Source: Lachnospiraceae bacterium C1.1 (lineage in GTDB: Bacteria > Bacillota > Clostridia > Lachnospirales > Lachnospiraceae). Taken from it: a stretch of 64,000 bases of DNA. Below the pieces are notes generated by a model. It did no database searches. It was not told the DNA's origin and worked only from the letters and a program-made list of their open reading frames with translations. Both the position numbers and the translations under genes were made by a program. The DNA lies in contig JAUISW010000001.1 in assembly GCA_030434875.1 (NCBI GenBank), positions 248,001-312,000 of the forward strand. Direction: 5' to 3'. Positions within the stretch are counted from its first letter, which is position 1, and every line of letters starts with the position of its first letter. Positions 1 to 64,000 of the stretch are shown here, in pieces.

Positions 1-105
1 ATCATCGGTGGTTCTCTTACTAATATCAAGATTAATATCTTCAATTCTCCATATTCGTCCGATACCAACACCGGATGATATAGCTGTCCATTTCTCCCTC
101 CTCAT
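1..105 (-). CDS. Partial CDS, 5' end only; resembles N-terminus of PTS enzyme I
   Basis: An open frame on the minus strand starts at an ATG (positions 105-103) and runs off the window edge after 35 codons. A GGGGGA stretch at about 113-118 could be its ribosome binding site. The translated segment SSGVGIGRIW followed by an acidic stretch resembles the Gly-Ile-Ala-x-Gly start of phosphoenolpyruvate-protein phosphotransferase (enzyme I). Only the first residues are visible, so the identity is tentative; the rest lies outside the window. An in-frame ATG at 120 has no ribosome binding site. Confidence 0.4.
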   Translation of the reverse strand, partial: MRREKWTAISSGVGIGRIWRIEDINLDISKRTTDD

Positions 106-243
106 AAGTATATCCCCCATAAAGAAGCAAACTACTACTACTGCATTTTATATATCGGCATTATTTAGAAATAATTAATAGTTTTTTTAGTGTATTTTTA
201 TAAGAACAAGAAATTAGTAGTTGTACAACTAATTGCAAAAAAT

Positions 244-372
244 TATAGGTTTTTGTTTATAGATTTCGCATCTTACGCCGTTCGCCTTAAAGTTCCTACG
301 AGGAACGCTCTCGTTGGAAACATATAAGCCGAACAACGCAACAGGTGAAATCCTAAAAAACAAAAACCTATA
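244..372. repeat. Palindromic intergenic repeat with 15-bp terminal inverted repeats
   Basis: The 15-mer at 244-258 (TATAGGTTTTTGTTT) is the exact reverse complement of 358-372. Next to the arms, GATTTC (about 262-267) pairs with GAAATC further in. The interior contains no open frame of note. It is probably a small non-autonomous palindromic element. The stretch AAAACCTATA recurs at about 55396-55405, so it may be related to the repeat there. Confidence 0.55.
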
Positions 373-391
373 CTTTTTACTTATAAAAAAG

Positions 392-420
392 TTGAATTAT
401 TTAATCAGCTATATTATAAT
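392..420 (+). promoter_or_regulatory. Sigma-A promoter for the binding-protein gene
   Basis: TTGAAT at 392-397 and TATAAT at 415-420 are separated by exactly 17 bp, about 60 bp upstream of the start codon at 482. Confidence 0.6.
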
Positions 421-481
421 CTTCAAAGAAATTGATTATATAAATATAATCAATTATTTATAATTAAATGGAGGTTCAAAA

Positions 482-1453
482 ATGTTTAAGAAGTCTGCAA
501 AAATTATTTCGTGTGTTTTGGCCACTGCTATGCTTTTGTCTTTAACGGCATGTGGTAAGTCAGAGGCAAAGATCAGTGAGATATCGATAGCCTGTCAGAA
601 TGGACTGGCATATGCTCCTTTGAAAGTAATGGAAGCAAATAAACTAATTGAGAAATATGAGCCCGATGTTAAGGTTAACTGGCAGACCTTAAATTCGGGT
701 TCCGCAATAAATGAAGGCCTTACTGCAGGCGCGATCCAATTTGGAGGAATGGGATTAGGTCCTGCAATTACAGCAATAACAAGTGGAATTCCGGTAAAAA
801 TAGCTTCAGCTATGAGTTCTCAGCCTCATAAGATAATGACAAACAGAGCTGATATAAATTCACTTACAGATATAAAAGCTGAGGATAAAATCGCACTGGT
901 AAATATAGGAAGTTTCCAGCACATCCTTCTTGCAATGGCTGCAGAAAAGAACTTTGGTGATGCACATGCTCTTGATAACAATATTGTAGCTATGTCTCAC
1001 CCTGATGGAATGGCTGCTTTAGAGTCAGGATCAGTAGATTGTCAGCTTACAACCTCTCCATATATCTATAAAGAAGCTGAAAATTCAAATCTTCACGAAG
1101 TTGAGGGACTTTCAGACGTGTGGCCTGATGGAAACTCATTTATAGTATTTGTCGGCTCAGAATCATTAAAGGAGAAAGATCCGGAATTATACGAAAATGT
1201 TGTAAAAGCTCTTCAGGATGCAATAGACTGGATCAATGAAAATCCCGATGAAGCTGCGGCCCTCTTATGCAACGAACTTGATGTTGATGAAGCAACAGCC
1301 AAGGAATATCTTACTGCAGAAGGTGCAGTATACAGCAGCGAATGCAAGGGTGTTATGCAGTATGCAGACTTCATGGCTTCAAATGGTTTCCTTGAAAATG
1401 ACGGTCCTGAGTCTTTCAGTGATCTGGTTTTTGATAACGTAAAGGGAGATTGA
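482..1453 (+). CDS. NMT1/SsuA-type ABC transporter substrate-binding lipoprotein
   Basis: This 323-aa exported lipoprotein starts with a signal peptide ending in the lipobox LTAC (Cys about residue 24). The mature part has the NMT1/TauA/SsuA periplasmic-binding fold pattern: a segment reading ACQNGLAYAPLKVM, a helix after INEGLTAGAIQFGGMG, and a hinge with alternating beta strands. Relatives bind sulfonates, nitrate, taurine or thiamine precursors for ABC import; the ligand cannot be told from sequence. The start is set by GGAGG at 471-475. No permease or ATPase gene is adjacent, because the next gene runs convergently, so it is an orphan receptor or works with a distant transporter. A hairpin terminator follows. 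Confidence 0.8.
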   Translation: MFKKSAKIISCVLATAMLLSLTACGKSEAKISEISIACQNGLAYAPLKVMEANKLIEKYEPDVKVNWQTLNSGSAINEGLTAGAIQFGGMGLGPAITAITSGIPVKIASAMSSQPHKIMTNRADINSLTDIKAEDKIALVNIGSFQHILLAMAAEKNFGDAHALDNNIVAMSHPDGMAALESGSVDCQLTTSPYIYKEAENSNLHEVEGLSDVWPDGNSFIVFVGSESLKEKDPELYENVVKALQDAIDWINENPDEAAALLCNELDVDEATAKEYLTAEGAVYSSECKGVMQYADFMASNGFLENDGPESFSDLVFDNVKGD

Positions 1454-1490
1454 CAGGAAAGAAATATCTATCTGTTATATTTTATGATAA

Positions 1491-1522
1491 AAAACTGCCG
1501 GACAATTTGATCCGGCAGTTTT
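1491..1522. terminator. Bidirectional rho-independent terminator
   Basis: A 12-bp perfect stem (AAAACTGCCGGA / TCCGGCAGTTTT) with an 8-nt loop sits between two convergent genes. A-runs and T-runs on both sides allow it to end both transcripts. Confidence 0.85.
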
Positions 1523-1529
1523 CGTTGTC

Positions 1530-2090
1530 TTATTCTTCAATGTATTTTTCTTCGAGAGTTTTGATAAGATCCAAATACTTATTTCTCTTATCTGTATTCT
1601 CTTCCTCGAATTTTTTTGTTTTTTCATTTACCAATGCAAAAAGATCCTTATCCAGATGCTCTTCCGCAAAGGTATACACCACTCTGTCTTCCTTATCAGT
1701 ATGATTTTTAAGGACTTTACAATACCCCATAGCCTCGGATATGATGTCGAGCTTATAGGAACTTGTCGGATTCTTAGAATAACGTCCTATTGCTAAAGAT
1801 AAAGCCATGCAACAGTCACGTCCCATATTATGTTCGACAAGCATACCATGATTGATAAGATTATCTGCTATTTTTCCAAGAGTACGTGTCATTTCAGGAA
1901 AAAGGAATTCTTCCTCTTTTCCATGATGATACTTATCGGAATAATTTTTAATAAAATCAACAATAGATCTGAACTCATCGATATCGATATCTTTGCCATC
2001 GATTATTCCCTCGCAGATCTGCCTGATCACCTTGAGCATTCGATTGATATTTCTATGCTCCTCCATCATGACTTCGATACAATAATTCAT
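1530..2090 (-). CDS. Hemerythrin-like HHE domain protein
   Basis: This 186-aa cytoplasmic protein has the hemerythrin (HHE cation-binding) pattern: His12 in MEEHRNI, the pair H55-H56 followed by GKEEE (Glu60), His near residues 81-87, and NHTDKED around 129-135. These residues form the di-iron site of four-helix hemerythrins, which act in oxygen or nitric oxide sensing and in iron-cluster protection. The start at 2090 is supported by AGGAGG a few bases upstream on the minus strand. It is convergent with the binding-protein gene and shares its terminator. In an anaerobe a role in oxygen tolerance is plausible but not shown by sequence. Confidence 0.85.
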   Translation of the reverse strand: MNYCIEVMMEEHRNINRMLKVIRQICEGIIDGKDIDIDEFRSIVDFIKNYSDKYHHGKEEEFLFPEMTRTLGKIADNLINHGMLVEHNMGRDCCMALSLAIGRYSKNPTSSYKLDIISEAMGYCKVLKNHTDKEDRVVYTFAEEHLDKDLFALVNEKTKKFEEENTDKRNKYLDLIKTLEEKYIEE

Positions 2091-2201
2091 TCAGATTCCT
2101 CCTGTTTGAAATTTCTATATATATTTATCGGCAATAAAATATATATATTAAGCATAAAAGAAATTATTTTTTTAGGCAAGCTATATCGCAAAAAAACTAT
2201 G

Positions 2202-2330
2202 ACTTTTCGCCACTTCGTGCCTCAAAGGCACGTAAACAGGCCATTTGAATGCAGCTGCGCTGCGGGCCTGTTTGGCACTTGTTTTAACTTATCACACGGA
2301 ACCCGCAGTAAATGCGGATTCCTGCAATTA
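2202..2330. repeat. Intergenic structured repeat, family 2, copy A
   Basis: The 303-bp gap between 2091 and 2393 is largely filled by this element. It contains a hairpin at 2298-2322 (GGAACCCGCA...TGCGGATTCC) and a GC-rich palindrome around 2238-2270. Its reverse complement matches 55272-55372 closely in the hairpin and in the AAACAAGTG/CAAACA/GGCCCG blocks, and its left 50 bp resemble 39149-39199. No coding function is seen. Confidence 0.6.
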
Positions 2331-2393
2331 AGTCACCAAAATATATACTTTATTGTTTTATGAGGTAATAGTCGTGGTGGATACCAGCCATAG

Positions 2394-2744
2394 ATGCCTG
2401 CAATGATGAGAGGCGGTGTCAATAGAAATCTAGTGGTTTCTATAGTACTTGTTTTTGTAACATGTGGAATCTATGGTCTTTACTGGATATACAAACTTAA
2501 TGATGAGATCACAGCACTTTCGGGTGAGCCTGGAACTTCAGGAGGAATGGTCATTCTTTTGAATCTTGTGACCTGTGGTATATATAGTATATACTGGTAT
2601 TATAAAATGGGACAGAAGGTAGATATTATAAAAGGACAGAGGGGAGAATCTTCAGGAATCATGTTCCTGGTTATCGGACTTTTTGGTCTTGGAATAGTAA
2701 ATCTTGCGTTGATACAGGATACAGAGAATCATATTGTTGGCTAA
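2394..2744 (+). CDS. DUF4234 small membrane protein
   Basis: This 116-aa protein has three hydrophobic segments (about 11-31, 50-69 and 92-108) and the repeated pattern VTCGIYGLYWIYKL and VTCGIYSIYWYYKM that typifies the DUF4234 family. Function is unknown. The start is uncertain: ATG at 2394 has only a distant GGTGG, and in-frame ATGs at 2403 and 2406 would give a start closer to the family norm. The gene is monocistronic and ends in a strong terminator. The family is common in Lachnospiraceae, often as small envelope proteins of unknown role. Confidence 0.75.
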   Translation: MPAMMRGGVNRNLVVSIVLVFVTCGIYGLYWIYKLNDEITALSGEPGTSGGMVILLNLVTCGIYSIYWYYKMGQKVDIIKGQRGESSGIMFLVIGLFGLGIVNLALIQDTENHIVG

Positions 2745-2795
2745 ATATACTTAGCCTTGATCAGCTATGAGGGATAGACAAAAGATAATTAAGAC

Positions 2796-2840
2796 CGTGA
2801 CAGAATATTCAATGAAAGGGTATTCTGTCACGTTTTTTTA
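2796..2840 (+). terminator. Rho-independent terminator
   Basis: A 12-bp stem, CGTGACAGAATA with TATTCTGTCACG, is followed directly by a run of seven T. It ends the DUF4234 gene. Confidence 0.85.
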
Positions 2841-2974
2841 TACAATATATGTTTTATAATATATATGTAGAAGATTGCGAGGCAATCAGGTGTAAACTGC
2901 GTAGTGATCTACGGGCTTTAAATGGGGGTAACTTAAGTTTTTATTCCGCTTGTTCAGAATGGAGGATAAAGCTT

Positions 2975-3594
2975 ATGAGGAAAAAATCAGTTTTAATTTT
3001 AATGTCGGTTCTGGCTTTTGGTATATTTACAGGAGCGGGACAAAAATCGAGCTATGGACCTGCGGCAGCAGCCAGAGAGAGTAGTAGCGGAGAAAGACCA
3101 CAGGTAACGCAGGGATCAAATTATAACACGAGTAATTCAGGAAGCGGATCGCAGTACAGTTCAGGCTCAGGTTCCGGACCGGGTGCATATTATAATACAA
3201 ATAATTCCGGAGATGTATCACAGCAAATTACAATAATAATTATTCGAACAGTGGGTATCCATCGGATGAAAATGGATATATAGACTGGAGCGGAGATTAT
3301 TATTCAGGAAGTGCAACCTATGTTATATCGGGTTCGGACAGGGAGTATATTTCTGCCGATAGTGTTGCAGCTCTTTCATATGAAAAGCTTAGACTGGCAA
3401 TAAATGAAATATATGCAAGGCATGGCAGAAAATTTAAATCCGATGACTTACAGGAATATTTTAATGGAAAGAGCTGGTATACACCAACTTATGAGCCGGA
3501 AGAATTTGATAAAATGGAATCATCGGTTTTAAATCAGATAGAAAAAAAGAATATAGCAGTTATGGCTGCTGAAAGATCCAGAAGGGCAAAATAA
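2975..3594 (+). pseudogene. Frameshifted YARHG-domain secreted protein
   Basis: The frame starts at ATG 2975 behind GGAGG and encodes a signal-peptide-like N-terminus, then a Ser/Gly/Asn/Gln-rich linker to about residue 85. It leaves frame near 3221-3229 and would stop at 3283. The +1 frame continues without interruption from about 3226 as NYNNNYSNSGYPSDENG, then into a C-terminal YARHG domain (core EIYARHGRKF, followed by YFNGKSWYTP), ending at TAA 3592-3594. A single missing base near 3226 explains the break. The domain is typical of secreted or lipid-anchored clostridial proteins of unknown role. Whether this is a true pseudogene, a sequencing error or a slippage event in the AAA/AAT-rich linker cannot be decided here. 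Confidence 0.7.
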
Positions 3595-3608
3595 TCATTG
3601 AATATGTT

Positions 3609-3755
3609 GTTACTGTTCACAGGCAAACTGCGCACTCCGCTGCGCAGTTATGCCACAATAACTTTGACTGAACACTGGGTTTTGCCCATTGCCGTAGGCA
3701 ATCTTAAATGGCAAAACCCGTTACTGGAGCACGCTGAAAGCGTGTGAACAGTAAC
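3609..3755 (-). mobile_element. Palindromic mobile element (MITE-like), short form, with 8-bp target duplication
   Basis: This 147-bp element has ends GTTACTGTTCAC and GTGAACAGTAAC. It is flanked by an exact 8-bp direct repeat AATATGTT at 3601-3608 and 3756-3763, the footprint of transposition. It matches in reverse orientation the 201-bp copies at 6974 and 25337, but lacks a 54-bp internal block. Nested inverted repeats inside (GGGTTTTGCC with GGCAAAACCC) would fold into one long hairpin. No transposase is encoded, so mobilisation must be in trans. Confidence 0.9.
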
Positions 3756-3792
3756 AATATGTTGCAAATTTGTTTCAAAACATATACAAATT

Positions 3793-3821
3793 ACTTGTTT
3801 TTGGAGATTGATTGTTATAAT
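3793..3821 (+). promoter_or_regulatory. Promoter with extended -10 for the DUF2752 gene
   Basis: TATAAT at 3816-3821 is preceded by TGT, an extended -10 element, and the -35 region is weak (ACTTGT). It lies in the 377-bp gap before the gene at 3972. Apart from this promoter and the mobile element, I see nothing else in that gap. Confidence 0.4.
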
Positions 3822-3971
3822 ATATAAATTGGGTGGGATCATGAGTCAATTCTAGGACTTGATCCAAGGATGTGTTTAGTTCGGAATTGCTTATTTTATA
3901 TGCATGAGCAATTAATGGAGCAGATTGCAATTATCTGTTTTGGTTTGGCGGATATTGAAAAGGAAACAGGA

Positions 3972-4367
3972 ATGAAGGTTAATTTTAAGCGTTTATGGTT
4001 ATTTGTCCCTTTAGGATTTTTAGGGCTTTTGTATCTTTTTGTTTCAACGCGTACAGGACATTATATAAACTGTCCGTTTCATCGTTATTTAGGGATTGAA
4101 TGCCCAGGATGCGGAGCTACGAGAATGGTCATAGCGCTTTTGCATTTGGATTTTTATCAGGCTTTTCGCTATAATCCGCTTATTTTCATTCTCATGCCGG
4201 GAATCTTTATTATGATCTCATTTTTATTTGGTGTGATAGAGTTTGAGGCGGCGGCTGAAAGAATCTATGTTAAATGTGTGGAAATGACAGGACTTTTGGC
4301 AATTGTGTATTTTATCATGAGAAATATCCCGCTTTTTTATTTCTTGAGACCAACAGTGGTAGGATAA
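3972..4367 (+). CDS. DUF2752 membrane protein
   Basis: This 131-aa protein has three hydrophobic segments and the DUF2752 hallmark CPGCGATRM (around residues 43-51), preceded by a short extracytoplasmic-looking segment with NCPFHRYLGIE. Function is unknown. The CPGCG motif suggests metal or thiol chemistry, but that is inference. I chose ATG 3972 because AGGAAACAGG lies just upstream and family members start right before the first membrane helix. A longer frame from 3870 lacks a spaced ribosome binding site. A second small membrane protein follows 22 bp later, probably in the same transcript. Confidence 0.75.
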   Translation: MKVNFKRLWLFVPLGFLGLLYLFVSTRTGHYINCPFHRYLGIECPGCGATRMVIALLHLDFYQAFRYNPLIFILMPGIFIMISFLFGVIEFEAAAERIYVKCVEMTGLLAIVYFIMRNIPLFYFLRPTVVG

Positions 4368-4389
4368 AAAGATAAAGGAGATTTTGAGT

Positions 4390-5037
4390 ATGGATAATTA
4401 CGAAAACGATAACAATAATAATGGTTATCAGGATCAGCAGTCTTATGACGCAGGTCTGAATGGCCAGTATCAGCAGAATTATAATGAACCTCAGGGTGGT
4501 CAGTATCAGCAGAATTATAATGAACCTCAGGGTGGTCAGTATCAGCAGTATAATGGACCTCAGGGAGATCCGTATCAGCAGTCTTATGGCGGACCTCAGG
4601 GGGATCCGTATCAGCAGTCTTATGGCGGACCTCAGGGTGGTCAGTATCAACAGTATAACGGACCTCAGGGTGGTCAGTATCAACAGTATAACGGACCTCA
4701 GGGCGGTCAGTATCAGCAGCCTAATAATGGTCAGAAGCCGGAATTCATTCCGGGAGGTCCCGGAACCGGAAACAACTACCCACAGTTTACGACGTATATG
4801 GTATTAACCTTGCTTATGTGCTGCTGCTGTAACGGTTTATTTGGACTGATCTCTCTTATTATGATCATGATAGGAAATGGTAACTATAAGAAGGGTGAGC
4901 CATATGAAGGCAACTTCAAGGCAGCCAAGATAGTTCTTATTATTGGTCTTGCATTGACAATCTTAGGTTCAATTATATCGTTTGCTACAGGAACTCTTTC
5001 ATCCCTTCCGGAACTTATGGGAAGATATAACTATTAA
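4390..5037 (+). CDS. CD225/dispanin-like membrane protein with Gln-Tyr-Gly repeat tail
   Basis: This 215-aa protein begins with a low-complexity cytoplasmic region of about 120 residues. It is built from roughly eight near-perfect copies of an 8-11 residue unit such as GPQGGQYQQYN and EPQGGQYQQNYN. The C-terminal third has two membrane helices, the first containing the Cys run CCCC near residue 142, then NGNYKKGEPYEGNFKAAK and the second helix. This layout matches the CD225/dispanin family (Cys cluster in helix 1, basic loop, helix 2). Bacterial members are of unknown function. The repeats are near identical at DNA level, so copy number may vary. Start at ATG 4390 behind AAGGAG; a terminator follows. 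Confidence 0.7.
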   Translation: MDNYENDNNNNGYQDQQSYDAGLNGQYQQNYNEPQGGQYQQNYNEPQGGQYQQYNGPQGDPYQQSYGGPQGDPYQQSYGGPQGGQYQQYNGPQGGQYQQYNGPQGGQYQQPNNGQKPEFIPGGPGTGNNYPQFTTYMVLTLLMCCCCNGLFGLISLIMIMIGNGNYKKGEPYEGNFKAAKIVLIIGLALTILGSIISFATGTLSSLPELMGRYNY

Positions 5038-5053
5038 AACGGAATTAATTTTA

Positions 5054-5097
5054 CCGTGACAAAACTTTCAATGAAAAAAAGTTTTGTCACGGTTTTT
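5054..5097 (+). terminator. Rho-independent terminator
   Basis: The 13-bp stem CCGTGACAAAACT / AGTTTTGTCACGG is followed by seven T. It closely resembles the terminator at 2796-2840 in sequence. Confidence 0.85.
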
Positions 5098-5180
5098 TTA
5101 TTTTGTACAGGAATTAAAGCTCGAAAGCAGTTCGATATTGATTTATAATAATTGTGTAAAAGAAAACCGAGGAGGTGCTC

Positions 5181-6191
5181 ATGGTTACAATAAGTCTGTG
5201 TATGATCGTAAAAAATGAAGAACAGATCCTTGAAAGATGTTTGGACTCTGTAGCTGATCTTATGGATGAGATAATTATTGTAGATACAGGTTCCGAGGAT
5301 AAAACGAAAGAGATAGCCAGACGTTATACAGATAAGGTTTATGATTTTAAATGGGATAACGATTTTGCGGCAGCAAGAAATTTTGCTTTTTCGCACGCAA
5401 CAAAGGAATATATATACAGCGCTGATGCCGATGAAGTAATCGATAGTGAGAATCATGAAAAATTTGCTGTTCTTAAGGAACATCTTCTGTCGGAAATTGA
5501 GGTGGTTCAGATGTATTATACAAATCAGCTTGAATATAACACAACCTATAATTATGACGAGGAACTGCGGCCAAAGCTTTACAGGAGGGTAAGAACCTTC
5601 ACCTGGCAGGATGCAGTACATGAAAATGTCAGGCTGAATCCGGTTGTATTTGACAGTGATATAAAAATCATACATAAGCCGACAGGCGCCCATCAGCAAA
5701 GGGATTTCTTTATGTATCAGAATACGATAAAAACGCAGGGTGATCTATCTGAGCATATGCAGCGCATGTATGCCAGAGAACTTTTTATTGCCGGATCTGA
5801 TGAAGATTTTATTGAAGCTATGGACTTTTTTAAGAAACGTCTTGATGAGGATTTAAATGATGAGCTGATAGCAATAGACTGCAGCGTGCTGGCAAAATGT
5901 GCGAGACTTAAAGATGATAAAGAACTTATGTTAAAGGCTGTGGCAAGAGGAATCGCTATAGATGGCAGTCCGAGTGAACTTCTCTATGAGTTGGGGGAGT
6001 ATTACAGACAGAAAAGGGATTATGCAGAGGCTGAGTTATGGTATTATAATGCGGCATTTGAAACAGAAAGCATACTCTCTGCGGCTTATCATGACTCGTA
6101 TCCGCTTATAGGGCTTCATATTTGCTATGTAATAAGCGGAGACAGGGAAAATGCAGCAAAATACGCAGCTATTTTGAGGGAAAAAAGCTGA
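5181..6191 (+). CDS. GT2 glycosyltransferase with C-terminal TPR-like region
   Basis: This 336-aa cytoplasmic protein has an N-terminal GT-A fold of family 2: SLCMIVKNEE at residues 4-13, the nucleotide-binding DTGSEDKT near 38-45 and the metal-binding SADADE near 88-93. It matches the SunS/TPR-glycosyltransferase type, where helical repeats follow the catalytic domain; here residues about 200-330 are helical with a TPR-like pattern. Relatives glycosylate peptides or proteins, or act in surface glycan assembly; the acceptor is unknown. Start at ATG 5181 with AGGAGG 5 nt upstream (a GTG at 5175 overlaps the ribosome binding site). It stands alone with its own terminator, away from the main polysaccharide locus. 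Confidence 0.8.
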   Translation: MVTISLCMIVKNEEQILERCLDSVADLMDEIIIVDTGSEDKTKEIARRYTDKVYDFKWDNDFAAARNFAFSHATKEYIYSADADEVIDSENHEKFAVLKEHLLSEIEVVQMYYTNQLEYNTTYNYDEELRPKLYRRVRTFTWQDAVHENVRLNPVVFDSDIKIIHKPTGAHQQRDFFMYQNTIKTQGDLSEHMQRMYARELFIAGSDEDFIEAMDFFKKRLDEDLNDELIAIDCSVLAKCARLKDDKELMLKAVARGIAIDGSPSELLYELGEYYRQKRDYAEAELWYYNAAFETESILSAAYHDSYPLIGLHICYVISGDRENAAKYAAILREKS

Positions 6192-6192
6192 A

Positions 6193-6220
6193 AAAAGGCG
6201 GATCATACGATCCGCCTTTT
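6193..6220. terminator. Bidirectional terminator
   Basis: The 12-bp stem AAAAGGCGGATC / GATCCGCCTTTT with a 4-nt loop lies between convergent genes and serves both strands. Confidence 0.85.
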
Positions 6221-6232
6221 CTTAAATCCTGA

Positions 6233-6532
6233 TCAAACTGTTTCAGTTGCAGATGAAGTTGTTTCAGCTGCAGACGAAGTTGTTTCTTCTGCAGAAGCTG
6301 TTTCAGAACTGTTTTCGGAATTTTCAAATTTGAGAGGAACGTATTCACGCTTAGCAGCATCATCTGCATCTTTTTCCTCATTTTTGAGAAATTCTTCCAG
6401 ATCATCATTCACATCATTGTCAGAATCCTCAAAACTCTCATCATCTTCTCTACTCTTGAAATAATAGTAGACACCGGCTGCAGCGGCACCTGCAATAAGG
6501 AGAAATGTGAGTATTCTACCAAATTTTTTCAT
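6233..6532 (-). CDS. Small membrane-anchored acidic protein of unknown function
   Basis: This 99-aa protein has one N-terminal membrane helix (about residues 6-24, rich in Ala and Gly), a Tyr-rich boundary and then a strongly acidic segment (DDESFEDSDNDVNDD). It ends in a Ser/Thr/Ala/Glu repeat tail (SSAAETTSSATE). The topology resembles YtxH-type proteins but no specific family motif is visible. Upstream on the minus strand there is a GGGGGCT ribosome binding site and a good promoter at 6593-6621. I do not recognise a function. Confidence 0.6.
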   Translation of the reverse strand: MKKFGRILTFLLIAGAAAAGVYYYFKSREDDESFEDSDNDVNDDLEEFLKNEEKDADDAAKREYVPLKFENSENSSETASAEETTSSAAETTSSATETV

Positions 6533-6592
6533 TTCTGAGCCCCCGTTTCCAAAAAATAATTTTTTTTATAAAAAACGAACGTAGTTAATTTT

Positions 6593-6621
6593 ATTATATA
6601 GCCTGACAGGTTCATTGTAAA
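6593..6621 (-). promoter_or_regulatory. Sigma-A promoter for the small acidic membrane protein
   Basis: Read on the minus strand, TTTACA (6621-6616) and TATAAT (6598-6593) are separated by 17 bp, and the start codon lies about 60 bp downstream. Confidence 0.6.
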
Positions 6622-6653
6622 TAAAATTCTTGCCTTCTTTTGTGCTGCTTTTT

Positions 6654-6682
6654 TTGACCAATCCTTATTAAAATGATATGAT
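6654..6682 (+). promoter_or_regulatory. Duplicated promoter of the FAD-oxidoreductase remnant
   Basis: TTGACC (6654-6659), 17 bp, TATGAT (6677-6682). The same arrangement with the same hexamers occurs at 10277-10305 before the intact oxidoreductase gene, including the flanking TAAAATGATATGATAA-like context, which points to a duplication. Confidence 0.6.
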
Positions 6683-6722
6683 AATTAAAAGGTTTTGGGC
6701 TCATTTCTGGTTAGGAGAAATA

Positions 6723-6912
6723 ATGGATAAAAAATATGATGTTATTATAATCGGTGCAGGCCCTTCCGGAATATTCTGGATTATACTGTAACAGGTACAA
6801 GCGCAACGGCAGTAGGAGAATATACAGTAACCTTAACCGGAACAGGAAACTACACAGATACGGCTACGGCATCCGTCGGGCAATGGGTAAAACCATTGCC
6901 CGATTATTTTTT
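6723..6912 (+). pseudogene. Chimeric remnant: start of FAD oxidoreductase joined to tail of an Ig-like surface protein
   Basis: From ATG 6723 the first 18 codons, MDKKYDVIIIGAGPSGIF, copy the start of the intact oxidoreductase at 10375. The match ends abruptly near 6778 and the frame stops at 6789-6791. In another frame, the sequence from about 6779 reads DYTVTGTSATAVGEYTVTLT and then GTGNYTDTATAS, the signature of the Ig-like repeats in the surface protein at 8658. It ends in a terminator hairpin at 6877-6902 followed by T-rich sequence. The order (oxidoreductase 5' end then surface-protein 3' end) is what a deletion between two tandem copies of the surface-protein/oxidoreductase pair would leave. 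Confidence 0.7.
6877..6912 (+). terminator. Terminator left from the deleted surface-protein copy
   Basis: The perfect 10-bp stem CGGGCAATGG / CCATTGCCCG with loop GTAAAA is followed by ATTATTTTTT. Confidence 0.65.
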
Positions 6913-6973
6913 GTCAGAGGCAGAAAAAAATCTGCTAAAGTTAATGACATTGCGTGTGAACAGTAACGAATGC

Positions 6974-7174
6974 GTTACTGTTCACACGCTTTCAGCGTGC
7001 TCCAGTAACGGGTTTTGCCATTTAAAATTGCCCCCTCTGTGTGGCATATACTAAGCTCAGCTTTGCTTCGCTAAGTATTATGCGCATACGGCAATGGGCA
7101 AAACCCAGTGTTCAGTCAAAGTTATTGTGGCATAACTGCGCAGCGGAGTGCGCAGTTTGCCTGTGAACAGTAAC
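6974..7174 (+). mobile_element. Palindromic mobile element (MITE-like), long form, with 8-bp target duplication
   Basis: This 201-bp element starts GTTACTGTTCAC and ends GTGAACAGTAAC. The exact 8-bp direct repeat ACGAATGC lies on both sides (6966-6973 and 7175-7182). It differs from the copy at 25337-25537 at about one position only, which suggests recent movement. Just outside the left target repeat, 6952-6967 (GCGTGTGAACAGTAAC) is the exact reverse complement of the element's own left end at 6974-6989. This may be a relic end of an earlier insertion. Confidence 0.9.
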
Positions 7175-7210
7175 ACGAATGCAACAGAAAAAAAGAAAAA
7201 GATAAAAGAA

Positions 7211-7290
7211 CAATGGTAAAGAATGGTAAAAAATGGTAAAATTAAATAAAAAATAGTAAAGAATAGTAAAATTCAAACTTGAATAGTAAA
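7211..7290 (+). promoter_or_regulatory. Helically phased 10-bp repeats upstream of the ATPase gene
   Basis: Eight consecutive 10-bp blocks begin at 7211. Six of them carry AATGGTAAA (blocks at 7211, 7221, 7231) or AATAGTAAA (7251, 7261, 7281), all ending in the same register; blocks 7241 and 7271 are degenerate. A period of 10 bp puts every copy on the same face of the helix, as expected for cooperative binding of a protein. The array ends 16 bp before the start codon, so an autoregulatory operator is plausible. Confidence 0.6.
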
Positions 7291-7306
7291 AACGGGAGAT
7301 TTTATT

Positions 7307-8422
7307 ATGGCTGTAAAAATTGATCCATTTACGCTGACACCCGGTGCTGCGGGAAAACCTTATATTGATTGCGGCATAGCAGATGAAATTATTGCGAATT
7401 TTAGAAGCAGCGAATCATCAAAATATGTATATAAAATAACCGGATTGCGTGGTTCCGGAAAATCGGTGGAATATGGCAAAGTCTTACGGACGCTTGAAAA
7501 GGATGAAAACTGGCTTGTTTACCCACTTGCGGCAGAGGGAGACGGGATAGATACACTTATTTCGTATTTAAGCAGGGAAGACTTTATCAGTGACAAAAAG
7601 ACGGAAACCTCTATATCAGCAAATATGTCTGCCGGCGCAAGTATTCCAATGATAACAGGAAAAGGCGGCATGGAAATAACAAGAACATATTCAGAAAACA
7701 GTAATTTTTATAACGCAGAAGCCGCATTGGCTGAAATGATCGAAAAAGCAAACAGGAAAAATTATAATATTCTTGTAATGATAGATGATATTTCCAAAAC
7801 TGAAAATACAGTGCAGCTTCTTTCTGTATTAGGAACTATGTTCAACAGGGGCAGAATGGTATATTTAGTAGTCAGCGGCCTGTCAAAAAATATAGAGGAT
7901 TTTTTTGTCAATAATAAGAAAGAATCAAACAGCAGTATATTTTCTAAGAGTCTTTCATTTTTCAGACGCGGAGATACGAGAGAGGCAAAACCTTTGGACA
8001 AATTCGACATTGTGGGCAATTATGAGAAATTTCTTGGGATAGATGCAATAGAAGCAAAGAAATTATATGATCTGACACTTGGCTATGCTTATGCTTATCA
8101 GGTGTTAGGTTCATTATACTTTAATAAAAAGAAATCAGAAACGATTGAAGATCTTATACCTGATTATGAGAGAACCCTGTTCAAGTCTTATAATCTTGAC
8201 TGGCCTGAATTTACCGATAAGGAACAGGATTTTATCCGAAGCTTCTACAAGGGAAAAACAGGAAGGGCAAAAGACACAAAAGCCCATATGTCAAATCCGG
8301 ATGCGTATAATGTATATAAAGACCGTCTTATTGACAAACATTTTTTTGCTGAAGGTAAAAGAGGATATCTTGAACCCAGGCTTCCGAGATTTGACAGATT
8401 TATAGAAATCTGGTGTGAATGA
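7307..8422 (+). CDS. AAA-type ATPase, archaeal-ATPase/ORC-like
   Basis: This 371-aa cytoplasmic P-loop ATPase has Walker A GLRGSGKS at residues 46-53 and Walker B ILVMIDD at 155-161. The sensor-like strand MVYLVVSGL lies near 184-193, and a helical plus winged-helix-like C-terminus covers about 240-371. The layout resembles the archaeal-type ATPase and ORC/Cdc6-like families often found in accessory regions; the substrate is unknown. Start at ATG 7307 behind GGGAG. The gene sits alone between a mobile element and a surface-protein gene, directly behind a phased repeat array, which suggests an acquired module with its own operator. It has no partner gene of toxin or nuclease type. Confidence 0.7.
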   Translation: MAVKIDPFTLTPGAAGKPYIDCGIADEIIANFRSSESSKYVYKITGLRGSGKSVEYGKVLRTLEKDENWLVYPLAAEGDGIDTLISYLSREDFISDKKTETSISANMSAGASIPMITGKGGMEITRTYSENSNFYNAEAALAEMIEKANRKNYNILVMIDDISKTENTVQLLSVLGTMFNRGRMVYLVVSGLSKNIEDFFVNNKKESNSSIFSKSLSFFRRGDTREAKPLDKFDIVGNYEKFLGIDAIEAKKLYDLTLGYAYAYQVLGSLYFNKKKSETIEDLIPDYERTLFKSYNLDWPEFTDKEQDFIRSFYKGKTGRAKDTKAHMSNPDAYNVYKDRLIDKHFFAEGKRGYLEPRLPRFDRFIEIWCE

Positions 8423-8460
8423 TATTGGTGCACACCATGACAAATTGTTACAGTAACAAT
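8412..8460 (+). terminator. Two small palindromes after the ATPase gene
   Basis: GGTGTG...CACACC (8412-8436) overlaps the stop codon, and ATTGTTACAGTAACAAT (8444-8460) is an odd-length perfect palindrome. A 9-bp direct repeat ATATCCTCT follows at 8459-8467 and 8472-8480. The first palindrome may act as a weak terminator and the second as an operator; there is no T-run. Confidence 0.3.
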
Positions 8461-8510
8461 ATCCTCTAACCATATCCTCTGTTTAAAATATAAAACATGA
8501 TGTAAATAGC

Positions 8511-8579
8511 TTGCGAAAAAACCGGGGGGGTATACAATATACGAAACGCAAGTCAGTGTATACATTATACACGGACTTG
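8511..8579 (+). promoter_or_regulatory. Putative promoter with G7 tract in its spacer, and leader hairpin, for the surface protein
   Basis: TTGCGA at 8511-8516 and TACAAT at 8533-8538 are 16 bp apart, and seven consecutive G (8524-8530) lie in that spacer. Immediately downstream, 8549-8562 pairs with 8566-8579 in a 14-bp stem with one mismatch and a 3-nt loop. The gene starts at 8658. Length change in the G tract would alter promoter spacing. Confidence 0.4.
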
Positions 8580-8657
8580 TATATTGATCAGAACTGAACA
8601 GGAAAATTTCTGTCAGGTCGTTATTTTGGGAGATACCCAAGGAAAGGAAAAGAGGAT

Positions 8658-10088
8658 ATGAGGAGTAAAAAGGTTTTAGCTTTGCTTATTGCAGCTACGA
8701 TGGTGATTTCGTCAAGTTTCACTGCATTTGCTGATACCACAGAGGAGAATCTGGAGGTGCAGGGTGTTGAGACGGTAGAAGAGAATATTTCTGAAGAATC
8801 AACAAAACTTGTTACAGCGGCGGATACTAAGAGTCTGGAAAATGCAATAATTTTATTCAAGGATTCAGAAGGGTATTATGTTGAGTCTGGTGATCTGGAA
8901 CTTGAGTATAATGGAAGTGATCTGAAACCTGATATAGAAGTTCGTTATAAAGAGAATCCTGATGAAGAACCTAGCGAGCAGCCGTTAATAGATCCTGCTT
9001 ATTATTCGACATCCTTTACGAAGGAGGGTGAGTCAGCTGATCTGGCACAGATAGTAGACGCTGGAACATATACTGTTACAATAACAGCTACAGGATCAGA
9101 ATATACGGGTTCTAAATCAACGAATTTTTCCATCAGCAGGCGTGGTATTTATGAAGATGATATAACAATTACAATAAACGGCGATTTTGATGGTACGTGG
9201 TCGGATGGTGATCCATATTTTAAATATGACGGAACGACAAAAACAGTAAGTGTTGTTGTTAAAGATGGCGATACAGTGCTTACAAATGGAACAGATTATA
9301 AAATCACGGATGATGTTGATAATGAATATGGAATATCTGCTGTAGGCGATAGCGAGGATAATTCATGGTATTATGTTGAGCTTAATGGAATAGGTAATTA
9401 TGAGGGGCTAGAAACAGCTGATCATCGGTGGGGGATAGTTGTACCTGAAGATGCCGATGATGGAAGTGACAGCTCTGACAGTGATAATTCAGGAAACAGC
9501 AGCGACAGTAGTAATGGCGGAAACAGTAACAGTAGCACAGTTACACAGTCATCGAATGACAAAATAGAACCTGTTAACATCACAACCTCAAATGGTGCAA
9601 AAATTTCAGCATCGGTCAATAAGACACCTGCTTATACCGGAAATAAGAAACTCAGAGCCAGCGATTTTATCAGCAATTTCGTAGTGGACGGAGTATCTTA
9701 TGATGCAAAGAACGTAGTTGTAAAAGCTGAGGGCGGAAAAACTCCGGGCTCCAGTGTTAAAGTAACTGTCAAGAAGATCAAACATGCAGGAAAGGATGTT
9801 AATAAAAAGGTCAAGGGGACAGTTCTTGCAGATGTGGTTATAAGACCTATAGCGGTCAGTGAGGAAGTTTCAGCTGCATCCGACTATTCAAAAGAAGGAC
9901 AGATAATCGTAAAGAAAAAGAACGACGGATCGATCAAGAATGTAAAGGTGGTTTTATCGAAAAAGGGAATCAATTCCGGAGACTCAAAGGCAAAGAAAAA
10001 GAAAGTCAAGGGATACAGTTATGACAGCAGCAGCAAAAAGCTCACATTCGATGGAACTGAGCTTACAGGTTCAATAGTAATTAAATGA
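8658..10088 (+). CDS. Secreted Ig-like repeat surface protein
   Basis: This 476-aa protein has a clear signal peptide (MRSKKVLALLIAATMVISSS, cleavage after AFA near residue 26). The mature part has MBG/YDG-like beta domains: one around 55-170 ending in the repeat motif TYTVTITATGSEYTG, and a second around 170-265. A Ser/Asp/Asn-rich flexible linker covers about 270-298, and Lys-rich beta segments run to the C-terminus. No LPXTG sorting signal or S-layer-homology domain is visible, so it may be released or held by the basic C-terminal region. Start at ATG 8658 with AAGAGG upstream. A second copy of this gene once stood upstream, as shown by the remnant at 6723-6912. The role is probably adhesion or a wall structure, by inference. 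Confidence 0.7.
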   Translation: MRSKKVLALLIAATMVISSSFTAFADTTEENLEVQGVETVEENISEESTKLVTAADTKSLENAIILFKDSEGYYVESGDLELEYNGSDLKPDIEVRYKENPDEEPSEQPLIDPAYYSTSFTKEGESADLAQIVDAGTYTVTITATGSEYTGSKSTNFSISRRGIYEDDITITINGDFDGTWSDGDPYFKYDGTTKTVSVVVKDGDTVLTNGTDYKITDDVDNEYGISAVGDSEDNSWYYVELNGIGNYEGLETADHRWGIVVPEDADDGSDSSDSDNSGNSSDSSNGGNSNSSTVTQSSNDKIEPVNITTSNGAKISASVNKTPAYTGNKKLRASDFISNFVVDGVSYDAKNVVVKAEGGKTPGSSVKVTVKKIKHAGKDVNKKVKGTVLADVVIRPIAVSEEVSAASDYSKEGQIIVKKKNDGSIKNVKVVLSKKGINSGDSKAKKKKVKGYSYDSSSKKLTFDGTELTGSIVIK

Positions 10089-10152
10089 TAACAATTCTGC
10101 AGCGCAAAGCATTTGCTGCTGAGCGACTGCCCAGTAACCTAAAGCAGCAAGT

Positions 10153-10192
10153 GCCGCCCCGAACTTTCAATGCCGATAGGCTTCGGGGCGGC
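10153..10192 (+). terminator. GC-rich hairpin after the surface-protein gene
   Basis: The perfect 11-bp stem GCCGCCCCGAA / TTCGGGGCGGC has an 18-nt loop. No long T-run follows, so efficiency is uncertain. Confidence 0.5.
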
Positions 10193-10199
10193 TTAACTG

Positions 10200-10278
10200 A
10201 AAACTGAATTTTTGATAAACAAAGGGCATCACACTGATCATCGGTGTGATGTCCTTTGTTTATCAAAAATTCAGTTTT
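10200..10278. repeat. Long near-perfect palindrome (two 35-bp arms)
   Basis: Positions 10200-10234 and 10244-10278 are reverse complements over 35 bp with a single G-T wobble, and the loop is 9 nt. The right arm ends on the TTGACC -35 box of the next gene. It may be a very stable bidirectional terminator or a small palindromic insertion; it is not related in sequence to the GTTACTGTTCAC family. Confidence 0.7.
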
Positions 10279-10305
10279 GACCAAACAGTTAATAAATGAT
10301 ATGAT
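10277..10305 (+). promoter_or_regulatory. Sigma-A promoter of the FAD oxidoreductase gene
   Basis: TTGACC (10277-10282), a 17-bp spacer and TATGAT (10300-10305). It overlaps the end of the long palindrome. Confidence 0.6.
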
Positions 10306-10374
10306 AAAAAAGTTATGCAGGGCTGTGTGTGAACTTTTTTATGGCTAAGGATGTGCTTTGCAGAGGTGAAATCT

Positions 10375-11772
10375 ATGTCGAAAAAATATGATATCATAAT
10401 AATCGGTGCAGGTCCTTCCGGGATATTCTGCGCCTACGAGCTCGTAGAGAAGAGACCTGACATAAAAGTGCTCATGGTTGAAAAGGGAAGGTCGATCGAA
10501 CAAAGAAACTGTCCTAAGAGAAAGACAAAGACCTGTGTGCATTGCCAACCGTGTTCCATAACGACAGGCTTTGCCGGAGCAGGTGCTTTTTCTGACGGAA
10601 AGCTTTCGCTTTCACCGGATGTTGGAGGAACCCTTCCTGATATTTTAGGATATGATAAGGCTCTGGAACTTATAGGACGTTCAGATGAAATATACCTTAA
10701 GTTTGGAGCAGATACAAATGTATATGGTGTCGACAAACAGAAGGAAATACGAGAGATACGCCGTAAGGCCATAAATGCCAATCTGAAGCTCGTAGAATGT
10801 CCTATAAGACATCTTGGTACTGAAGAAGGATATAAGATTTATTCGAGGATTCAGGAAGACCTTCTTTCAAAGGGCGTTGATATTGAATTTAACACAATGG
10901 TCACTGACATCATTATTGAAGACGGTGTGGCAAAGGGGATCGTTACCGATAAGGGCGAGAAATACGAATCTGCTAATATTGTTTCCGGTGTTGGAAGAGA
11001 AGGTGCCGAGTGGTTTTCAAATATATGTGAAAAGCATGGCATAGAATCAAAACCCGGAACAGTTGATATAGGCGTCAGAGTAGAGGTGAGGGATGAAGTG
11101 ATGCAGTTCCTCAATGAGAATCTCTATGAGGCTAAGCTGATATATCACACACCTACATTTGATGATAAAGTTCGGACATTCTGCACGAATCCTTCGGGAG
11201 AAGTTGCAACCGAGTATTATGAGAATGGGCTGGCGGTAGTAAACGGTCATGCATATAAGGGCAAAGAATTTAAGACTAATAATACAAATTTTGCAGTGCT
11301 TGTATCTAAGAATTTTACAAAACCGTTTAAGACACCCATCGATTATGGAAAGAAGATAGCCGAGCTTTCCAATATGCTCTGCGGGGGAAAGATACTTGTA
11401 CAGACCTTCGGCGATTTCAGAAGAGGAAGACGTACAACTGATGAGAGACTTTGCAGGAACAATCTGATACCTACCCTTAAAGATGCTGTACCGGGAGACC
11501 TTTCACTTGTTTTCCCGCACAGGATAATGGTGGATATCGAAGAAATGATCTATGCACTAGATAAAGTAACTCCGGGACTTGCCAGTGATGAAACACTTCT
11601 TTACGGAGTAGAAGTAAAGTTTTACTCAAATAAGGTAATTGTTGACGAGCAGTTTGAAACCAGCGTTAAAGGACTCAGGGCTATGGGTGACGGAGCCGGA
11701 ATAACGCGCGGACTGCAGCAGGCATCAGCGAACGGACTTTATGTTGCTGATCGCATTTTAGAGCAGATTTGA
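10375..11772 (+). CDS. FAD-dependent oxidoreductase, COG2509 type
   Basis: This 465-aa flavoprotein begins with a Rossmann dinucleotide site, DIIIIGAGPSG (residues 6-16). A Cys-rich segment CPKRKTKTCVHCQPC follows near 45-60, then FSDGKLSLSPDVGG, and a C-terminal FAD-binding block GDGAGITRGLQQASANG near 438-455. This matches the uncharacterised FAD-dependent dehydrogenase family COG2509; the substrate is unknown. I chose ATG 10375 because AGAGGTGA lies 5-12 bp upstream; an ATG at 10351 has no such site. The foldase gene follows after 10 bp and is probably cotranscribed. A truncated second copy of its promoter and first codons lies at 6654-6778. Confidence 0.8.
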   Translation: MSKKYDIIIIGAGPSGIFCAYELVEKRPDIKVLMVEKGRSIEQRNCPKRKTKTCVHCQPCSITTGFAGAGAFSDGKLSLSPDVGGTLPDILGYDKALELIGRSDEIYLKFGADTNVYGVDKQKEIREIRRKAINANLKLVECPIRHLGTEEGYKIYSRIQEDLLSKGVDIEFNTMVTDIIIEDGVAKGIVTDKGEKYESANIVSGVGREGAEWFSNICEKHGIESKPGTVDIGVRVEVRDEVMQFLNENLYEAKLIYHTPTFDDKVRTFCTNPSGEVATEYYENGLAVVNGHAYKGKEFKTNNTNFAVLVSKNFTKPFKTPIDYGKKIAELSNMLCGGKILVQTFGDFRRGRRTTDERLCRNNLIPTLKDAVPGDLSLVFPHRIMVDIEEMIYALDKVTPGLASDETLLYGVEVKFYSNKVIVDEQFETSVKGLRAMGDGAGITRGLQQASANGLYVADRILEQI

Positions 11773-11782
11773 TTTTGAGGAT

Positions 11783-12856
11783 ATGGACAAAAAAAGAATT
11801 ATAATTATTGCCGCAATAGTGGCGGCTTCACTCGCAGTTTCGACTTTGATCGTTTTTTCGGTGAGAAATTATTTAAACGGTAATATGCCTGAAATAGTTC
11901 TTACATCAGGATTTGAAGAGGACGAGATCTTTAGGATAAATACTCTCGGATGCAAACTCAGTGAGGCTAAGATCTATATGAGGACCACAGAGGATAATTA
12001 CAGCGATGCATTTGGTTCTGAAATATGGAAAAAGAAGCTGACTAACGGAGAAACGCTTGAAGACCAGATCAAGACTACGGTACTTGCGAGACTTGCTCAG
12101 ATAAAGGCTATGAATTTGCTTGCAGTTTCGAGAGGAGTTGTGCTTGAGGAAGAAGAAGAAGCAAAGGTTAAAGAGGCTGCATCGAAATATCTTTCAGGAC
12201 TTTCTGAAGATGATATAAGCTGTCTTGGGGCAACTACAGAGTTATTAGAGCAGATGTACTCTGAATATGCTCTTGCCAATAAGGTCTATCTTGACATTAC
12301 CAGGAACGTTAATCCTGAAATAAGCGATGATGAGGCGAGAACCATAAGCGTTAAGCATATATTGTTTAAGACCTATACGGTAAGTGCCGATGGAAGTACA
12401 AGACAGTTCAGTGATGAAGAAAAAAAGAGCGTTTATGAAAGAGCTGAAGCCGTACTTGAAAAAATTCAGTCAGGAGCTGATTTTGATTCTGTTGCTGAAA
12501 AATATAATGAAGACACAGAGAGTGGCTATACATTTGGTAAGGGACAGATGCCGGAAAGTTTTGAAGAGGCAGCCTTTAATCTCGGTACAGATGAAGTCAG
12601 CGGTATTATTGAGACAGATTTTGGTTATCATATAATAAAATGTGTAAGCACATTTGACAGAGAAGAAACGGATAATAACAAAGAACGTATCGTACTTGAG
12701 AGAAAAAAAGAAGCCTTTAATGAAGTTTATGATGAATTTCTGCAGACGATCCACTCTAATCTTAATAATGAGTTATGGGACAGTGTAGATTTTGGGAATG
12801 AGGGTACGACAGACGCAACAGGATTTTTTGATGTTTATAATGAAGTTTTCAGCTGA
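11783..12856 (+). CDS. Parvulin-type peptidyl-prolyl isomerase, membrane-anchored
   Basis: This 357-aa extracytoplasmic foldase has an uncleaved-looking N-terminal membrane helix (residues 5-28, no lipobox Cys). A SurA/PrsA-like helical N-domain follows (about 50-190), then a parvulin rotamase domain (about 195-300) with ISVKHILFK, a DFDSVAEKYNED block and the closing TDFGYHIIKC motif. The family helps fold exported proteins on the outer face of the membrane. The lack of a lipobox distinguishes it from Bacillus PrsA. Its start 10 bp after the oxidoreductase, with TGAGGA upstream, suggests an operon. A hairpin terminator follows. Confidence 0.85.
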   Translation: MDKKRIIIIAAIVAASLAVSTLIVFSVRNYLNGNMPEIVLTSGFEEDEIFRINTLGCKLSEAKIYMRTTEDNYSDAFGSEIWKKKLTNGETLEDQIKTTVLARLAQIKAMNLLAVSRGVVLEEEEEAKVKEAASKYLSGLSEDDISCLGATTELLEQMYSEYALANKVYLDITRNVNPEISDDEARTISVKHILFKTYTVSADGSTRQFSDEEKKSVYERAEAVLEKIQSGADFDSVAEKYNEDTESGYTFGKGQMPESFEEAAFNLGTDEVSGIIETDFGYHIIKCVSTFDREETDNNKERIVLERKKEAFNEVYDEFLQTIHSNLNNELWDSVDFGNEGTTDATGFFDVYNEVFS

Positions 12857-12866
12857 TAAATGAAAC

Positions 12867-12899
12867 AAAGCCGGGGATTGAAAAAGTCTCCCGGCTTTT
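12867..12899 (+). terminator. Rho-independent terminator
   Basis: The stem AAAGCCGGGGA pairs with TCCCGGCTTTT around a 10-nt loop, closing the oxidoreductase-foldase operon. Confidence 0.75.
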
Positions 12900-12979
12900 A
12901 TAAATTTAGAAATTATAAGTATCTTTATGAATCATTGCCAGGGAGGAAAAAAGAGCTAAAAAGAGCAATTCGGGTTGAA

Positions 12980-13008
12980 TTGCAAGCTAGGTTTCTTTAT
13001 GTTATAAT
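12980..13008 (+). promoter_or_regulatory. Sigma-A promoter for the polysaccharide locus
   Basis: TTGCAA (12980-12985), a 17-bp spacer and TATAAT (13003-13008), about 65 bp before rfbB. From here to 25325 the genes are closely spaced, so this may drive the whole first part of the locus. Confidence 0.6.
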
Positions 13009-13074
13009 CTATTGTAATTTTGTGTAAATATAAAAACTATTTTATTAGTCAAACTTTGGAGGATTTATACTTTT

Positions 13075-14157
13075 ATGCGTACATATTTAGTAACCGGCGG
13101 AGCCGGATTTATCGGCTCTAATTTCATACATTACATGTTTAGAAAATACGGAAACGAAATCCGCATAATCAACGTGGATGCACTTACCTATGCAGGTAAT
13201 CTCGCGAACCTTGATGATTTCAAGAATAATGATAATTACAGTTTTGTTAAGGCTGATATCAGGGATCGTGAAGCAATCGATAAGATTTTTGCAGAGAACG
13301 AAATTGATCGTGTTGTAAATTTTGCTGCTGAGAGCCACGTTGACAGAAGTATAGAGAATCCTGAAATATTCGTTGAGACAAACGTTGTAGGAACGCTTGT
13401 AATGCTCAATGCCGCAAAGAAAGCATGGGAAAAGGAAGACGGATCATTTAAGGAAGGAAAGAAATTCCTTCATGTTTCCACTGACGAAGTTTATGGCTCA
13501 CTCAGCAATCCGGATGATTATTTTTATGAGACAACACCTTATGATCCTCATAGCCCTTATTCTGCAAGTAAGGCATCATCTGATTTTGTCGTTAAGGCTT
13601 ATGTTGATACCTATCATTTTCCTGCAGTAATCACAAACTGTTCAAATAACTACGGACCTTTTCAGTTCCCTGAGAAGCTGATCCCGTTGATCATAAATAA
13701 TGCTCTTAACGGAAAATCACTTCCTGTATACGGTGATGGAAAAAATGTACGTGACTGGCTCTATGTAGATGATCACTGCAAGGGAATCGATATGGTGCTT
13801 GAAAGCGGACGTGTCGGTGAAAAGTATAATATCGGCGGACACAATGAAAAACAGAATATTGAGATCATACACATAATCCTGGATACTCTTCGTGAATTTC
13901 TTGATGATTCTGATCCCAGGAAAGCAAATGTCAAAGATGAGCTTATTACTTTCGTAACAGACAGAAAGGGACATGACAGGAGATATGCCATTGCGCCGGA
14001 TAAGATCAAAAAAGAACTTGGCTGGGAGCCGGAGACATGTTTTGCAGAAGGCATTAAGAAAACAGTTAAGTGGTATCTTGAGCATATAGACTGGATGAAC
14101 AATATCACCAGCGGTGATTATCAGAATTACTACGAGAAAATGTACGCAAACCGTTGA
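13075..14157 (+). CDS. rfbB: dTDP-glucose 4,6-dehydratase
   Basis: This 360-aa extended short-chain dehydrogenase converts dTDP-glucose to dTDP-4-keto-6-deoxyglucose. The NAD site TGGAGFIGSN spans residues 7-16, the catalytic triad region STDEVYG lies at 135-141, and the active-site pair is Tyr162 and Lys166 in PYSASKASSD. Length and motifs are standard for RfbB/RmlB. It is the first gene of the polysaccharide locus, followed by rfbA after 39 bp. GGAGG lies 15 bp upstream of the ATG. Confidence 0.95.
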   Translation: MRTYLVTGGAGFIGSNFIHYMFRKYGNEIRIINVDALTYAGNLANLDDFKNNDNYSFVKADIRDREAIDKIFAENEIDRVVNFAAESHVDRSIENPEIFVETNVVGTLVMLNAAKKAWEKEDGSFKEGKKFLHVSTDEVYGSLSNPDDYFYETTPYDPHSPYSASKASSDFVVKAYVDTYHFPAVITNCSNNYGPFQFPEKLIPLIINNALNGKSLPVYGDGKNVRDWLYVDDHCKGIDMVLESGRVGEKYNIGGHNEKQNIEIIHIILDTLREFLDDSDPRKANVKDELITFVTDRKGHDRRYAIAPDKIKKELGWEPETCFAEGIKKTVKWYLEHIDWMNNITSGDYQNYYEKMYANR

Positions 14158-14196
14158 TGACTTAATGAAATAAGTGATATGAAGGAGTAGACAATA

Positions 14197-15066
14197 ATGA
14201 AGGGAATAATACTTGCCGGAGGATCCGGAACAAGACTTTACCCGCTTACAAAGGCAGTTTCAAAGCAGATAATGCCGGTTTATGATAAACCGATGATTTA
14301 TTATCCTTTATCGACACTTATGCTTGCCGGTATCAGAGAAATACTTATAATTTCCACGCCCAGGGATCTCCCTGTTTTTGAGGAGCTTTTTGGAGACGGG
14401 TCACAGCTTGGACTCAGTATATCTTATATGGTACAGGAGCATCCGAACGGACTTGCAGAGGCATTTATCCTTGGTGCTGATTTCATAGGGAATGACAGGG
14501 TTGCAATGGTTCTGGGTGATAATATCTTTTATGGTCATGATTTCTCCAAGGTACTTGCATCAGCAGCTTCCAGAGAAAAAGGTGCAACAATATTCGGATA
14601 TTATGTAAAAGAGCCAAGTGCATACGGAGTTGTGGAATTTGACAAGGATGGAAAGGCTGTATCAATTGAAGAGAAGCCTGAGAATCCTAAGTCAAAATAT
14701 GCTGTACCTGGTCTTTATTTTTACGATAATGATGTGGTTGAGATCGCAAAGAATGTCAAGCCTTCAGCAAGAGGAGAGCTTGAGATAACAAGCGTAAACA
14801 ATACTTATCTTGAAAGAGGAGATCTCTATGTTGAGACCCTTGGAAGAGGCTTTGCATGGCTTGATACAGGAAGTCATGATTCGCTTCTTGATGCAGCTGA
14901 TTTTGTTTCTGCATTCCAGAAAAGACAGGGACTTTATATTTCCTGCATAGAAGAAATAGCTTATAAGAGAGGCTTTATTTCAAAAGAACAGCTTTTGAAA
15001 CTTGCAGAGCCTCTTATGAAGACGGAATACGGAAAATATCTTGTAAACGTAGCTAATGATATCTGA
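14197..15066 (+). CDS. rfbA: Glucose-1-phosphate thymidylyltransferase
   Basis: This 289-aa enzyme makes dTDP-glucose from dTTP and glucose-1-phosphate, the first step of the dTDP-deoxysugar pathway. The nucleotide-binding signature [17 protein letters not shown] lies at residues 8-24, followed by [14 protein letters not shown]. The metal and base site region LGDNIFYG and the EEKPENPKS motif are both present. Length is normal. The product feeds the preceding rfbB, and the substrate could come from the phosphoglucomutase encoded at 25882. AAGGAG lies upstream of ATG 14197. Confidence 0.95.
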
Positions 15067-15078
15067 TATGGAAAACAG

Positions 15079-16311
15079 ATGAAATCGAAAATACCGCTTA
15101 TAGTGGGAACAACGCTTGCATTATCAACAGTCGCTGCTGCCTCATTGCTATGGGTTGGCAGCAGCCATGAAAAGAATATGATTAATATGGAAGAGAGTCC
15201 ATCCGGGATCAGGTCGACATTGCAGGATCAGTCTGACATAAAGAAAACTGGAACGGGCTCTGTTCTTGGCGAGCGGGAATCTAAGACAGATTCGGAAAAT
15301 ATTAAAAGAAAAAGATATGATCTGCTTGCATCTGTCCTGAAACACGATCTAAATATAATGATCGCGGATGATTCGGGAAATGCAGTAAGCGGGAAGGAAT
15401 TTCATGTCTATCTTGAAAGTTCCGATGGTACGAGATCAGAATATGCCGATCATGATAAGGACGGTGTTATTCATGCTCTTGATCTTCAAAGCGGAAAATA
15501 TACGATAAGTCTTATTCCTACGGATGAATACAGGATGAGTGACCCTGTTGAAGTTAAAGTTCGTGAGGAAGTTGCCTATTCATCGATAGCGAGGATAATT
15601 CAGCTTATCAAAAGCGAAGATGATGTAGATACCGAAAAAGAAGATACAGCCAATCAGAGAGAAGAAGATGATGGAAGCCTGCTCGAGGCAGGTGCCATTG
15701 ATCTCGAAGGTGGAACGATAGGCATTGATGTATCAAGATATAATAAAGAAATTGATTGGGAAATGGTAAAAAAATCCGGAGTGGAGTTTGCCATTATCCG
15801 TTTAGGATACCGCGGTTCGTCCAGCGGAGTTCTTGTAGAGGATTCTCTTTTCAAAAAGAATTATGAAGAAGCTGTTAATGCAGGGATAAAGATAGGCGTG
15901 TATTTTGTAACACAGGCAGTTACTGAAGCTGAAGCTGAGGAAGAGGCTGAAATGGTGGCTGCACTTGCCGATCCTTCAAAATTATCAGCACCTGTCTTTC
16001 TTGATGTGGAGTCATCAGGCGGACGTGGAGATATTATAGATAAGTCTGCAAGAACAAAAAATATAAATGCATTTTGCAGAAAAGCAGAAGAGCTTGGCTT
16101 TAAGGCCGGGGTATATGCAAATAAAAAGTGGTTTACAAAAAATATAGACAGCTCGTTACTTGAGGACTGGGTTATATGGCTTGCTCAATATAAAGTCAGA
16201 ACACCTGATTACGATGGGCATTACGATATATGGCAATACAGTTCAAAGGGGCATGTAGACGGAATCGATGGCTACGTAGATCTCAATCTGAATCTTACAG
16301 CAGGCGAGTGA
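15079..16311 (+). CDS. Membrane-anchored GH25 lysozyme-like protein
   Basis: This 410-aa protein has an N-terminal membrane anchor (about residues 5-27) and a Ser/Lys linker. A prealbumin/Cna-like beta domain covers about 88-165. After an acidic linker comes a C-terminal glycoside hydrolase family 25 muramidase domain (about 212-410). The GH25 catalytic signature is visible: IGIDVSRYNKEIDW with Asp217, then FLDVESS with its Asp/Glu pair near 311-313, and WQYSS near the end. GH25 enzymes cleave peptidoglycan glycan strands. Its place between rfbA and rfbC in one closely spaced operon is unusual and suggests that wall remodelling is coupled to polymer attachment. The ribosome binding site is weak. 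Confidence 0.85.
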   Translation: MKSKIPLIVGTTLALSTVAAASLLWVGSSHEKNMINMEESPSGIRSTLQDQSDIKKTGTGSVLGERESKTDSENIKRKRYDLLASVLKHDLNIMIADDSGNAVSGKEFHVYLESSDGTRSEYADHDKDGVIHALDLQSGKYTISLIPTDEYRMSDPVEVKVREEVAYSSIARIIQLIKSEDDVDTEKEDTANQREEDDGSLLEAGAIDLEGGTIGIDVSRYNKEIDWEMVKKSGVEFAIIRLGYRGSSSGVLVEDSLFKKNYEEAVNAGIKIGVYFVTQAVTEAEAEEEAEMVAALADPSKLSAPVFLDVESSGGRGDIIDKSARTKNINAFCRKAEELGFKAGVYANKKWFTKNIDSSLLEDWVIWLAQYKVRTPDYDGHYDIWQYSSKGHVDGIDGYVDLNLNLTAGE

Positions 16312-16333
16312 TGTTTGAAAATCGGAGGATAAA

Positions 16334-16903
16334 ATGGGACAGATAACAGTAGAAACATGTGAAATTGAAGGACTCAAGGTTATTACACCTAAGGTTTTCG
16401 GGGATGAAAGAGGATATTTCATGGAAACTTATAATCAGGCAGATTTTGTCGAAGCCGGTATTGATAATGTTTTCGTGCAGGATAATCAGTCATCTTCAAC
16501 AAAGGGAGTTTTGAGAGGAATGCATTTTCAGAATAATTTCCCTCAGGCAAAGCTCGTAAGGGTTCTCTCAGGAGAAGTTTATGATGTAGCAGTCGATCTT
16601 AGACCGGATTCTGCAACTTTCGGCAAATGGTTCGGAGTAACACTTTCGAAGGAAAACCATAAGATGTTTTTTATTCCCAGAGGATTTGCACATGGTTTTC
16701 TTGTGCTTTCAGAAACTGCTGAGTTTGCATATAAGTGCGATGACCTCTATCATCCGGGAGATGATGGCGGACTTAGATTTGATGATCCGGCAATAGGCAT
16801 CAAATGGCCGGATTCAATAAAGGAAGATGAACTTAATATTAATGACAGGGACAGAAACTGGCCTGTTTTTGAAGATTATAAAAAAGAACGTGGTATAAAC
16901 TGA
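16334..16903 (+). CDS. rfbC: dTDP-4-dehydrorhamnose 3,5-epimerase
   Basis: This 189-aa cupin-type enzyme turns dTDP-4-keto-6-deoxyglucose into dTDP-4-keto-rhamnose. The motif GVLRGMHFQ (residues 58-66) contains the catalytic His64, and YKCDDLYHPGDDGG carries the conserved aromatic site. Length is typical. GGAGG lies 8 bp upstream of ATG 16334. The expected partner reductase gene rfbD is not found anywhere in the window. It lies between the GH25 gene and the ABC permease gene, 4 bp from the latter. Confidence 0.95.
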   Translation: MGQITVETCEIEGLKVITPKVFGDERGYFMETYNQADFVEAGIDNVFVQDNQSSSTKGVLRGMHFQNNFPQAKLVRVLSGEVYDVAVDLRPDSATFGKWFGVTLSKENHKMFFIPRGFAHGFLVLSETAEFAYKCDDLYHPGDDGGLRFDDPAIGIKWPDSIKEDELNINDRDRNWPVFEDYKKERGIN

Positions 16904-16907
16904 GAAA

Positions 16908-17882
16908 ATGACTAAGAAAAACAAAGTAATTTTAATTTCATTTGTCCTGGTAATTCTTTGGAATGCATATATATTATTTCACCATAATATTTTCGCAGAT
17001 CCGGAACAGGAACTCTTAAAGAAGATCATATCATGCTGTATTCTGGACGCAGCGTTTATAGGTTTTATACTTGGATATGACAGGATAGTATCGCTTCCGG
17101 TAGAGCTTTGGCAAAACAGGGAGCTTATCTGGAAATTATCAAAAAATGATTTCAAATCCCGTTTTGCGGGGTCATATTTTGGAATAGCATGGGCCTTTGT
17201 ACAGCCTGCTGTTACAGTGCTGGTCTACTGGTTTGTATTTTCGGTTGGTGCACGTACTGATGTTACAGGAGAGACGACATATCCATTTGTTTTATGGCTT
17301 ATTGCAGGAATAGTTCCGTGGTTCTTTTTCTCAGAAGCATGGGGAAATGGAACGAGTGCTTTTCTTTCATATGAGTACCTTGTTAAGAAAGTCGTGTTTA
17401 AGATAAGCATACTGCCGATAATTAAGATAATTTCGGCACTTTTTATTCATATATTCCTGGTGGCTTTTTCAGCCATACTTATGATCGTTTTAGGTTATTA
17501 TCCTACGGTATACTGGCTGCAGCTGCCTTACTTCACACTTTGTACTTTCCTGCTGGTTCTTGGAATGAGCTATGCAACAGCATCACTTGTGGTGTTTTTC
17601 AGGGATATCGGTCAGATCATCGGCATTCTTATGCAGGTAGGAGTATGGATAACTCCGATAATGTGGCATCTGGATTCACTTTCAAGACCGATGCAGATAA
17701 TCTTTAAGCTGAATCCGGTATATTATGTGGTTGATGGATTCAGAATGGCTTTCCTTGATAAAATGTGGTTTTATGAGCATTTTTATTCAACAGCCTACTT
17801 CTGGATATGCACAGTGGTAATGTTTATCTTTGGTGCTGTAATATTTAAGAAACTTAAGGTCCACTTTGCGGACGTATTATAA
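16908..17882 (+). CDS. wzm: Polysaccharide ABC exporter permease
   Basis: This 324-aa ABC-2 type membrane protein has about eight hydrophobic segments. Two N-terminal helices (residues 8-24 and 38-55) precede the ABC-2 core. The core begins with the amphipathic signature ELIWKLSKNDFKSRFAGSYF, followed by GIAWAFVQPAVTVLVYW. It ends with the conserved NPVYYVVDGFR block. This is the Wzm/TagG type that, with Wzt, moves lipid-linked polysaccharide across the membrane. The gene starts 4 bp after rfbC and the ATPase gene starts 10 bp after it. Wzm is the functional name; the symbol rests on family and context. Confidence 0.88.
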   Translation: MTKKNKVILISFVLVILWNAYILFHHNIFADPEQELLKKIISCCILDAAFIGFILGYDRIVSLPVELWQNRELIWKLSKNDFKSRFAGSYFGIAWAFVQPAVTVLVYWFVFSVGARTDVTGETTYPFVLWLIAGIVPWFFFSEAWGNGTSAFLSYEYLVKKVVFKISILPIIKIISALFIHIFLVAFSAILMIVLGYYPTVYWLQLPYFTLCTFLLVLGMSYATASLVVFFRDIGQIIGILMQVGVWITPIMWHLDSLSRPMQIIFKLNPVYYVVDGFRMAFLDKMWFYEHFYSTAYFWICTVVMFIFGAVIFKKLKVHFADVL

Positions 17883-17892
17883 TAGGAGCAAC

Positions 17893-19191
17893 ATGTCAGA
17901 ATCAGAAATTGCTATCAAGGTCGAGCATCTCGACAAAGTTTATAAATTATATGACCACCGTCGTGACAGGCTTAGAGATGCACTTGGTCTTACAAAGAAA
18001 AAAATCTATCATGAGCATTATGCACTTAAGGACGTTTCGCTTGAGGTACATAAGGGCGAGACAGTAGGAATTATAGGAACCAATGGTTCGGGTAAATCAA
18101 CAATTCTGAAGATCATAACAGGAGTGCTTAATGCCACAAATGGAAATATTGATATAAACGGAAGAATTTCGGCTCTTCTTGAACTTGGAGCCGGATTTAA
18201 CATGGAATTTACCGGAATCGAGAATGTATATCTTAACGGTACCATGATCGGTTTTTCAAAACAGGAAATAGATGAAAAGCTTGAAGCAATTCTTGATTTT
18301 GCAGATATAGGCGATTTTGTATATCAGAAGGTCAAGACTTATTCGAGCGGTATGTTCGTCAGACTGGCTTTTGCAGTAGCAATTAATATTGAACCGGAGA
18401 TCCTTATTGTAGATGAGGCACTCTCTGTTGGAGATATTTTCTTCCAGAACAAATGTTATCATAAGTTCGAAGAGTTCAAAAAAGCCGGAAAAACAATAGT
18501 ATTCGTAAGCCATGATCTTTCAAGTGTGTCAAAGTATTGTGACAGGGTAATACTTCTTGACAGAGGTGTTAAGCTCGGAGAGGGTACGCCGAAGGTCATG
18601 ATCGACATGTATAAAAAGGTTCTGGTTCATCAGCTGGATGCAAAGCCTGATGACAACGCCTCTTCTTTCAACAGGGGAGGAATGAAGAAAGAGAATGGTG
18701 ATGGACCAAAGCTCTGGAAAGACCGAATGGTCATTAATCCTTCAAAGGATATATATGGAAGCGGACTTGCGGAAATAGTGGATTTCTGCTGTGTTGATAA
18801 CGGCGGAGAAGTTACAAATACTATTGTAAAGGGTGACAGCTTTACGATCAGGATGAAAGTTCATTTTAATACGCGTATCCAGCAGCCTATACTTGCCTGC
18901 TCATTTAAGAATAGAATGGGTGTCGAGATAACCGGAACAAATACGATGTTTGAACATATCGATACAGGAAATCCTGAGGAAGGTGATGAACTTATTGTAA
19001 ACTTTACACAGGAAATGAGTCTTCAGGGTGGAGAGTATCTGATATCATTTGGATGTGTAGGTTACAGGGATGGTGAATTCACTGTTTATCACAGAATGTA
19101 TGATATATTCAGTATAAATGTCATATCATCAAAGGATACGGTTGGATATTATGATATGGGCATGGAAACAACAGTAGAAAAGGTTAAATGA
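17893..19191 (+). CDS. wzt: Polysaccharide ABC exporter ATPase with C-terminal glycan-binding domain
   Basis: This 432-aa ATPase has Walker A GTNGSGKST (62-70), signature YSSGM (150-154) and Walker B ILIVDEALSVGD (170-181), all in the N-terminal 250 residues. The C-terminal part (about 290-430) is a beta-sandwich-like Wzt C-domain (GDSFTIRMKVHF, MSLQGGEYLISFG). In E. coli O9a the equivalent domain recognises the modified non-reducing end of the polymer before export. Its presence predicts that this polymer carries a terminal modification, and the next gene encodes a candidate enzyme. Start at ATG 17893 behind AGGAG. Confidence 0.9.
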   Translation: MSESEIAIKVEHLDKVYKLYDHRRDRLRDALGLTKKKIYHEHYALKDVSLEVHKGETVGIIGTNGSGKSTILKIITGVLNATNGNIDINGRISALLELGAGFNMEFTGIENVYLNGTMIGFSKQEIDEKLEAILDFADIGDFVYQKVKTYSSGMFVRLAFAVAINIEPEILIVDEALSVGDIFFQNKCYHKFEEFKKAGKTIVFVSHDLSSVSKYCDRVILLDRGVKLGEGTPKVMIDMYKKVLVHQLDAKPDDNASSFNRGGMKKENGDGPKLWKDRMVINPSKDIYGSGLAEIVDFCCVDNGGEVTNTIVKGDSFTIRMKVHFNTRIQQPILACSFKNRMGVEITGTNTMFEHIDTGNPEEGDELIVNFTQEMSLQGGEYLISFGCVGYRDGEFTVYHRMYDIFSINVISSKDTVGYYDMGMETTVEKVK

Positions 19192-19229
19192 GACAGATTC
19201 CCAGATGAAAAGATTTGATGGAGAGAAAG

Positions 19230-21485
19230 ATGGAAACAAAGCGGGAAAAAATCGGAAATGTAGTTATGGATTATACTTATTATCCGGGAGAGGATTTTTA
19301 CAGTGAAGGTTCAGATGAAGATGAACTTTTACAGATTGTAAAGGATAACGGTCCTGAGGAATATAACCGTATAATCGGTGAAAAGATGCGATGGAGTACT
19401 CTTTATCATCTCTCACATTTAAGGGGAAATATTGTTGACTTCATTCCGATAAAAAAATCAGAAAATGTACTTGAGGTTGGCGCAGGCTGTGGAGCAATAA
19501 CCGGAACTTTGAGCCGGATGGCTAAGTCTGTGACATGTATTGAGCTCAGCCGAAAGAGAAGCCTTATAAATGCCTACAGAAACAAAGAGGCAGATAATAT
19601 AGAAATCAAGGTTGGAAATTTTCAGGATATAGAAAAACATCTGGATGAAAAGTTCGATTATATAATGCTTATAGGTGTTCTGGAGTATGCACTGTCATAT
19701 ATAAATGATCCAAAACCCTATGACAAATTTTTGAGCATTCTTTCAAAGCATTTGAAGGAAGGCGGTAAAATTGTAGTTGCCATAGAAAATAAGTACGGAA
19801 TGAAATATTTCGCAGGATGCAGAGAAGATCATACCGGAAGGTATTTTGACTCTATAATGGGATATCCTAACGGGGGACAGGCAAGGACATTTTCAAGGGA
19901 TGAACTTGAAAAACTGGCACATGATGCCGGATTTAAGAGTAGATTTTTCTATCCTTATCCCGACTATAAACTTCCAATAATGGTATATTCGGATTCAAAA
20001 CTTCCGACAGTCGGTGATTTTACCGATAATTTGCGAAATTTTGATAATGAACGTTTTACAGCTTTTGATGAGGGGCTGGCTTTTGATGAATCTGTAAGAG
20101 ATGGAAGCTTTCCTTTCTTTTCAAACTCATTCCTTGTAATAATGAATAAAGATGAGAGACTGGAAGGTTTTTCAACACGTTATCCTATTTATTCAAAACA
20201 TTCCAATGAAAGGGATTACAGGTTCCAGATAAGAACTGATATAGTTGAAGATGGAAACCATAAGCGTTTCGTTATCAAGTATCCCCTTTCTGATCAGGCA
20301 GTTAATCATCTTGAACATACATATGAGGTGTATGAAGCACTACGTGAAGAATTTAAGGGGACGAATTTTAAGCCTAATTCTGTAGTGCGAAGAAATAATC
20401 TTGATGGAAGCTTAAATTCACTTGAATTTGAGTATCTTGACGGAATAACTATGGCTTATGAACTTGATATGCTGAGAAAACGAGGACGTGTTGAAGACGT
20501 AATCGGGATCATGGTTAAGTTTGCACAAACACTCAGAGCAATAGCTGAAGACAAGTTTGAGATTACAGAAGAGTTTAAAACTATTTTTGGTGTTTCTGAA
20601 ATTCCCGGTGAGCATACAAGTATGGGAACAACAGATATAGATTTCGTATTTTCAAATCTTGTATATAAAGACGGATGGAATGTGATCGATTATGAGTGGA
20701 CCTTTGACTTCCCGATACCGGTAAATTATGTAATATACAGATCGGTCAGATACTATCTTGAGAGTTCAGCAGATGAAGACCTTACAGATGTGGATTTCTA
20801 TGAAAGACTTGGAATAAGTCCTGAGGAAAAGGAAATCTATGATCTTATGGAGATCTCGCTTCAGAGGCATATAGCAGGAGACAGGGTTTCTCTTATAGGA
20901 TTTTATTCTATTTTCGGAAGATCAAATATCAAATTTGAAGAGGCAATGTCTCTGGCACGTCGGCTCGACAGACCGGAAAAAGTCAGACTCTATTATAATT
21001 ACGGACAAGGCTTTTCTGAAGAAGATACAGAGTATGTCTATGCTGAGAGAAATGATGATGATCACATTTCATTCGAGGCAACAGTGCCGTCAGATTGTAG
21101 TCTGTTAAGAATTGATCCTATGAATGGAAGTTGTATGATCCGCATGCTCAAATTGGAGATTAACGGGAAAGAGCCGGAAAAATATTTTGTAAACGGGCTT
21201 CCAATGAATGGCGGACTTGTATTTTATGAGACCGATGACCCACAGATAATGCTGGATTCAGTAAAGAGTGGAGACCATATCAGACTAGAATACGTTATAA
21301 GCAGACCTTCGGATGAATTTTTTAAGCCATTGATCGAAGGAATAACAGGGCTCGAAGCTGAGCTTAAGACTGCAAAGGAATCAAAGAAAAAAGGATTCTT
21401 AAGGAAGCATGCTGAAGAAACTCAGGAAGAAAGATATTCAGGCTATACCGAGATAAGGCTCGTTAGCGCAGATGAAAAAATGTGA
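19230..21485 (+). CDS. Methyltransferase-kinase protein, WbdD-like chain terminator candidate
   Basis: This 751-aa protein has a SAM methyltransferase domain first (about 75-255; motif I VLEVGAGCGAITG near 80-92, then VTCIELS). A protein-kinase-like or APH-like domain follows (about 325-515): Lys in FVIKYPL near 350, a hinge-like FEYLDGITMAYEL, the catalytic-loop-like TDIDFVFSNLV near 468-478 and the metal-loop-like VIDYEW near 485-490. A beta-rich domain (about 590-715) and a short charged helix complete it. This order matches WbdD of E. coli O9a, which phosphorylates and methylates the growing polymer end to stop extension. It lies directly after wzm/wzt, and wzt has the matching recognition domain. 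Kinase assignment is by motif reading and is less certain. ATG 19230 has GGAGAG upstream. Confidence 0.65.
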   Translation: METKREKIGNVVMDYTYYPGEDFYSEGSDEDELLQIVKDNGPEEYNRIIGEKMRWSTLYHLSHLRGNIVDFIPIKKSENVLEVGAGCGAITGTLSRMAKSVTCIELSRKRSLINAYRNKEADNIEIKVGNFQDIEKHLDEKFDYIMLIGVLEYALSYINDPKPYDKFLSILSKHLKEGGKIVVAIENKYGMKYFAGCREDHTGRYFDSIMGYPNGGQARTFSRDELEKLAHDAGFKSRFFYPYPDYKLPIMVYSDSKLPTVGDFTDNLRNFDNERFTAFDEGLAFDESVRDGSFPFFSNSFLVIMNKDERLEGFSTRYPIYSKHSNERDYRFQIRTDIVEDGNHKRFVIKYPLSDQAVNHLEHTYEVYEALREEFKGTNFKPNSVVRRNNLDGSLNSLEFEYLDGITMAYELDMLRKRGRVEDVIGIMVKFAQTLRAIAEDKFEITEEFKTIFGVSEIPGEHTSMGTTDIDFVFSNLVYKDGWNVIDYEWTFDFPIPVNYVIYRSVRYYLESSADEDLTDVDFYERLGISPEEKEIYDLMEISLQRHIAGDRVSLIGFYSIFGRSNIKFEEAMSLARRLDRPEKVRLYYNYGQGFSEEDTEYVYAERNDDDHISFEATVPSDCSLLRIDPMNGSCMIRMLKLEINGKEPEKYFVNGLPMNGGLVFYETDDPQIMLDSVKSGDHIRLEYVISRPSDEFFKPLIEGITGLEAELKTAKESKKKGFLRKHAEETQEERYSGYTEIRLVSADEKM

Positions 21486-23274
21486 ATATGAGACCGCACT
21501 GGAAAGGGTAGAATATCCTTACAGGAGATGGATCAAGGAAAACGAAAAAAGTGAATATGATTGTAATAAGGCAGAGTCCGACAGAAAAAAAGTTCTTGAA
21601 GATCATTACCTTTTTACAAGTAAAGGCGCTTCCATAGAGGAGCGTCTTTACGCGTATGTTCTAAATTATCCGGATATGGATTTCATTTATGCGGATGAGG
21701 ATCTTCTTGATGAAGAAGGAAACAGAACGGAGCCTTATTTTAAGAGTGACTGGGCACCGGAAACGATATTATCCTATTATTATCCGGGTTCAATAACAGT
21801 AGTTAAGAAGAAAATTGCTGATTTGGTAGAAAAAGAATTTCCCTATAAAAAGGGCAGCAATGATTTTCTGCGCGAGTGTGCTTTGAAGTCCGCTACTCAC
21901 CTTCACATAAATGAAGTTCTTCTTCATAGGACTGACAGGCTTTCTACCGAATATGAAAAAGTGCCGGATAATGATAATTCTGAAATAAGGATAAGCTGCA
22001 TCATTCTTTCCAAAGATCATCCGGAAATGTTGGAGAAATGCGTAACAGGACTTAATAAGGCAGCTGCTGACGACAATATAGTTTTAAGGACTATAGTAGT
22101 AGACAATGGAAGCAGCAGTGAAAGCGCAAAGTATTATGAGGCAGCATCAAAGCTTTTAAATTTTGAATACTGTCCTCATCCAATGCCGTTTGAATATTCA
22201 ACCTTATGCAATTTCGGGGCTTCTTTAGTAAAAGATAACGAATTACTCCTTTTTTTGAATGATGATATTGAAGTTCCGGCAGGGACTCTTTTTCTTCGAA
22301 AAATGGCGGAAATGGCTTTAAGGAAGGAAGTTGGTGCAGTAGGCTGTAAACTTCTCTATCCCGATGGGATTAAGATACAGCATAATGGCATTAGCCTTTT
22401 GAAAAGCGGACCGTCACACAGATTATGTACTTATACTGATGACAGGGAATATTGCGGAGGAGTAAACACTCACAGCAGAAATGTAATAGCAGTGACAGGA
22501 GCTGCACTTATGTGCAGCTATAAAAAATTCCGGGCTGTCGGGGGATTTGATGAAGGGCTTAAAATTGCATATACAGATGTTGATCTATGCTTTGCTTTTA
22601 TAAGGGAAGGTTTAAGAAATGTCTGTATGAGTGATTTTTATCTGATCCATCATGAGAGTATATCGAGAGATGATGATATAGCTGAAAGATCCGCCTATGA
22701 AAGACTAAAAAAAGAACGGAAATTTTTCGAGAATAAATATGCTGATATTTTAGCAAAGGGAGATATTTACGAGAGTTCACACTGGTCCAGGGTTTCTTTA
22801 AATTATGAACCGCTTTTGGAATCCTTTGAAGAGAAACTTGGAGTAACAGACAGGCTTGATATTCTCGATAAAAGGAAATACCGGCTGAAGCAGGCAGGGA
22901 AAAGGTTTCATTATTCACTGGATACTATCAGTTACAGACTTAATGATGCTTTTGGCAATGAAAATTTTTATGAAATCCAGGGCTGGGCATTCATGGGAGG
23001 CTGTCCGGGCTATGAATATGATCTGAAGATCGTGATAGAGAATGGTGGAAGACGTTATATCCTTGACAGTGCAAGACGATATCGTTCGGATATTGAAATG
23101 GTATTTGCAGAGGAGAAAAACTGCAGACTATCGGGATTTATAGCAAAAATCAGAGCAGATATTATTCCTGAAGGGGATAATAAAATCTATCTGGCTTTGG
23201 TTCGCAGATCTTTCTTTAGTAAAGATATATTAAAGGGTGAGATAGCAGACAGCGGAAAGGTCATCAGTCTGTAG
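21472..23274 (+). CDS. GT2 glycosyltransferase with truncated first catalytic domain
   Basis: This 600-aa cytoplasmic protein overlaps the preceding gene by 14 bp. Residues about 60-130 match only the second half of a GT2 domain (FIYADEDLLDEEG, then EPYFKSDWAPE) and lack the nucleotide-binding first half. A complete GT2 domain follows (about 170-400): ISCIILSKDHPEM, TIVVDNGSS, the DxD-like LFLNDDIE and the ED-like AYTDVDLCF. A C-terminal beta-rich domain (about 480-600) starts at YEIQGWAFMGG. The tandem-GT2 relatives synthesise rhamnose-rich polymers; here only one active site seems intact. It probably adds one sugar type to the polymer exported by Wzm/Wzt. Confidence 0.75.
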   Translation: MKKCEYETALERVEYPYRRWIKENEKSEYDCNKAESDRKKVLEDHYLFTSKGASIEERLYAYVLNYPDMDFIYADEDLLDEEGNRTEPYFKSDWAPETILSYYYPGSITVVKKKIADLVEKEFPYKKGSNDFLRECALKSATHLHINEVLLHRTDRLSTEYEKVPDNDNSEIRISCIILSKDHPEMLEKCVTGLNKAAADDNIVLRTIVVDNGSSSESAKYYEAASKLLNFEYCPHPMPFEYSTLCNFGASLVKDNELLLFLNDDIEVPAGTLFLRKMAEMALRKEVGAVGCKLLYPDGIKIQHNGISLLKSGPSHRLCTYTDDREYCGGVNTHSRNVIAVTGAALMCSYKKFRAVGGFDEGLKIAYTDVDLCFAFIREGLRNVCMSDFYLIHHESISRDDDIAERSAYERLKKERKFFENKYADILAKGDIYESSHWSRVSLNYEPLLESFEEKLGVTDRLDILDKRKYRLKQAGKRFHYSLDTISYRLNDAFGNENFYEIQGWAFMGGCPGYEYDLKIVIENGGRRYILDSARRYRSDIEMVFAEEKNCRLSGFIAKIRADIIPEGDNKIYLALVRRSFFSKDILKGEIADSGKVISL

Positions 23275-23327
23275 CAGAAACAGGGGTTAGAAAAACAGTT
23301 TCAGATAAAGAATTAAGGTGCAAAGTT

Positions 23328-25325
23328 ATGTCAGATATGGATAATTACTACAAGAGATTATACGAAGAAGAAAAAAAGAAAAATGAGAAGCTGACGAGGG
23401 AACTTGTTCAGTCAGAAACAGAAAATGCTGAAATGACAAGAAAGATAAACCTTTTGAAGGGCTCTTTGATCTATAAGTCTATTATGCCGTTTCGCCTTGC
23501 ATGGTCGCATACAAAGAATGCGTTTATCAGAGTTAAGCGTTATGGAAATGTGAAGGGTGTTGTAGATAAGCTTAAATCAAAAAGAATAGAAATGATGGCA
23601 TATAAGCATCATGGAACAGAAAGTTTCCCATCAGCTGATGAAATTGCAAGACAGAGAGCATATAAGTTTGCTGTGAGACATAAATTCAGTATACTGGTTC
23701 CGCTTTACAATACTCCGGAAAAGTTTTTGAGGGAGATGATCGAAAGCGTTACGGCACAGACATATACAGACTGGGAACTTTGCCTGGCTGATGGCTCTGA
23801 TGCAGAGCATCCTGAAGTTGGGAAAATAGTAGATGAATATGTCAGGGCAGATGCGTCCGGAAGGATCAAATATAAGAAGATTGAAAAGAATCTCGGAATA
23901 TCCGGAAACACAAATGAGTGTTTCACGCTTGCGACCGGTGATTATATTGGTCTTTTTGATCATGATGACCTTCTCCATCCATGTGTTCTTTTTGAATATA
24001 TGTGCGAGATAGAAAAAAGCGGTGCTGATTTCATTTATTGTGATGAGGCCACATTTGAGGGCGAGAGCATTAACAATATGGTAACATTGCACTTTAAGCC
24101 AGAGTTTTCTATAGATAATTTAAGGGCTAATAATTATATATGCCATTTTTCTGTATTTAAGAAGGAATTGTCAGACAAGGTTGGACATTTTCGTTCTGAA
24201 TTTGATGGAAGCCAGGATCATGATATGATCTTAAGGCTTACCGATGCTGCAAAATGTATAAAACATGTACCGCATATTCTTTATTACTGGAGAAGTCATG
24301 CCGCATCGACAGCTGCTGATATAAATTCAAAGACATATGCCATAGAGGCTGCGAAAAAGGCAGTTGCAGCACATCTTGAAAGTAAGGGATTTAAGGGATT
24401 TGAAATAGAGAGTACAAGGGCATTCCCTACGATCTTCAGAATCCGATATGCGATCGAAGGTGAACCGAAGATTTCAATCATCATTCCGAACCATGATCAC
24501 GAAGAGGATCTAAGGAGATGTATTGATTCCATTCTCGATAAGAGTTCTTATGAAAACTATGAAATTATCGTAGTTGAGAACAGGAGCAGTGATGAGGCAC
24601 TAAAAAATTATTACAAGTCATTAGAGGAGTGCCCGAAGGTTAAGATCGTTAGCTGTGATATAGAATTTAACTTCTCAAAACTTGTTAACTTTGGTGTTAG
24701 TCAGGCGTCCGGAGATTATATACTTCTTCTGAACAATGATACGGAAGTTATAAGCAGGGACTGGATCGAAAATCTGCTAATGTTTGCAGCAAGAGAAGAC
24801 GTAGGAGCTGTCGGCTGCAAGCTATATTATAAAGACTGGGCGATCCAGCATGCGGGTATCGTGATAGGTCTCGGTGCACACAGAACGGCAGGACATACAC
24901 ATTATCGTCTTGCAAAGGATAATCTGGGTTATATGGGTCGTCTTTGCTATGCACAGGATGTTTCTGCAGTGACCGGAGCATGTCTGATGGTTTCAAAAAA
25001 AGCCTGGGATATGGTAGGCGGTTTCGATGAAGGATTCGCTGTTGCATTGAATGACGTGGATTTCTGCTTAAGATTAAGAGAAAAAGGATTTTTGAATATA
25101 TTTACACCTTTTGCTGAGCTTTTCCATTATGAATCAATCTCAAGAGGGGATGATACAGATGGTTCCGATAAGGCAAGAGCAGCTCGTTACGATCAGGAAG
25201 CAGAAAAATTCAGGACAAAATGGAAGGCAGCACTTGAAGCCGGAGATCCGTACTATAATCCTAATTTTTCACTTGATCACAGCAATTATACCCTTAAAGC
25301 AAGTCCTGCACCAATGGTGCAGTAA
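23328..25325 (+). CDS. Tandem-domain GT2 glycosyltransferase (rhamnan-synthesis type)
   Basis: This 665-aa protein has an N-terminal coiled-coil (residues 1-45, rich in Glu/Lys) and two complete GT2 domains. The first (about 120-350) shows FSILVPLYNTPEKFL, LADGSDAEHPEV, LFDHDDLLHP and SQDHDMILR. The second (about 380-630) shows ISIIIPNHDHEEDL, VVENRSSDE, LLLNNDTEVIS and ALNDVDFCLRL. Two active sites in one chain are typical of enzymes that build alternating rhamnan or other cell-wall polysaccharides. It closes the first transcription block of the locus; the tandem mobile element follows 3 bp after its stop codon. Confidence 0.85.
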   Translation: MSDMDNYYKRLYEEEKKKNEKLTRELVQSETENAEMTRKINLLKGSLIYKSIMPFRLAWSHTKNAFIRVKRYGNVKGVVDKLKSKRIEMMAYKHHGTESFPSADEIARQRAYKFAVRHKFSILVPLYNTPEKFLREMIESVTAQTYTDWELCLADGSDAEHPEVGKIVDEYVRADASGRIKYKKIEKNLGISGNTNECFTLATGDYIGLFDHDDLLHPCVLFEYMCEIEKSGADFIYCDEATFEGESINNMVTLHFKPEFSIDNLRANNYICHFSVFKKELSDKVGHFRSEFDGSQDHDMILRLTDAAKCIKHVPHILYYWRSHAASTAADINSKTYAIEAAKKAVAAHLESKGFKGFEIESTRAFPTIFRIRYAIEGEPKISIIIPNHDHEEDLRRCIDSILDKSSYENYEIIVVENRSSDEALKNYYKSLEECPKVKIVSCDIEFNFSKLVNFGVSQASGDYILLLNNDTEVISRDWIENLLMFAAREDVGAVGCKLYYKDWAIQHAGIVIGLGAHRTAGHTHYRLAKDNLGYMGRLCYAQDVSAVTGACLMVSKKAWDMVGGFDEGFAVALNDVDFCLRLREKGFLNIFTPFAELFHYESISRGDDTDGSDKARAARYDQEAEKFRTKWKAALEAGDPYYNPNFSLDHSNYTLKASPAPMVQ

Positions 25326-25328
25326 AGC

Positions 25329-25697
25329 TACAGAGGGTTACTGTTCACACGCTTTCAGCGTGCTCCAGTAACGGGTTTTGCCATTTAATATTGCCCCCTC
25401 TGTGTGGCATATACTAAGCTCAGCTTTGCTTCGCTAAGTATTATGCGCATACGGCAATGGGCAAAACCCAGTGTTCAGTCAAAGTTATTGTGGCATAACT
25501 GCGCAGCGGAGTGCGCAGTTTGCCTGTGAACAGTAACTACAGAGTTAATGTTCACACAGCTCTGCGCACCTGCTGCGCTGAGCGTAAGACAGCATAAAAC
25601 AGGAAATATGGATTTGCCCTATTGCCGCAGGCAATCTTAAAATGGGCAAATCCAGTTACTGTGAGCACCTGTAAGGTGTGAACAGTAACTACAGAGG
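25329..25697. mobile_element. Tandem pair of palindromic elements sharing one 8-bp target duplication
   Basis: The direct repeat TACAGAGG at 25329-25336 and 25690-25697 flanks a composite insertion. Element 1 (25337-25537, 201 bp) is almost identical to the copy at 6974. Element 2 (25544-25689, 146 bp) has the same end design (GTTAATGTTCAC...GTGAACAGTAAC) but a different core. Between them, 25538-25545 reads TACAGAGT, a third, slightly altered target copy. This is what is expected when a second element inserts at the border of a first. It fills most of the 556-bp gap between two genes of the polysaccharide locus. Confidence 0.85.
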
Positions 25698-25707
25698 CAC
25701 TTATCTT

Positions 25708-25756
25708 TTGACAAGATTCAAAAATATGTGGATATAATGCTTGTTTATGGTATAAT
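25708..25756 (+). promoter_or_regulatory. Promoter region for phosphoglucomutase
   Basis: TTGACA (25708-25713) and TATAAT (25733-25738) are 19 bp apart; a second TATAAT lies at 25751-25756. Both are just downstream of the inserted elements, which would otherwise separate this gene from the upstream operon. The leader from here to 25881 shows nothing else I can name. Confidence 0.5.
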
Positions 25757-25881
25757 ACAATTTGGACAAGGGAAGAGTTAATTTTGTCCGAAGACAGGCG
25801 GCGGAGCGGAAAAACTTAAACCGCTTTAGTTTAAGCTTGAAATCAGATTTAATTAATCTATAAATACGAGGAGGTTAGCTA

Positions 25882-27612
25882 ATGGACGATTTTATGAAAA
25901 AGTATGAGTACTGGCTCAATGATCCCTACTTTGATGAGGAGACAAAGTCTGAACTCAAGGCAATTGAAGGAAAGAAAGAGGAGATAGAAGACAGATTCTA
26001 TAAGGACCTCGAATTTGGTACAGGCGGACTCAGGGGAGTAATTGGAGCCGGCTCTAACCGAATGAATATCTATACAGTTAGAAAAGCAACTCAGGGACTT
26101 GCAAACTATATTTTAAAAGCGGGTACACAGGACAAAGGCGTGGCAATTGCATATGACTGCAGAAGAATGTCACCAGAATTTGCAGATATAGCAGCACTTT
26201 GCCTTGCTGCAAACGGAATCAAGGCTTATGTATTTGATTCACTCAGACCTACACCGGAGCTTTCATTTGCATTGAGAGAGCTTAAGTGTACAGCAGGTAT
26301 AGTAGTAACAGCAAGCCATAACCCGCCTGAATATAACGGATATAAAGTTTACTGGGATGACGGAGCACAGGTAACCTCTCCTATTGATACTGATATTATT
26401 GGCGAAGTTGAAGCTGTTAAGGATTACAGTGATGCAAAGACAATGTCTCTTGAAGATGCAAAGGCAGCAGGCCTTTACGAGGTTATCGGAAAAGAGATAG
26501 ATGACAAGTATATTGAGGAGCTTAAGAAACTTGTTATTCATCCTGATGTTATCAAGGAAACAGCTGATTCCCTTAAGATCGTTTATACACCTTTCCATGG
26601 TACAGGACTTGTTCCGGTTACAAGGATCTTAAAAGAACTTGGTTTCAACAATGTATATGTTGTTCCTGAGCAGGAACTTCCGGATCCTGACTTCACAACT
26701 CTTGATTATCCTAATCCTGAGGATCCTAAGGCATTTACACTTGCACTTAAGCTTGCAAAGGAAAAGGATGCAGATATTGTACTTGCAACTGATCCTGATG
26801 CAGACAGACTTGGTATTTATGCAAAAGATACAGCAACAGGTGAATATATTCCGTTTACAGGAAATATGTCAGGTATCCTTATTGCTGAATATCGTATAAG
26901 AGAGTTAGAGGCAATGGGCAAGCTTCCTAAGAATGGAGCAGTTGTTAAGACCATTGTTTCATCTAATATGATCGACCCTATTTCAGATGCATATAAGCTT
27001 AAACTTATCGAGGTTCTTACAGGATTTAAGTATATCGGTGAGCAGATAAAGTGGTTCGAGCGTGACAATTCTTATGAGTATGTATTCGGTTATGAAGAGT
27101 CTTATGGATGTCTCGTTGGTACACATGCACGTGATAAGGATGCTCCGGACGCTGTAATGTGTCTCTGCGAGGTTGCTGCATGGTGCAAGAAGCAGGGGAT
27201 CACAGTTTGGGATGCAATGATGAATATCTACAAGAAGTATGGTTTCTTCCGCGAGGGTATTCATACAGTTACACTTAAAGGTGTTGACGGTGCAAAAGAA
27301 ATCCAGAATATCATGGACAGGATCAGATCAAATCCGCCTAAGGAATTTGCAGGTCTTAAGGTTCGTGAGTTCAGAGATTACAAGGTTGACAAGTGTGTTA
27401 ATTTTGAGACTGGTGTTGAAGGCAAGACAGGCCTTCCTACATCAAATGTTCTCTACTTTGATCTTGAGAATAACTCATGGTGCTGTGTACGTCCTTCCGG
27501 AACAGAGCCTAAGATTAAATTCTACATGGGTGTAAAGGGAAGCAGTCTTGAGGATTCTGAGAAGAAGCTTGAAGAACTTAAAGAAGAAGTTATTGCTAAA
27601 CTGGCAAAATAA
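25882..27612 (+). CDS. pgcA: Phosphoglucomutase/phosphomannomutase
   Basis: This 576-aa alpha-D-phosphohexomutase interconverts glucose-6-phosphate and glucose-1-phosphate. The catalytic phosphoserine is Ser145 in TASHNPPEYNGYK, the metal loop is DPDADRLG near 305-312, the sugar-binding loop GYEES lies near 404, and the phosphate-binding RPSGTEPK is near the C-terminus. Length fits the Bacillus PgcA type. It would supply glucose-1-phosphate to RfbA. AGGAGG lies 7 bp upstream of ATG 25882. The symbol is by analogy; the choice between PGM and PMM activity is not determined by sequence alone. Confidence 0.9.
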   Translation: MDDFMKKYEYWLNDPYFDEETKSELKAIEGKKEEIEDRFYKDLEFGTGGLRGVIGAGSNRMNIYTVRKATQGLANYILKAGTQDKGVAIAYDCRRMSPEFADIAALCLAANGIKAYVFDSLRPTPELSFALRELKCTAGIVVTASHNPPEYNGYKVYWDDGAQVTSPIDTDIIGEVEAVKDYSDAKTMSLEDAKAAGLYEVIGKEIDDKYIEELKKLVIHPDVIKETADSLKIVYTPFHGTGLVPVTRILKELGFNNVYVVPEQELPDPDFTTLDYPNPEDPKAFTLALKLAKEKDADIVLATDPDADRLGIYAKDTATGEYIPFTGNMSGILIAEYRIRELEAMGKLPKNGAVVKTIVSSNMIDPISDAYKLKLIEVLTGFKYIGEQIKWFERDNSYEYVFGYEESYGCLVGTHARDKDAPDAVMCLCEVAAWCKKQGITVWDAMMNIYKKYGFFREGIHTVTLKGVDGAKEIQNIMDRIRSNPPKEFAGLKVREFRDYKVDKCVNFETGVEGKTGLPTSNVLYFDLENNSWCCVRPSGTEPKIKFYMGVKGSSLEDSEKKLEELKEEVIAKLAK

Positions 27613-27635
27613 AAAAGTTTAAGGAAATTTTGACA

Positions 27636-28808
27636 ATGAATAATGCCATCGGAAAAAGGCTGATCTATTTGCTGCTGATTCTGGCGGCATTGGTATCGAT
27701 AGCATCAGGTGTGAAAAATGCTTATCGATACAGTCAGGATTTTCAATGGGATGCAGCTAAGGCTCTGTGTCTGGGACACGATCCCTACGACCTGAGCCTT
27801 GGCAGCTCTTCGGTTGAAGATATACCTGAATTGGATGAGTTTTATGGATACTTTAATTCCATAGATGTAAAACAAGATATGGAGGCCAATCAGTTTCCGA
27901 GCCTCCTAATTTTATTGTTTCTATATACATTGCTGCCATACAGGGTTGCTGTAGTTTTATGGATAGTTTCCAATTTTATTTTTACGGCAGCAATATTATA
28001 TTTGCTTCGAAAAACTTATATGAAAGAGCTTGGCAGGGATGAATTTGCAATCTTATCGCTTTTGATGATAGCAGGAACACCCTGGAGAAATCAGATAGGG
28101 GTAGGTCAGCATACACTTTTTGCTTTTTCCTTCTTCCTGCTCGCGGTATTATTATCTGATAAGAAAAAGGACACTGCAGCCGGATTTGCGTTAGCTGTTT
28201 CATATTTCAAATATACCTTGACGGCTCCGCTTGCTCTTATATTTATTTATAAGAGAAAATGGAAGAGCTTTATAATATCTGTTGGAATTCATATTTTGCT
28301 GACTATTGCATCGGCATTGTATTTAAATGAATCATTTATAGATATGATAGTAAAACCCCTTAAGGTATCCTCAGCACTTGCAGGGGAGGGAAGCATAGAT
28401 ATAAGTGCGCTGCTTTCCGGATCGGGTTTTGCACTGATTTTTACCGGACTTTTAATGTGTGTATTGTTGGGACTTGCACTAAAGACGAAGGCAGGATATG
28501 AAAATGAAAATATTCTGTTTGCTGTTTTTTTACTGGCTGCATTGATAATCACTTATCACAGAAGCTACGATTTCTTTGTTTTGGCTGCAGTTTATCCCGG
28601 AGTCAAAATTTTAGGCGAAAAATATGATATGAGAATAAGGCGTATATTTAGGGTTACTTATTTAATCCTTCTGTTATACAGCTTTTTCGGACTCAGGATT
28701 TTCAGTGAATCGCAGCCATCACTTGTTATAGAAGCGATAATTTATTATCTCTTCCTTGCAGCATATGCAATTATGATGATCCGGAAACCTAAGACTTTAT
28801 TGGAGTAA
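27636..28808 (+). CDS. GT87/DUF2029-type membrane glycosyltransferase
   Basis: This 390-aa polytopic protein has about nine or ten hydrophobic helices. The extracytoplasmic loop after the first helix reads SQDFQWDAAKALCLGHDPYD, typical of GT87 (DUF2029) GT-C enzymes. Such enzymes use a polyprenyl-phosphate sugar on the outer face to decorate a polymer. The following two genes encode a GtrB-like synthase and a GtrA-like flippase candidate, so the three probably form one decoration module. ATG 27636 has AAGGA 10 bp upstream. Confidence 0.7.
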   Translation: MNNAIGKRLIYLLLILAALVSIASGVKNAYRYSQDFQWDAAKALCLGHDPYDLSLGSSSVEDIPELDEFYGYFNSIDVKQDMEANQFPSLLILLFLYTLLPYRVAVVLWIVSNFIFTAAILYLLRKTYMKELGRDEFAILSLLMIAGTPWRNQIGVGQHTLFAFSFFLLAVLLSDKKKDTAAGFALAVSYFKYTLTAPLALIFIYKRKWKSFIISVGIHILLTIASALYLNESFIDMIVKPLKVSSALAGEGSIDISALLSGSGFALIFTGLLMCVLLGLALKTKAGYENENILFAVFLLAALIITYHRSYDFFVLAAVYPGVKILGEKYDMRIRRIFRVTYLILLLYSFFGLRIFSESQPSLVIEAIIYYLFLAAYAIMMIRKPKTLLE

Positions 28809-28816
28809 GGAAAATA

Positions 28817-29521
28817 ATGGATAAACTTTACATGGTGATTCCTGCCTATAATGAGGAGGAGTCTATAAGGGATGTAATAGATGAATGGTATCCCATGGTA
28901 GTTATGACGGGAGAGGACAGCAGACTTGTTGTTATTGATGACGGTTCTAAGGATCGCACGCTGGAGGTGCTGAAGGCTGAAGCTGAAAAGAGAAGTCAGC
29001 TTATAGTTAAGCATAAGGAAAATTCCGGGCATGGACCGACTATTCTTGCAGGCTATCGTTATGCCTTGAAAGAGGGTGCGGACTATATTTTCCAGACAGA
29101 TTCTGATGGACAGACAAGACCTGAGGAATTTCCGGCATTCTGGAGATGCAGACGTCATTATGACATGATCGTCGGCTATCGTAATCACAGACAGGATGGC
29201 TGGTCAAGGATTTTTGTGACCAAGGTTCTTAAGGCTGTGATATTCCTTTGCTTTCACTGTGTTGTTACTGATGCCAATACGCCATTCAGACTTATGAAGG
29301 CAGAAACTCTTGAAAAGGAAATTCACCTTATACCTAAAAATTATTTCCTTACAAATGTGCTTATTACAGTCATATACACTAAGCACAGAAGGGCAGTTAA
29401 ATTTACTCCGATCACATTCAGAGCGAGACAGGGTGGAGTGAATTCGATTAATATGAAGAGGATTTTTGGCATAGGAAAGAATGCCCTTAGGGATTTTATT
29501 ATGCTTAATAAAAAGATTTGA
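28817..29521 (+). CDS. Polyprenyl-phosphate glycosyltransferase, GtrB/DPM1-like GT2
   Basis: This 234-aa GT2 enzyme shows YMVIPAYNEEESI (residues 5-17), VVIDDGSKDRT near 38-48 and the DxD site QTDSDGQT near 95-101. It is the dolichol-phosphate-mannose-synthase type that charges undecaprenyl phosphate with a sugar on the inner face of the membrane. Unlike phage GtrB it lacks two clear C-terminal membrane helices. It starts 8 bp after the GT87-type gene, and its stop codon lies 14 bp before the GtrA-like start, so the three are cotranscribed. Confidence 0.8.
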   Translation: MDKLYMVIPAYNEEESIRDVIDEWYPMVVMTGEDSRLVVIDDGSKDRTLEVLKAEAEKRSQLIVKHKENSGHGPTILAGYRYALKEGADYIFQTDSDGQTRPEEFPAFWRCRRHYDMIVGYRNHRQDGWSRIFVTKVLKAVIFLCFHCVVTDANTPFRLMKAETLEKEIHLIPKNYFLTNVLITVIYTKHRRAVKFTPITFRARQGGVNSINMKRIFGIGKNALRDFIMLNKKI

Positions 29522-29535
29522 TCGGTTGGTTAGTT

Positions 29536-30036
29536 ATGGAAAATATTATGAACGAGAAAACAAATAATAAAGAAAAAAAGCCGGATATATTTGACAGGAT
29601 CATGCATCTTCCTGTTCTTAATATATTTGAACCCTTTTACAAAAAATATAAAGAGGGGCTTATGTACCTCTTTTTTGGAGGACTTGCCTTTTTCTTAAAT
29701 ATCTTTCTTTTTGCATTATTTACGGATATCATGAAGATTAATGACCTTCTTGCCAATGCAATATCATGGGTCATTTGTGTACTTTTCCAATATATAACAA
29801 ACAGGACCTGGGTTTTTGATGGTCATGTTGAAGGCAGTGCAGCGCTTATTAAGCAGATAAGTTCATTTTTTGGCGGCAGGATCTTTACTCTTGTCGTAGA
29901 GGAGATAATAATCCTCGTATTTATTACATGGCTTGGATTTAACAGGATCGCTGTAAAACTTGTGGCACAGGTAGTGGTTATCGTGCTTAATTATGTAATA
30001 AGCAAGCTTTTTGTCTTCAAAAAGAAAGAGGCTTAA
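29536..30036 (+). CDS. GtrA-like membrane protein, putative lipid-sugar flippase
   Basis: This 166-aa protein has four membrane helices in the GtrA family pattern: a first helix after KYKEGLMYLFFGGLAFFLNI, then NAISWVICVLFQYITNRTWVF, and the closing NYVISKLFVFK. GtrA proteins are thought to flip polyprenyl-phosphate sugars to the outer leaflet. Its neighbours supply the lipid-sugar synthase and the outer-face transferase. The ATG at 29536 has only a weak purine stretch upstream; a TTG at 29518 overlapping the previous stop is an alternative. Confidence 0.82.
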   Translation: MENIMNEKTNNKEKKPDIFDRIMHLPVLNIFEPFYKKYKEGLMYLFFGGLAFFLNIFLFALFTDIMKINDLLANAISWVICVLFQYITNRTWVFDGHVEGSAALIKQISSFFGGRIFTLVVEEIIILVFITWLGFNRIAVKLVAQVVVIVLNYVISKLFVFKKKEA

Positions 30037-30039
30037 AAA

Positions 30040-31110
30040 GTGAAGAAGACAAAAGGAAGATTCTTTTTTTCATTGATAATAGTAATACTGATAATCATTG
30101 CAGTAGGCGGAATGACATATTCTGTATTTAAAAGTTATCTTGAAAAAAAAGGAAGCAGTCTTATGATGGGACATTCTGATCATGCAACTGTTTCTGACGA
30201 GAGAAGTGAACCTTTGCTTGATGAATCTGAAATAGATGAGGAAATTAAGGAACAGCTTGATAAGGCAACAGAAGAGAGTGCAATTGAAGAGAGCAAAGAG
30301 ACTGTTTCAGTAGATTTGATAGTATTTGCAGGACAGAGTAATATGAGCGGTTTAGGAGGAGATGCAGCAAGGGCGGTTACTGTTAAAGAGGGTGCCGGAG
30401 CTGAATTTCGTGCTGTTTCTGATCCGACAAAATTATATACAATAACAGAGCCTTTTGGCTTTTATGAAAACACTGAAACAATGAATGATCTTTTCCTTAA
30501 AAGAGGAAGTCTTGTAAGTGCTTTTGTAAACGCGTATTATGAAGAAACAGGTGTGCCTGTGATCGCGGTTTCTGCGTCTAAGGGAGGAACACCATCTACA
30601 TATTGGGCAACAGATATTGTGGGTGAAGATGTTGTTACAAGATTTATCAATGCAAAGACCTGGCTTAAGGATAATGGTTATACGGTAAGAAATCAGTTCC
30701 TTGTATTCCTGCAGGGAGAAAATGATGTGTTGGAGAATGTTTCAACATCGCAGTATCTCACAGACCTGAATACTTTTTCATCTAAAATGTTCTATAGGGG
30801 AATTGATAAATTCCTAATGATAAGGATAGGCAGAACGAAGGAAGATCCGGATGCATTTAAGAGGATCATAGATGTTCAGACAGAGCTTTGTCGTACCGAT
30901 CCAAGGTTTGTGCTGATCTCAACAATGCTTTCAGCATTTGGTGAAGAATATATGGTTGACAGCTATCATTACAATCAGGATGCCTTAAATGCATTGGGGA
31001 CAGATGCCGGATTAAATGCGGCCAAATTTGCAGAGACCAGGGTTGATCCTCAATTGATCGATTACAGAACAGGGGAAACATATATTCCCGATGATAGAGT
31101 TTTGGAATAG
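30040..31110 (+). CDS. Membrane-anchored SGNH esterase, sialate-O-acetylesterase (SASA) type
   Basis: This 356-aa protein has an N-terminal membrane helix (residues 9-30), an acidic linker and a SASA-type SGNH hydrolase domain (about 92-340). Visible blocks are VFAGQSNMSG with the nucleophile candidate Ser100, AVSASKGGTPSTYW, the LQGENDV block III, and a C-terminal DSYHYNQDALNALG with the Asp/His pair. Such enzymes remove acetyl groups from sugars. It lies in the glycan locus right after the Gtr-like trio, so de-O-acetylation of the surface polymer is the natural guess. It starts at GTG 30040, 3 bp after the preceding stop. Confidence 0.75.
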   Translation: MKKTKGRFFFSLIIVILIIIAVGGMTYSVFKSYLEKKGSSLMMGHSDHATVSDERSEPLLDESEIDEEIKEQLDKATEESAIEESKETVSVDLIVFAGQSNMSGLGGDAARAVTVKEGAGAEFRAVSDPTKLYTITEPFGFYENTETMNDLFLKRGSLVSAFVNAYYEETGVPVIAVSASKGGTPSTYWATDIVGEDVVTRFINAKTWLKDNGYTVRNQFLVFLQGENDVLENVSTSQYLTDLNTFSSKMFYRGIDKFLMIRIGRTKEDPDAFKRIIDVQTELCRTDPRFVLISTMLSAFGEEYMVDSYHYNQDALNALGTDAGLNAAKFAETRVDPQLIDYRTGETYIPDDRVLE

Positions 31111-31122
31111 GGCGGCGAAAAT

Positions 31123-32490
31123 ATGAATTTAAGAACCATCGAAAATTTATATGCAAGAACAAAGTCATACATAGAAAGAAATGGACTTTCGGATGCTGTA
31201 ATAAGGACCGGCGAAGGAATAAAGGATTCTATCAATGATTATTTTTATAATCATGAAATGCAAAGTATGACAGAACATGCTGATATGGGATGCATGGATG
31301 AAGCGGATGAACCCTATAAGATAAGTCTGCTTATTCCGGCATATAATACAGACCATAGAGCTTTAAGACGTCTTTTGAATTCTCTTTCGAAGCAAAGCTA
31401 CAGAAATTTTGAAGCAATAATCGCAGATGCATCTGATGATGATTCTTTAATTGAACTTGTTGAAGAGTTCAGAACTGAGGATGAAAATAATACACGGCTG
31501 ATATATACCCGTTTGAAAGAAAATAAGGGCATTTCTGAAAATACCAATGAGGCATTAAAGTGTGCAACAGGTGATTTTGTAGTGACCGTAGATCATGATG
31601 ATTTTCTCGCTGAAAATGCACTTTTTTCAGCAGCAGCTGCGTTAAGAGATGGTTCGGACATAGTTTATACAGATGAAGACAAATACGATCCAGACGAAGA
31701 CAGATATTTCTGTCCAAACAGAAAACCGGATTTTAACAAAGATCTGCTCCTTTCGAATAATTATATCTGTCATTTGTTTTTGGTAAGGAAAACCATAGCA
31801 GATAAAGTTGGCGGCTTCAGGAAGGAATTTGACGGAGCACAGGATTATGATTTCATTATACGCTGCTGTGAATCAACCTCTCCCGAAAAAATAGCTCATG
31901 TCGGAGAAGTATTATATCACTGGTGTGTTTCGGAGGGTTCAACAGCTGATAATCCAATGAGTAAGCTTTATGCTTATGAAAGTGGGAAAAAAGTCCTTGA
32001 GAAATATCTGGAATCAAAAAATATTCAGGCTGAAGTAACAGATACAAAGCACAGAGGTTTTTATCGGATCAATTATGAGAAGAATCTGCTGGATAAGGAT
32101 GAATATTGTTTTTGTTTAGATAAGAAGCTTATTCCTCTTACGGATGATTATGAGGAGACCCTTGCATCATATCTGATAAGAGATGATGTGGGCGCAGTAG
32201 GAGGAAGAGTTATCGGTAAGCTCGGAAATATAATATGCAACGGTTACAGAGAGGATTCATGCGGCAGAAGAATGTCTCTATATGGTAAAATGCATACGAG
32301 ACTTTCGGGGTATATGCACAGAGCGGCGATGCAGCAGGACGTAGAGGCTGTATCGCTTCATGCATGCGTAGTGAGGAGATCGCTCATGAAATACTATGAT
32401 AAAGATCCGATGAAAATGTTTGCAAGAATACGCAAAGAGGGATATCTTGTTATAGTTGACCCGGAAGTAGAATTTATGAGCAGAAAATAA
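31123..32490 (+). CDS. GT2 glycosyltransferase with degenerate second domain
   Basis: This 455-aa protein has one complete GT2 domain (about 65-300): ISLLIPAYNTDHRALR, IIADASDDD, the DxD-like TVDHDDFLAEN and GAQDYDFIIR. The C-terminal 150 residues keep only the second half of a second GT2 unit (RDDVGAVGGRVIG, then QQDVEAVSLHACVVRRS) without a nucleotide-binding motif. It is therefore a mirror image of the protein at 21472, which lacks the first half of its first domain. It is likely active on one sugar. It begins 12 bp after the esterase gene. Confidence 0.75.
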   Translation: MNLRTIENLYARTKSYIERNGLSDAVIRTGEGIKDSINDYFYNHEMQSMTEHADMGCMDEADEPYKISLLIPAYNTDHRALRRLLNSLSKQSYRNFEAIIADASDDDSLIELVEEFRTEDENNTRLIYTRLKENKGISENTNEALKCATGDFVVTVDHDDFLAENALFSAAAALRDGSDIVYTDEDKYDPDEDRYFCPNRKPDFNKDLLLSNNYICHLFLVRKTIADKVGGFRKEFDGAQDYDFIIRCCESTSPEKIAHVGEVLYHWCVSEGSTADNPMSKLYAYESGKKVLEKYLESKNIQAEVTDTKHRGFYRINYEKNLLDKDEYCFCLDKKLIPLTDDYEETLASYLIRDDVGAVGGRVIGKLGNIICNGYREDSCGRRMSLYGKMHTRLSGYMHRAAMQQDVEAVSLHACVVRRSLMKYYDKDPMKMFARIRKEGYLVIVDPEVEFMSRK

Positions 32491-32507
32491 GTGAAGGATT
32501 GGATTTT

Positions 32508-33473
32508 ATGTCAGAAATAGCGGTCATCATACCAAACTACAAAGGAAAAAATGTCATAAGAGACTGCCTTAATTCCTTAAGAGAGCAGGACTTTAAGGGC
32601 TTTGACATCATAGTTGCTGACAATAAGTCTGATGATGGAAGTCTGGATATTATTGAAAAAGAGTATCCTGAGGTAAAACTTATAAAGTTGTCAGATAATT
32701 TTGGGTTTTCAAGGGCTGTAAATGAGGGATTAAAGGTTTCTTCTCATCCTTATGTTATACTCTTAAACAATGATACAAGGGTTGATAAGTCTTTTGTAAG
32801 GAGTTTATATGAAGCAATAAAATCTGACAACAGGATATTTTCTGTTTCGGCTAAGATGCTTCAGATGGACAGACCTGACAGGATAGATGGTGCAGGTGAT
32901 TATTACAGCGCGCTCGGATGGGCTTATGCAAGAGGTAAGGGAAAGAAAAGCAACCGTTACAATAAGGTCTGTGATGTATTTTCGGCCTGTGCAGGAGCAG
33001 CTATTTATCGCAGAAAGATACTTGATGAGATTGGCTGGTTTGATGAATTTCATTTTGCCTATCTGGAAGATATAGATATTGGTTACAGAGGACGTATCAT
33101 GGGATACAGAAACACATATGAACCAAAGGCTATTGTATGGCATAAGGGCTCAGGCGTGACAGGATCTAGATATAATGGATTTAAGGTGCGTATTTCGGCG
33201 AGAAACAATATGTATATTGTTATGAAAAATATGCCGACAATTCAGATCGTGTTAAATCTGCCATTATTGATAATAGGTTTTTCTGTCAAGGCTCTTTTCT
33301 TTGTATTTAAAGGTTATGGCAGAGAATATTTATCCGGAATTAAAAGAGGCTATCTTCTTTGCAAAGAAGGAAGAAAATTTCCGTATTCCGGATCTAATTT
33401 TAAAAATTATGTTAAGATACAGCTTGAACTCTGGCTGAATTCTATAAGGAGATTCACGGAGGTTATTTTTTGA
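32508..33473 (+). CDS. GT2 glycosyltransferase, rhamnosyltransferase-like
   Basis: This 321-aa protein is a single-domain GT2 enzyme with AVIIPNYKGKNVIRDCLNSL (residues 5-24), IVADNKSDDGS, the DxD-like LLNNDTRVD near 88-96 and YLEDIDIGYRG near 185-195. It ends in a hydrophobic and amphipathic tail, typical of wbbL-type rhamnosyltransferases at the membrane. ATG 32508 has GAAGG upstream. The next gene starts at a TTG inside its stop region, so translation may be coupled. Confidence 0.82.
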   Translation: MSEIAVIIPNYKGKNVIRDCLNSLREQDFKGFDIIVADNKSDDGSLDIIEKEYPEVKLIKLSDNFGFSRAVNEGLKVSSHPYVILLNNDTRVDKSFVRSLYEAIKSDNRIFSVSAKMLQMDRPDRIDGAGDYYSALGWAYARGKGKKSNRYNKVCDVFSACAGAAIYRRKILDEIGWFDEFHFAYLEDIDIGYRGRIMGYRNTYEPKAIVWHKGSGVTGSRYNGFKVRISARNNMYIVMKNMPTIQIVLNLPLLIIGFSVKALFFVFKGYGREYLSGIKRGYLLCKEGRKFPYSGSNFKNYVKIQLELWLNSIRRFTEVIF

Positions 33474-34873
33474 TAAGAGATAATCAACGGCTGTTCAACA
33501 GGCTCCATTTTGTCCTTGATGCTGTTGTTATTGCAGCTGCATATGCAATTTCATATTGGTTAAAATTCCTTGTACCATGGGCCAATAAGTCAATCCTGCA
33601 TTTGCCGGCAAATATGTATTTTGAATATCTGCCGATTTTGGTTTTGGCTTACTTGTTTTTATATTATAAGTTTGATCTTTACAGTTCAAAGAGATCTTCA
33701 GGACGTAAAAGAGAATTCTTAAATATTATAAAAGCAAATACTATCGGAATGATAGGATTTATGGTTTTCCTTTATTTGATAAAGCAGAACCATATCTCCA
33801 GGTGGATGATATTTTATTACTATATCATTAATACCTTTCTTACGACACTGGAGAGAAATCTGGTGCGGCTTATATTGCGATTTTTCAGAAGAAAGGGATT
33901 TAACAGGCATTTTATTTTGCTTATAGGATATTCTAAGGCTGCAGAGACTTATATCGATAAGATCATCCAAAACCCACAGTGGGGATATGTCATAAGAGGT
34001 ATCCTTGATGACAGGGTTGAAAGAGGAATGGTATACAGAGGCGTTAAGGTTTTAGGAAAAATCGGAAATCTGGAGTATATCCTTCCCGAAAATAAACTTG
34101 ATGAGATTGCTATTACCCTTGCACTGGACGATTACGGTAATCTTGAAAAAATAGTTAACATGTGCGAGAAGTCCGGAGTACATACACAGTTTATTCCGGA
34201 TTATAACAGAGTTATTCCCTCGAGACCATATATGGAGGATATTGATGGACTTCCGGTTATCAATATCAGACATGTTCCGCTTACGAATACACTTAATATG
34301 CTTTTGAAACGAATTGTGGATCTTATAGGCTCGGTTGTGCTTATTGTATTCTTTTCGCCTATTATGCTTTTATCTATAATAGCAATTAAGCTGAGTTCAC
34401 CCGGCCCCGTTATTTTTTCACAGGAAAGAGTCGGTCTAAGGAATAGACCTTTTAAGATGTATAAATTCCGCTCTATGGAAATGCAGAAACCTTCAGCAGA
34501 AGCAAAGGGCTGGACCAGACCTAATGATCCAAGAGTTACGGGAATAGGAAAAATTTTAAGAAGAACGAGTATGGACGAGCTTCCACAGCTTTTTAATATC
34601 CTGAAAGGCGATATGAGTATAGTCGGTCCAAGACCCGAAAGACCTCAGTTTGTGGAGAAATTCAAGGAAGAAATTCCTCGTTATATGATAAAGCATCAGG
34701 TTCGTCCTGGACTTACCGGCTGGGCACAGGTTAATGGCTTAAGAGGAGATACATCAATACGAAAAAGAGTTGAATATGACCTTTATTATATCGAAAACTG
34801 GACAATGGCTTTTGACATTAAAATAATGTTTTTGACAGTATTTAAGGGACTTATCAATAAAAACGCGTATTGA
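33470..34873 (+). CDS. Polyprenyl-phosphate sugar phosphotransferase (WcaJ/WbaP type)
   Basis: This 467-aa membrane enzyme transfers a sugar-1-phosphate to undecaprenyl phosphate and so starts the polymer on its lipid carrier. It has four N-terminal helices, a CoA-binding-like middle region (about 140-240), then a membrane-entry helix and the catalytic domain (about 275-467). The catalytic domain shows SSPGPVIFSQERVG, KMYKFRSM, the DELPQLFNILKGDMSIVGPR block and RPGLTGWAQVNG. It starts at TTG 33470, which overlaps the previous stop by 4 bp; GGAGG 7 bp upstream supports this rare start codon. Confidence 0.9.
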   Translation: MIRDNQRLFNRLHFVLDAVVIAAAYAISYWLKFLVPWANKSILHLPANMYFEYLPILVLAYLFLYYKFDLYSSKRSSGRKREFLNIIKANTIGMIGFMVFLYLIKQNHISRWMIFYYYIINTFLTTLERNLVRLILRFFRRKGFNRHFILLIGYSKAAETYIDKIIQNPQWGYVIRGILDDRVERGMVYRGVKVLGKIGNLEYILPENKLDEIAITLALDDYGNLEKIVNMCEKSGVHTQFIPDYNRVIPSRPYMEDIDGLPVINIRHVPLTNTLNMLLKRIVDLIGSVVLIVFFSPIMLLSIIAIKLSSPGPVIFSQERVGLRNRPFKMYKFRSMEMQKPSAEAKGWTRPNDPRVTGIGKILRRTSMDELPQLFNILKGDMSIVGPRPERPQFVEKFKEEIPRYMIKHQVRPGLTGWAQVNGLRGDTSIRKRVEYDLYYIENWTMAFDIKIMFLTVFKGLINKNAY

Positions 34874-34891
34874 GCTACTCTTTCTTTGAGA

Positions 34892-34921
34892 TTGACATTT
34901 GTATATTAAATGATGTATATT
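34892..34921 (+). promoter_or_regulatory. Promoter for the LCP ligase gene
   Basis: TTGACA (34892-34897) and TATATT (34916-34921) are 18 bp apart, in the 170-bp gap before the LCP gene. Confidence 0.5.
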
Positions 34922-35043
34922 GAATAACGATTGTGGGTGAGTACAAATTCTAATGGATTTTATAAATAGAAATTCAAAGATTTTAGTGCGCCGGCAATGG
35001 CTGAATAAAGAAATTAAAAATTAAGTAAAGGCAGTGAACTAAA

Positions 35044-36111
35044 ATGGCCAAGAGACGCAGGAGAAGAAAAAAGGGGAAAATGAAGGCACTTATTGCAGTA
35101 GAAGCTGCAGTAATGCTTGCATTGATCGTAGTACTTTTTGTTATATGGAAACTAGATCTGGCTGACACAGGCAATAAAAAAAGTGTCATAGAAGCAACCT
35201 TGAACGATGAAGTACAGGCACAGATAGAAGATGACGACAATGGATGGAACATGTCAGGCTATACTAATGTCGCACTCTTTGGTGTTGATTCGAGAGATGG
35301 AAATCTTGATAAGGGAGCCAGAACAGATACGATCATAATAGCTTCACTCAATGAGAAGACAGGTGATATTAAAATCTGTTCGGTATTCAGAGATACATAT
35401 CTTAATATAGGTAATGATACATACAATAAGGCAAATTCGGCTTATTCCCATGGGGGACCGGATCAGGCTGTACAGATGCTCAATACAAACATGGATTTGG
35501 ATATAGACCAGTATATAACAGTCGACTTTAAGGCTCTTGTTGATACGATAGATGCACTTGGCGGAGTCGAAGTTGATGTTACGGAGGAAGAAATCAGTTT
35601 CCTTAATGATTATCAGATCGGAACAGCTGAAGAGACCGGTGATACGATCATTAATGTAAAAAATGCAGGACTTCAGACTCTTAATGGACTGCAGGCAACA
35701 TCATATTGTCGAATCAGATATACTAAGGGCGACGATTTCAAGAGAGCAGAGAGACAGAGAACTGTTCTTATGCAGGTTGCTGAAAAACTTAAGGCAGCAA
35801 GCGTAACAGAGATCAACGATGTTATAGATGTTGTTTTCCCTGAGATAAAAACAAGTTTTTCAAAAGATGAGCTTGTTGCGTATGCGGCAAAAGCTGCAGG
35901 CTTTACAGTTACTGCACAGAGTGGATTCCCGGCAGATAATTCGACAGGAACCATGGGAGATGCAGGAAGCTGTGTAGTGGCAAATGATTTTGCTGCAAAT
36001 GTTGAAGCGTTGCACGAGTTCCTTTATGGTGATTCTGAATATTCACCTTCTTCTACTGTAGAAGATATAAGCAGTAAGATTTCATCTGATAAAACAAGAT
36101 ATGGAGTATGA
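35044..36111 (+). CDS. LytR-CpsA-Psr family wall-polymer ligase
   Basis: This 355-aa protein has a highly basic N-terminus (RRRRRKK), one membrane helix (about 13-36) and an extracytoplasmic LCP domain (about 75-290). LCP signatures include NVALFGVDSRD (Asp82, Arg84), ARTDTIIIASL (Arg93, Asp95), CSVFRDTYL (Arg116, Asp117) and the later arginines in YCRIRYTKGDDFKRAERQR. These residues bind the polyprenyl pyrophosphate head. LCP enzymes move finished polymers from the lipid carrier to peptidoglycan, which fits its position after the initiating transferase. It has its own promoter and a terminator hairpin. Confidence 0.92.
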   Translation: MAKRRRRRKKGKMKALIAVEAAVMLALIVVLFVIWKLDLADTGNKKSVIEATLNDEVQAQIEDDDNGWNMSGYTNVALFGVDSRDGNLDKGARTDTIIIASLNEKTGDIKICSVFRDTYLNIGNDTYNKANSAYSHGGPDQAVQMLNTNMDLDIDQYITVDFKALVDTIDALGGVEVDVTEEEISFLNDYQIGTAEETGDTIINVKNAGLQTLNGLQATSYCRIRYTKGDDFKRAERQRTVLMQVAEKLKAASVTEINDVIDVVFPEIKTSFSKDELVAYAAKAAGFTVTAQSGFPADNSTGTMGDAGSCVVANDFAANVEALHEFLYGDSEYSPSSTVEDISSKISSDKTRYGV

Positions 36112-36189
36112 TAAATATCTTTTGTAAATTTAACTTTATCTGCAGAAGGTTCAAGATTTGAAATTATTACCAAGAGCAGTGACAGGATG

Positions 36190-36220
36190 CGCCGGTGCAT
36201 TATAGCATCGGCGTTGTCTT
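36190..36220 (+). terminator. Hairpin terminator after the LCP gene
   Basis: The stem CGCCGGTGC / GCATCGGCG (one G-T pair) with loop ATTATA is followed by TTGTCTTT. Confidence 0.6.
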
Positions 36221-36266
36221 TAAAAATATATAATCGAACTTTTTTCTGAAAACTAAGGATTAATCA

Positions 36267-37265
36267 ATGAAAAAAACAGATGTAGTTATTTTGACATATA
36301 AACCTGATAGGGGATTTTTAGAGCTTATTGAAAGGCTTGAAAAACAGACTGTTGTTCCAAATAGGATAATCGTGATGAATACGGAAGAAAAATATCTTGC
36401 ACGACTTTTGTTTGGAACAAATTTTGGCGAAAAATATAAAAATGTTGATATATATAATCTGGCAAAAATAGAATTTAACCATGGAAAAACGAGAAACATT
36501 GCCGCGTCAAAATCTAAAGCAGATTATTTATTATTTATGACACAGGATGCAATACCTGTTGATAATAAACTTATAGAGAATCTTACGGAAGTTTTTGAAA
36601 GAGATGAAAAGGCGGCTGTTACTTATGCCAGACAGCTTCCTGCAGAAAATGCTGGAGCTATAGAGAAATATAATCGCAGTTTTAATTATCCGGATCAAGA
36701 CAGAATACAAAAGGCAGAGGATATTCCTGAAAAAGGAATAAAAACTTTTTTCTGTTCTGATGTTTGTGCCTGTTACAGAAAAGATATTTTTGAAGAAACA
36801 GGTGGATTTTTTAACAGGGTAGTGTTTAATGAAGATATGATATACGCTTCTAATGTTATCAAAGCAGGATATTATATATATTATAAGGCAGATGCAAAAG
36901 TGATCCATTCTCATAATTATACGGCGAAACAGCAGCTTAAAAGAAATTTTGATCTTGGTGCATCTCAGGCTGATCACCCTGAAGTTTTTGAAGGAATTTC
37001 AAGCGAGAGTGAAGGAAAAAAGCTTGTAGGCGGATGTATGAGCTACCTTATAAAAAATGGTAAGGCTTATCTGATTCCAAAGTTTATGATTCATTGTGCG
37101 GCAAGGCTGACAGGATATATTCTTGGTAAAAATTATAAAAAATTAGGTAAAAAACTTATTTGGAGACTTACCTCAAACAGAGGTTACTGGAGATATTTCT
37201 GGGATATGACAAATATTCCGGAAGATGTTCATGCAGGATATGGAAAAAATGCAGAGGGTTTGTGA
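36267..37265 (+). CDS. GT2 glycosyltransferase, rhamnosyltransferase-like
   Basis: This 332-aa single-domain GT2 protein has DVVILTYKPDRGFLELIERL near the start. The acceptor-site-like region is EFNHGKTRNIAASKSKADYL (residues 71-90), the DxD-equivalent is MTQDAIPVDN near 92-101, and the metal or base region is FNEDMIYASNVIKAGY near 190-205. FNHGKTRN is typical of clostridial and streptococcal RgpB-like rhamnosyltransferases. There is a plain TATAAT at 36229-36234 but no good -35 box. It is followed by glmS after 12 bp. Confidence 0.8.
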   Translation: MKKTDVVILTYKPDRGFLELIERLEKQTVVPNRIIVMNTEEKYLARLLFGTNFGEKYKNVDIYNLAKIEFNHGKTRNIAASKSKADYLLFMTQDAIPVDNKLIENLTEVFERDEKAAVTYARQLPAENAGAIEKYNRSFNYPDQDRIQKAEDIPEKGIKTFFCSDVCACYRKDIFEETGGFFNRVVFNEDMIYASNVIKAGYYIYYKADAKVIHSHNYTAKQQLKRNFDLGASQADHPEVFEGISSESEGKKLVGGCMSYLIKNGKAYLIPKFMIHCAARLTGYILGKNYKKLGKKLIWRLTSNRGYWRYFWDMTNIPEDVHAGYGKNAEGL

Positions 37266-37277
37266 TAGGAGGCTCGT

Positions 37278-39104
37278 ATGTGTGGAATAGTAGGTTATAT
37301 CGGAAAACAGCAGGCAGCTGAGATCATATTAAACGGATTGGAAAAACTTGAATATAGAGGTTATGATTCAGCGGGTATTGCTGTATTTGATGGTGATAAA
37401 ATAAATGTAACAAAGTCGGTTGGAAGACTTAAGGCATTAGAGGAGCTTACGCATGGTGGTGAGACAATGCCTGGAAATGCCGGAATAGGACATACAAGAT
37501 GGGCTACACACGGCGAGCCGTCAGAAGTCAATGCGCATCCCCATCTTAATGGTAAGGGTACGATCGCTGTTGTTCATAATGGTATTATTGAAAATTATAT
37601 TAAGTTAAGAAATAAGCTTATAAGAAAAGGATATGAGTTTAAATCACAGACTGATACCGAGGTTATTCCACAGCTTATAGATTATTATTATAATGGAGAT
37701 CCGATAGAGGCAATTTCAAAGGTTATACACCGAGTTGAAGGCTCATATTCGCTTGGAATTATTTTTGAAGATCATCCGGGTGAAATATATGCTGCAAGAA
37801 AATCCAGTCCTCTTATAGTTGGAAAAAATGAGGATGGCTCATTTATTGGTTCAGACGTACCGGCTCTGCTTAAATATACACGTAAGGTATACTATATCGG
37901 TGAAGAAGAAATAGTTAAGCTTACAGCAGATGAAATTAACTTTTATGATGCTGACGGAGAAGAAATAGAAAAGACCGCTACAGAGATAAAGTGGGACGCA
38001 AATGCTGCAGAAAAAGGCGGATACGACCATTTTATGATCAAGGAGATATTTGAAGAGCCTAAAACAGTTCGTGATACCTTAAATCCCAGAATTAAAGGCG
38101 GCAAGATTGATATTGAAGAGCTTAATATGAGCGATGACGATATAAGAAATCTCAGAAAGATCGTTATTGTAGCCTGTGGTTCCGCATATCATGTAGGTGT
38201 ATCGGCAAGATATGTGCTTGAAGGCATGGCTCGTATTCCTGTTGAAGTTGATGTTGCAAGTGAATTCCGTTACAGAAATCCTATACTTTCAAGTGAAGAT
38301 CTTGTTATTGTCATAAGCCAGTCAGGAGAAACAGCAGACACGTTGGAGGCTTTGAGACTCGCACACAAATGTGGCTGTAAAGTCCTTGCAATAGTGAATG
38401 TAGTCGGAAGTTCTATTGCAAGAGAAGCTGATGCAGTTATGTATACATGGGCAGGACCAGAGATATCAGTAGCAACAACAAAGGCATATTCAGCACAGCT
38501 TATTGCGGCGTATCTTCTTGCGATCAAGTTTGCTTATACAAGGGGAATGATCAATGATTCGGAAATGAAAGATTATATTGATGATCTGAAAAAGCTTCCG
38601 GATCAGATAGATCTTTTACTTGGTGGAAAAGAGAGAATGCAGCGATTTGCAAATCGATATGTTGCGGCTAAGGATGTATTTTATATCGGAAGAGGCATAG
38701 ACTATGCAATAGCCCTTGAGGGTTCATTAAAACTTAAGGAAATTTCTTATATTCATTCAGAGGCATATGCAGCAGGAGAGCTTAAGCACGGAACTATCTC
38801 TCTCATAGAAGATGGTACGCTTGTAGTTTCTGTGGCTACACAGAAAGAACTTTATCAGAAGGAAATCTCTAACATGGTTGAGGTTAAGAGCAGAGGCGCT
38901 TTTGTAATGGCTGTTACAAACGAGGGTAATTCTGAAATAGAGAAAGCTGCAGATTACGTTGTTTATATACCTGAAACAAATAAGTATTTTGCAAATTCTC
39001 TTGCAATCATACCGCTTCAGCTTTTTGGATATTATATATCGGTTGGCAGGGGTCTTGATGTAGATCATCCAAGAAACCTTGCAAAATCAGTTACAGTTGA
39101 ATAA
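37278..39104 (+). CDS. glmS: Glutamine-fructose-6-phosphate aminotransferase
   Basis: This 608-aa enzyme makes glucosamine-6-phosphate, the entry to UDP-GlcNAc, peptidoglycan and GlcNAc-containing glycans. The N-terminal glutaminase domain starts with catalytic Cys2 (MCGIVGYIG) and has GHTRWATHG and HNGIIENY. Two SIS isomerase domains follow (about 285-600), with SQSGETADT and the closing DVDHPRNLAKSVTVE tail that completes the active site. Full length. It is the last gene of the polysaccharide locus and ends in a strong terminator. I see no glmS ribozyme before it; the 12-bp gap is too short for one. Confidence 0.97.
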   Translation: MCGIVGYIGKQQAAEIILNGLEKLEYRGYDSAGIAVFDGDKINVTKSVGRLKALEELTHGGETMPGNAGIGHTRWATHGEPSEVNAHPHLNGKGTIAVVHNGIIENYIKLRNKLIRKGYEFKSQTDTEVIPQLIDYYYNGDPIEAISKVIHRVEGSYSLGIIFEDHPGEIYAARKSSPLIVGKNEDGSFIGSDVPALLKYTRKVYYIGEEEIVKLTADEINFYDADGEEIEKTATEIKWDANAAEKGGYDHFMIKEIFEEPKTVRDTLNPRIKGGKIDIEELNMSDDDIRNLRKIVIVACGSAYHVGVSARYVLEGMARIPVEVDVASEFRYRNPILSSEDLVIVISQSGETADTLEALRLAHKCGCKVLAIVNVVGSSIAREADAVMYTWAGPEISVATTKAYSAQLIAAYLLAIKFAYTRGMINDSEMKDYIDDLKKLPDQIDLLLGGKERMQRFANRYVAAKDVFYIGRGIDYAIALEGSLKLKEISYIHSEAYAAGELKHGTISLIEDGTLVVSVATQKELYQKEISNMVEVKSRGAFVMAVTNEGNSEIEKAADYVVYIPETNKYFANSLAIIPLQLFGYYISVGRGLDVDHPRNLAKSVTVE

Positions 39105-39109
39105 ATTTT

Positions 39110-39148
39110 ACCGTCAGCTTTGGGTTATTTGAAGCTGGCGGTTTTTTT
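39110..39148 (+). terminator. Rho-independent terminator after glmS
   Basis: The 11-bp stem ACCGTCAGCTT / AAGCTGGCGGT (one G-T pair) is followed by a run of T ending at 39148. Confidence 0.85.
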
Positions 39149-39199
39149 GACTTGTCGGCACTGTGTGCTTAAAAATCACGCAAACAGACCATCTTCAAT
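39149..39199. repeat. Remnant of repeat family 2
   Basis: This 51-bp segment aligns with 2202-2252 through shared blocks GACTT, TCG, GTGC, CACG, AAACAG, CCAT and AAT in the same order. The rest of the element is missing. The remaining gap to 39400 is AT-rich; I see nothing further that I can name in it. Confidence 0.4.
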
Positions 39200-39399
39200 T
39201 TTTCTTAATTTTACAAACACAAAAGCAACACATTTATAGTCTAAACTAATTAATGTAATCAAGAAACTACCCCAGTTTTTTGATATAGAAATTCGTATGT
39301 GTGAAATCTTTGATCTTCAGCCGGCTTGATCATATTTGATAAAAATGAAGCTGCTGTAATCGATGATAGAAAAGTTATGAATAAATGGAGGGATAAATT

Positions 39400-40944
39400 A
39401 TGTACAACGATTATAATGATGAAAACAAAAATACATCTTCCGGAAATGATAACAGAAGATTTACTTCAGACAGCTATGGAAATTATCCGAACAGTTCTAC
39501 AAATTCCGGAACAAGCGGAAGCAATAGTGCCAACAGATATGATGAATATCGCTACGCAGGAGCACATATTCCACCGGAAAATAATAACAATAAGAAACCT
39601 AAGAAAAAAGGAAGTTTTGCAAAAAAAGCTCTTGTTGCTGTAGCTTTGGGACTTATTTTCGGAGCTTTTGCAGGAACAGGAATATTTGTTACCAATCTGA
39701 TAACCTCTTCAGGTTCAAGAGCTGTTTCAGAAGTGATAGAAACACCTTCAGGATCAAACGAAGCAGTAAATGCAACGGTTTCTTCCGATAGTTCAAAGAA
39801 TGTGGCAACAACAAATGCTGTAGTACAGAACAGTTCAACAACAGGAGATGCTTCGGCAGTGGCAGAGAGTGTAATGCCTGCAATCGTCTCTATAACAAAT
39901 GATTATACATCTACTACACAGGACTTTTTCGGTCAGCAGTATGAGACAGAAAGTGAATCTGCGGGATCAGGAATCATTGTTGGTGAAAATGATACTGAGC
40001 TCTTAGTAGCAACAAATGAGCATGTTGTATCATCAGCAGACAGACTTCAGGTACAGTTTATTGATGGATCTGTAGTGGATGCCTCTCTTAAAGGCGAGGA
40101 CGAAGAGGCAGATCTTGCGGTAATTGCTGTTTCGAAGGAATCTATATCTTCAAATACAATTTCAAATATTAAAATAGCTACACTTGGAGATTCTGACAGC
40201 CTTAAGGTAGGGCAGGAAGTAGTAGCAATAGGAAATGCACTTGGATATGGCCAGTCAGTTACCACCGGTGTTGTGAGCGCTCTCGACAGGGAACTTGAAC
40301 TCGATAATGGTACACACAAACTTATTCAGACAGATGCAGCAATTAACCCCGGTAACTCAGGAGGTGCACTTCTGGATATGAATGGTAATGTTATCGGAAT
40401 CAATGAGGCAAAGCTTTCTGAAACAGGTGTTGAAGGAATGGGATATTCTATTCCTATATCAACAGCAAAGCCTATAATTGAAAAACTCATGAATCAGACA
40501 ACTAAGGTTAAGGCAAGTGATGAGAATAAAGGCTATCTTGGAATAGCAGGTGCTGACGTAACAAGTGATGTGGCTTCACAGTATAATATGCCACAGGGAG
40601 TTTATATAGCAAAAACAGATGAAGGTTTCGCAGCAGCAAATGCAGGACTTGAAAAGGGCGATATAATCACATCATTTGATGGACAGACTATTCAGACAAT
40701 GGAACAGTTGAAAGATCTCTTAAAGTATTATGAAGCAGGTCGGACAGTGGAGATCGTTGCAATGGTACCAAGAGACAATGAGTACGGATATGAAGAGAAG
40801 ACCTTTACTGTAACTCTGTCAAATGCAGCAGATGCTTCATCATCAGGATCAAATGCAGGAAACAGCAATGGACAGCAGCAGGAACAGCAGGAATCAGAAG
40901 AATACTACAATAATGGACTTGGAAACTTCTTCTTCGGACGCTAA
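39400..40944 (+). CDS. HtrA/DegP-like membrane-anchored serine protease
   Basis: This 514-aa S1C protease has a long Asn/Ser-rich cytoplasmic N-terminus (1-70), a membrane helix (about 75-100) and a Ser/Thr linker. The trypsin-like domain (about 150-370) carries the catalytic triad His208 (ATNEHVV), Asp238 (EADLAVI) and Ser320 (NPGNSGGAL). One PDZ domain follows (about 388-480, AGLEKGDIITSFDGQ). The C-terminus is Gln/Ser-rich. It degrades or refolds damaged proteins outside the membrane. Architecture matches Bacillus HtrA/HtrB/YyxA. GGAGG lies upstream of ATG 39400 and a terminator follows. Confidence 0.92.
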   Translation: MYNDYNDENKNTSSGNDNRRFTSDSYGNYPNSSTNSGTSGSNSANRYDEYRYAGAHIPPENNNNKKPKKKGSFAKKALVAVALGLIFGAFAGTGIFVTNLITSSGSRAVSEVIETPSGSNEAVNATVSSDSSKNVATTNAVVQNSSTTGDASAVAESVMPAIVSITNDYTSTTQDFFGQQYETESESAGSGIIVGENDTELLVATNEHVVSSADRLQVQFIDGSVVDASLKGEDEEADLAVIAVSKESISSNTISNIKIATLGDSDSLKVGQEVVAIGNALGYGQSVTTGVVSALDRELELDNGTHKLIQTDAAINPGNSGGALLDMNGNVIGINEAKLSETGVEGMGYSIPISTAKPIIEKLMNQTTKVKASDENKGYLGIAGADVTSDVASQYNMPQGVYIAKTDEGFAAANAGLEKGDIITSFDGQTIQTMEQLKDLLKYYEAGRTVEIVAMVPRDNEYGYEEKTFTVTLSNAADASSSGSNAGNSNGQQQEQQESEEYYNNGLGNFFFGR

Positions 40945-40959
40945 TAAAATAAATTAAAT

Positions 40960-40993
40960 AAGGCTCCTGGCTCAATATTGAGCCGGGGGCTTT
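40960..40993 (+). terminator. Rho-independent terminator after the HtrA gene
   Basis: The stem AAGGCTCCTGGCTCA pairs with TGAGCCGGGGGCTTT allowing G-T pairs, with a very short loop. Confidence 0.65.
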
Positions 40994-41015
40994 GTCTGTT
41001 TTAAAATAGCTGAGT

Positions 41016-41044
41016 GTGACAAACTTTGGCTCATGTGTTATGAT
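41016..41044 (+). promoter_or_regulatory. Promoter for the ClpX-like gene
   Basis: GTGACA (41016-41021), a 17-bp spacer and TATGAT (41039-41044), 46 bp before the start codon. Confidence 0.45.
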
Positions 41045-41089
41045 TAGAGTGTTTTATTGTTTTTTTAACTGAAAGGAATTTTAATTTAT

Positions 41090-42688
41090 ATGAGCGATAG
41101 AGATGAAAGGGAATATGAAGATGTTTGCTATATGTGTCACAGGACGGAAAGAACTGCCGGCAAAATGTTCCATTTTCCCAATAATATTTGTGTCTGCAGC
41201 GACTGTTTAAGGACAACTATGGATAAGATGAGCCAGATGGATCTGTCTTCTATATACGGACAGGCTATGATGGATTTCCAGCAGCAGGCAGTTCAACATC
41301 AGAATCAGCAGGAAACTGCAAAGGATAATGCTGTATCAGATACAGAAAAGAAAGATGAAGAAAAAGTAACAGTTGAAAACATCGAAGATACTGAAAAAGC
41401 TGAAGATAAAAAAGACGAAGAAAAAAAAGACGACGATAAAAATAAGAAAAAGAACGGAAACTTTGGAATACCGGGCTTCCCGAATATTCAGTTTGTCAAC
41501 TGGTCAGACCTTGGTGGAGGCATGCCGGGAGGAAAGCGCGTAAAGAAAACTTCAAATGATGATATAAAGAAGGAGTTTGATTTTAAGAATATCCCACAGC
41601 CGCACAAGCTTAAGGAGATGCTGGATGAATATGTCATAGGACAGGACTATGCGAAGAAAGTAGTATCAGTAGCAGTTTACAATCATTATAAAAGGGTTCA
41701 GGCAGATCTGAACGGCGATAATGATGTTGAGATCAATAAGTCGAATATTCTTCTGCTCGGGCCGACAGGCTGCGGAAAGACCTATCTTGTAAAGACATTG
41801 GCAAAGTTATTAAAAGTGCCGCTTGCGATCGCTGATGCTACTTCACTTACGGAGGCTGGTTATATAGGAGATGATATAGAGTCTGTTATTTCAAAGCTTC
41901 TTGCAGCAGCAGATAATGATGTGGCAAAAGCTCAATGCGGAATAATCTTTGTGGATGAGATCGACAAGATCGCAAAAAAGAAAAATACTAACAGCAGAGA
42001 TGTAAGCGGTGAAAGCGTTCAGCAGGGAATGCTTAAGCTTTTGGAAGGTGCCGAGGTAGAAGTCCCTGTTGGAGCTAATTCAAAAAATGCTATGGTTCCG
42101 CTTGAAACTGTAAATACAAAGAATATTCTTTTCATCTGTGGCGGAGCTTTTCCTGATCTTGATGAGATCATCAGACAGAGACTCACGAAGGAAACTTCTA
42201 TAGGTTTTAATTCAGAGTTGAAAGATCGTTGGGACAAAGAAAAGAATATCCTTAAGAAGGTGACGGTAGAAGACATTAAGAAATTTGGTATGATACCGGA
42301 ATTTATAGGCAGATTGCCAATACTCTGTCCGATGGAAGGTCTCACAGAGGATATGTATGTTAAAATTTTAAGAGAACCCAAAAATGCGATCATAAAGCAG
42401 TATGAAAAACTGCTTGAAATGGATGAGGTGCAGCTTAAATTTACAGATGATGCCCTGAGATCAATTGCTAAAGTTGCAATGGAGAAGGATACAGGAGCAA
42501 GAGCGCTTCGATCTATAATAGAAGAATTTATGCTTGATATAATGTTCGAAGTTCCAAGAGATCCTAATATAGGCCGGGTTACTATTACCAAGGAATACAT
42601 AGAGAAGACCGGCGGACCGATAATTGATCTTAGAGGTGTAGCGGAGCTGGAAGAAGAGACAACACCAAAGATTGGAGTCGATGAGTGA
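41090..42688 (+). CDS. clpX: ClpX-like AAA+ unfoldase with extended charged linker
   Basis: This 532-aa protein has a ClpX-type zinc finger (Cys13-x2-Cys16, Cys36-x2-Cys39), then an unusual 100-residue insert rich in Gln, Glu, Asp and Lys (about 62-160). The AAA+ module follows: Walker A GPTGCGKT (224-231), pore loop EAGYIGDD (255-262), Walker B IIFVDEID (285-292), and sensor regions including PEFIGRLP and GARALRS. The ClpP-docking tripeptide IGF (371-373) is retained. The segment equivalent to the RKH pore loop reads GANSKNAMVPLE, without Arg-Lys-His. Standard ClpX is about 420 aa, so this is a divergent ClpX, possibly a paralogue. No clpP or tig is adjacent. Its stop overlaps the next start. 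Confidence 0.85.
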   Translation: MSDRDEREYEDVCYMCHRTERTAGKMFHFPNNICVCSDCLRTTMDKMSQMDLSSIYGQAMMDFQQQAVQHQNQQETAKDNAVSDTEKKDEEKVTVENIEDTEKAEDKKDEEKKDDDKNKKKNGNFGIPGFPNIQFVNWSDLGGGMPGGKRVKKTSNDDIKKEFDFKNIPQPHKLKEMLDEYVIGQDYAKKVVSVAVYNHYKRVQADLNGDNDVEINKSNILLLGPTGCGKTYLVKTLAKLLKVPLAIADATSLTEAGYIGDDIESVISKLLAAADNDVAKAQCGIIFVDEIDKIAKKKNTNSRDVSGESVQQGMLKLLEGAEVEVPVGANSKNAMVPLETVNTKNILFICGGAFPDLDEIIRQRLTKETSIGFNSELKDRWDKEKNILKKVTVEDIKKFGMIPEFIGRLPILCPMEGLTEDMYVKILREPKNAIIKQYEKLLEMDEVQLKFTDDALRSIAKVAMEKDTGARALRSIIEEFMLDIMFEVPRDPNIGRVTITKEYIEKTGGPIIDLRGVAELEEETTPKIGVDE

Positions 42689-43092
42689 AAAAGGCAGGTT
42701 ATTTTCTGATTTCTGCGGCACTTGCGGGTACAGACCTTTTCTTAAAGGATAATATGGAGCGCAGAAAAGTTCCGGGTTTGATAAAAAATACCGGTTTTGC
42801 TGGGAGTCGTTTAAAAAAATATCCAAATATAGTAATGATGGTGTCAGCAGTGTTTACCTCCATGATCGCGTTATATATTGCCTTTGGAAAAGAGTCAGGC
42901 AAAAATAGTTCGATAAAAAAGATAGGCTGGAGTTTTGTTCTTGGCGGAGCATTGAGTAACAGTGCTGACAGGATCAGAAAAAATTACGTGGTGGATTACA
43001 TACCTATCGGAAAATTTGTTTATAATATTTCTGATTTCTTTATCTATATAGGAGCATTGATCGCCGCAGCTGCGGATTTTTTAGAGAAATAA
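42685..43092 (+). CDS. Signal peptidase II (LspA)-like membrane protein
   Basis: This 135-aa protein has four hydrophobic segments and retains LspA landmarks: NTGFAGSR near 31-38 (compare NTGAAFS), GGALSNSADRIRKNYVVDYI near 91-110 with the first catalytic Asp, and YNISDFF near 118-124 with the second. Prolipoprotein signal peptidase cleaves before the lipid-modified Cys. It is short and divergent from standard LspA, so it may be a specialised paralogue. It starts at GTG 42685, overlapping the clpX stop by 4 bp, which indicates translational coupling. Confidence 0.65.
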   Translation: MKKAGYFLISAALAGTDLFLKDNMERRKVPGLIKNTGFAGSRLKKYPNIVMMVSAVFTSMIALYIAFGKESGKNSSIKKIGWSFVLGGALSNSADRIRKNYVVDYIPIGKFVYNISDFFIYIGALIAAAADFLEK

Positions 43093-43121
43093 TGAAATTC
43101 TATGCTAAACTATGGTATAGT
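43093..43121 (+). promoter_or_regulatory. Promoter with extended -10 for carbamate kinase
   Basis: TATAGT at 43116-43121 is preceded by TGG; the -35 candidate TGAAAT at 43093-43098 is poor but 17 bp away. Confidence 0.35.
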
Positions 43122-43164
43122 AAGAGAAAGATATAAAGAAAAAGTATTTGGAGAGGTGGATAAA

Positions 43165-44100
43165 ATGGCTAATATCAGGGCAGTGGTGTCACTTGGACAC
43201 AAAGCTTTGGGATATACAACAAATGAGCAGCTTAATGCGGTAAAAAAAGCTGCAAAATCACTCGCAGATCTTGTAGAGAATGGATATGACCTTGCAATAA
43301 CTCATTCAAACAGGCCTCAGGTGTCTATGATTCATAAGGCTATGACAGAATTAAGAAGAACATATCCGGATTATTCACCGGCTGCAATGTGTGTATGTTC
43401 AGCAATGAGCCAGGGTTATGTTGGCTACGATATACAGAATTCGCTTAAGGCGGAGCTCCTTTCAAGAGGTATATCAAAGAGTGTTGCGACAATCCTTACC
43501 CAGGTTACAGTTGATCCTTATGATAAGGCTTTTTATGAGCCTACCAAAGTGATCGGAAGGCACATGACAGCTGAAGAAGCCAGCATGGAAGAGAGAAAGG
43601 GCAACTTTACAAAGGAAGATCCCGGAAAAGGTTATCTCAGAGTTGTTGCTGCTCCCAAACCTATAGAAATAGTTGAAATTGAAGCCATAAGAACACTCTA
43701 TGATGCAGGTCAGATAGTTGTTGCAGCAGGTGGCGGCGGAATACCTGTAATTGAGCAGAATTGCAATCTTAAAGGTGCAAGTGCTGTCATAGAGAAGGAT
43801 TCGATAGCATCACTGCTCGCTAAGGATCTTGATGCAGATGTCCTTATAATACTGACAGGTGTTGAGACCGTAATGAAGAATTTTGGCAAGGAAAATGCGG
43901 AGACGATCCGTAATATGAATCTTGCTGATGCAAAGAAAATGATAGAAGCAGGAGAATTTGAGGAAGGAACCATGCTCCCTAAAATTGAAGCTGCTATCGA
44001 ATTCCTTGAGTCAAAGAAAGACGGTAAGGTACTTATAACCTCATTAGAGGCAGTAGAAGAGGCTATAGCCGGAAACAACGGAACAATAATCAGTTTCTGA
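43165..44100 (+). CDS. arcC: Carbamate kinase
   Basis: This 311-aa amino-acid-kinase fold enzyme interconverts carbamoyl phosphate plus ADP with carbamate plus ATP, often in arginine or purine fermentation. The N-terminus SLGHKALGYTT replaces the textbook ALGGNAL, a form I recall from other clostridial carbamate kinases. The second motif reads THSNRPQVS where NGPQVG is usual. Other blocks are conserved: CSAMSQGYVGYDIQN, TQVTVDPYDKAF, AAPKPIEIVEIEAI, AAGGGGIPVIE and KGASAVIEKD. No arcA or arcB is nearby. I chose ATG 43165 because GGAGAGGTGG lies just upstream; a longer frame from 43102 is unlikely. Confidence 0.88.
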   Translation: MANIRAVVSLGHKALGYTTNEQLNAVKKAAKSLADLVENGYDLAITHSNRPQVSMIHKAMTELRRTYPDYSPAAMCVCSAMSQGYVGYDIQNSLKAELLSRGISKSVATILTQVTVDPYDKAFYEPTKVIGRHMTAEEASMEERKGNFTKEDPGKGYLRVVAAPKPIEIVEIEAIRTLYDAGQIVVAAGGGGIPVIEQNCNLKGASAVIEKDSIASLLAKDLDADVLIILTGVETVMKNFGKENAETIRNMNLADAKKMIEAGEFEEGTMLPKIEAAIEFLESKKDGKVLITSLEAVEEAIAGNNGTIISF

Positions 44101-44134
44101 TATATTAATTCATAGATCTATATATTAAAAATCT

Positions 44135-44175
44135 GAAAGTCAAGTTGCTTTATTTATAAAAGCGGCCTGACTTTC
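44135..44175 (+). terminator. Hairpin after carbamate kinase
   Basis: GAAAGTCAAGTTGCTTT pairs with AAAGCGGCCTGACTTTC using several G-T pairs. It is followed by only a short T-rich run. Confidence 0.55.
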
Positions 44176-44194
44176 TTATCGTAAGGAGAACATA

Positions 44195-45670
44195 ATGCTC
44201 TTTAATACATTAGACTTTTTATTCTTTCTCCCGCTGGTGTTTGCACTTTACTGGGTATGCTCGGAGAGGATAAGATGGATAGTACTCTTAATGGTGAGCT
44301 GGTATTTTTATATCTCGCTTAATCCGCAGTATTTTCCGATACTCTTGTTTACAACTTTTATAAGCTGGGCGGCAGGAATTGCAATGAATAGAGAAGACAG
44401 TCAGAATCGAAAAAAGAACTATCTGATTCTTTCAGTTGTAGTTTCTCTTGCATTTTTACTGTTCTTTAAATACTTTAATTTTATGACAGAATCGGCTGCG
44501 GCTATTGCAAACTGTTTTGGATTGAAGATGCAGCCGTATACACTAAAACTGGTGCAGCCTGCAGGTATATCATTCTATACTTTTATGACGGTCAGTTATC
44601 TGGCAGATGTCTACAAGGGAAAAATGCAGGCTCAGACAAATTTTGCAAAGTATGCGCTTCATATCTCATTTTTCCCGCAGGTGATAGCAGGTCCGATAGG
44701 AAGAGCACCGGAGCTGATGGATCAGTTTTTTGCAAAGAGAGCATTTGATCCTGAAAAGGCAGAAAGCGGACTAAGAATGATGCTTTGGGGATATTTTAAG
44801 AAGCTGATAGTTGCAGATTCGCTTTCAATTTATGTTGATAATGTATACAGGGCAGTTCCGTATTATTTTGGTATGACCTTTATAATTACATCTATAATGT
44901 ATACCTTTCAGATATATTGTGATTTTTCGGGATATTCAGATATAGCGATCGGTGTAGCGAGACTTTTTAATATAGACTTGATGAGTAACTTTAAGAGTCC
45001 GTATTTTTCAAGGTCGATCAGAGAATTCTGGTCAAGGTGGCATATCTCACTCTCCACATGGTTTAGAGACTATGTTTATATTCCGCTTGGAGGAAGCAGA
45101 AAGGGAGAGTTTAAGAAAAACAGAAATCAGCTTATAACCATGCTTGTCAGTGGCCTTTGGCATGGGGCTGACTGGACTTTCGTTATATGGGGAGGTCTTC
45201 ACGGTATTTATCAGATAATAGAGGGTCTTTTCAGAAAGATATTTGTAAAAAAAGAGAATGCGGATAAAGAAAGACCAAAGGCTCTTGTTATAGCATCAGA
45301 TTTTTTTCATTGGGCAATTACTTTTGCGATGGTAGATATTGCCTGGATATTTTTCAGAGCTGATTCTATTTCTGATGCCTTCTTTATTGTAACGCACATG
45401 CATAATGGTGTAATATTGCACTTTGCTAATGCGTGGACAAAGATGATGGTAGATATGGATCTTACTGTGGTAGCACTGCTTGAGGTTTTTGCAGCAATTG
45501 CGGCGCTTATGATCTATGATTTTATTTCTTTGAAGCATGATATTTCAACAGAGCTTGGGAAGATCAAGCTCCCGATCAGATGGCTTATTTATGTAGCTCT
45601 AACTTCACTCATAGTGATCTCTGAATTACATGGCGGAACATCACAGACTTTTATATATTTTAACTTCTGA
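44195..45670 (+). CDS. MBOAT-family O-acyltransferase (AlgI/DltB type), first copy
   Basis: This 491-aa polytopic protein has about ten to eleven membrane helices. MBOAT hallmarks are the QVIAGPIGRAPELMDQF block near 165-182, CDFSGYSDIAIG near 245-256, FWSRWHISLSTWFRDYVYIPLGG near 282-305 and the catalytic His region SGLWHGADWTFVIWGG near 320-335. Such enzymes carry acyl groups, usually acetyl, across the membrane for transfer to polysaccharide or teichoic acid by an SGNH partner. The next gene encodes such a partner. GTAAGGAG lies upstream of ATG 44195. Confidence 0.9.
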   Translation: MLFNTLDFLFFLPLVFALYWVCSERIRWIVLLMVSWYFYISLNPQYFPILLFTTFISWAAGIAMNREDSQNRKKNYLILSVVVSLAFLLFFKYFNFMTESAAAIANCFGLKMQPYTLKLVQPAGISFYTFMTVSYLADVYKGKMQAQTNFAKYALHISFFPQVIAGPIGRAPELMDQFFAKRAFDPEKAESGLRMMLWGYFKKLIVADSLSIYVDNVYRAVPYYFGMTFIITSIMYTFQIYCDFSGYSDIAIGVARLFNIDLMSNFKSPYFSRSIREFWSRWHISLSTWFRDYVYIPLGGSRKGEFKKNRNQLITMLVSGLWHGADWTFVIWGGLHGIYQIIEGLFRKIFVKKENADKERPKALVIASDFFHWAITFAMVDIAWIFFRADSISDAFFIVTHMHNGVILHFANAWTKMMVDMDLTVVALLEVFAAIAALMIYDFISLKHDISTELGKIKLPIRWLIYVALTSLIVISELHGGTSQTFIYFNF

Positions 45671-45749
45671 TCCGAAAAAGCCAATGATGGCAATAATTTA
45701 GATTTTAGAGAGCGATAAATTACGCTAAAGTTGAAAATTAGGTGACTTT

Positions 45750-46799
45750 ATGAAAAAATTTTTGATAAAATGCATTTGCTTTGCGCTTATACTTGGGATC
45801 ATATTTATTCCTTCAGCGGTTATATTAGATCCTTATAATGTTTTTCATCCAGATGAGATTGTTAATAATGGAGTAGAGCCAAATAAGAGATTTATAAAGA
45901 TGAGAAATGTCCTTAAGCATCCGGATAAATATGATTCGCTACTTTTTGGTTCATCCAGAGTTGGTTTTTTTGATGTTGCGAAAATGGAGGATGGTAATTA
46001 TTATGATATGTCATATTCCGAGGGAACTCCGGCGGAGCATCTTGAGGACCTGAAGATTCTCATAAATCATGGCATTATTCCTAAAAATGTTACAATAGGT
46101 ATAGATGATATATCTTATTTTGTGGATCCGACATTTCATTATCAGCAGCTTTATAGAAGAGGATTTCCATGGGAAGGAGATTTTCTTGAAAAATTAAAGT
46201 TTTATTTAGGTTATTTTGATATCATTACTTTATCTGATTCCATCGAAGTTATTAGTGAGCATAAAAATACGGATCCTGATTATGGAAAGAGACTTCTCGA
46301 AACAGGTACAGAAAATCTTGAGATACCTACAGGATTTAATTATGAAAAGACAGAGGCTACCTGGTCGGATTATTATTCTCCTAGGGAGGATTCATTCAAG
46401 GAGATACAGGAAATCGTTGATCTTTGCGATGAGTATGATATAAAGCTCAGGATATTTACTAATCCTATCAATGGTTATACATATCAGAAAGATATTGCAA
46501 ACGGTTATATAGTTTTCCTTGGAGAGCTTGCAGAAATAACTGATTATTATAATTTCAGCGGATTTAATAATGTTACACTGGATATGAATAATTATTATGA
46601 AACAAGTCATTTTTGTCCGGAGATAGCAGATAAGATCATAGACTGCGTTTATAATGGCGTGACGGAAAAGGAACTTCTTGCTCAGGGATTTGGTATGCAT
46701 GTGACAAGAGATAATGTTGATGAACTGACAAAGATACTTTATGACCAGGCTGTTAATTATGATCTTCCTGCCAACACATATCCTGATGTGAATAAATAA
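45750..46799 (+). CDS. SGNH-like protein, probable partner of the first MBOAT protein
   Basis: This 349-aa protein has an N-terminal signal-anchor (about residues 5-25) and an extracytoplasmic domain. The block LLFGSSRVGFFD (Ser68/Ser69) stands where SGNH and AlgJ/DltD-like proteins carry the nucleophile, VTIGIDDISYFVD is an inner strand block, and YYETSHFCPEIADKI near 284-299 has the Ser/His expected at the C-terminal catalytic site. Sequence is diverged from well-described families. Its position 79 bp after an MBOAT gene indicates that it completes O-acylation outside the membrane. Start ATG 45750 has AGGTGA upstream. Confidence 0.65.
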   Translation: MKKFLIKCICFALILGIIFIPSAVILDPYNVFHPDEIVNNGVEPNKRFIKMRNVLKHPDKYDSLLFGSSRVGFFDVAKMEDGNYYDMSYSEGTPAEHLEDLKILINHGIIPKNVTIGIDDISYFVDPTFHYQQLYRRGFPWEGDFLEKLKFYLGYFDIITLSDSIEVISEHKNTDPDYGKRLLETGTENLEIPTGFNYEKTEATWSDYYSPREDSFKEIQEIVDLCDEYDIKLRIFTNPINGYTYQKDIANGYIVFLGELAEITDYYNFSGFNNVTLDMNNYYETSHFCPEIADKIIDCVYNGVTEKELLAQGFGMHVTRDNVDELTKILYDQAVNYDLPANTYPDVNK

Positions 46800-46997
46800 C
46801 AGCAGATCAGCGTTTATAATGATCGTAATTATTAAATTTGAAAAAAATATGAAACACTAATGACATAATTCGATATAAGTGATATATTTTATAATAAAGT
46901 ATACACTTTATATGCTTACTAAGCGCCTGTTTACGTGTGGTAAAGAGCGTAATTATATAGTAAGAAGTGTGGTAAAAAGTTTTATATGGAGGACGAG

Positions 46998-49900
46998 ATG
47001 AGAAAGAGGTTAAATTCTTTAATGGCTGTTTTTCTTTCGGCGAGTCTGCTTTTCGGTCTGAATTCCGGAGAGTTATCATGGGCTGCTTCGATAAACAGTG
47101 TGAAAGAGAGCTCTGCGGTAAGTGCATCTTCAGTTAGCACTGCGTCAGCAAATTCAACTTCAGTTGATAGTGTATCTGCAGCTGATAATAAAGAAAGTGT
47201 GACGATCAAAACAAGCAGCAGCTCAGGCGAAGTTAGTGAAGGATCAGTAAGTGAGACTTCGACCAAATCAGTGGAAAGTGGCACATCAGCAGGAACTGCA
47301 AGTGATAATAAAACAGATTCATCAACTACAAGTTCAAATGCGTCAGATACAGTTTCATCAGATACATCTGACAGTGTTTCATCAAATGAAACTACTGTAA
47401 GCAAAAATAATACAGATGATTCATCTTCTGAGAGCGCAAATGAGGTTTCATCAAATGAAACAGATGAGTCTCTGGATGCAGAGAGTGTCTCAGATCCGTC
47501 TATTACGATTGATATCAGCGAAATAGAAAAAAATAATGAAGTTGACTTTGATGACAGTTCAAAGTCAGTATCACCTAATATAACCTTTGAAAACTGCGAT
47601 GATTACAGTACGAAGGTAAGATATTCTTATACTTTAAGCGGTAATACAAAGTCAGACCTCAAGAGTTTTGAGCCTACCGATGCAGGCGTTTACAGTGTGT
47701 CTGTATGTGCTACAGCTACAAAGGGTGATATAAGCGTAAACAAAACTGCAGAGTTTAATTATACGATCAAGCCTTTGGAACTTACAATAAGTTCTAAGAG
47801 TGCGAGTTATTCAATAACTGATGGTACAGGCGCACTTTCTGAGCCTTTTGTATGTCATGAACTCGAAGAAACACCGAAATTACCCGGAGATGATTCGTTT
47901 GAATATAATTTCACCGGTTCTGTTTCTGCAGCAGGTGTTTCAGATAATACATTTACGGTTTCTGCAGGAAAAAATACAGATCTTGATAACTACAACCTTA
48001 CATTGAAGTTTGGAACTCTTACAGTTACAAGCGGATTTGATGAGAATGTCAATGATATGGGTGAGGTTCGCTCTGTAAAGGCAACGATGGATGCCAAGGG
48101 CAGAGTAAAGGTAAAATGGAAAAAGCCGGTTAATGCAAAGAAACTTACTTACAGCGTATATAGAATGAACGCTGACACAAGCTGGACTCTTATTTCAGAA
48201 AAACAGAAAAAGGCAGTTTATACAGACACTGCAGCTTTTGATGCTGTTTCTGTAAGCAGCAATCTTGTTTATAAGATCCTTGCGTATGGATATGACGGAT
48301 CAGGAAATTATGGTGTAAGTGATGAACCGGGATATGCTCAGTGTACACCTAGGATGATAAGTGCTCAGAGCGGTGCAAGCTACGCTTATATTGATCTTCA
48401 GTTTGCAAATATCGGAAACAGCAGCTATATCATTCAGCATGCAGCGAAATCAAAAACAAATAGTGAAACGATCACTGCAGCTGCTTCTGCTATGACAAGC
48501 TCAAAATACTCAAAGAAGAGTGCAAATATTCAGACGCTGCATTATTATGATGCCGGTGGAAAAGATATTACAATTGCAAAGCAGAAGAATATCAATTTCT
48601 ATTTCAGAGTTGCAGCTGCGGCACGTACTATTACCGATTATGGTAAACAGATAACTATTCCGGAAACTTCATATACATCTTGGAAAAAGGTGAAGCTTAC
48701 AAGCGGATCTGCACCTGAAGTTGAAGCTTTTTCTGATGGTATGTCATCGATCCACTTTACTTATACAAAGGTAAAGAAGGCAACAGGTTATCTTATTGAG
48801 TATTCAACAAACCCTAATTTCACATCCTCTTCCAATGGAGTATATGTAAAGAAGTTTGTAACAAAGAAGACCACCGGTGATTATAAATCATGGTATACAA
48901 ATCGTAAGGTAGCACTTACAGATCTTGCAATGGGTGTCCCGTATTATTTCAGGGTAACTGCTTATACAGGCGGATATGCTACAGATGATACATCTGATGT
49001 AAATGGAAATGCAGGTGTTACATCAGAAGTTGTAAGTGAGTATGGAAGACCTAAGGCTCCTACAAATCTTACAGCTGAGTATTATGAAGACAGTGAAGCA
49101 AGAGCTGATGCAAAGCTTGACTGGGAATATGATACAAGTGATTACGGAAGTCACATTGTAGGTTATGTAGTTTCCAGACAGGTATACAGCTATAATAAAA
49201 CTACAAAGAAATATGATACTGAAGACGGTTCTGAAACATGGCTTGTTCCTTTAAGTACATATACATCAGGAACGAAGTCTACAAAGAAGAAATACAGAAA
49301 TACATGGGGAGACAGAATTCCTAACGGTGAAATGGTAGAATACAGAGTTTCCTCTGTTTACTACAATGAATCCAACACCAGCATTGGCGAAAAAGGATAT
49401 GTGCTTGGTGAACCTGCAACAGTTGATTATATGAATCCCAGCACTGTTACATTTAAGAAGAGTAAGTATACAGTTGGTGTTGGAAATACTGTACAGACAG
49501 CACTCAAGATAAGACCGGGAAAGACAACTAACGAGGAAGTTGAGTATTCACTTGAATCTGATGATGTTGACGATCCGACAGACTATGTTAAGGTCAGCAG
49601 TACAGGCGTTATTACAGGAGTAAAGAAACTTTCAAGTTCAAAGTATATATATCTTTATGTAAGATCTAAGTCAGATCCTTCTAACGTATATGGAAAGACA
49701 AGGATTAAGGTTAAATCATCCAGCAGCGATTCAGACAGCTCCAGTGATTCAGATAGTTCAAGTGGTTCAGATTCATCAAGCCTTGTTGTCTGCATCGATC
49801 CCGGACATGGCGGAAGCGATGATGGAGCTTCATCAGGTGGATATGATGAGAAGGACATCAATCTTGCAATTGCTAAAAAGGTAGGAAGCTATCTTGAAGA

Positions 49901-50342
49901 TGCAGGTGCAAAAGTTTACTATACCAGAACATCTGACACATATGTTAGTCTTACTGATAGAACAGACTATGCTCAGGATAAGGGATGCAATCTCTTTGTA
50001 AGTATTCATTGTAATTCCGGATCTGATTCTGCCAAGGGTACAGAAGTGTATTATTCAGTTAAATCTTCTTATGCAAAGAAGACACTGGCTTCAAAGATAA
50101 GCTCAGCTGTATCTGATGCACTGGATACTACTAACCGAGGTGCAAAGACAAGAACCGGAAGCAGCGGAGATGACTATTACTCAGTAATCCGTACATCAGC
50201 AGCAAAGGGAATACCCGGACTGATCGTTGAGCATGGATTTATGACAAATTCATCAGACCTGTCAAAGCTGACAGACAGCGATTATCAGAAGAAAGCAGCA
50301 AAAGCAGAGGCAAATGCAATTATTAATTATTGGAATAAGTAA
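46998..50342 (+). CDS. Large secreted N-acetylmuramoyl-L-alanine amidase with Ser-rich and FnIII-like regions
   Basis: This 1114-aa protein has a signal peptide (MRKRLNSLMAVFLSASLLFG, cleavage after SWA near 29) and a Ser/Thr/Asn-rich region to about 180. Beta repeats with MBG-like character cover about 185-350. Several fibronectin-III-like modules follow (about 355-800), then a Big-2-like domain (about 815-905) and a Ser/Asp linker. The C-terminal Amidase_3 domain (about 930-1114) has the zinc and catalytic residues in DPGHGGSDDG, YDEKDINLA, SIHCNSG and IVEHGFM. It cuts the amide bond between MurNAc and the stem peptide. I prefer ATG 46998, because GGAGG at 46988-46992 fits it and would overlap the ATG at 46986. 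Confidence 0.88.
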   Translation: MRKRLNSLMAVFLSASLLFGLNSGELSWAASINSVKESSAVSASSVSTASANSTSVDSVSAADNKESVTIKTSSSSGEVSEGSVSETSTKSVESGTSAGTASDNKTDSSTTSSNASDTVSSDTSDSVSSNETTVSKNNTDDSSSESANEVSSNETDESLDAESVSDPSITIDISEIEKNNEVDFDDSSKSVSPNITFENCDDYSTKVRYSYTLSGNTKSDLKSFEPTDAGVYSVSVCATATKGDISVNKTAEFNYTIKPLELTISSKSASYSITDGTGALSEPFVCHELEETPKLPGDDSFEYNFTGSVSAAGVSDNTFTVSAGKNTDLDNYNLTLKFGTLTVTSGFDENVNDMGEVRSVKATMDAKGRVKVKWKKPVNAKKLTYSVYRMNADTSWTLISEKQKKAVYTDTAAFDAVSVSSNLVYKILAYGYDGSGNYGVSDEPGYAQCTPRMISAQSGASYAYIDLQFANIGNSSYIIQHAAKSKTNSETITAAASAMTSSKYSKKSANIQTLHYYDAGGKDITIAKQKNINFYFRVAAAARTITDYGKQITIPETSYTSWKKVKLTSGSAPEVEAFSDGMSSIHFTYTKVKKATGYLIEYSTNPNFTSSSNGVYVKKFVTKKTTGDYKSWYTNRKVALTDLAMGVPYYFRVTAYTGGYATDDTSDVNGNAGVTSEVVSEYGRPKAPTNLTAEYYEDSEARADAKLDWEYDTSDYGSHIVGYVVSRQVYSYNKTTKKYDTEDGSETWLVPLSTYTSGTKSTKKKYRNTWGDRIPNGEMVEYRVSSVYYNESNTSIGEKGYVLGEPATVDYMNPSTVTFKKSKYTVGVGNTVQTALKIRPGKTTNEEVEYSLESDDVDDPTDYVKVSSTGVITGVKKLSSSKYIYLYVRSKSDPSNVYGKTRIKVKSSSSDSDSSSDSDSSSGSDSSSLVVCIDPGHGGSDDGASSGGYDEKDINLAIAKKVGSYLEDAGAKVYYTRTSDTYVSLTDRTDYAQDKGCNLFVSIHCNSGSDSAKGTEVYYSVKSSYAKKTLASKISSAVSDALDTTNRGAKTRTGSSGDDYYSVIRTSAAKGIPGLIVEHGFMTNSSDLSKLTDSDYQKKAAKAEANAIINYWNK

Positions 50343-50363
50343 ACAGAATTAAGAAGTTTAAGA

Positions 50364-50398
50364 TGTCAAAGCCGCTTTTTATAAAAGCGGCTTTGACA
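50364..50398. terminator. Strong hairpin between amidase and lipoprotein genes
   Basis: TGTCAAAGCCGCTTTT pairs with AAAAGCGGCTTTGACA, a 16-bp perfect stem with a 3-nt loop. T-runs lie inside the stem rather than after it. Confidence 0.6.
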
Positions 50399-50413
50399 AA
50401 AATTGGAGGTTAA

Positions 50414-51103
50414 ATGTTTAAAAAGAAATTTTTAACAACCGCAATTCTCGCAGCGGCAATATTAATGACAGCATGCGGCGGAAATAAAAGTATAAAAGAA
50501 GGGTCAACAGAAGCTCCTATAAGGATTGATTCAGAGGAAAGTGAATCAGAAACAGAAGAGGAAGAGGAAGTTGAACCTGATGAAATAAGCGAAGAAGATG
50601 CAAACTCACTCCTTGCAGAAAAGCTGGATGGGCTCGGCTGCAGTGCAATATTTGATATAGAAACGCAGGTAGGAGATAACGATTATTATACTTATACGGT
50701 TGTAGATTCTAATGGGGATGAATTAGATCAGATGCTGGCAGTAGATAGTATTTCAGGTGAAGTATATGTATATGATATGGATGCAGATGAGGTTTCTGAT
50801 TTTAAAAACTTCTCTTTATACAACCCTGAGAAAGATGTAGAAGTGTCATGGGAAGGCAGTTACAAGCTGGAGGGTATGACAGTAAACCTTGAACCTGCAG
50901 ATGATAATTCATTTGAATTTACATTTACGGATGAAAAGGGAGAAAGTGTTTTCGGCGGAGTCGCTGAAATAGATGGAAATTCAGCTTCTTATGAAGATGA
51001 TGATGTTTCACTTGCTTTTTCATTTGAAACAGATGGTTCATTAAAAATTTCAAATAAGGGTAATATAAACGCATATGCCGGAATATATGAACCGGCTAAC
51101 TAA
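50414..51103 (+). CDS. Acidic lipoprotein of unknown function
   Basis: This 229-aa protein has a lipoprotein signal peptide ending in MTAC (Cys about residue 21). A Ser/Glu-rich acidic linker (about 35-60) follows, then a PepSY-like or small alpha/beta segment (EEDANSLLAEKLDGL to EVYVYDMDADE), and a C-terminal beta domain (about 145-225) that looks lipocalin-like. I do not recognise a defined family. GGAGG lies upstream of ATG 50414. The following gene starts 13 bp downstream and is probably cotranscribed. Confidence 0.6.
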   Translation: MFKKKFLTTAILAAAILMTACGGNKSIKEGSTEAPIRIDSEESESETEEEEEVEPDEISEEDANSLLAEKLDGLGCSAIFDIETQVGDNDYYTYTVVDSNGDELDQMLAVDSISGEVYVYDMDADEVSDFKNFSLYNPEKDVEVSWEGSYKLEGMTVNLEPADDNSFEFTFTDEKGESVFGGVAEIDGNSASYEDDDVSLAFSFETDGSLKISNKGNINAYAGIYEPAN

Positions 51104-51116
51104 TGAAAGGAGTATT

Positions 51117-52115
51117 ATGAAAAAGAAAGGCTTGTTAAAAAAATTATTGGCAGCTGTTTTAACAACAGCCACAGTTCTGACGGCTGCAATGCCAACAACA
51201 GCGTATGCTGCAGCAGCTCAGAGTGGATTTAAGGGGGTATGGATATCTTTCCTTGATATTCAGACTTATCTTAAGGGTAAAGATCAGGCATCATTTGATG
51301 CATCATTTAGTTCAATGTGCGATACGGTAGCTGCTCAGGGCTGCAATGCTGTAATAGTGCATGTTCGTTCTCATAATGATGCAATTTACCCCTCAGCTGT
51401 TTATCCATGGAGTACTGTAATGCTTAATGGAAATCCTGGATTTGATCCTTTATCTGATATGGTTTCAATAGCACATAATAAAGGATTAACATTCCATGCA
51501 TGGATAAATCCTTATGGTTATAGAAATGGAACAATATGCGGTAATGCTTCACTTGCAACAAATGCAAATATAGTTGCCGGTGTCCAGGAAATTGTAAATA
51601 ATTATGCAGTTGATGGAATTCATTTTGATGATTATTTTCCGCCTGTAGGAAGTTCAACAATTAGTTCGATGGTTTCAAGTGTACACAGCGTATGTGAAGC
51701 ATCAGGAAAAGTTTTTGGAATTTCGCCACAGGGAAATCTTCAGAATGTACTTGCCTCGGGAGCTGATGTAAAAACCTGGTTATCAACTACAGGATATGTT
51801 GATTATATCTGTCCACAGATCTATTGGTCAGATCAGTATGGCTCATCTGCAACAACAACAATGTATTCAAACAGAATTGCAGCATGGAAGGCAATAGATT
51901 CAGCCGGTATTCCTCTTTATGTTGGTCTTGCTGCTTATAAGTGCGGACAGCCGCTTTCATATGATCCGGGCTGGTCACTTTCAAATACTAACCTTGCAAG
52001 TCAGGTTGATAAGGCTCGTGCGCAGGGATATACAGGATATATTATTTACAGATTTGAAACTTTGCTTTCACCTTCTGCAGCAACAGAACTTACAAATTTG
52101 AAAGCCAAAGGTTGA
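51117..52115 (+). CDS. Secreted family-10-like glycoside hydrolase (GHL10/DUF187 type)
   Basis: This 332-aa protein has a signal peptide ending in TAYA-AAA near residue 34 and a TIM-barrel-like domain. The GHL10 pattern is visible: GVWISFLDIQTYL at the first strand, CNAVIVHVRSHNDAIYPS, FHAWINPYG, YAVDGIHFDDYFPP (with the acidic residues expected at the active site), FGISPQGN and VDYICPQIYWSDQYG. Relatives hydrolyse envelope glycans; the substrate is not known. GAAAGGAG precedes ATG 51117; a longer frame from 51075 overlaps the lipoprotein gene and is less likely. Confidence 0.8.
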   Translation: MKKKGLLKKLLAAVLTTATVLTAAMPTTAYAAAAQSGFKGVWISFLDIQTYLKGKDQASFDASFSSMCDTVAAQGCNAVIVHVRSHNDAIYPSAVYPWSTVMLNGNPGFDPLSDMVSIAHNKGLTFHAWINPYGYRNGTICGNASLATNANIVAGVQEIVNNYAVDGIHFDDYFPPVGSSTISSMVSSVHSVCEASGKVFGISPQGNLQNVLASGADVKTWLSTTGYVDYICPQIYWSDQYGSSATTTMYSNRIAAWKAIDSAGIPLYVGLAAYKCGQPLSYDPGWSLSNTNLASQVDKARAQGYTGYIIYRFETLLSPSAATELTNLKAKG

Positions 52116-52247
52116 TAAAGTGAAAAAACGAATTGTAACTGTTGCATAAAACATAGCAAAAATAATTATTGATATTGTAAATGATGACACAAAAATGAAC
52201 AAAAAATTAACAAAACATAGAAATGTTCATAAATTTCTCAAAAACTG

Positions 52248-52276
52248 TTTACAAATTTCTTTCGATGGTTTATACT
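52248..52276 (+). promoter_or_regulatory. Sigma-A promoter for the repeat lipoprotein
   Basis: TTTACA (52248-52253), a 17-bp spacer and TATACT (52271-52276). The leader to ATG 52362 is about 80 bp and carries AGGAGG. Confidence 0.55.
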
Positions 52277-52361
52277 TCAAATTGTTGCAGGAGTTATTCC
52301 AGCAAAATTGATTTAGAGAGCATATGTCAAAGAGACATATAATTTTAGGAGGAAAATTATT

Positions 52362-52721
52362 ATGAGAAACAAGATTGCTATGGTTATGGTATCAGCTATG
52401 GTTGCAGCTACACTTATGATGGGTTGTGGTTCTTCTTCATCAAGCGCTTCAACAGAGGCAGCTTCAACTGCAGCAGCTTCAACAGAGGCAGCATCAACAG
52501 AAGCAGCATCAACTGAGGCAGCTTCAACAGAGGCAGCATCAACAGAGGCAGCTTCAACAGAGGCAGCTTCAACAGAAGCAACTGAGGAGGCTTCAACAGA
52601 GGCAGCTTCAACAGAGGCAACTGAGGAGGCTTCAACAGAGGCAACTGAGGAGGCTTCAACAGAGGCAGCATCAACAGAGGCAGCTTCAACAGAGGCAGCT
52701 TCAACAGAAGCAGCAAAGTAA
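52362..52721 (+). CDS. Small lipoprotein made of Ala-Ser-Thr-Glu repeats
   Basis: This 119-aa protein has a lipoprotein signal peptide ending in MMGC (Cys about residue 22). The rest consists of tandem repeats of the 5-residue unit STEAA, with the variant STEATEE inserted in places. No folded domain is present, so it may be a spacer or brush-like coat component. The repeats are close to identical at DNA level (GCTTCAACAGAG units), which makes the gene prone to length change. A strong AGGAGG precedes the ATG and a perfect terminator follows, which suggests high expression. Confidence 0.75.
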   Translation: MRNKIAMVMVSAMVAATLMMGCGSSSSSASTEAASTAAASTEAASTEAASTEAASTEAASTEAASTEAASTEATEEASTEAASTEATEEASTEATEEASTEAASTEAASTEAASTEAAK

Positions 52722-52744
52722 TTCGAAATTAATCGGATGTATAA

Positions 52745-52777
52745 AAGACCTGTGGGTAACCACAGGTCTTTTTTTCT
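52745..52777 (+). terminator. Rho-independent terminator
   Basis: The perfect 11-bp stem AAGACCTGTGG / CCACAGGTCTT with loop GTAA is followed by six or more T. Confidence 0.9.
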
Positions 52778-52850
52778 TGCAACAATAGTGGGTTATAGTT
52801 TATTATAGTGAGAGTGCCTAAACAAAATAATTAATGAACAGGATATACAG

Positions 52851-54290
52851 ATGATATTTAATTCAGTTGCATTTGCAGTTTTCTTTCCTATTATAGTTAT
52901 CATATATTTTTTAATGCCTTCAAGGTATAGAAATGTCTGGCTATTAGGTTCGAGCTATATTTATTATATGTCCCAGGAACCATATTATTTGATCTTACTT
53001 CTGGCATCCACGATCTCAACATATTTTGCAGCTATTGGTCTGGATAAATTTCGCGGCAGAAAGTTATCTATGAGGATTACAGCAGGAATAGCGATATTTT
53101 TTAATCTTGGTCTCTTGGTATTTTTTAAATATTTTGGTTTTCTGTCGGAGATATTTAATAGTAAATCTGATTTTAAGCTGGTATTACCTGTAGGGATCTC
53201 ATTTTATGTATTTCAGGTGCTTGGTTATACTATTGACGTTTATAGAGATGATATAAAAGCTGAAAGAAATTTTTTTGATTATGCACTTTTTGTGTCATTT
53301 TTTCCGCAGTTGTTGGCAGGACCCATAGGAAGAGCGGGAAAACTTTTAGTTCAGTTTAAGGAAATTCATGAATTCGAATATGAAAGAATCCGTCATGGTC
53401 TTTTTCGTATGCTGATAGGATACTTCATGAAGCTGGTAATTTCCAACCGTTTGGCTATTGTAACGGATCTTATATATGGTAATTATTCAGAATGCAGTGG
53501 ATATCAGATGCTGCTTGGGACGATTGCTTATGCATTTCAGATATATTGTGATTTTGCCAGTTATTCAGCAATCGCAATAGGAGCGGCAGAAGTTCTGGGT
53601 ATAAAGCTTGGAGAAAATTTCAGACAGCCATTTTTTGCTGTATCGTGTCAGGATCTTTGGAAGAGATGGCATGTTTCGTTAAATGCCTGGTTCAGGGATT
53701 ATTTATATTTTCCACTTGGCGGAAGCAGGAAAGGAAAGATTCGAAAATATATCAATACTTTAATTATATTTGCAGCATCAGGACTATGGCATGGAGCTGC
53801 ATGGACCTATGTCATTTGGGGATTACTTTCCGGAATATTCCAGGTTAGCGGATATATTTTAAAGCCTTTCCGTGAATTTATTATAGGAAAGATCCCGTTT
53901 AAAGGAGGATTTGCTGCTAAGAGCCGTAAGATCCTTTCAATTTTATTTACATTTATCCTCTTTTTGATCTCTCTTGTTTTCTTTAAATCGACAACGATAG
54001 AGTCAGCAATTGAAATAGAAAGAAAAATATTTACGGAATTTGATCTCTCGACTGTTTTTTCAACATCATTCTTTTCTTTGGGACTTGGAAGTCTCAACTT
54101 TATGATCTTGCTGATCTCGTTATTTTTATTGTTAGCTTATGACATTTTAAATGAGCGGACAGGAGATGCAGCAGCAAATATCTTAAAACTAACGAAAACA
54201 AAGCGCTGGGCTATATACTATCTTTTAACATTAATGATAATAGGAAGTGCAAATATAGGTGCAGCACAGTTTATTTATTTTGATTTTTAA
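52851..54290 (+). CDS. MBOAT-family O-acyltransferase, second copy
   Basis: This 479-aa polytopic protein has the same landmarks as the protein at 44195: FFPQLLAGPIGRAGKLLVQF, CDFASYSAIAIG, LWKRWHVSLNAWFRDYLYFP and the catalytic His block SGLWHGAAWTYVIWG. Sequence identity between the two is only moderate, so they are paralogues rather than a recent duplication. The SGNH-like partner gene overlaps its stop codon by one base. It probably moves acetyl or another acyl group across the membrane to a second acceptor. ATG 52851 has only a weak ribosome binding site. Confidence 0.88.
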   Translation: MIFNSVAFAVFFPIIVIIYFLMPSRYRNVWLLGSSYIYYMSQEPYYLILLLASTISTYFAAIGLDKFRGRKLSMRITAGIAIFFNLGLLVFFKYFGFLSEIFNSKSDFKLVLPVGISFYVFQVLGYTIDVYRDDIKAERNFFDYALFVSFFPQLLAGPIGRAGKLLVQFKEIHEFEYERIRHGLFRMLIGYFMKLVISNRLAIVTDLIYGNYSECSGYQMLLGTIAYAFQIYCDFASYSAIAIGAAEVLGIKLGENFRQPFFAVSCQDLWKRWHVSLNAWFRDYLYFPLGGSRKGKIRKYINTLIIFAASGLWHGAAWTYVIWGLLSGIFQVSGYILKPFREFIIGKIPFKGGFAAKSRKILSILFTFILFLISLVFFKSTTIESAIEIERKIFTEFDLSTVFSTSFFSLGLGSLNFMILLISLFLLLAYDILNERTGDAAANILKLTKTKRWAIYYLLTLMIIGSANIGAAQFIYFDF

Positions 54291-55267
54291 TGATTGTGAG
54301 ATTTATGAGAAAGAATCTATTTAAGCTAATCAGAAAATTAATATTGATCGCAATCCCGTTGATCATAATTTCAGTATATGCGGCTTTATTTCCCATGAAA
54401 TATATGGCAGTGGAATATACTATGTGGCGTGAAGAAAAAGATTTTATTAAAAACGGAGATGATCATGAGATTCTTATATTGGGAGATTCGAGGGCAAAAT
54501 CAGGATTAATACCGGAAATGATGGGTGACAATATCTATAATGCTGCTATTGGTGGCGCTACACCGATTGAAATGTATTACTCAATGAAAAATTATCTTAA
54601 AAATCATGAGTCGCCAAAAGAAGTAATGATTATATTTGCGCCGTATCATTTATGTGAAGCAGATAACTGGCAGCAGACATTATATTATAACTATTTAAGC
54701 TTGCCGGAACTTGCGGAAGTTGAAAGCACAGCAATCGAAAAAACTGACAGTTCAGTGCATTATTCCGGCTGGATAACGGATATTATCTCATTCAAGCTTC
54801 GCTTACCGAATAAATATCTTGATGCGATCTATCAGGCTAAATTTATAGCTAATTACAATCATAATAGTGAAAAATATAATTCTGTAAGGGAAGATCGGGG
54901 CTATACGGAATTTGGTACGGAGAATGGAAATGATGGCCTGAATTATGAGACTCATCATGAAAGTTTTGATTATTCACCACTTGTCATTGATTATTACGAC
55001 AGACTATTGAAACTATTGTCAGAAAATAAAATTAAAACAACGATCATTCAGTCTCCGATAAATAGTTCATCCGGTGAAAAGATATCTGAGGACTTCTTAG
55101 ATGGTTATGATGCTTATCTCAGTGCTATAGAAGAAAGTTATCCTGATTTTACAGTTGAACATGGCCTTCCGGTCTACGATAACATCTATTTTGGAGATAA
55201 CAATCATCTTAATCGAAAAGGAGCCGAAAAATTTACTGCAGAGGTGCTTTCAAGGTATATGTTTTGA
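54290..55267 (+). CDS. SGNH-like protein, partner of the second MBOAT protein
   Basis: This 325-aa protein has an N-terminal membrane helix (about residues 15-34) and an extracytoplasmic SGNH-type domain: ILILGDSRAKSGL with Ser67 as nucleophile candidate, IYNAAIGGATPIEM as block II (Gly), and FGDNNHLNRKGAEKF with the Asp-x-x-His pair near residues 302-305. It resembles DltD or AlgX-like acyltransferases. The ATG overlaps the preceding TAA, so translation is coupled to the MBOAT gene. Confidence 0.75.
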   Translation: MIVRFMRKNLFKLIRKLILIAIPLIIISVYAALFPMKYMAVEYTMWREEKDFIKNGDDHEILILGDSRAKSGLIPEMMGDNIYNAAIGGATPIEMYYSMKNYLKNHESPKEVMIIFAPYHLCEADNWQQTLYYNYLSLPELAEVESTAIEKTDSSVHYSGWITDIISFKLRLPNKYLDAIYQAKFIANYNHNSEKYNSVREDRGYTEFGTENGNDGLNYETHHESFDYSPLVIDYYDRLLKLLSENKIKTTIIQSPINSSSGEKISEDFLDGYDAYLSAIEESYPDFTVEHGLPVYDNIYFGDNNHLNRKGAEKFTAEVLSRYMF

Positions 55268-55271
55268 ACTG

Positions 55272-55372
55272 TAAATTACAGGAATCCGCATTTACTGCGG
55301 GTTCCGTATGATAACGAAACACAAGTGGCAAACAAGCCCGTGGCGCAGCCACATTTAAATGGCTTGTTTGCG
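55272..55372. repeat. Intergenic structured repeat, family 2, copy B
   Basis: This element contains the hairpin GGAATCCGCA...TGCGGGTTCC (55281-55305) and a second palindrome with GCAAACAAGCC and GGCTTGTTTGC. In reverse orientation it matches copy A at 2202-2330. The stretch from 55373 to the promoter at 55426 also carries AAAACCTATAGATTT, similar to the ends of the repeat at 244-372. Confidence 0.6.
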
Positions 55373-55425
55373 GGATTTTTGAGGCTTTGCATCAAAAACC
55401 TATAGATTTTAAGCGGCGAATATAT

Positions 55426-55454
55426 TTGTCAAAAGCGATTTCTTGCGGTATTAT
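55426..55454 (+). promoter_or_regulatory. Promoter for signal peptidase I operon
   Basis: TTGTCA (55426-55431), a 17-bp spacer and TATTAT (55449-55454), 50 bp upstream of the start codon. Confidence 0.5.
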
Positions 55455-55503
55455 AGAATTGCTGTTCAATTTAGAACAAAAGGTTAGAAGAGGTGAGTAA
55501 CAG

Positions 55504-56016
55504 ATGAATCGTATAGTTAAAGAAATAATTGAGTGGGTCGCAGTTGTTGTTGTGGCTGTGGTACTTGCTTATTTTGTGAATCATTTTATCATAGTAAATG
55601 CAATAGTACCATCATCATCAATGGAAACAACAATAATGACCGGGGACAGGGTTATAGGAAACCGTCTGGCATATAGTTTTTCTGAACCAGAGCGTGGAGA
55701 TATCATCATATTTAAGTTTCCTGATGATGAATCCAAACTTTATATAAAAAGACTTATAGGTCTTCCGGGGGAAACAGTGGAGATAAAGGAAGGCAAGGTT
55801 TTTGTTGATGGAGAGGCCTTGGATGAACCTTATCTGACAGTTACAACAGAGGGGACTTTTGGACCTTATACAGTTCCTGAGGGACATTATTTTATGCTTG
55901 GAGATAACAGAAATAATTCAGCAGATTCAAGATATTGGAATAATACATATCTGGCCAGAGAAAAGATAGTTGGAAAGGCTGTTTTTAAGTACTGGCCCGG
56001 ATTTAAGGGACTGTAA
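55504..56016 (+). CDS. lepB: Signal peptidase I
   Basis: This 170-aa membrane protease has one N-terminal helix (about 10-30). The catalytic Ser39 is in PSSSMETTI, the general base Lys82 is in YIKRLIGLPGE, and the conserved box E GDNRNNSADSRYW lies near 136-148. It removes signal peptides from secreted proteins, of which this window encodes several. Size fits the Gram-positive SipS type. GAGGTGA lies upstream. Two aminotransferase genes follow in the same direction, the first after 27 bp. Confidence 0.93.
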   Translation: MNRIVKEIIEWVAVVVVAVVLAYFVNHFIIVNAIVPSSSMETTIMTGDRVIGNRLAYSFSEPERGDIIIFKFPDDESKLYIKRLIGLPGETVEIKEGKVFVDGEALDEPYLTVTTEGTFGPYTVPEGHYFMLGDNRNNSADSRYWNNTYLAREKIVGKAVFKYWPGFKGL

Positions 56017-56043
56017 AATAAACTGAAGAAGGAAGGAAATGTC

Positions 56044-57237
56044 ATGATCTCAAAAAAAATGGAGGCTCTTGTAAAGAATAATTCTGTTATAAGGATTATG
56101 TTCGAGGAAGGCCAGCTTATGGCAAAAGAGTTTGGAGCAGAAAATGTTTATGATTTTTCATTGGGAAATCCAAACATACCTGCACCGGCGAAGGTTAAGG
56201 AATGCGTAAAGAGGCTTATAGAAGAGGAGGATCCTGTCGTATTGCATGGATATATGAATAATGCAGGATTTCCCGATGTAAGGAAAAAAGTTGCCGATTC
56301 ATTGAATAAGAGATTTGACACTTCTTTTGATGAAAATAATATAATGATGTGCGTAGGTGCGGCCGAGGGGCTTAATTGCGCTTTGAAGGCAATTCTGAAC
56401 CCTGGAGATGAGGTCGTTACTTTCGCACCTTATTTTGTTGAGTATAAAAATTACGTTGCAAATTATGACGGAATATTAAAAGCAGTATCACCGAATACAG
56501 ATACATTTATGCCGAATATTGACGAATTCCGTTCACTTCTGAATTCAAAGACCAAGGCTGTAATAATCAATAATCCCAATAATCCATCAGGCGTTATTTA
56601 TGATGAAGATACAATTAAAGAAATAACTTCGGTGATGGAAGAAAAACAGAAAGAATATGGAACTGAAATATTCCTGATAGCAGATGAGCCATACAGGGAA
56701 CTTGTATATACGGAAAAAGAGGTTCCTTATCTTACTAAATATTATGATAATACTCTGGTATGTTATTCATTTTCAAAAACTCTTTCTCTTCCCGGGGAAC
56801 GTATAGGATATCTTGTAGTTTCAAACGAATGTGTCGATTATGAGGATTTATTTTCGGCAGTTACAATAGCAAACAGGGTAATAGGCTGTGTAAATGCACC
56901 GTCACTTTTTCAGAAGGTTGTAGCTGAATGCTTAGATGAAAAGGCGGATATTAATTTTTATGCCAAAAACAGAGAGGCATTGCTTAATGGGCTCACAGAA
57001 TGCGGTTTTGATTGCGTAAGACCTGAAGGAGCATTTTATCTATTTATGAAGACACCTACGGAAGATGAGAAGGAATTTGTTGAAGAAGCGAAAAAAGAAC
57101 ATATTCTTCTTGTGCCCGGATCTTCATTTTGCTGTAAGGGATATGTAAGAATCGCATATTGTGTAGACTATAAAACTATTATTAATTCGATGCCGGGATT
57201 TAAGAGGCTTGCAGAAAGGTATGGACTTAAAAAATGA
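56044..57237 (+). CDS. Class I/II pyridoxal-phosphate aminotransferase
   Basis: This 397-aa fold-type I PLP enzyme shows YDFSLGNPNIPAPAKV near 38-53, the PLP-phosphate loop VGAAEGLNCAL, NNPNNPSGVIYDED near 178-191, ADEPYRELVY, and the Schiff-base Lys in SFSKTLSLPGERIGYL near 238-253. It is an aspartate/aromatic aminotransferase-like enzyme; substrate specificity is not evident. Its stop overlaps the HisC start by 4 bp, so amino-acid biosynthesis or salvage in concert with HisC is possible. AAGGAAGG lies upstream of ATG 56044. Confidence 0.88.
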   Translation: MISKKMEALVKNNSVIRIMFEEGQLMAKEFGAENVYDFSLGNPNIPAPAKVKECVKRLIEEEDPVVLHGYMNNAGFPDVRKKVADSLNKRFDTSFDENNIMMCVGAAEGLNCALKAILNPGDEVVTFAPYFVEYKNYVANYDGILKAVSPNTDTFMPNIDEFRSLLNSKTKAVIINNPNNPSGVIYDEDTIKEITSVMEEKQKEYGTEIFLIADEPYRELVYTEKEVPYLTKYYDNTLVCYSFSKTLSLPGERIGYLVVSNECVDYEDLFSAVTIANRVIGCVNAPSLFQKVVAECLDEKADINFYAKNREALLNGLTECGFDCVRPEGAFYLFMKTPTEDEKEFVEEAKKEHILLVPGSSFCCKGYVRIAYCVDYKTIINSMPGFKRLAERYGLKK

Positions 57238-58280
57238 GCTTTGAAGACAATATCAGAAAAGTTATTCCCTATACACCGGGCGAACAGCCGCAGAGAAAGG
57301 TGATCAAATTAAATACAAATGAGTGTCCGTATCCACCATCGGAAAAGGCTATAAAAGCCTTAAGGGAATTTGATACGGATTTATTCAGAAAATATCCTGA
57401 CCCTGAATGCAGTGATCTGGTAAAAGCTTTGGCTGACTATTATAATCTGGATGAAAAACAGGTATTTGTCGGTGTGGGTTCAGATGATGTGCTCTCTATG
57501 TGTTTCCTGACTTTTTTTGCAGGAAAGAAACCGGTATTGTTCCCGGACATTACATATTCATTTTATGATGTATGGGCGGATGTATATAGAATTCCTTATG
57601 AAACTATTGCACTCGATGAAGATTTTAATATCAGGGCAGAGGATTATAAAAGAGATAACGGCGGAATAGTTATAGCAAATCCGAATGCTCCTACGGGAGT
57701 GGAAGAGCCTCTTGAAAAGATAGAAGAGATAATAAAGTCATCTCCGGATTCGATAGTGATCGTGGATGAAGCGTATGTAGATTTTGGAGTCAATACAGCA
57801 CTTCCGCTTATCAATAAATATAAAAATCTTATTGTGACCAGAACAATGTCAAAATCAAGAGCACTTGCAGGTATGCGTATAGGATATGCATTTGCGGATG
57901 AAAGACTTATAAAATATCTTAATGACGTAAAATTCTCTGTTAACTCTTATACAATGAATATGCCGGCATTGACAGCAGGAAAAGCTGCAATACTTGATGA
58001 TGATTATTTCAGGGAAATACGGGATAAAGTAGTCAATACCCGTGAGTGGACAAAAAAAGAGCTTAAAAGACTGGGATTCAGCTTCAGAGACTCCAAAACA
58101 AATTTTATTTTTGCAAAACATGAAAAAGCATCAGCTGAAAAACTTTTTGAAGAGTTAAAGGCAAATGATATTTATGTGAGATATTTTAAGAAAGAAAGAC
58201 TTTCAGATTATCTCAGGATCTCAATAGGAACAGATGAGGAGATGAAAAGGCTTATAGAGGTGCTTGAAGGGCTCTTATAA
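57234..58280 (+). CDS. hisC: Histidinol-phosphate aminotransferase
   Basis: This 348-aa PLP enzyme matches HisC in length and motifs: KLNTNECPYPPSEKAIKAL near 24-42, FRKYPDPE, VGVGSDDVLSM, ANPNAPTG, VDEAYVDFG and the PLP-Lys in TMSKSRALAGMRIGYA. It converts imidazole-acetol phosphate to histidinol phosphate with glutamate, and some members also act on aromatic amino acids. No other his gene is in the window. It starts inside the stop codon of the preceding gene (ATGA overlap). Confidence 0.88.
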   Translation: MSFEDNIRKVIPYTPGEQPQRKVIKLNTNECPYPPSEKAIKALREFDTDLFRKYPDPECSDLVKALADYYNLDEKQVFVGVGSDDVLSMCFLTFFAGKKPVLFPDITYSFYDVWADVYRIPYETIALDEDFNIRAEDYKRDNGGIVIANPNAPTGVEEPLEKIEEIIKSSPDSIVIVDEAYVDFGVNTALPLINKYKNLIVTRTMSKSRALAGMRIGYAFADERLIKYLNDVKFSVNSYTMNMPALTAGKAAILDDDYFREIRDKVVNTREWTKKELKRLGFSFRDSKTNFIFAKHEKASAEKLFEELKANDIYVRYFKKERLSDYLRISIGTDEEMKRLIEVLEGLL

Positions 58281-58429
58281 ACTGAATCTGAAAGCTGATC
58301 TTTCTGATCCATTTAGTTTCTGTTCACAGAATAAACACTTTAAAAACAAAATTTGAAAATATAATTCTGATAATCTAGAATCCATACGAGGAGTCTATTA
58401 GTGAAGACTCCGGATGGAGGATAATTATT

Positions 58430-59320
58430 ATGAAGAAACGGAATTTAAGCAAATTAGGGATAGCAGTAAGTGCAGCAATGCTTACACTTGCAATGGTTGG
58501 ATGCTCATCAACAACAGGCAGCATAGCTTCAACTGAGGTTGCAGCTGTTTCAGAAGCACCTACAGAAATGCCTTCAGAGATGCCTACAGAAGCAGCTGAA
58601 GCAGAGGGAACGGAAGTACGTGCTAAAATAGTTTCGATTGATGGAGAGACAATTACTTTAGAAACTCTTGCCGATGGAAAGATGGGCGGCAAAGATGATA
58701 AGAAGATGGGTGAAAAGCCGGATTCAGATTCTACAGAAGAGGCAGCTACAGGCGAAGCTCCTGAGGGAGCACCTAATGGAGAAGCACCAACAGGGGAAGC
58801 ACCAACAGGAGAAGCACCAACTGGTGAGGCACCAACTGGTGAAGCTCCTACAGATGGAAAAGGCGGCCCCCAGGGCGGCGGTCAGGGTGGCCCCGGCGGA
58901 AATCAGAATGGAGAAAAACCTACTGGTGAGAAGCCTAGCGGCGAGCAGCCCAGCGGTGAGAAACCGAGTGGTGAGCAGCCTGGCGGTGAGAAGCCCAGTG
59001 GTGAGCAGCCTAGCGGTGAGAAACCTGAAGGTTCCACAGAGGAGGCAGCTGAGGCAGAGGGAACAGGCGAGACACTTACCCTTACACTTACAGACGCTAC
59101 AGAATATAAAGATTGTACAGTTGATGATCTTGAAGCAGACACTCTTGTTGTTGTAAGCTATAATGAAAATAATGAAGTAGTTTCAATATCGCTTGCAGAT
59201 GGAAAAGATGCTCCGGCTGAACCTGCAGCTGAGGAGTCAACAGAAGAGAGTTCGACTGAGGAAAGCTCAACAGAAGAAAGCACAACAGAAGAAAGCACAA
59301 CAGAGGAAACAGCAGAATAA
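58430..59320 (+). CDS. Repeat-rich lipoprotein with GEAPT and GEKPSGEQP repeats
   Basis: This 296-aa protein has a lipoprotein signal peptide ending in MVGC (Cys about residue 25) and a Thr/Glu/Pro linker. A DUF5666-like beta strand pair begins at RAKIVSIDGETITLETLADG near 65-84. A repeat region with GEAPT (five or so copies) follows, then a Gly/Gln-rich patch, then alternating GEKPSG and GEQPSG units. The second half of the beta motif comes next (LTLTLTDATEYKDCTVDDLE), and the tail is made of ESSTE repeats. The repeats thus split a small domain. Function is unknown; surface display of an extended acidic chain is likely. Confidence 0.7.
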   Translation: MKKRNLSKLGIAVSAAMLTLAMVGCSSTTGSIASTEVAAVSEAPTEMPSEMPTEAAEAEGTEVRAKIVSIDGETITLETLADGKMGGKDDKKMGEKPDSDSTEEAATGEAPEGAPNGEAPTGEAPTGEAPTGEAPTGEAPTDGKGGPQGGGQGGPGGNQNGEKPTGEKPSGEQPSGEKPSGEQPGGEKPSGEQPSGEKPEGSTEEAAEAEGTGETLTLTLTDATEYKDCTVDDLEADTLVVVSYNENNEVVSISLADGKDAPAEPAAEESTEESSTEESSTEESTTEESTTEETAE

Positions 59321-59325
59321 TCCAG

Positions 59326-59357
59326 AGAGCCCGCAGTAAAATGCGGGCTCTTTATTT
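59326..59357 (+). terminator. Rho-independent terminator
   Basis: The 10-bp stem AGAGCCCGCA / TGCGGGCTCT with loop GTAAAA is followed by TTATTTTT. Confidence 0.85.
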
Positions 59358-59389
59358 TTCAAACCAGTGGCGAAAAAATATATAAATGA

Positions 59390-59426
59390 TATAATGAAAG
59401 GCATCGGAATTTTCCGGTGCCTTTTT
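59390..59426 (+). promoter_or_regulatory. -10 box followed at once by a terminator-like hairpin (possible attenuator)
   Basis: TATAAT at 59390-59395 has no convincing -35. The stem AAGGCATCGGAA / TTCCGGTGCC follows at about 59399-59420, then five T to 59426. The hairpin lies before the TTG start at 59464, so a transcript starting here would meet it immediately. Confidence 0.4.
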
Positions 59427-59463
59427 GAATATATATATATATAAATGGAAAGAGGATGACCAA

Positions 59464-60618
59464 TTGAAAAATGTTTTTATAAAACTGCCGGTTTATACAG
59501 GTGATGTTTCCGGAGCGGCATCGGCATTATATGAGCTTGGAGGAATGAGCGTGATCCATGATCCCTCCGGCTGCAATTCAACATACAATACCCATGACGA
59601 AATCCGCTGGTATTCTAAAGAAAGTCTTATTTTTATCTCAGGGCTTTCCGAGGTTGATGCAATAACCGGTAATGACAATAAGTTCATCAAAGATGTGCTT
59701 AATGCAGCGGAGAAGCTTAAGCCGGCATTTATTGCGCTTTTTAATTCTCCGATACCTTATATAAACGGGACAGATTTTAAGGGAATAGCAAAGATAATAG
59801 AAAATAAAAGCGGGATACCATGTTTTCATATAGAGACTAATGCAATGCATGATTACAGTGTAGGTATTTCAAACGCTTTTTATGAATACGCACGCAAATT
59901 TCTTCCGGATGAAAAAAGAGATAAAGTGTCCGAGGATAAAGATCAAAAGAAAAAAGTTAATATTATCGGAATGACCCCGCTTGATTATAGTTCAAAAAAT
60001 ACGTATTTAACTCTTAAGAATAAAATGGAAAAAGAGGGTTTTAAGATAATTTCCATTTGGGCAGAAGGAAGCAGCAGAGAAGAAATTCTTGCAGCTTCAG
60101 AGGCTGATATAAGCCTTGTCATATCTTCCTCCGGAATAAGAGTTGGAGAATTTTTAAGGGAAAAATATGGCATACCATATCTGACAGGTGTACCGACAGG
60201 ACTTTTTGCAAAAAAAATTTTTGAAAAATTAGATAATTTTGAATTTTGCTCTTCAGAAAAACTATTTTTGTCCGATAATAAATACAGAGCTGAAACGCTT
60301 GTCGTAGGTGAAAGCGTATTATCCTTAAGTCTTGCGGCTGAATATGAGCTGGAGACCGGAAAAAAGGCAGATGTAATATCGACCACTGAGCTTGGAAATG
60401 AATATTTAAGAGATTCAGATAAGGCAATCAGGGTTGAAAAAGAGTTAATGGAAGAATTTAAGAATTATCAAATGATAATTGCTGATCCTTTATATAGAAG
60501 GATAGCACCTTCAACAGCAAAATTTATCGATATTCCGCATCTTGCATTTTCTGGGCGTTTATATCTAAAAGGTATTCCGGATTTTTTCAGTGAAAGTTTC
60601 AGTGTGGTGGATTTATGA
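59464..60618 (+). CDS. Nitrogenase component 1-like protein with degenerate P-cluster ligands
   Basis: This 384-aa cytoplasmic protein has the NifD/NifK-family pattern. SVIHDPSGCNSTYN (Cys37) corresponds to the central P-cluster Cys region (HGPVGC). Rossmann-like repeats follow: FIALFNSPIPYINGTDF, IPCFHIETN, VNIIGMTPLDYSSKNTYL, a second domain around EADISLVISSSG, and YGIPYLTGVPTG. The first and third P-cluster cysteines of nitrogenase are not found at the expected places, so a full P-cluster is unlikely. It is a single protein without a NifH-like or second component gene nearby. The TTG at 59464 is favoured by AGAGGA 7 bp upstream. The HydE-like gene overlaps its stop by 4 bp, so the two probably act together. 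Substrate unknown. Confidence 0.78.
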   Translation: MKNVFIKLPVYTGDVSGAASALYELGGMSVIHDPSGCNSTYNTHDEIRWYSKESLIFISGLSEVDAITGNDNKFIKDVLNAAEKLKPAFIALFNSPIPYINGTDFKGIAKIIENKSGIPCFHIETNAMHDYSVGISNAFYEYARKFLPDEKRDKVSEDKDQKKKVNIIGMTPLDYSSKNTYLTLKNKMEKEGFKIISIWAEGSSREEILAASEADISLVISSSGIRVGEFLREKYGIPYLTGVPTGLFAKKIFEKLDNFEFCSSEKLFLSDNKYRAETLVVGESVLSLSLAAEYELETGKKADVISTTELGNEYLRDSDKAIRVEKELMEEFKNYQMIIADPLYRRIAPSTAKFIDIPHLAFSGRLYLKGIPDFFSESFSVVDL

Positions 60619-61661
60619 CAAATAAAGAATTGACAGATAAGCTTAAAGAGACATCTATTCTCAGTAAGGATGAGTTTAGGCAGCTGACAGGCAGCATGAA
60701 TAAAGACGACGAGGAGTATCTTTATGCAGCTGCCAGAGAAGTTAAAGAAAAATATTATGGCAAAGATGTTTTTTTAAGAGGCCTTATAGAATTCAGTAAT
60801 TTTTGCAAAAATGACTGTTATTATTGCGGGATAAGACGAAGCAACAGTCATGCAGAGAGATACAGGCTCAGTAAGGAAGAGATATTATCGGCTGTAGAAA
60901 AAGGATATGAATTAAGCTTTAGAACCTTTGTACTGCAGGGTGGAGAGGATTTAAGCTATAGTGATGATGATATATGTGATATTGTGAGATCTATAAAAGA
61001 GCTTTATCCGGATTGTGCAGTAACTCTTTCCATAGGTGAAAAAGAAAGAAAGACATATGAAAAATATTTTGAGGCTGGAGCAGACAGATATCTTTTAAGG
61101 CATGAAACTGCAAATGATGTTCATTATGCCAAACTTCATCCGGCAGAATTATCGCTTGAAAACAGAAAGAGATGTCTTAGGGATCTTAAGGAAATTGGTT
61201 TTCAGACAGGCGCAGGAATGATGATAGGGGCGCCTTTTCAGACATTGGAGAATCTTATAGAGGATCTCTTTTATCTTAAAGAACTTGAACCACAAATGGT
61301 TGGCATAGGCCCGTTCATTCCACATAAAGATACTCCTTTTAAGGATGAAAAGGCAGGAAAGCTTGAAGATACGCTTCATTTTCTTGCGATAATAAGGCTT
61401 ATGCTCCCAAAGGTGCTTCTGCCCGCAACTACGGCACTGGGAACAATTGATCCGCAGGGCAGAGAAAAAGGACTAAGGGCAGGAGCTAATGTAATAATGC
61501 CGAATCTTTCGCCATTGAATGTCAGGGGAAAATATCTTTTATATGATGGAAAAATCTGTACGGGAGAGGAAGCTGCCGAATGCTCGGAATGCATGAAGAG
61601 AAGGATCGAATCCGTTGGATACAGAGTTATGATATCAAGAGGAGATGCGCCGGGTTTTTGA
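60615..61661 (+). CDS. hydE: HydE-like radical SAM enzyme
   Basis: This 348-aa radical SAM protein has the cluster motif Cys64-x3-Cys68-x2-Cys71 (FCKNDCYYCGIRR), GLIEFSNFC before it, and the barrel motifs FVLQGGEDLSY and LLRHETAND. Near the C-terminus a further Cys-x7-Cys-x2-Cys pattern (KICTGEEAAECSEC) has the same spacing as the accessory cluster of Thermotoga HydE, as I recall it. HydE helps assemble the diiron H-cluster of [FeFe] hydrogenase with HydF and HydG, neither of which is in the window. The 4-bp overlap with a nitrogenase-like gene suggests either a dedicated role there or a HydE paralogue. The symbol is by family. Confidence 0.85.
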   Translation: MTNKELTDKLKETSILSKDEFRQLTGSMNKDDEEYLYAAAREVKEKYYGKDVFLRGLIEFSNFCKNDCYYCGIRRSNSHAERYRLSKEEILSAVEKGYELSFRTFVLQGGEDLSYSDDDICDIVRSIKELYPDCAVTLSIGEKERKTYEKYFEAGADRYLLRHETANDVHYAKLHPAELSLENRKRCLRDLKEIGFQTGAGMMIGAPFQTLENLIEDLFYLKELEPQMVGIGPFIPHKDTPFKDEKAGKLEDTLHFLAIIRLMLPKVLLPATTALGTIDPQGREKGLRAGANVIMPNLSPLNVRGKYLLYDGKICTGEEAAECSECMKRRIESVGYRVMISRGDAPGF

Positions 61662-61762
61662 TAATAAGTTAGAAAGGCTGTAAGTAAGCCAGTTTACAGG
61701 ATAAAAAATTATTAGTTTAGAAAAGTTCACACAAGTTTCAGATTTTTTTTGATAAGTTACTA

Positions 61763-61789
61763 TAAAGAAATCTGATAATTAACCGATAA
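61763..61789 (+). promoter_or_regulatory. Sigma-28 (FliA/SigD) flagellar promoter
   Basis: TAAA (61763-61766), a 15-bp spacer and ACCGATAA (61782-61789) match the consensus TAAA-N15-GCCGATAA with one mismatch. It lies 142 bp upstream of flgM. The transcript leader to 61930 has no other feature I can name. Confidence 0.8.
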
Positions 61790-61930
61790 GATAATTGAAA
61801 AGTTTAGACAACTGCTTTCAGAACGGCGTTTTTGGTAGCTTGTGGGCCGTTTATAAGGAAAGAATATATGTCTTATGCTTTTTGATTTATAAATGATCAC
61901 TTATGTTATTCAGGAAAGGAGGAGTCTGTT

Positions 61931-62209
61931 ATGCGGATTGAAGCCTATAATCAGGTTATGCAGGTATACGGGAAACAGAAGATAAAAAAGACAGCAAATT
62001 ATTCATCTGTATCGAGTGCGAGGGATGCGCTTGAACTCTCGGGAACCGGTAAGGATCTGCAGACTGCAAGAGCTGCAGTTGCTGAAGCAGAAGATGTCAG
62101 AAAAGAGCTGACGGCTCCGTTGAAGGAAAAGATTCAGGCCGGCACCTATGATGTATCGGGTGAAAGCTTCGCGGAGAAATTACTGGAAAAAATGGAAGCA
62201 TTGGCTTGA
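61931..62209 (+). CDS. flgM: Anti-sigma-28 factor FlgM
   Basis: This 92-aa protein has the FlgM layout. The N-terminal half is disordered-looking, followed by SSARDALELSGTGKDLQTAR, the LS-x-x-AKDLQ-like sigma-binding region, and a C-terminal helix ending in YDVSGESFAEKLLEKM. It binds the flagellar sigma factor until the hook is complete and it is secreted. It is expressed from a sigma-28 promoter, forming the usual feedback loop. GGAGGAG lies upstream of ATG 61931, and flgN and flgK follow. Confidence 0.88.
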   Translation: MRIEAYNQVMQVYGKQKIKKTANYSSVSSARDALELSGTGKDLQTARAAVAEAEDVRKELTAPLKEKIQAGTYDVSGESFAEKLLEKMEALA

Positions 62210-62234
62210 AAAAAGAAATCGGAGGTAGGTTGCA

Positions 62235-62753
62235 GTGGCAAGTTTAATGGAAAACTTAATATCTACACTTAATAAAGAGGCAGATAAGTACACTGAACTA
62301 TTAAGACTTTCGAAAAAAAAGACCCCGATCATTGTCAGGGGAGACATAGCTGAACTTCAGAAAATCACGGATGAAGAACAGGATGCGGTCGAAGTGCTCT
62401 CTGCTCTGGACAAAGAGCGTAGTACGATTATGGAAGATATCGCGAATGTTACCAACAAGGACGTTGGGGAGTTAAAGCTTAAAAATCTGATAGTTATGAT
62501 GGAAAAACGTCCAAAGGAGCATGATGCTCTTGTGGACGTTAGGGACAGGCTCGATAAAGCAGTAAACGAGTTAAAACTCATAAACTCTCAGAACGCGGTA
62601 CTTATAAAACAATCTCTCGATATGATAGATTTCAATCTGGCTTTGGAACGTTCGATAAGAACCGGTCCGGAGACGGGAAACTATAATCGTGCAGCGGAAA
62701 ATGCAGGAAGTATGCTGGTTTCCGAGCAGGGAGGATTTGACGCCAGACAATAA
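62235..62753 (+). CDS. flgN: Flagellar chaperone FlgN
   Basis: This 172-aa largely alpha-helical protein matches FlgN: LMENLISTLNKEADKYTEL at the start, a long coiled-coil core (about 35-135, KKTPIIVRGDIAELQKITD and QNAVLIKQSLDMIDF), and a disordered C-terminus. FlgN carries the hook-filament junction proteins FlgK and FlgL to the export gate. The start is GTG 62235, with GGAGGT 8-9 bp upstream; an in-frame ATG at 62247 has no such site. It sits between flgM and flgK, the standard order. Confidence 0.88.
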   Translation: MASLMENLISTLNKEADKYTELLRLSKKKTPIIVRGDIAELQKITDEEQDAVEVLSALDKERSTIMEDIANVTNKDVGELKLKNLIVMMEKRPKEHDALVDVRDRLDKAVNELKLINSQNAVLIKQSLDMIDFNLALERSIRTGPETGNYNRAAENAGSMLVSEQGGFDARQ

Positions 62754-62781
62754 ATGTCAGACAGAATGAGGGGTGATATCA

Positions 62782-64000
62782 ATGTCACTAATGGGCGCAT
62801 TTTACACAGGCGTGTCAGGCATAAATGCCAGTCAGAACGCTTTAAACGCCACAGCACATAATATTTCAAACATTGATACCGATGGTTTTACAAGACAGCA
62901 GGTTTATCAGGGAAACAAAATATATCTTACGATCGGAAAATCATATAATAACAGCAGCCAGGTCGGATTAGGTGTTAATATAGATGAAGTCCGATACGTT
63001 CGCGATTATTTTCTCGATAAGGCATATCGAAGTGAATCAGGCAGATCGTCATATTATTCCACTTCATATGAGGCAATAGAAGAGATCAATACACTTTTTG
63101 GTGAGCTTAACGGAACGGCATTTCAGGAATCATTGCAGAAGCTGAAGAATGCATTTACTTCACTTGCAATAAGTCCTGCTGACTCGACTTTACAGAGTCA
63201 GGTGATAACGACTGCAAGCCAGTTCTTAAAAAGGGCACAGGCTATTTATAACGGGCTTTCGGATTATCAGGATAACCTTAATGAGCAGATTAAGGATCAG
63301 GTTGATCAGATAAACGATTATGCATCGAAAATTGCGACTCTTAATGAACAGATAGTTAAAGTTGAGGCAGGCGGCATAGAAAATGCAAATGATCTGAGGG
63401 ATGCAAGAAACCTTATCCTGGATGAGCTTTCTGCTCTGGGCAGGATAGAGTATTCAGAGGATACCTTTGGATATGTATCTGTTAAATTTGAGGGTGTTGA
63501 GCTCGTAAAGGAAAATTTTGTAAATGTTATGGAAGCTCAGATCGCAGATGGTGATGAATCTACCGGATTCTATACGGTTGTTTGGTCGACTCTTGATGAT
63601 GAGCCTGTATTTAATCTTAACAAAGATGTATCTGCAGAAGCAGGAACAGATAAAGGTTCCTTGAGAGCATTAATAGATGCAAGGGGAACACAGCGCGGGA
63701 CTTATGCAGATTATCAGGCATATACGAATCTTACAGATCGTAACAGTAATACAAAAAGTCAGACAGAAAGTGAAAATTTTGCCGATGTTTCGTCATCAAG
63801 TGTAGCTTCAACTATGGCAATGTTTGATCATATGTGTTTTGGAATCATTTCTCAGATAAATGCGCTTCTTACACATGATGATTCTTATGATGAAGAGGGA
63901 ATATTGGCTGATAATCTTACCAGTGACGATTATAGCGATATATTTGACAGCAGTACGCATACGACAGATGGAACCTATGATGCTCTTTTTGTTACACTAG
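62782..64000 (+). CDS. flgK: Flagellar hook-associated protein 1 (partial, 3' end outside the window)
   Basis: An open frame starts at ATG 62782, behind GAGGGGTGAT, and is still open at the window end after 406 codons. The N-terminus SLMGAFYTGVSGINASQNAL followed by NATAHNISNIDTDGFTRQQV is the conserved flagellar rod/hook family motif. The next region (VGLGVNIDEVRYVRDYFLDK) is specific to FlgK. A helical D1 region with LNEQIVKVEAG and DLRDARNLILDELS follows, then beta-rich D2. FlgK joins hook and filament. It completes the flgM-flgN-flgK order. Confidence 0.95.
   Translation, partial: MSLMGAFYTGVSGINASQNALNATAHNISNIDTDGFTRQQVYQGNKIYLTIGKSYNNSSQVGLGVNIDEVRYVRDYFLDKAYRSESGRSSYYSTSYEAIEEINTLFGELNGTAFQESLQKLKNAFTSLAISPADSTLQSQVITTASQFLKRAQAIYNGLSDYQDNLNEQIKDQVDQINDYASKIATLNEQIVKVEAGGIENANDLRDARNLILDELSALGRIEYSEDTFGYVSVKFEGVELVKENFVNVMEAQIADGDESTGFYTVVWSTLDDEPVFNLNKDVSAEAGTDKGSLRALIDARGTQRGTYADYQAYTNLTDRNSNTKSQTESENFADVSSSSVASTMAMFDHMCFGIISQINALLTHDDSYDEEGILADNLTSDDYSDIFDSSTHTTDGTYDALFVTL

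Follow-up and report, generated by a model that had tools for sequence, protein, structure and literature searches.

The question raised by this locus is why a gene for a protein of the nitrogenase component-1 fold should overlap a gene for HydE, a maturase of [FeFe] hydrogenase. Both lie in the 64,000-nucleotide stretch of Lachnospiraceae bacterium C1.1 that was analysed (the window). From the comparison of sequences, gene neighbourhoods and genomes described below, we conclude with good confidence that the pair is a detached part of a dedicated, HydG-independent system which would assemble the [2Fe] moiety of the H-cluster.

The gene pair in the window

The pair comprises the following features, in which W denotes the nitrogenase-fold protein and X a related protein encoded elsewhere in the genome.

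59451..59456, plus strand: putative ribosome-binding site of W (AGAGGA), 7 nt 5' of the TTG, read from the sequence
59464..60618, plus strand: W (nflX1), nitrogenase component-1-fold protein of 384 aa, K-type partner of X
60615..61661, plus strand: hydE, H-cluster radical SAM maturase of [FeFe] hydrogenase, 348 aa

W runs from a TTG start codon at 59464 to its stop at 60618, and hydE from an ATG at 60615 to its stop at 61661. The resulting 4-bp overlap (ATGA) of a nitrogenase-fold and a HydE-family gene, described in the initial annotation, is real and lies at the coordinates given there. The neighbouring frames, judged by eye from their translations, are unrelated to the pair: a lipoprotein-like and two aminotransferase-like ORFs on the 5' side, flagellar-type ORFs on the 3' side.

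W matches PF00148 (Oxidored_nitro) with 101.5 bits (cut-off 28.6) and reaches the cut-off of none of the nine NCBIfam models hit at E 0.01. Cys37 is kept within the motif DPSGCNS and the other cluster position of the alignment lacks a Cys, much as had been noted initially; H32, C37 and H44 are retained in 76 of 76 aligned relatives. AlphaFold models were built of W and X as single chains, and the predicted fold of W is nearest to DPOR subunit B, with the Cys37 loop modelled at low confidence. Membership in the known systems of this fold was rejected for nitrogenase NifDK (W, 34.8 bits to nifD vs 653.6; P-cluster cysteines incomplete in W and X), for DPOR (BchLNB; W, 40 bits to BchB vs 490) and for CfbCD of F430 synthesis (the Fe protein NflH, 315 bits vs 402; W, 17.5 vs 268).

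The partner gene had been called HydE-like, which understates the case: the protein is a bona fide HydE, with 578 bits to TIGR03956 (cut-off 254.6), and identity with PylB or another radical SAM enzyme is rejected (PylB, 176 bits vs a cut-off of 348). It retains, as initially described, the SAM-cluster motif C64-x3-C-x2-C, which reads C64KNDCYYC, and the C-terminal site C315-x7-C-x2-C. Columns C64, C68 and C71 of the CX3CX2C motif are conserved in the 26 HydE proteins aligned with the window copy, and a position-bound text match of the motif is found in 24 of the 26. In a profile search, no HydE of the genome other than the window copy exceeded the cut-off.

The dispersed gene set in the source genome and its relatives

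The source genome (4.23 Mb, 99.99% complete) places the pair in a wider setting. Far from W and hydE, an operon on the minus strand (locus L024) has the order nflH-nflDK-hypF-hypC-hypD-hypE-X-hydF, with hydF as the last gene. It encodes NflH of 250 aa, a fused double component-1 protein NflDK of 776 aa, and X of 416 aa, which is 98% identical to the X of a Lachnospiraceae MAG locus (L069). HypF, HypD, HypE and HydF of the operon exceed their NCBIfam cut-offs, this HydF (547 bits) being the only one over cut-off in the genome, and HypC, with its Cys2, was read by eye in the gap between HypF and HypD. Genes for the nickel insertion proteins HypA and HypB were not noticed on inspection of the operon. 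BLAST matches X to the N half of NflDK at 92 bits, and W to the C half at 121 bits and to the N half at 49 bits. On these matches X is assigned as the D-type and W as the K-type partner, the two putative partners being split over two loci. The initial view of W as a lone NifD/K-family protein forming a two-gene unit with hydE is thus superseded: its K-type partner role is complemented by a D-type protein encoded with hydF, and W and hydE belong together with nflH, nflDK, hypFCDE, X and hydF. Likewise, the reported lack of a NifH-like reductase, a second component, HydF and HydG is correct for the window and incorrect genome-wide for the first three, while HydG was not found genome-wide either: no protein of the source genome exceeds the HydG cut-off, and the sole match to the model is HydE itself (65.9 bits vs 312).

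The gene set seems to be shared between the source bacterium, where it is scattered, and several of its relatives. Among 173 loci of X relatives, the best 80 (the named loci, many of which end at contig edges) contain X in 80, W in 75, HypE in 72, HypD in 70, NflH and HypC in 64 each, HypF in 62, the N-part of NflDK in 55 and its C-part in 50, HydF in 41 and HydE in 24; at least one hyp gene is present in 73, and hydF or hydE in 45. A common order is nflH-nflD-nflK-hypF-hypC-hypD-hypE-(nflH2)-X-W-hydF-hydE. Directly 3' of X in these best 80 of 173 loci stands W (69), HydF (3) or neither (8), and directly 5' stands HypE (40), an NflH (32) or neither (8). The gene following W is HydF in 29 of 76 cases and HydE in 4, and in the remaining 43 W precedes a different gene or the contig stops there. 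The arrangement in the window, with hydE immediately 3' of W, is found in just 4 of the 80 named loci. The initial annotation had proposed that the pairing would be incidental if this were the only hydE, with hydF and hydG elsewhere and no conservation of the pair. It is indeed the only hydE over cut-off and hydF lies elsewhere, but hydG was not found and the linkage of W, X, hydF and hydE is conserved; the idea that hydE and an orphan nitrogenase-like gene were brought together by chance is rejected on grounds of linkage and co-occurrence.

Catalytic motifs are retained in the module: the C-terminal PR[IVL]C of HypE in 69 of 69 sequences, MC of HypC in 65 of 65, GPGCPVC of HypD in 72 of 72, CxH..HCxxC of HydF in 42 of 42, and the cluster motifs of NflH. 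In the cluster region, three cysteines are conserved in X (C34 and C94 plus C30) and one in W (C37). Many module loci further carry, mostly between hypE and X or nflH2, a gene for a small TM1266-family protein (106.6 bits vs a cut-off of 60.8), a family whose annotation is iron-only hydrogenase system regulator. Of 94 module loci, which include split contigs and a few repeated records of one genome, 67 have it; the corresponding figures are 12 of 20 for the surroundings of HydG in HydG-positive genomes and 0 of 20 for HypD loci that do not belong to the module. Neither the 64-kb window nor L024 yielded a TM1266 match, and TM1266 also adjoins hydF and hydE in an X-less locus (L068) of genome G243; these findings, like the distance of W and hydE from the operon, count against the proposed system. 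Among the 20 HydG-positive control loci, hydE, hydG and hydF stand together in 7 (L153, L155, L156, L157, L161, L165, L166).

The module can be compared with several known systems. Like HydE-HydG-HydF maturation, it involves hydE and hydF families over cut-off in a genome with [FeFe] hydrogenases, and related module loci carry the TM1266 regulator; unlike it, HydG was not found here and nfl and hyp genes accompany hydE and hydF. With HypCDEF maturation of [NiFe] hydrogenase it shares HypF, HypD and HypE over equivalog cut-offs, the Cys2 of HypC and the catalytic motifs, whereas module genomes are mostly without [NiFe] hydrogenase, their HypD forms a separate clade and hydF is co-located. DPOR, CfbCD, Mar and NifEN have in common with it a NifH-like Fe protein and a D/K-type component-1 fold, and differ in that the module proteins fall below the matched NCBIfam cut-offs, stand in a hydrogenase-maturation gene context and combine a K-type subunit having a single conserved Cys with a D-type X having three. 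Support is thereby given to the suggestion, made from the window alone, that nitrogenase-fold and HydE families are joined in a maturation system distinct from the Nif, Bch, Cfb and Hyd pathways described so far.

Occurrence of X, HydG and the hydrogenases

One set of 293 Clostridia genomes was searched with models of HydF, HydG and X. HydF exceeds its cut-off in 200 of them and HydG in 190, and the 200 HydF-positive genomes divide into 183 with HydG over cut-off and 17 without. X, counted at E 1e-160 or better (13 of the 18 genomes that match at E 1e-20), is present in 13 of these 17 but in none of the 183, nor in any of the 93 genomes negative for HydF; Fisher's p for 13/17 vs 0/183 is 2.7e-17, a value that ignores kinship and is inflated by it. 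The 13 genomes span 7 genera and 6 families, and a single genus (g58) includes both six X-positive, HydG-negative species (G050, G119, G138, G173, G252, G268) and three HydG-positive, X-negative ones (G074, G207, G283). HydG is also missing in some genomes that do not have the module, given that 4 of the 17 (G140, G240, G243, G288) are without X. Five weaker X matches (G063, G117, G125, G131, G231), with E-values between 1e-59 and 1e-94, were assigned to a different subfamily and left out once the gap in E-values and the gene maps, with no hyd or hyp matches beside them, had been seen. HydF and HydG are over cut-off in four of these five genomes and G125 has neither; with all five counted as X, the figures become 13/17, 4/183 and 1/93.

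Fifty of the 80 named X-positive genomes, isolates first, were searched for HydG (two of them repeat class genomes with the same coordinates: G339 is G138, G342 is G252). In 49 of the 50 the best HydG-model match is at most 206 bits (cut-off 312), many at ∼55-90 bits; our guess is that the matches of 167-206 bits are ThiH. The remaining genome, that of Oliverpabstia intestinalis, combines X with a full HydG over cut-off and counts against a replacement of HydG by the module. In the trees of HydE and HydF, both weakly resolved, the X-positive genomes do not form one clade: 4 and 5 label changes are seen, of which the starred branches force at least 1 (HydE) and at least 2 (HydF). This suggests more than one swap between HydG and module, an interpretation that for HydE is fitting but not forced.

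An [FeFe] catalytic domain was found in 62 of 63 X-positive genome entries (61 distinct genomes), the exception being G316 of 1.5 Mb. The source genome has such domains at three places, two of which, of equal score and near the two ends of the contig, are probably one gene seen twice; its hydrogenases exceed the family cut-offs for group A (472 bits vs 406) and group B1 (593 vs 450). HypD occurs in 52 of the 293 class genomes and in 10 of the 13 X-positive ones. A [NiFe] large subunit, however, was matched in just 5 of the 61 X-positive genomes, compared to 19 of 19 HypD-positive, X-negative genomes (the first in listing order of 42, G063 among them); three of the 61 are without a HypD match, the genome-wide HypD search having covered the class genomes. 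The source genome is one of the five, and its [NiFe] gene lies beside a second HypD, apart from the module HypD. A tree of 37 of the 72 module HypDs with 20 others (the second copy of the source genome, 17 from [NiFe]-matching genomes and two from genomes of untested [NiFe] status) places the module HypDs on one side of a branch with 100/100 support, apart from the second HypD of the source genome.

Published physiology bears on whether such hydrogenases are active. Blautia luti makes H2 when growing and uses it as resting cells, has genes for HydABC and HydM, and shows ∼20-640 mU/mg in crude extracts, while ∼23,000 mU/mg is quoted for B. schinkii (PMC12773636). The B. luti and B. schinkii genomes searched here are X-positive and HydG-negative and gave no [NiFe] match, so that an [FeFe] hydrogenase active in the absence of HydG is likely to be real, with the provision that published and searched strains may differ.

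A possible HydG-less route to the H-cluster and its alternatives

HydG is described as the dedicated source of the CO and CN ligands of the H-cluster, forming both from tyrosine and passing an Fe(CO)2(CN) synthon to HydE (PMC11736057). That the module takes its place is strongly supported by gene content, linkage, the near-complete exclusion with HydG, the presence of [FeFe] and scarcity of [NiFe] hydrogenases, the retained catalytic residues and the separate HypD clade, and we regard this replacement, as far as genomic evidence can indicate it, as highly probable. In the scheme proposed, HypF and HypE, which form the cyanide donor from carbamoyl phosphate (PMC4506123), would do so with the C-terminal Cys of HypE as its carrier, and HypC-HypD would take the cyanide onto iron. 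Low-potential electrons would come from the ATP-driven reductase NflH acting with NflDK, most likely for the reduction of CO2 to CO ligands, and nitrogenase Fe proteins alone can indeed reduce CO2 to CO (PMC9571451). The X-W pair, as a second component 1, would carry or complete the Fe(CO)x(CN) synthon and hand it over to HydE, after which the ordinary HydE and then HydF steps could follow. The parts of the scheme are not equally firm: HypEF is probably the cyanide source, while CO formation by the nitrogenase-like proteins is put forward tentatively. A step is moreover missing from the scheme, since HypC/HypD hold an Fe(CO)(CN)2 unit (PMC6802093), with two CN and one CO on the iron, and the H-cluster calls for one CN and two CO. 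Taken together, CO2-derived CO and Hyp-derived cyanide might, at not quite even chances in our estimate, replace HydG as a second natural route to the H-cluster in the groups concerned. By record titles, these groups are human-gut and rumen Lachnospiraceae, Oscillospiraceae, Saccharofermentans-type bacteria and Atopobiaceae/Coriobacteriaceae.

The same pathway with Hyp cyanide can also be understood differently, with the nitrogenase-like proteins serving as scaffolds or redox partners, as NifEN does for FeMo-co, and CO coming from elsewhere, for example carbon monoxide dehydrogenase or whatever supplies HypCD with CO in anaerobes. We consider this alternative plausible but less likely than not. 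The position of X-W between the hyp genes and hydF is consistent with it, as are the conserved cysteines of the cluster region, the occurrence of NifN/NifE and DPOR among the structural neighbours, and the fact that in genomes without a HypD match X-W stays with hydE and hydF (G195) or with hydE (G061). The nflH2 gene directly 5' of X in 32 of the best 80 named loci argues against it, suggesting ATP-driven turnover at X-W too. A HypD match is absent in 3 of the 13 X-positive class genomes (G061, G126, G195), and the cyanide source there is therefore unexplained by the proposed route. Genes for Peripla_BP_2, FecCD and an ABC ATPase, one of the ATPases being fused to a TM1266-like domain, lie beside X-W in all three. 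These Hyp-less genomes might import an iron synthon or metal chelate through the FecCD-type transporter for processing by NflH2 and X-W, which appears unlikely: FecCD systems usually carry siderophores, heme or cobalamin, and we know of no uptake of an H-cluster precursor.

Two further explanations would deny the module a part in replacing HydG. It might serve another, unknown Fe-CN-CO enzyme, with HydE and HydF alone maturing the hydrogenases weakly from stray CO and cyanide; HydF made with HydE alone is stated to give ∼1% activation in vitro (PMC9431212), and the four HydF-positive, HydG-negative genomes without X are in line with this. We judge it very improbable, given that HydG is missing from every one of the 293 genomes with strong X, that X is linked to hydF, hydE and TM1266, and that the hydrogenase activity quoted for B. 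schinkii is very high (PMC12773636). Alternatively, a divergent HydG could have escaped detection, leaving the nitrogenase-like/Hyp module an accessory. For acetogenic Clostridium with HydE/HydF, a motif search detected no HydG in five out of eight species, and atypical HydG candidates or a HydG-free activation were proposed; the relevant sections of that paper draw no link to Hyp or nitrogenase-like genes (PMC9431212). An overlooked HydG is nonetheless hardly credible when 49 of 50 named X-positive genomes stay so far below the cut-off of the model, and the only match to it in the source genome is HydE.

Among the matches listed from open-licence PMC papers, none describes a Hyp- or nitrogenase-linked, HydG-less H-cluster pathway, and earlier publication is possible. 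If the module replaces HydG, there would be two routes to the H-cluster cofactor, nitrogenase-like enzymes would gain a role in organometallic assembly, and the cyanide chemistry of Hyp proteins would reach beyond the [NiFe] enzymes. The module would also offer a way into the question of where anaerobes obtain the CO for maturing their hydrogenases. Lastly, it is borne by records titled Blautia, Roseburia, Coprococcus, Faecalicatena and Eubacterium, and the finding therefore bears on H2 metabolism in the gut.

X-W loci in genomes lacking a HypD match and the sister cluster

The gene maps place X and W, the D-type and K-type partners of nitrogenase component-1 fold, together with the NifH-like reductase gene nflH and a FecCD-type ABC importer at three loci in genomes for which genome searches returned no match to HypD, and in which the profile search detected no HydG over the cut-off:

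L057 (genome G195): X-W, nflH, FecCD-type ABC importer; hydE and hydF both within the locus
L059 (genome G126): X-W, nflH, FecCD-type ABC importer
L061 (genome G061): X-W, nflH, FecCD-type ABC importer; hydE within the locus

Among the importer genes of these loci, one ATPase carries a fused domain resembling TM1266, a family annotated as iron-only hydrogenase system regulator. A sister cluster, X'-W', is also seen in the gene maps:

L062-L065 (genomes G117, G131, G063 and G125): gene order nflH-X'-W'

After this cluster, three of the four loci have three ORFs similar in size to the transporter genes of L057; no hyd or hyp matches were found beside it in the maps of L062-L065.

HydG and X in further genomes

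The sole exception seen to the mutual exclusion of X and HydG is Oliverpabstia intestinalis (G298), where locus L101 reads nflH-X-W-hydF and a full HydG (936 bits) is also present, near hydrogenase domains. According to the genome searches, four genomes (G140, G240, G243, G288) have HydF and neither X nor HydG over the cut-off; locus L068 of G243 contains hydE, hydF and a TM1266-like protein.

The window and its genome

Two lipoprotein-like ORFs of the window were read by eye from their translations:

52362-52721: lipoprotein-like ORF
58430-59320: lipoprotein-like ORF

STEAA-type and GEAPT/GEKPS-type repeats form most of them.

Contig C1 of the window's genome has hydrogenase matches of the same score near both ends (2795-3667 and 4081521-4082393). 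Because the same W protein is also listed on a contig of 4078724 bases, the ends of a circular chromosome are suggested to overlap by ~13.8 kb on C1.

Profile scores and reading by eye revealed a second nitrogenase-like cluster on C1, different from the X/W module:

622000-641000 of C1 (L025): second nitrogenase-like cluster

By family profile scores, its NifH (468 bits) lies above the cut-off, its NifB-like protein (268 bits) below the cut-off of 344, and its two D/K pairs far under those for NifD and NifK. Read by eye, the cluster also has NifS/NifU-like genes, an ABC transporter of the amino-acid type and genes for cysteine synthases. It might encode a sulfur-salvage reductase, such as the methylthio-alkane reductase.
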